A DNA stretch of 6,784 nt from the NCBI GenBank assembly GCA_946885815.1, contig CAMPHE010000095.1, forward strand, positions 1-6,784, read 5' to 3'. A model generated the notes under the pieces. That model saw only the letters and a program-made list of their open reading frames with translations. It was not told the origin of the DNA and searched no databases. Positions 1 to 6,784 of the stretch are shown piece after piece. The stretch is from an uncultured Arenimonas sp. Its GTDB lineage: Bacteria; Pseudomonadota; Gammaproteobacteria; Xanthomonadales; Xanthomonadaceae. Numbering within the stretch: the first letter of the stretch is position 1; each line of letters begins with the position of its first letter. The position numbers and the translations under genes were made by a program.

Positions 1-88
1 CACCGGTCGCGGCGGCGGCCTCGCCGATGTTGTGCAGGCCCTCGCGGCGGGCGTCGGCCAGTTCGGGGCGAAGGGTGGGGCGAGCCAT
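1..88 (-). CDS. MerR-family (CueR/HmrR-like) transcriptional regulator, partial: N-terminal 29 residues only
   Basis: The minus strand from the ATG at 88-86 reads MARPTLRPELADARREGLHN followed by IGEAAAATG and then runs off the window. The block N-I-G-E-A-A-A-A-T-G matches the start of the MerR winged-helix DNA-binding domain, and CueR/HmrR proteins typically begin MNIGxAAxxxG. Here about 18 extra residues precede that block. The ATG at 88 is supported by a GGAG about nine bases upstream, so the extension may be real. MerR proteins are dimers that bind between over-spaced -35 and -10 elements and underwind the promoter when metal binds. The metal-binding C-terminus, which would separate copper, silver/gold, zinc and lead sensors, is not visible. 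The assignment to a Cu(I)-type sensor rests on the operator sequence and the divergent Cys-rich peptide gene. A copper ATPase or chaperone downstream is possible but lies outside the window. Confidence 0.8.
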   Translation of the reverse strand, partial: MARPTLRPELADARREGLHNIGEAAAATG

Positions 89-117
89 GGCGGCGGTCTC
101 CGGTCGGGTCGCGCGCC

Positions 118-148
118 AGTCTGGACCTTCCCGCGTGGGCAAGGTCAA
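118..148 (-). promoter_or_regulatory. MerR/CueR-type promoter and operator (site 1) of the regulator gene
   Basis: Read on the minus strand, a -35 TTGACC (148-143) is followed by exactly 19 bases and a -10-like CAGACT (123-118). Transcription would start near 111, about 23 bases before the regulator ATG. The spacer is filled by a near-perfect dyad at 124-146: on the plus strand GACCTTCCC, five bases, then GGCAAGGTC, with one mismatch between the nine-base arms. CueR-type operators are known to carry ACCTTCC/GGAAGGT-like arms within a 19-base spacer. This suggests the regulator controls its own expression. Confidence 0.72.
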
Positions 149-173
149 TGCCGCGCGAGACCGAAACCCGCGG

Positions 174-204
174 TTGACCTTCCCATCGGGGCAAGCCCCA
201 GCCT
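174..204 (+). promoter_or_regulatory. MerR/CueR-type promoter and operator (site 2) of the Cys-rich peptide gene
   Basis: A -35 TTGACC (174-179) is followed by 19 bases and CAGCCT (199-204) as the -10 position. The start point would be near 211, giving a leader of about 31 bases before the ATG at 242. The spacer holds GACCTTCCC (176-184), five bases, then GGCAAGCCC (190-198). Fifteen of fifteen arm bases (GACCTTCCC and GGCAAG) are the same as in site 1, but the outer right arm (CCC instead of GTC) breaks the symmetry. The -10 is poor (A at position 2 and T at position 6 only), as expected of a promoter that needs activator-induced distortion. Site centres at about 135 and 187 are 52 bases apart. 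Confidence 0.7.
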
Positions 205-241
205 GTGCTCCGCGGCATCCCGCCGCCCACAGGAGAACGCC

Positions 242-355
242 ATGACCACCCCCGCCATCGACACCCCCGCCTGCCCGTGCTGCGCCTGCGCCGACTGCCG
301 CTGCACCGACTGCCGCTGCTGCCGCTGCACGCCGTGCGGGTGCCCGGACGCGTGA
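242..355 (+). CDS. 37-residue cysteine-rich metallothionein-like peptide, probably Cu(I)-induced
   Basis: The ATG at 242 has a good ribosome site, AGGAG at 231-235, six bases upstream. The product has 12 cysteines in 37 residues, at 11, 13, 14, 16, 19, 21, 24, 26, 27, 29, 32 and 34. Residues 1-10 (MTTPAIDTPA) lack cysteine. Then come two modules of the same pattern CxCCxCxxCxC (11-21 and 24-34), separated by Thr-Asp, and a short tail ending PDA. There is no signal peptide, histidine or aromatic residue, so it should be cytosolic and bind thiophilic metal through thiolates only. Such density and CxC/CC spacing is characteristic of metallothioneins, for example mycobacterial MymT or yeast Cup1, but I recognise no specific family. 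The MerR/CueR-like promoter and divergent regulator support a metal-buffering role, most likely Cu(I). Six thiolates per module could hold one small Cu-thiolate cluster each; that is inference. The next gene appears to have its own promoter, so this may be monocistronic. Confidence 0.8.
   Translation: MTTPAIDTPACPCCACADCRCTDCRCCRCTPCGCPDA
272..343 (+). repeat. Tandem 33-base cysteine modules (period 39) inside the peptide gene
   Basis: Bases 272-304 and 311-343 each encode CxCCxCxxCxC. All six cysteines per copy use TGC. The connecting codons ACC GAC (305-310) encode Thr-Asp. The non-cysteine residues differ between copies (P, A, A-D, R versus R, R, T-P, G), so this looks like an old internal duplication or convergent repetition rather than a recent slip. 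Confidence 0.75.
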
Positions 356-413
356 GGTCCTGAAAAGGCGTGGCCAGGCTTCCGCGAGCCGACGGCCCGC
401 TGCCGACGGCGCC

Positions 414-425
414 TATACTCGCGGC
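414..425 (+). promoter_or_regulatory. Extended -10-type promoter, TATACT six bases before an ATG
   Basis: TATACT (414-419) matches the sigma70 -10 consensus at five of six positions. It is followed by six bases and then ATG at 426, so transcription would start at or beside that A. No good -35 is visible 16-18 bases upstream. This is the likely promoter for the protein at 455-880. The region 356-413 before it contains only a 9-base direct repeat GCCGACGGC (388-396 and 402-410) and no convincing terminator. Confidence 0.45.
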
Positions 426-452
426 ATGACACCTCTCGATTCCCGCGGCTGA
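426..452 (+). other. Possible leaderless 8-codon mini-ORF (MTPLDSRG) ahead of the next gene
   Basis: ATG at 426 sits at the predicted transcription start and opens eight codons ending in TGA at 450-452, two bases before the ATG of the 141-residue protein and in a different frame. That downstream ATG lacks a recognisable Shine-Dalgarno sequence. Re-initiation after the mini-ORF is therefore conceivable. It may equally be untranslated leader, since eight codons can occur by chance. Confidence 0.2.
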
Positions 453-454
453 CG

Positions 455-880
455 ATGTCGATCCATTCCAAGGCCAGACGCGACGCACGCCGGAAGAAAT
501 CCCGCGGTGCCGCGCGCCCGGTGGCGGCGCGGCCGCTGGCCGAGCACGCGCATCTGGTCGACGGGCAGGGCCGGATTTTCGGCGGCGCCGGCCTGCGCGG
601 CGAGGAATGGCTGATGGTGCTCGGCGGCAAGGTCGTCACCGGCACCGACAGCGCGGCGATGATGCTGGCGATGCTGCGGCACGTCGCCACGCTGCGCGAG
701 GCTGCCGGCGACACCGTGCGGCTCAGCTATTCGACGCATCTCGGCGAGGCGGCCACGGCCGAAGCGGCCGCCGAAGGCAAGACGCTCGACGAGTATCTGG
801 CGCAGCTGGATGACGAGCGCGAGGAGCGGAAGCTCGAGGGCGATGCCGGCGCGGGCACCCACGGCATCGCGGAACACTGA
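455..880 (+). CDS. Conserved-looking hypothetical protein, 141 residues
   Basis: The frame runs from ATG 455 to TGA 878-880 with G/C-rich third positions. The product opens with a strongly basic segment (residues 1-18, with SKARRDARRKKSR), which could contact nucleic acid or simply be a flexible tail. A core follows (about 32-105: HLVDGQGRIFGGAGLRGEEW, VVTGTD and the helix-like SAAMMLAMLRHVATLREAAG), then Ala/Glu-rich helical sequence and an acidic stretch DDEREERKLEGD (about 119-130). There is no signal peptide or membrane helix, so it should be cytosolic. The opening MSIHSKARRDA resembles uncharacterised proteins that I associate with Xanthomonadaceae, but I cannot assign a function. It reads toward the serine hydrolase gene, with only 13 bases between the two stop codons and no clear terminator. 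No strong ribosome site precedes the start; an in-frame later start cannot be excluded. Confidence 0.75.
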   Translation: MSIHSKARRDARRKKSRGAARPVAARPLAEHAHLVDGQGRIFGGAGLRGEEWLMVLGGKVVTGTDSAAMMLAMLRHVATLREAAGDTVRLSYSTHLGEAATAEAAAEGKTLDEYLAQLDDEREERKLEGDAGAGTHGIAEH

Positions 881-893
881 CGCGCCGTGCCTT

Positions 894-2831
894 CTACCAC
901 GTCGGCGTGAAACGCCACAGCTGCAGCCCGTAAAGCAGCGCCGCCGTGCCGATCGCCGCGGCCGCGACGAGCGTCGCGCCGAAGCGTCGCCGCCCGCCGT
1001 GGATCGGGTCGCGCCACCGCCGTGCCGCGTCGAAGACCAGCAGTGCGGCCAGTGGCGCGGACGCCAGCGTCATCGCCGCCAGCGGCAGGCGCACGAGCGC
1101 CGGCAGCGTGAACAGCGACCCGAAGTCGATCGCGAGGCTCAGGCCGACGCCGCCCCAGCCAAGCAGCGTCGCGAACAACAGCCAGAACGCGACGCGCGCG
1201 CGGCGAGCCGACGCGGGGACCGGCGGCGCGGCCTTTCCCGCGCGCCGGCTTCGCCACGTTTCGACGAGCCACACCGCGGGCCGCACCAGGGCGGCCAGCA
1301 ACACCGTACCGAACGAGAAGGCGGCGAGCGCCGGCACGGCGGCGACCCATGGCGGCCGCCGCTCGAACACCGCCGCCGGGTAGAGGGCGGCGCTGCCGAT
1401 CCCCTGCACGATGCCGTCGGCATCGCGCGTCGCACTGAGTCCGATGCCGGTCGCACGGTCGACGAAACGATCGGGGGCGACCGGAATCCAGTGCGTGCGC
1501 TTGCCGCTGGACTCGATGCGCAGGCTGCCGTCGGCTTCGGCGACCACGTCGGTGGTGTTCATCAGGCCGCTGAACATCAGCGGGCCGCGATGGATGCGGC
1601 GCGTGCTCAGGTAGATGCCGGCGACCTCGGCCGCGGTCGATGCGACCGTCGCGTCCGCCACCTCCGGCAGCGGCCGCAGCGGCGCGGCGAACCGGTCGAC
1701 GAACGCGTGCAGCAGCTTCTCGCGGACGGCGCGCGCGTCTTCGTACGCGCCCTGGCTCGTGAACACGTAGTACCAGCCGATGCCGTGCGCGGGCAGCACT
1801 TCGAGATCGGTCGCGAGCGCCTCCATGTTGCCGGCGTGACCCGCGTAGCGCACGCCCCGGTAGTCGCCGACGAGCAGGCCGAGCCCCATGCCGTCCGCGA
1901 GCGCGGGCCCGAGCGGCTGTTCCAGCGTCATCATCCGGCGCAGCGTCGCGGCGGAGACGATGCCATCGATGCCACGCGCGCCGTCGACGAACAGCGCGAG
2001 CAGGCGTCCCATGTCCGCCGCCGACGCGGTCAGCGCGCCCATCGGCACCAGCGGCGTGGTGCGGAACGGCGCCGGCGCCGGGTTCCCGTAGTGATACGTC
2101 GACGCCAGCGACGCCTGCATCGCGGGCGGCACCGGTTGCGCGACGGTCGAATGCCGCATCGCCAGTGGCGCGAACACCTGCTCCTCGACGATGCGCTCCC
2201 ACGGCTGGCCATGCCGCCGCTCGACGATATAGCCCGCCAGCGCCGCGCCGTAGTTCGAATAGGCGACGACCGCGCCGGGCGGATGCGTTCGTTCGGGCAG
2301 GTTGTCCGCGAGCTTGCGGCCCAGCGGCGTCGCCAGGTCCGGATCGAACACGCCATGGAAACGCTCGGGGAAACCGGCCGTATGCGTCATCAGGTGCCGC
2401 ATCGTGATCGGCCGGCCGTGCGACGGGGCGATCCGGAAATCGAGGTAATCGTTGACGTCCGCATCGAGATCGAGCCGGCCCTGCTCCACGAGCTGCATGG
2501 CGAGCACCCACGGCAGCAGCTTGGAGATCGAAGCGGCGCGGAACAGCGTTCGCTCGACGTTGATCGGCTCGCCTGACGCCACGTCGGCGACGCCGTAGCC
2601 TTTCGCGAACACCGTGCGGCCGTCGCGCACGACCACGATCGCCGCGCCGGGGATGCGCATCTCGTCGCGCTGCTCGACCATGAAGGCGTCGAAAAACGCG
2701 GCGATCGCGGTGTCGTCGGCGCGGATCGCGACGGGTGCGGGCGACGCCGCGCGTACCGGCAGCGCCGAAAGCATCGGTGCGAGCAGCAGCACGGCGAACG
2801 CGACCGCGGCGGCTCGGATTTCGGGTTTCAT
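894..2831 (-). CDS. Exported serine hydrolase (class C beta-lactamase/CubicO superfamily) with C-terminal membrane domain
   Basis: The product is 645 residues. It starts with a signal peptide (hydrophobic about 7-24, likely cleavage after VRA at 26-28). The penicillin-binding/beta-lactamase fold covers about 42-380. The nucleophile motif S-x-x-K is SISK (101-104), the YxN motif is YSN (191-193), and the KTG-like third motif is HAG within GHAGN (332-334). HLMTHTAGFPERF (146-158) is typical of the CubicO/esterase branch. About residues 390-490 form a soluble linker domain. Four hydrophobic helices follow (about 496-519, 547-568, 574-600, 617-638), anchoring the periplasmic enzyme in the inner membrane. 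Family members act as D-amino-acid peptidases, esterases or beta-lactam-interacting enzymes; the substrate is unknown here. The ATG at 2831 has an excellent GGAGGT six bases upstream. It is divergent from the OmpR-type two-component operon. A cell-wall or peptide hydrolase role is inference. Confidence 0.9.
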   Translation of the reverse strand: MKPEIRAAAVAFAVLLLAPMLSALPVRAASPAPVAIRADDTAIAAFFDAFMVEQRDEMRIPGAAIVVVRDGRTVFAKGYGVADVASGEPINVERTLFRAASISKLLPWVLAMQLVEQGRLDLDADVNDYLDFRIAPSHGRPITMRHLMTHTAGFPERFHGVFDPDLATPLGRKLADNLPERTHPPGAVVAYSNYGAALAGYIVERRHGQPWERIVEEQVFAPLAMRHSTVAQPVPPAMQASLASTYHYGNPAPAPFRTTPLVPMGALTASAADMGRLLALFVDGARGIDGIVSAATLRRMMTLEQPLGPALADGMGLGLLVGDYRGVRYAGHAGNMEALATDLEVLPAHGIGWYYVFTSQGAYEDARAVREKLLHAFVDRFAAPLRPLPEVADATVASTAAEVAGIYLSTRRIHRGPLMFSGLMNTTDVVAEADGSLRIESSGKRTHWIPVAPDRFVDRATGIGLSATRDADGIVQGIGSAALYPAAVFERRPPWVAAVPALAAFSFGTVLLAALVRPAVWLVETWRSRRAGKAAPPVPASARRARVAFWLLFATLLGWGGVGLSLAIDFGSLFTLPALVRLPLAAMTLASAPLAALLVFDAARRWRDPIHGGRRRFGATLVAAAAIGTAALLYGLQLWRFTPTW

Positions 2832-2837
2832 CGACAG

Positions 2838-2843
2838 ACCTCC
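2838..2843 (-). promoter_or_regulatory. Strong Shine-Dalgarno of the serine hydrolase gene
   Basis: The minus strand reads GGAGGT, six bases, then ATG at 2831. This fixes the start and rules out the longer overlapping reading in another frame. I see no convincing -35/-10 pair for this gene in the rest of the 2832-2972 spacer. Confidence 0.8.
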
Positions 2844-2948
2844 GGTTCATCGCGGATCGTTCCGCACGTCGCCATGGTGGCCGCGCACGCTGGCCGCCAC
2901 CTGACACGCGATGCCCGGACGCGCCAGACTGCGGCAAGCTTTCGCGGC

Positions 2949-2954
2949 GACAAT
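2949..2954 (+). promoter_or_regulatory. Putative -10 of the response-regulator operon
   Basis: GACAAT (2949-2954) matches the -10 consensus at four of six positions and lies six bases before ATG 2961, the same geometry as TATACT before ATG 426. Transcription would begin near 2961. No TTGACA-like -35 is visible at normal spacing, so the promoter may rely on an activator, possibly the regulator itself. Confidence 0.35.
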
Positions 2955-2972
2955 CCCCCGATGGAAGACGGC

Positions 2973-3647
2973 ATGCGCATCCTGCTGGTCGAGGACGAGC
3001 CGACGCTGGCGGCGACGGTCGCGCGCGCGCTCGAACGCGAAGGCTGGGTCGTGGACCGCGTCGGCAGCCTCGCGCACGCGTTCGGCGCGGCGCTGAGCGC
3101 CGACTACCGCGTGATCCTGCTCGACCGCCGGCTTCCGGACGGCGACGGGCTGCGGCTGGTGGCCGTCGCGAAGTCGCGGCCGTCGCCGGCGTCGATCATC
3201 GTGCTGACCGCGCGCGACGAAATCGCCGATCGGATCGAAGGCCTCGACGCCGGCGCCGACGACTACCTCGTGAAGCCGTTCGCGCTTGGCGAGCTGCTGG
3301 CGCGGTTGCGCGCGGCGTGCCGGCGCCCGGGCGGCACGCCCGGCGCGCCGCCAATCGAAGTGGGACGGCTGGCGTTCGACCCGGCGTCGCGCGACGTGCG
3401 CGCGGGCGGCGTGCCGCTCGCCGTGCCGCGACGCGAGCTCGCGCTGCTCGAGCTGCTGCTGCGGCGCGCCGGCCGCGTCGTGCAGCGCGAGCACCTGGAG
3501 GGCGCGCTGTACGGCTTCGCGGCCGACGTCACCGCCAACGCGCTGGAAACACAGGTGTCGCGGCTGCGCAGGCGCCTGCAGGACGCCGGGGCCGACGTCG
3601 AAATCCGCACCGTCCGCGGCGTCGGGTACCTGCTCCAGCCATGCTGA
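2973..3647 (+). CDS. OmpR/PhoB-family two-component response regulator
   Basis: From the ATG at 2973 the product is 224 residues, the usual length. The receiver domain (about 1-117) opens MRILLVEDEP with acidic residues E7 and D8. The phosphoacceptor is D51 in LLDRRLPDGDG, the switch Thr is T79 (VLTA) and the conserved Lys is K101 (KPF). The winged-helix DNA-binding domain (about 127-222) contains ELALLELLLRRAGRVVQREH and ends in RTVRGVGYLL, the classic OmpR/PhoB signature. It should be phosphorylated by the overlapping downstream kinase and act as a cytosolic transcription factor. The start at 2973 has GGAAG five bases upstream and gives the canonical N-terminus. An in-frame ATG at 2961 would add MEDG and could be leaderless given the -10 at 2949. 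It overlaps the kinase gene by 7 bases (ATGCTGA). Regulated genes are unknown; the divergent serine hydrolase is the nearest candidate. Confidence 0.95.
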   Translation: MRILLVEDEPTLAATVARALEREGWVVDRVGSLAHAFGAALSADYRVILLDRRLPDGDGLRLVAVAKSRPSPASIIVLTARDEIADRIEGLDAGADDYLVKPFALGELLARLRAACRRPGGTPGAPPIEVGRLAFDPASRDVRAGGVPLAVPRRELALLELLLRRAGRVVQREHLEGALYGFAADVTANALETQVSRLRRRLQDAGADVEIRTVRGVGYLLQPC

Positions 3648-5023
3648 ACCGGCGGCCGTCGCTGAAGCTGCGCGCGGCCGCGATCTTCGTCGCGGTGTTC
3701 GCGACGGTGTTCGTCGCCGGCTTCGTGCTGTTCAGCTGGCGCAGCCTCGCGGCTGGCGGCGAACGCCACCACGCCGGCCCGACGATCGCGCTGAGCCTCG
3801 CGGCCGACACGGTGCGCCTGCACGGGGACACGCTGGTGCTGCCGGACGACGGCGCGCTCGCCGACATCGCCCGCGCCAATCCGCATTTCTGGCTGTTCGC
3901 CGACATCGCGGGCCACCACTACCGCCATGGCGACGTGCCGGCCGCCGCCGAACGGCTGCTCGTCGGCGACGGCTCGGGGCTGGGCATCGCCCGTTTCCAC
4001 GTGCGGGGCATCGACCGGCCGCTGTCCGACGCGTCGGTGGTGCGGCAGGGCGGGGCGCTGTTCGCGGCGGGCGGCATCGACCCGTCCACGATCACCCTCG
4101 CGCACGCGCTGCACTACCTGTTCCGCGAAGGCCTGCTGCTGATCGTCGTCGGCGTCGGCGTGGTGGCGACGACCGCGCTGCTGGTCGCGGTGCCGCTGCT
4201 GACCGCGGCGCTGCGGCCGCTGGTGGCCGACGCGGTCGCCGTCGGGCCGGACGACCCGGACCACCGCATCGGCGAGCGACGCGTGCCGGGCGAGCTGCTG
4301 CCACTCGTGCGCAGCTTCAACGCCGCGCTCGACCGGCTGTCTGACGAACTCGGGCGTCGGCGTCGCTTCGTCACCGATGTGGCGCATGAATTGCGGACGC
4401 CTCTGGCGATCGTTTCGCTGCAGGCCGAGGCGCTCCCTCCAGGACCCGCGCGCACCGAGTTGCAGCGCGTCGTGACGCGGATGGTGCATCTGGTCGGGCA
4501 GATGCTCGACGTCGAACGGCTGTCGCTGGCGGCGCGGCGACCGGCGACGATCGATCTGGTCGCGCTGGCGAAGGATGTGGTCGGCGAAATGGCGCCGCTG
4601 GCGATCGCGTCGGGTTACGAACTGGGCCTGCGGGCGCCGGCGTGCCCGGTGCAGGTACCGGCGGACGCGAACGCGATCACCCGGGCGCTGACGAATCTGG
4701 TCGCGAACGCCGTCGCGCACGGGGGCGGCCGCGGCGAGATCAGCGTCATCGTCGGCGGCGATGCCACGGTCGACGTCGTCGACGAGGGTCCCGGCGTACC
4801 GCTGGCGCTGCGCGGCCACCTGTTCGAGCCGTTCTCGCGCGAACGCTGGGACCGCGACGGCTGCGGCCTCGGACTGCACCTGACGCGCGAGATCATGCGG
4901 GCGCATGGCGGGGACGCCGAGCTGCTCGAATCGACGCGAGGCGCGGCCTTCCGGCTGCGTTTCGCACGATCCGACGCGCCGTCGCTCACATCTGCCGGAA
5001 CACGTGCAGGAATGCCCGGCTGA
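3641..5023 (+). CDS. Two-component sensor histidine kinase (HAMP/HisKA/HATPase)
   Basis: The product is 460 residues. Transmembrane helix 1 is at about 12-32, a periplasmic sensor region of about 130 residues follows (33-162), then helix 2 (about 163-188), a HAMP-like linker (about 189-240) and the kinase core. The phosphorylated His is H249 in DVAHELRTPL. The N-box has N352 and N356 (LTNLVANAVAHG), the G1 box is DEGPGV (381-386), the F-box FEPFSR (395-400) and the G2 box GCGLGL (407-412). All catalytic elements are intact. The ATG at 3641 overlaps the regulator stop and lacks a good ribosome site, so translational coupling is likely. The periplasmic region has no family signature I recognise, so the stimulus is unknown. 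The last 20 or so residues lie beyond the ATPase fold, and the final 12 codons overlap the convergent LytTR regulator gene. Confidence 0.95.
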   Translation: MLNRRPSLKLRAAAIFVAVFATVFVAGFVLFSWRSLAAGGERHHAGPTIALSLAADTVRLHGDTLVLPDDGALADIARANPHFWLFADIAGHHYRHGDVPAAAERLLVGDGSGLGIARFHVRGIDRPLSDASVVRQGGALFAAGGIDPSTITLAHALHYLFREGLLLIVVGVGVVATTALLVAVPLLTAALRPLVADAVAVGPDDPDHRIGERRVPGELLPLVRSFNAALDRLSDELGRRRRFVTDVAHELRTPLAIVSLQAEALPPGPARTELQRVVTRMVHLVGQMLDVERLSLAARRPATIDLVALAKDVVGEMAPLAIASGYELGLRAPACPVQVPADANAITRALTNLVANAVAHGGGRGEISVIVGGDATVDVVDEGPGVPLALRGHLFEPFSRERWDRDGCGLGLHLTREIMRAHGGDAELLESTRGAAFRLRFARSDAPSLTSAGTRAGMPG

Positions 5024-5771
5024 CCGGCAGCACCTCGTCGCGGCCCTTCAGGTGGACCGCCGCCGTCTCGTTGTCGTGTTTCACCACATGGTCGATCGCG
5101 CGCAGGTTCACCACCACCGCGCGGTGCACCTGCACGAAACGCTCCGGGTCCAGCTGCCCGAGCAGTTCGCGCAGCGGCGTGCGCACCAGCGCGTCCGTCG
5201 CCGGGCCGGTGTCGCCGCGCCAGCCGATGCGCGTGTACTTCTCGTCCGCGCGCAGGAAATCGATCTCGTCGACGCCGATCACGCGCACCGTCTGCCCCAC
5301 CGACGCGCGCAGCCAGCGCAGGCCGGGCGGCGGCGCGCCGCGCGCGAGCCGCGCCGCGAGCGTGGCGATCAGCGCGTCCGTGTCGCCGGCCGGCCGCGCG
5401 GCGCCGAGCCGCTCCTGCACGCGCGCGACGGTGTCGGCGAGCCGCGCCGGTTCGACCGGCTTCACGAGGTAGTCGAGCGCCCCGTGCGCGAACGCCTGCA
5501 CCGCGTACGCGTCGAACGCGGTGACGAACACCAGCTGGGCGCGGCGGCCGATCAGCGCCGCCGCCTCGACGCCCGACAGGCCGGGCATCTGCACGTCGAG
5601 GAAGCAGACGTCGGGACGCAGCGCCTCGAAGCTCTCCACCGCCTCGCGGCCGTTGCGGCATTCGGCGACCACGCGCAGCGCCGGCCATGCGGCCGCGAGC
5701 GCACGCACGAGCGCCGCGCGCAGCAGCGGCTCGTCGTCGGCGACCAGCGCGGTCGGACCGTCCGGCGTCAT
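4986..5771 (-). CDS. LytTR-family (AlgR/LytR-type) response regulator
   Basis: The product is 261 residues. The receiver domain (about 6-122) has acidic D12 and D13 (ADDEP), phosphoacceptor D59 in CFLDVQMPGLSG, T84 in VFVTAF and K104 in YLVKP. A short linker leads to a LytTR DNA-binding domain (about 152-258) with the typical segments DEIDFLRADEKYTRI, ERFVQVHRAVVVNL and LPVSRAF. LytTR proteins bind paired short direct repeats and often control envelope, exopolysaccharide or virulence genes. The ATG at 5771 overlaps the kinase stop by four bases (ATGA). GGAGG lies ten bases upstream inside the kinase gene, so the pair is one operon with coupled translation. The stop at 4986-4988 lies inside the opposite-strand kinase gene. 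Which genes it controls cannot be told from this window. Confidence 0.95.
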   Translation of the reverse strand: MTPDGPTALVADDEPLLRAALVRALAAAWPALRVVAECRNGREAVESFEALRPDVCFLDVQMPGLSGVEAAALIGRRAQLVFVTAFDAYAVQAFAHGALDYLVKPVEPARLADTVARVQERLGAARPAGDTDALIATLAARLARGAPPPGLRWLRASVGQTVRVIGVDEIDFLRADEKYTRIGWRGDTGPATDALVRTPLRELLGQLDPERFVQVHRAVVVNLRAIDHVVKHDNETAAVHLKGRDEVLPVSRAFLHVFRQM

Positions 5772-6784
5772 GGCGCCGACGCCTCCGGACGGTCGCTCGC
5801 CGCCGCAGGCGCGCGATAGCTGACGGTCGCGACCGTGCCGCGCGGGACGTGGGGCGCCAGCGTGACCGTGGCGTCGTCGCCGTGTGCCATCCGCAGCCGG
5901 TCGCGCAGCGCGTCCAGCCCCGTGCCGAGGCCTTCGCGTCCGCCTCGCACGCCGACACCGGTGTCGGTGACGCGCAGCACCACGCGGCCGTCGCGCACCG
6001 ACGCGGCGATGTCGATCCGGCCACCGGCTTCCGACGGATCGATGCCGTGCCGCACCGCGTTTTCGACCAGCGTCAGCAGCGCCATCGGCGGGCTCGGCTG
6101 CCCCAGCGCGGCCGGCGCCGCATCGATCGCGAACGTCAGCCGGTCCGGCATGCGCATGTGCATCACCTCCAGGTAGGCGCGCGCGAGTTCCACTTCGCGC
6201 GCCACCGTGTTCGCCGGCTCGTGCAGCCGCGGCACCGCGGCACGCAGGTAGTCGATCAGGTGCCCCAGCACCGCGCCCGCCTGCGGCGCGCCGGTCTCGA
6301 CGAGTTCGCGCACGTTCGCGAGCGTGTTGAACAGGAAGTGCGGCTCGACCTGCGCCGCGACCACGCGCATCCGCGCATCCAGCGCCTGGCGCTCCAGCTC
6401 GCTGCGCTCCAGCGCGAACGCGAGCGCCTGCGCCCGTGCGCGTTCGCCGACCTGCCGGTAGAGCGACGCCATCGCCATCCACGGCGCGATGATCACCGTG
6501 AGGCTGCTGAGCATGCCGTAGCCGATCATCCGCTCCTGGTTCATCCAGAACGGCTGCGGGTCGTGCTGCGTCGTCAGCACGTAGGCGAACCACAGCGTCG
6601 GCGGGCCCACGAACGCCACGCCGGCGCATTGCAGCACCCAGCGCGCCAGCCAGCGCGGCAGCCGCCGCGGTCGGGTTTCGAGCAGGCCGAACGCGAGCAG
6701 GCACGCGGTCGCCGTCATCAGCAGGCGCGGCAGCAGTTCGCCGAAGCGGTCGCCCTCCCAGCCGGGCGACAGCAGCAGGAACAC
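5768..6784 (-). CDS. LytS/AlgZ/YehU-type sensor histidine kinase, N-terminus outside the window
   Basis: There are 338 visible codons open to the window edge. The edge codon is GTG with no visible upstream context, so the gene most likely continues beyond 6784. The visible N-terminal part has about three hydrophobic helices (roughly 18-37, 47-72 and 88-108 of the visible residues). A coiled-coil-like stretch rich in Glu, Arg and Ala (about 112-145) follows. The His_kinase domain has the invariant VEPHFLFNTLANVREL with H149. The ATPase part shows N242 in VENAVRHG, DTGVGV (274-279) and GLGTGL (285-290). This is the LytS/AlgZ class, which pairs with LytTR regulators, as here. It should sit in the inner membrane and phosphorylate D59 of the overlapping regulator. 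The signal is unknown. The C-terminus after the ATPase fold is a short Ala/Pro-rich tail. Confidence 0.92.
   Translation of the reverse strand: MFLLLSPGWEGDRFGELLPRLLMTATACLLAFGLLETRPRRLPRWLARWVLQCAGVAFVGPPTLWFAYVLTTQHDPQPFWMNQERMIGYGMLSSLTVIIAPWMAMASLYRQVGERARAQALAFALERSELERQALDARMRVVAAQVEPHFLFNTLANVRELVETGAPQAGAVLGHLIDYLRAAVPRLHEPANTVAREVELARAYLEVMHMRMPDRLTFAIDAAPAALGQPSPPMALLTLVENAVRHGIDPSEAGGRIDIAASVRDGRVVLRVTDTGVGVRGGREGLGTGLDALRDRLRMAHGDDATVTLAPHVPRGTVATVSYRAPAAASDRPEASAP

Follow-up and report, generated by a model that had tools for sequence, protein, structure and literature searches.

A 12-cysteine, metallothionein-like peptide gene facing a CueR-type regulator in an Arenimonas contig and five relatives: a putative copper-buffering unit

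A very small gene encoding a 12-cysteine, metallothionein-like peptide lies divergent from the start of a CueR-type merR gene in DNA from an uncultured Arenimonas sp. (contig CAMPHE010000095.1; Table 1), and we propose, with a probability of roughly 0.7, that the two genes form a copper (monovalent coinage metal) response unit in which Cu(I)-bound CueR would induce a cytosolic Cu(I) buffer. The stretch analysed, referred to here as the window, is 6,784 nt long. As read from sequence comparison, the peptide with its 12 cysteines, the promoter layout and a dyad in the leader are conserved, the CueR-class link is found in five of the six relatives, there is no conserved downstream gene, and CueR has a partner different from copA. 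The function of the peptide is strongly suggested by these comparisons, and from them we infer the identity of the metal, its binding and stoichiometry, induction, autoregulation, the buffering role and the cytosolic location of the peptide.

Table 1. Features of the divergent gene pair (window coordinates unless a locus is named)
Feature	Position	Strand	Description
5' end of CueR-type merR gene	2-88	-	First 29 codons; gene runs off the window
Predicted regulator promoter/operator	118-148	-	TTGACC - 19 bp - CAGACT; dyad 6/7 pairs
Predicted peptide promoter/operator	174-204	+	TTGACC - 19 bp - CAGCCT; dyad 4/7 pairs
Conserved leader dyad	212-226	+	GCGGC-ATCCC-GCCGC; predicted 5' end of mRNA; kept in 7/7 members
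Shine-Dalgarno sequence	231-235	+	AGGAG; read directly
12-Cys metallothionein-like peptide gene	242-355	+	37 aa; CxCCxCxxCxC-N2-CxCCxCxxCxC; read from ORF and alignment
Leader dyad in relatives	L153 3015-3029; L154 3053-3067; L155 2769-2783; L159 2763-2777		Also in L197 and L198

The peptide gene

The encoded peptide, MTTPAIDTPACPCCACADCRCTDCRCCRCTPCGCPDA, has cysteine at 12 of its 37 positions, and in size and composition (small, ~30% Cys, with conserved CxC and CC motifs) it falls within the metallothionein class. Its best 26-residue stretch contains 12 cysteines, compared with a maximum of 7 in the window outside this gene and 4-7 in each of 100 dinucleotide shuffles of the window; a 7-Cys DNA pattern occurs once in the window and in 0 of 200 shuffles. 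The layout given in a preliminary description of this DNA, with a MerR N-terminus, CueR-like promoters of 19-bp spacing, a 12-Cys ORF and a ribosome site, is confirmed from the sequence.

Family libraries do not recognise the peptide. There are no profile matches in Pfam (the window peptide and seven others), NCBIfam (the window peptide and four others) or PHROGs (the window and L159 peptides), and the peptide profile has no match in the PDB. Among 5.8 billion proteins a search with the window peptide as a single sequence found no relative, and a five-row alignment found two, whose lengths are 45 and 76 aa and which JGI lists as 'hypothetical proteins'; the near-absence from annotation that had been anticipated is thus borne out. 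Judged by these searches and the homologues below, the CueR-linked Cys-rich peptide family is real, conserved and nearly unannotated.

Relatives and distribution

The gene at window coordinates 455-880 is matched in all three genomes tried, two of Lysobacter and one of Stenotrophomonas, and the family searched for homologues was that of the Lysobacter genome (Lysobacteraceae in NCBI naming, which we take to be the former Xanthomonadaceae). A DNA search of 297 family genomes gave many matches to the start of the regulator and, in genome G198, a regulator match and a peptide match close together. Forty regions were fetched, 33 round regulator-start matches picked among the matches listed and seven round weak peptide-side matches (L186-L192); these seven have no regulator (two weak chance matches) and no peptide pattern, and are left out of the 33-locus counts. 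Cys-rich flags at L158, L165, L169, L178, L180 and L185 proved to be off-frame readings.

At four of the 33 regulator loci a 12-Cys peptide is divergent from the regulator, and a profile built from these four and the window was run on 395 family genomes. It gave seven matches: the four profile rows, new members in G131 and G308, and a spurious match in G353 (E 5e-4) that was rejected as chance after reading. True homologues are therefore present in six of the 395 genomes (G198, G308, G154, G005, G104 and G131); together with the window they make up the seven peptide loci discussed below, the two JGI proteins being counted apart.

Each of the seven peptides has 12 cysteines, in the common pattern CxCCxCxxCxCxxCxCCxC followed by CxC or a looser ending; the first cysteine of the L198 peptide is shifted by one residue. 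The two-residue linker between cysteine blocks, part of the pattern first described, holds for the window and fails for L155, whose last linker is longer. Pairwise identity is 204/210 over the 10 core Cys columns and 35/189 over the other core columns. Values of dN/dS on the 19-codon core are noisy (0.22-1.87 over 19 pairs, with two pairs unsolved) and exceed 1 in three of the 19, L153 being involved in all three. Conservation of the ORF and its cysteines, the lack of which the preliminary description had named as evidence against its proposal, is thus seen in six relatives.

The same description supposed that the system could be widespread, and this did not hold up. In the genus of G131 the peptide is present in 3 of 27 genomes, none of them new, and in the genus of G104 in one of three, G104 itself. 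Samples of the order (299 genomes, three matches), the class (369 genomes, two matches: G198 and a chance repeat in G968, E 9e-4, which was rejected) and the phylum (185 genomes, one match: G198) yielded no new member; these samples overlap, and the wider ones are thin. Tblastn of plasmids with the peptide gave no match. A genome-wide search with the 7-Cys DNA pattern returned at least 118 stretches, whose translations, where read, were poly-Cys/TGC repeats or chance frames and none peptide-like, and this search is uninformative on distribution. Because it occurs in so few genomes of the family and in no new genome of the order, class and phylum samples, the peptide seems to be a trait of a single family, with a rare and patchy occurrence; such rarity fits a dispensable accessory, and we have counted it against our main reading.

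The regulator and its partner

The 29 regulator residues inside the window, read from a start at 88 on the reverse strand (MARPTLRPELADARREGLHNIGEAAAATG), have no match in Pfam or NCBIfam; 24 of the 29 are identical in L155 and likewise in L159, and there is 91% identity over 23 residues to the unlinked CueR of G131. The full-length regulator of G104, the one relative tested, scores 166.1 bits against the TIGR02044 CueR equivalog (cut-off 147.4), has E. coli CueR as its best PDB matches, and in alignment with E. coli CueR keeps the C-x7-C loop cysteines and the Ser of RxSAxVK. C-x7-C is present in 35 of 35 regulators read, those of all six peptide genomes included; the window copy ends at residue 29. 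The G104 score and this motif agree with the CueR-class assignment made earlier, and the full-length regulators of the relatives carry the metal-binding cysteines whose absence had been named as evidence against it.

The peptide faces the regulator in five of the six relatives, and in G131 the peptide and CueR genes are 4.4 kb apart. In four of the six peptide genomes the linked CueR is the sole match at E<=1e-6. The regulator tree places the five linked CueRs together with support of 86/78, which falls short of its firm-branch mark, the bootstrap being unsettled, and the G131 CueR falls outside this group, among copA-type regulators; the label on the tree requires 2 changes, compared with a shuffled mean of 5.7, and 0 of 500 shuffles are as low. 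In G131 (L246, G131:C11:42000-54000) the CueR gene is followed by a heme oxygenase-like ORF and a bacteriophytochrome-like ORF, both identified by eye.

Because the search for regulator loci used similarity to the start of the window regulator, these loci are not random samples. The peptide is lacking at 29 of the 33, and at 28 of these a CopA-type ATPase gene lies directly upstream on the same strand (the copA-cueR arrangement); the CopA query was taken from one of them (L158, in G159), and identity to it is 62-74% among the other 27. The remaining locus, L162 (G105), has a third arrangement: its CueR gene faces a divergent multicopper oxidase gene instead of copA. At a threshold of 1e-10 copA is absent from the four peptide loci and from the wider loci (12-19 kb) of all six members. 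Since 28 of the 29 other loci have copA upstream and one has a multicopper oxidase, the partner of CueR at the peptide loci is a different one.

The genomes with the peptide vary in their copper ATPases. The best CopA matches are at 1.2e-289 in G198, 3.1e-262 in G308, 6.0e-154 in G154, 2.8e-146 in G005, 4.4e-101 in G104 and 1.5e-95 in G131. The only Cu-type ATPase in G154 and G005 is a more distant one, with about 45-48% identity. CopA was not found in G104 or G131, each of which has a single CPC-motif ATPase among its PF00122 matches, presumably CcoI-like as judged by eye; G104 also has one non-CPC P-type ATPase. The contig with the G104 regulator is 3.93 Mb long, and the listed size of that genome is 3.9 Mb. 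Many family genomes lacking the peptide have no CopA match better than 1e-100, and 17 of the 395 have none at 1e-20. Since many members of the family are without both CopA and the peptide, we do not claim that the peptide replaces CopA or is tied to its absence.

In G198 an unlinked copA has two CueR-type operators in its direction, and because the peptide-linked CueR is the sole match in this genome (E<=1e-6), one regulator probably serves both the peptide gene and copA. Three CueR-type operators lie near this copA (L228, G198 C4), and the one facing away suggests a further CueR target there.

Promoters and leader element

CueR promoters have a 19-bp spacer, and this spacing is found at both window promoters and in 7 of 7 peptide genes, in each of which the spacer separates TTGACCTT from a weak -10 whose last base is T; in L155 a second TTGACC lies 7 nt downstream of the -35 set by alignment. 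With one mismatch at most, the same architecture is present at 27 of the 28 copA-cueR loci. The earlier call of CueR-type promoters is therefore supported; TTGACC, the long spacer and a weak -10 are present on both sides. A generic sigma-70 scan found neither window promoter because it allows spacers of 16-18 bp, and a long spacer is described as typical of MerR-activated genes (PMC12301328). The regulator-side promoter has a counterpart in four of the five divergent relatives, two with one mismatch in TTGACC, and none was found in L155.

The dyad on the peptide side has 4 of 7 pairs in the window, 3 in L153, 5 in L154, 4 in L155, 6 in L159, 2 in L197 (G131) and 5 in L198. The 29 copA-direction operators, comprising those of 27 copA-cueR loci and two at the unlinked copA of G198, have 4-7 of 7 pairs in a set selected at >=4, and the L153 and G131 peptide dyads are under this cut. 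With such weak dyads the peptide operators are less symmetric than those of copA. The unlinked peptide gene of G131 retains the -35, the spacing and the leader, and hardly the dyad.

Ahead of its start codon each of the seven peptide genes carries CGGC-N5-GCCG, at a near-constant distance of 39 nt (38 in L197) counted from the first base of the -35. Six of the genes have G-C as the outer pair of this leader dyad and one has A-U; four of its five pairs never vary and one is compensatory; 70 of 500 shuffles are as good. Of 251 loci, 19 contain the 15-mer GCGGCAATCGGCCGC, and every one of these is a stretch over the peptide locus of G198, G104, G154 or G005. CGGC-N5-GCCG was not found within 79 nt of any of the 29 copA-direction operators (four have another hairpin nearby), and because it accompanies every peptide gene and no copA-direction operator, the element marks peptide genes. 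Its reading as an energetically special RNA is not supported: six of the seven leaders (L155 was left out) gave folding z-scores of -0.49 to +0.60, three of them (window, L154 and L198) form the hairpin in their minimum-energy fold, and folding support is not beyond chance, the conservation itself standing. Rfam gave nothing above the gathering score in window 1-600. The element may act as an mRNA-stabilising 5' hairpin or as a second protein-binding site.

Surrounding genes

L153 has an intrinsic terminator beyond the ORF; none was found after it in the window, L154 or L155, and the last two have stable hairpins without a U-run. A same-strand gene begins 100 nt downstream of the ORF in the window, and across the seven loci no conserved gene was found within 2.5 kb downstream. 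The window protein encoded at 455-880 is conserved, has no Pfam match, and adjoins a beta-lactamase-fold gene (897-2831); the same pairing occurs twice in G131 (L245 2794-3135 and 6499-6843), about 11-15 kb from the peptide. The remainder of the window (2874-6784) encodes an OmpR-type regulator and histidine kinase and then, on the other strand, a LytTR regulator and a His_kinase-family sensor.

Proposed function and alternatives

In the mechanism that we propose, dimers of the CueR-type regulator would occupy both divergent promoters, and Cu(I) (also Ag or Au) binding to the two C-terminal loop cysteines would remodel the 19-bp-spaced promoters, switching on expression of the peptide and also, through autoregulation, of the regulator; the activation of both promoters by Cu(I) would follow the CueR mechanism (PMC7558416). 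The 12 thiolates, with their CC and CxC motifs, would form a multinuclear Cu(I) cluster, and we infer direct thiolate buffering of Cu(I), Ag or Au, by which the cell would sequester surplus copper in the peptide in addition to exporting it, or instead of doing so. In G198, and probably also in G308, the peptide would act alongside CopA, and buffering may carry more of the load in G104 and G131, since CopA was not found there and the CcoI-like ATPase is the only CPC type. A more far-reaching version, which we hold tentatively and consider rather doubtful, is that CueR was rewired from export to sequestration in a few of the Lysobacteraceae, an ancestral copA-cueR operon having given way to a cassette of free-standing cueR and micro-metallothionein with a leader element of its own, and that the CopA-less G104 and G131 rely chiefly on the peptide for defence against cytosolic Cu(I).

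The CcoI-like nature of that sole ATPase (judged by eye) leaves delivery rather than export in G104 and G131, and the peptide could accordingly store Cu(I) for cuproenzymes or deliver it to them as a chaperone, for instance in cbb3 oxidase assembly, instead of being a detoxifying buffer. A 12-Cys peptide lacks the single defined site of CopZ-type chaperones with their HMA fold, however, and control by a CueR-type sensor of excess copper suggests a response to surplus, and we consider this reading unlikely. It seems quite improbable that the peptide is a Zn/Cd metallothionein beside CueR by chance; although SmtA and the Pseudomonas metallothionein do handle these metals (PMC7387436), the window peptide and five of its six relatives have no His (L155 has one), and the CueR-type promoter layout accompanies all seven genes.

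The shortness of the ORF, its conserved leader dyad, the closely following same-strand gene in the window and the three loci at which no terminator was found would suit a Cys-rich leader peptide with a regulatory role, which would respond to copper or Cys-tRNA and control the gene downstream; such a role is very improbable given that the seven loci share no downstream gene and that L153 terminates just after the ORF. A Cys-free N-terminal segment followed by a Cys-rich core likewise recalls the precursor of a modified (RiPP-like) copper peptide, yet the lack of any shared gene in the 2.5 kb downstream argues against this, and we give it the slightest of chances. Our preferred reading thus remains the copper-responsive metallothionein-like buffer.

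Relation to known systems

No CueR-controlled metallothionein is among the matches listed in the open-access literature. Several known systems share some features with the unit proposed here. Yeast Cup1, which is eukaryotic, copper-induced and has 12 cysteines in a different spacing, is an analogue of the peptide, and no homology is claimed. Of the bacterial proteins, the mycobacterial copper metallothionein MymT is under the CsoR-family repressor RicR and not CueR, SmtB is an ArsR-family repressor, and the Csp3 copper storage proteins are far longer than the peptide.

The nearest precedent in the literature searched is Zrd of Pseudomonas aeruginosa, also a previously unannotated small Cys protein under a MerR-family sensor (CadR), for which sequestration is proposed; unlike the peptide it answers to a Zn/Cd sensor, has two zinc-ribbon Cys4 sites and lies between two converging genes rather than opposite its regulator gene (PMC12301328). 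MymT is likewise tiny, Cys-rich and originally non-annotated, is needed for Cu resistance and has a predicted capacity of up to six Cu(I) (PMC7558416). In SmtA/SmtB a bacterial metallothionein gene, smtA, is divergent from a metal regulator as here, but SmtA/SmtB and the Pseudomonas metallothioneins concern Zn/Cd (PMC7387436), and the present peptide matches no Pfam family. CueR-copA, cueO and copZ regulons have the regulator family and promoter architecture in common with this unit, whereas their output is an ATPase, oxidase or chaperone and not a thiolate peptide, and Csp3 is also a cytosolic multi-Cys Cu(I) store but a four-helix bundle (PMC7558416).

If our reading is true, the best-studied copper sensor of bacteria would gain a thiolate-buffer output, and the known peptide families would gain one with a Cys pattern that gene callers and family libraries overlook. 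The peptide itself, 37 aa long, would be a candidate for Cu(I) binding, and others may be findable by examining CueR operators not followed by any annotated gene. On this reading, export and buffering could also be tested against each other, since related species pair one kind of sensor with a gene for either a pump or a sponge.
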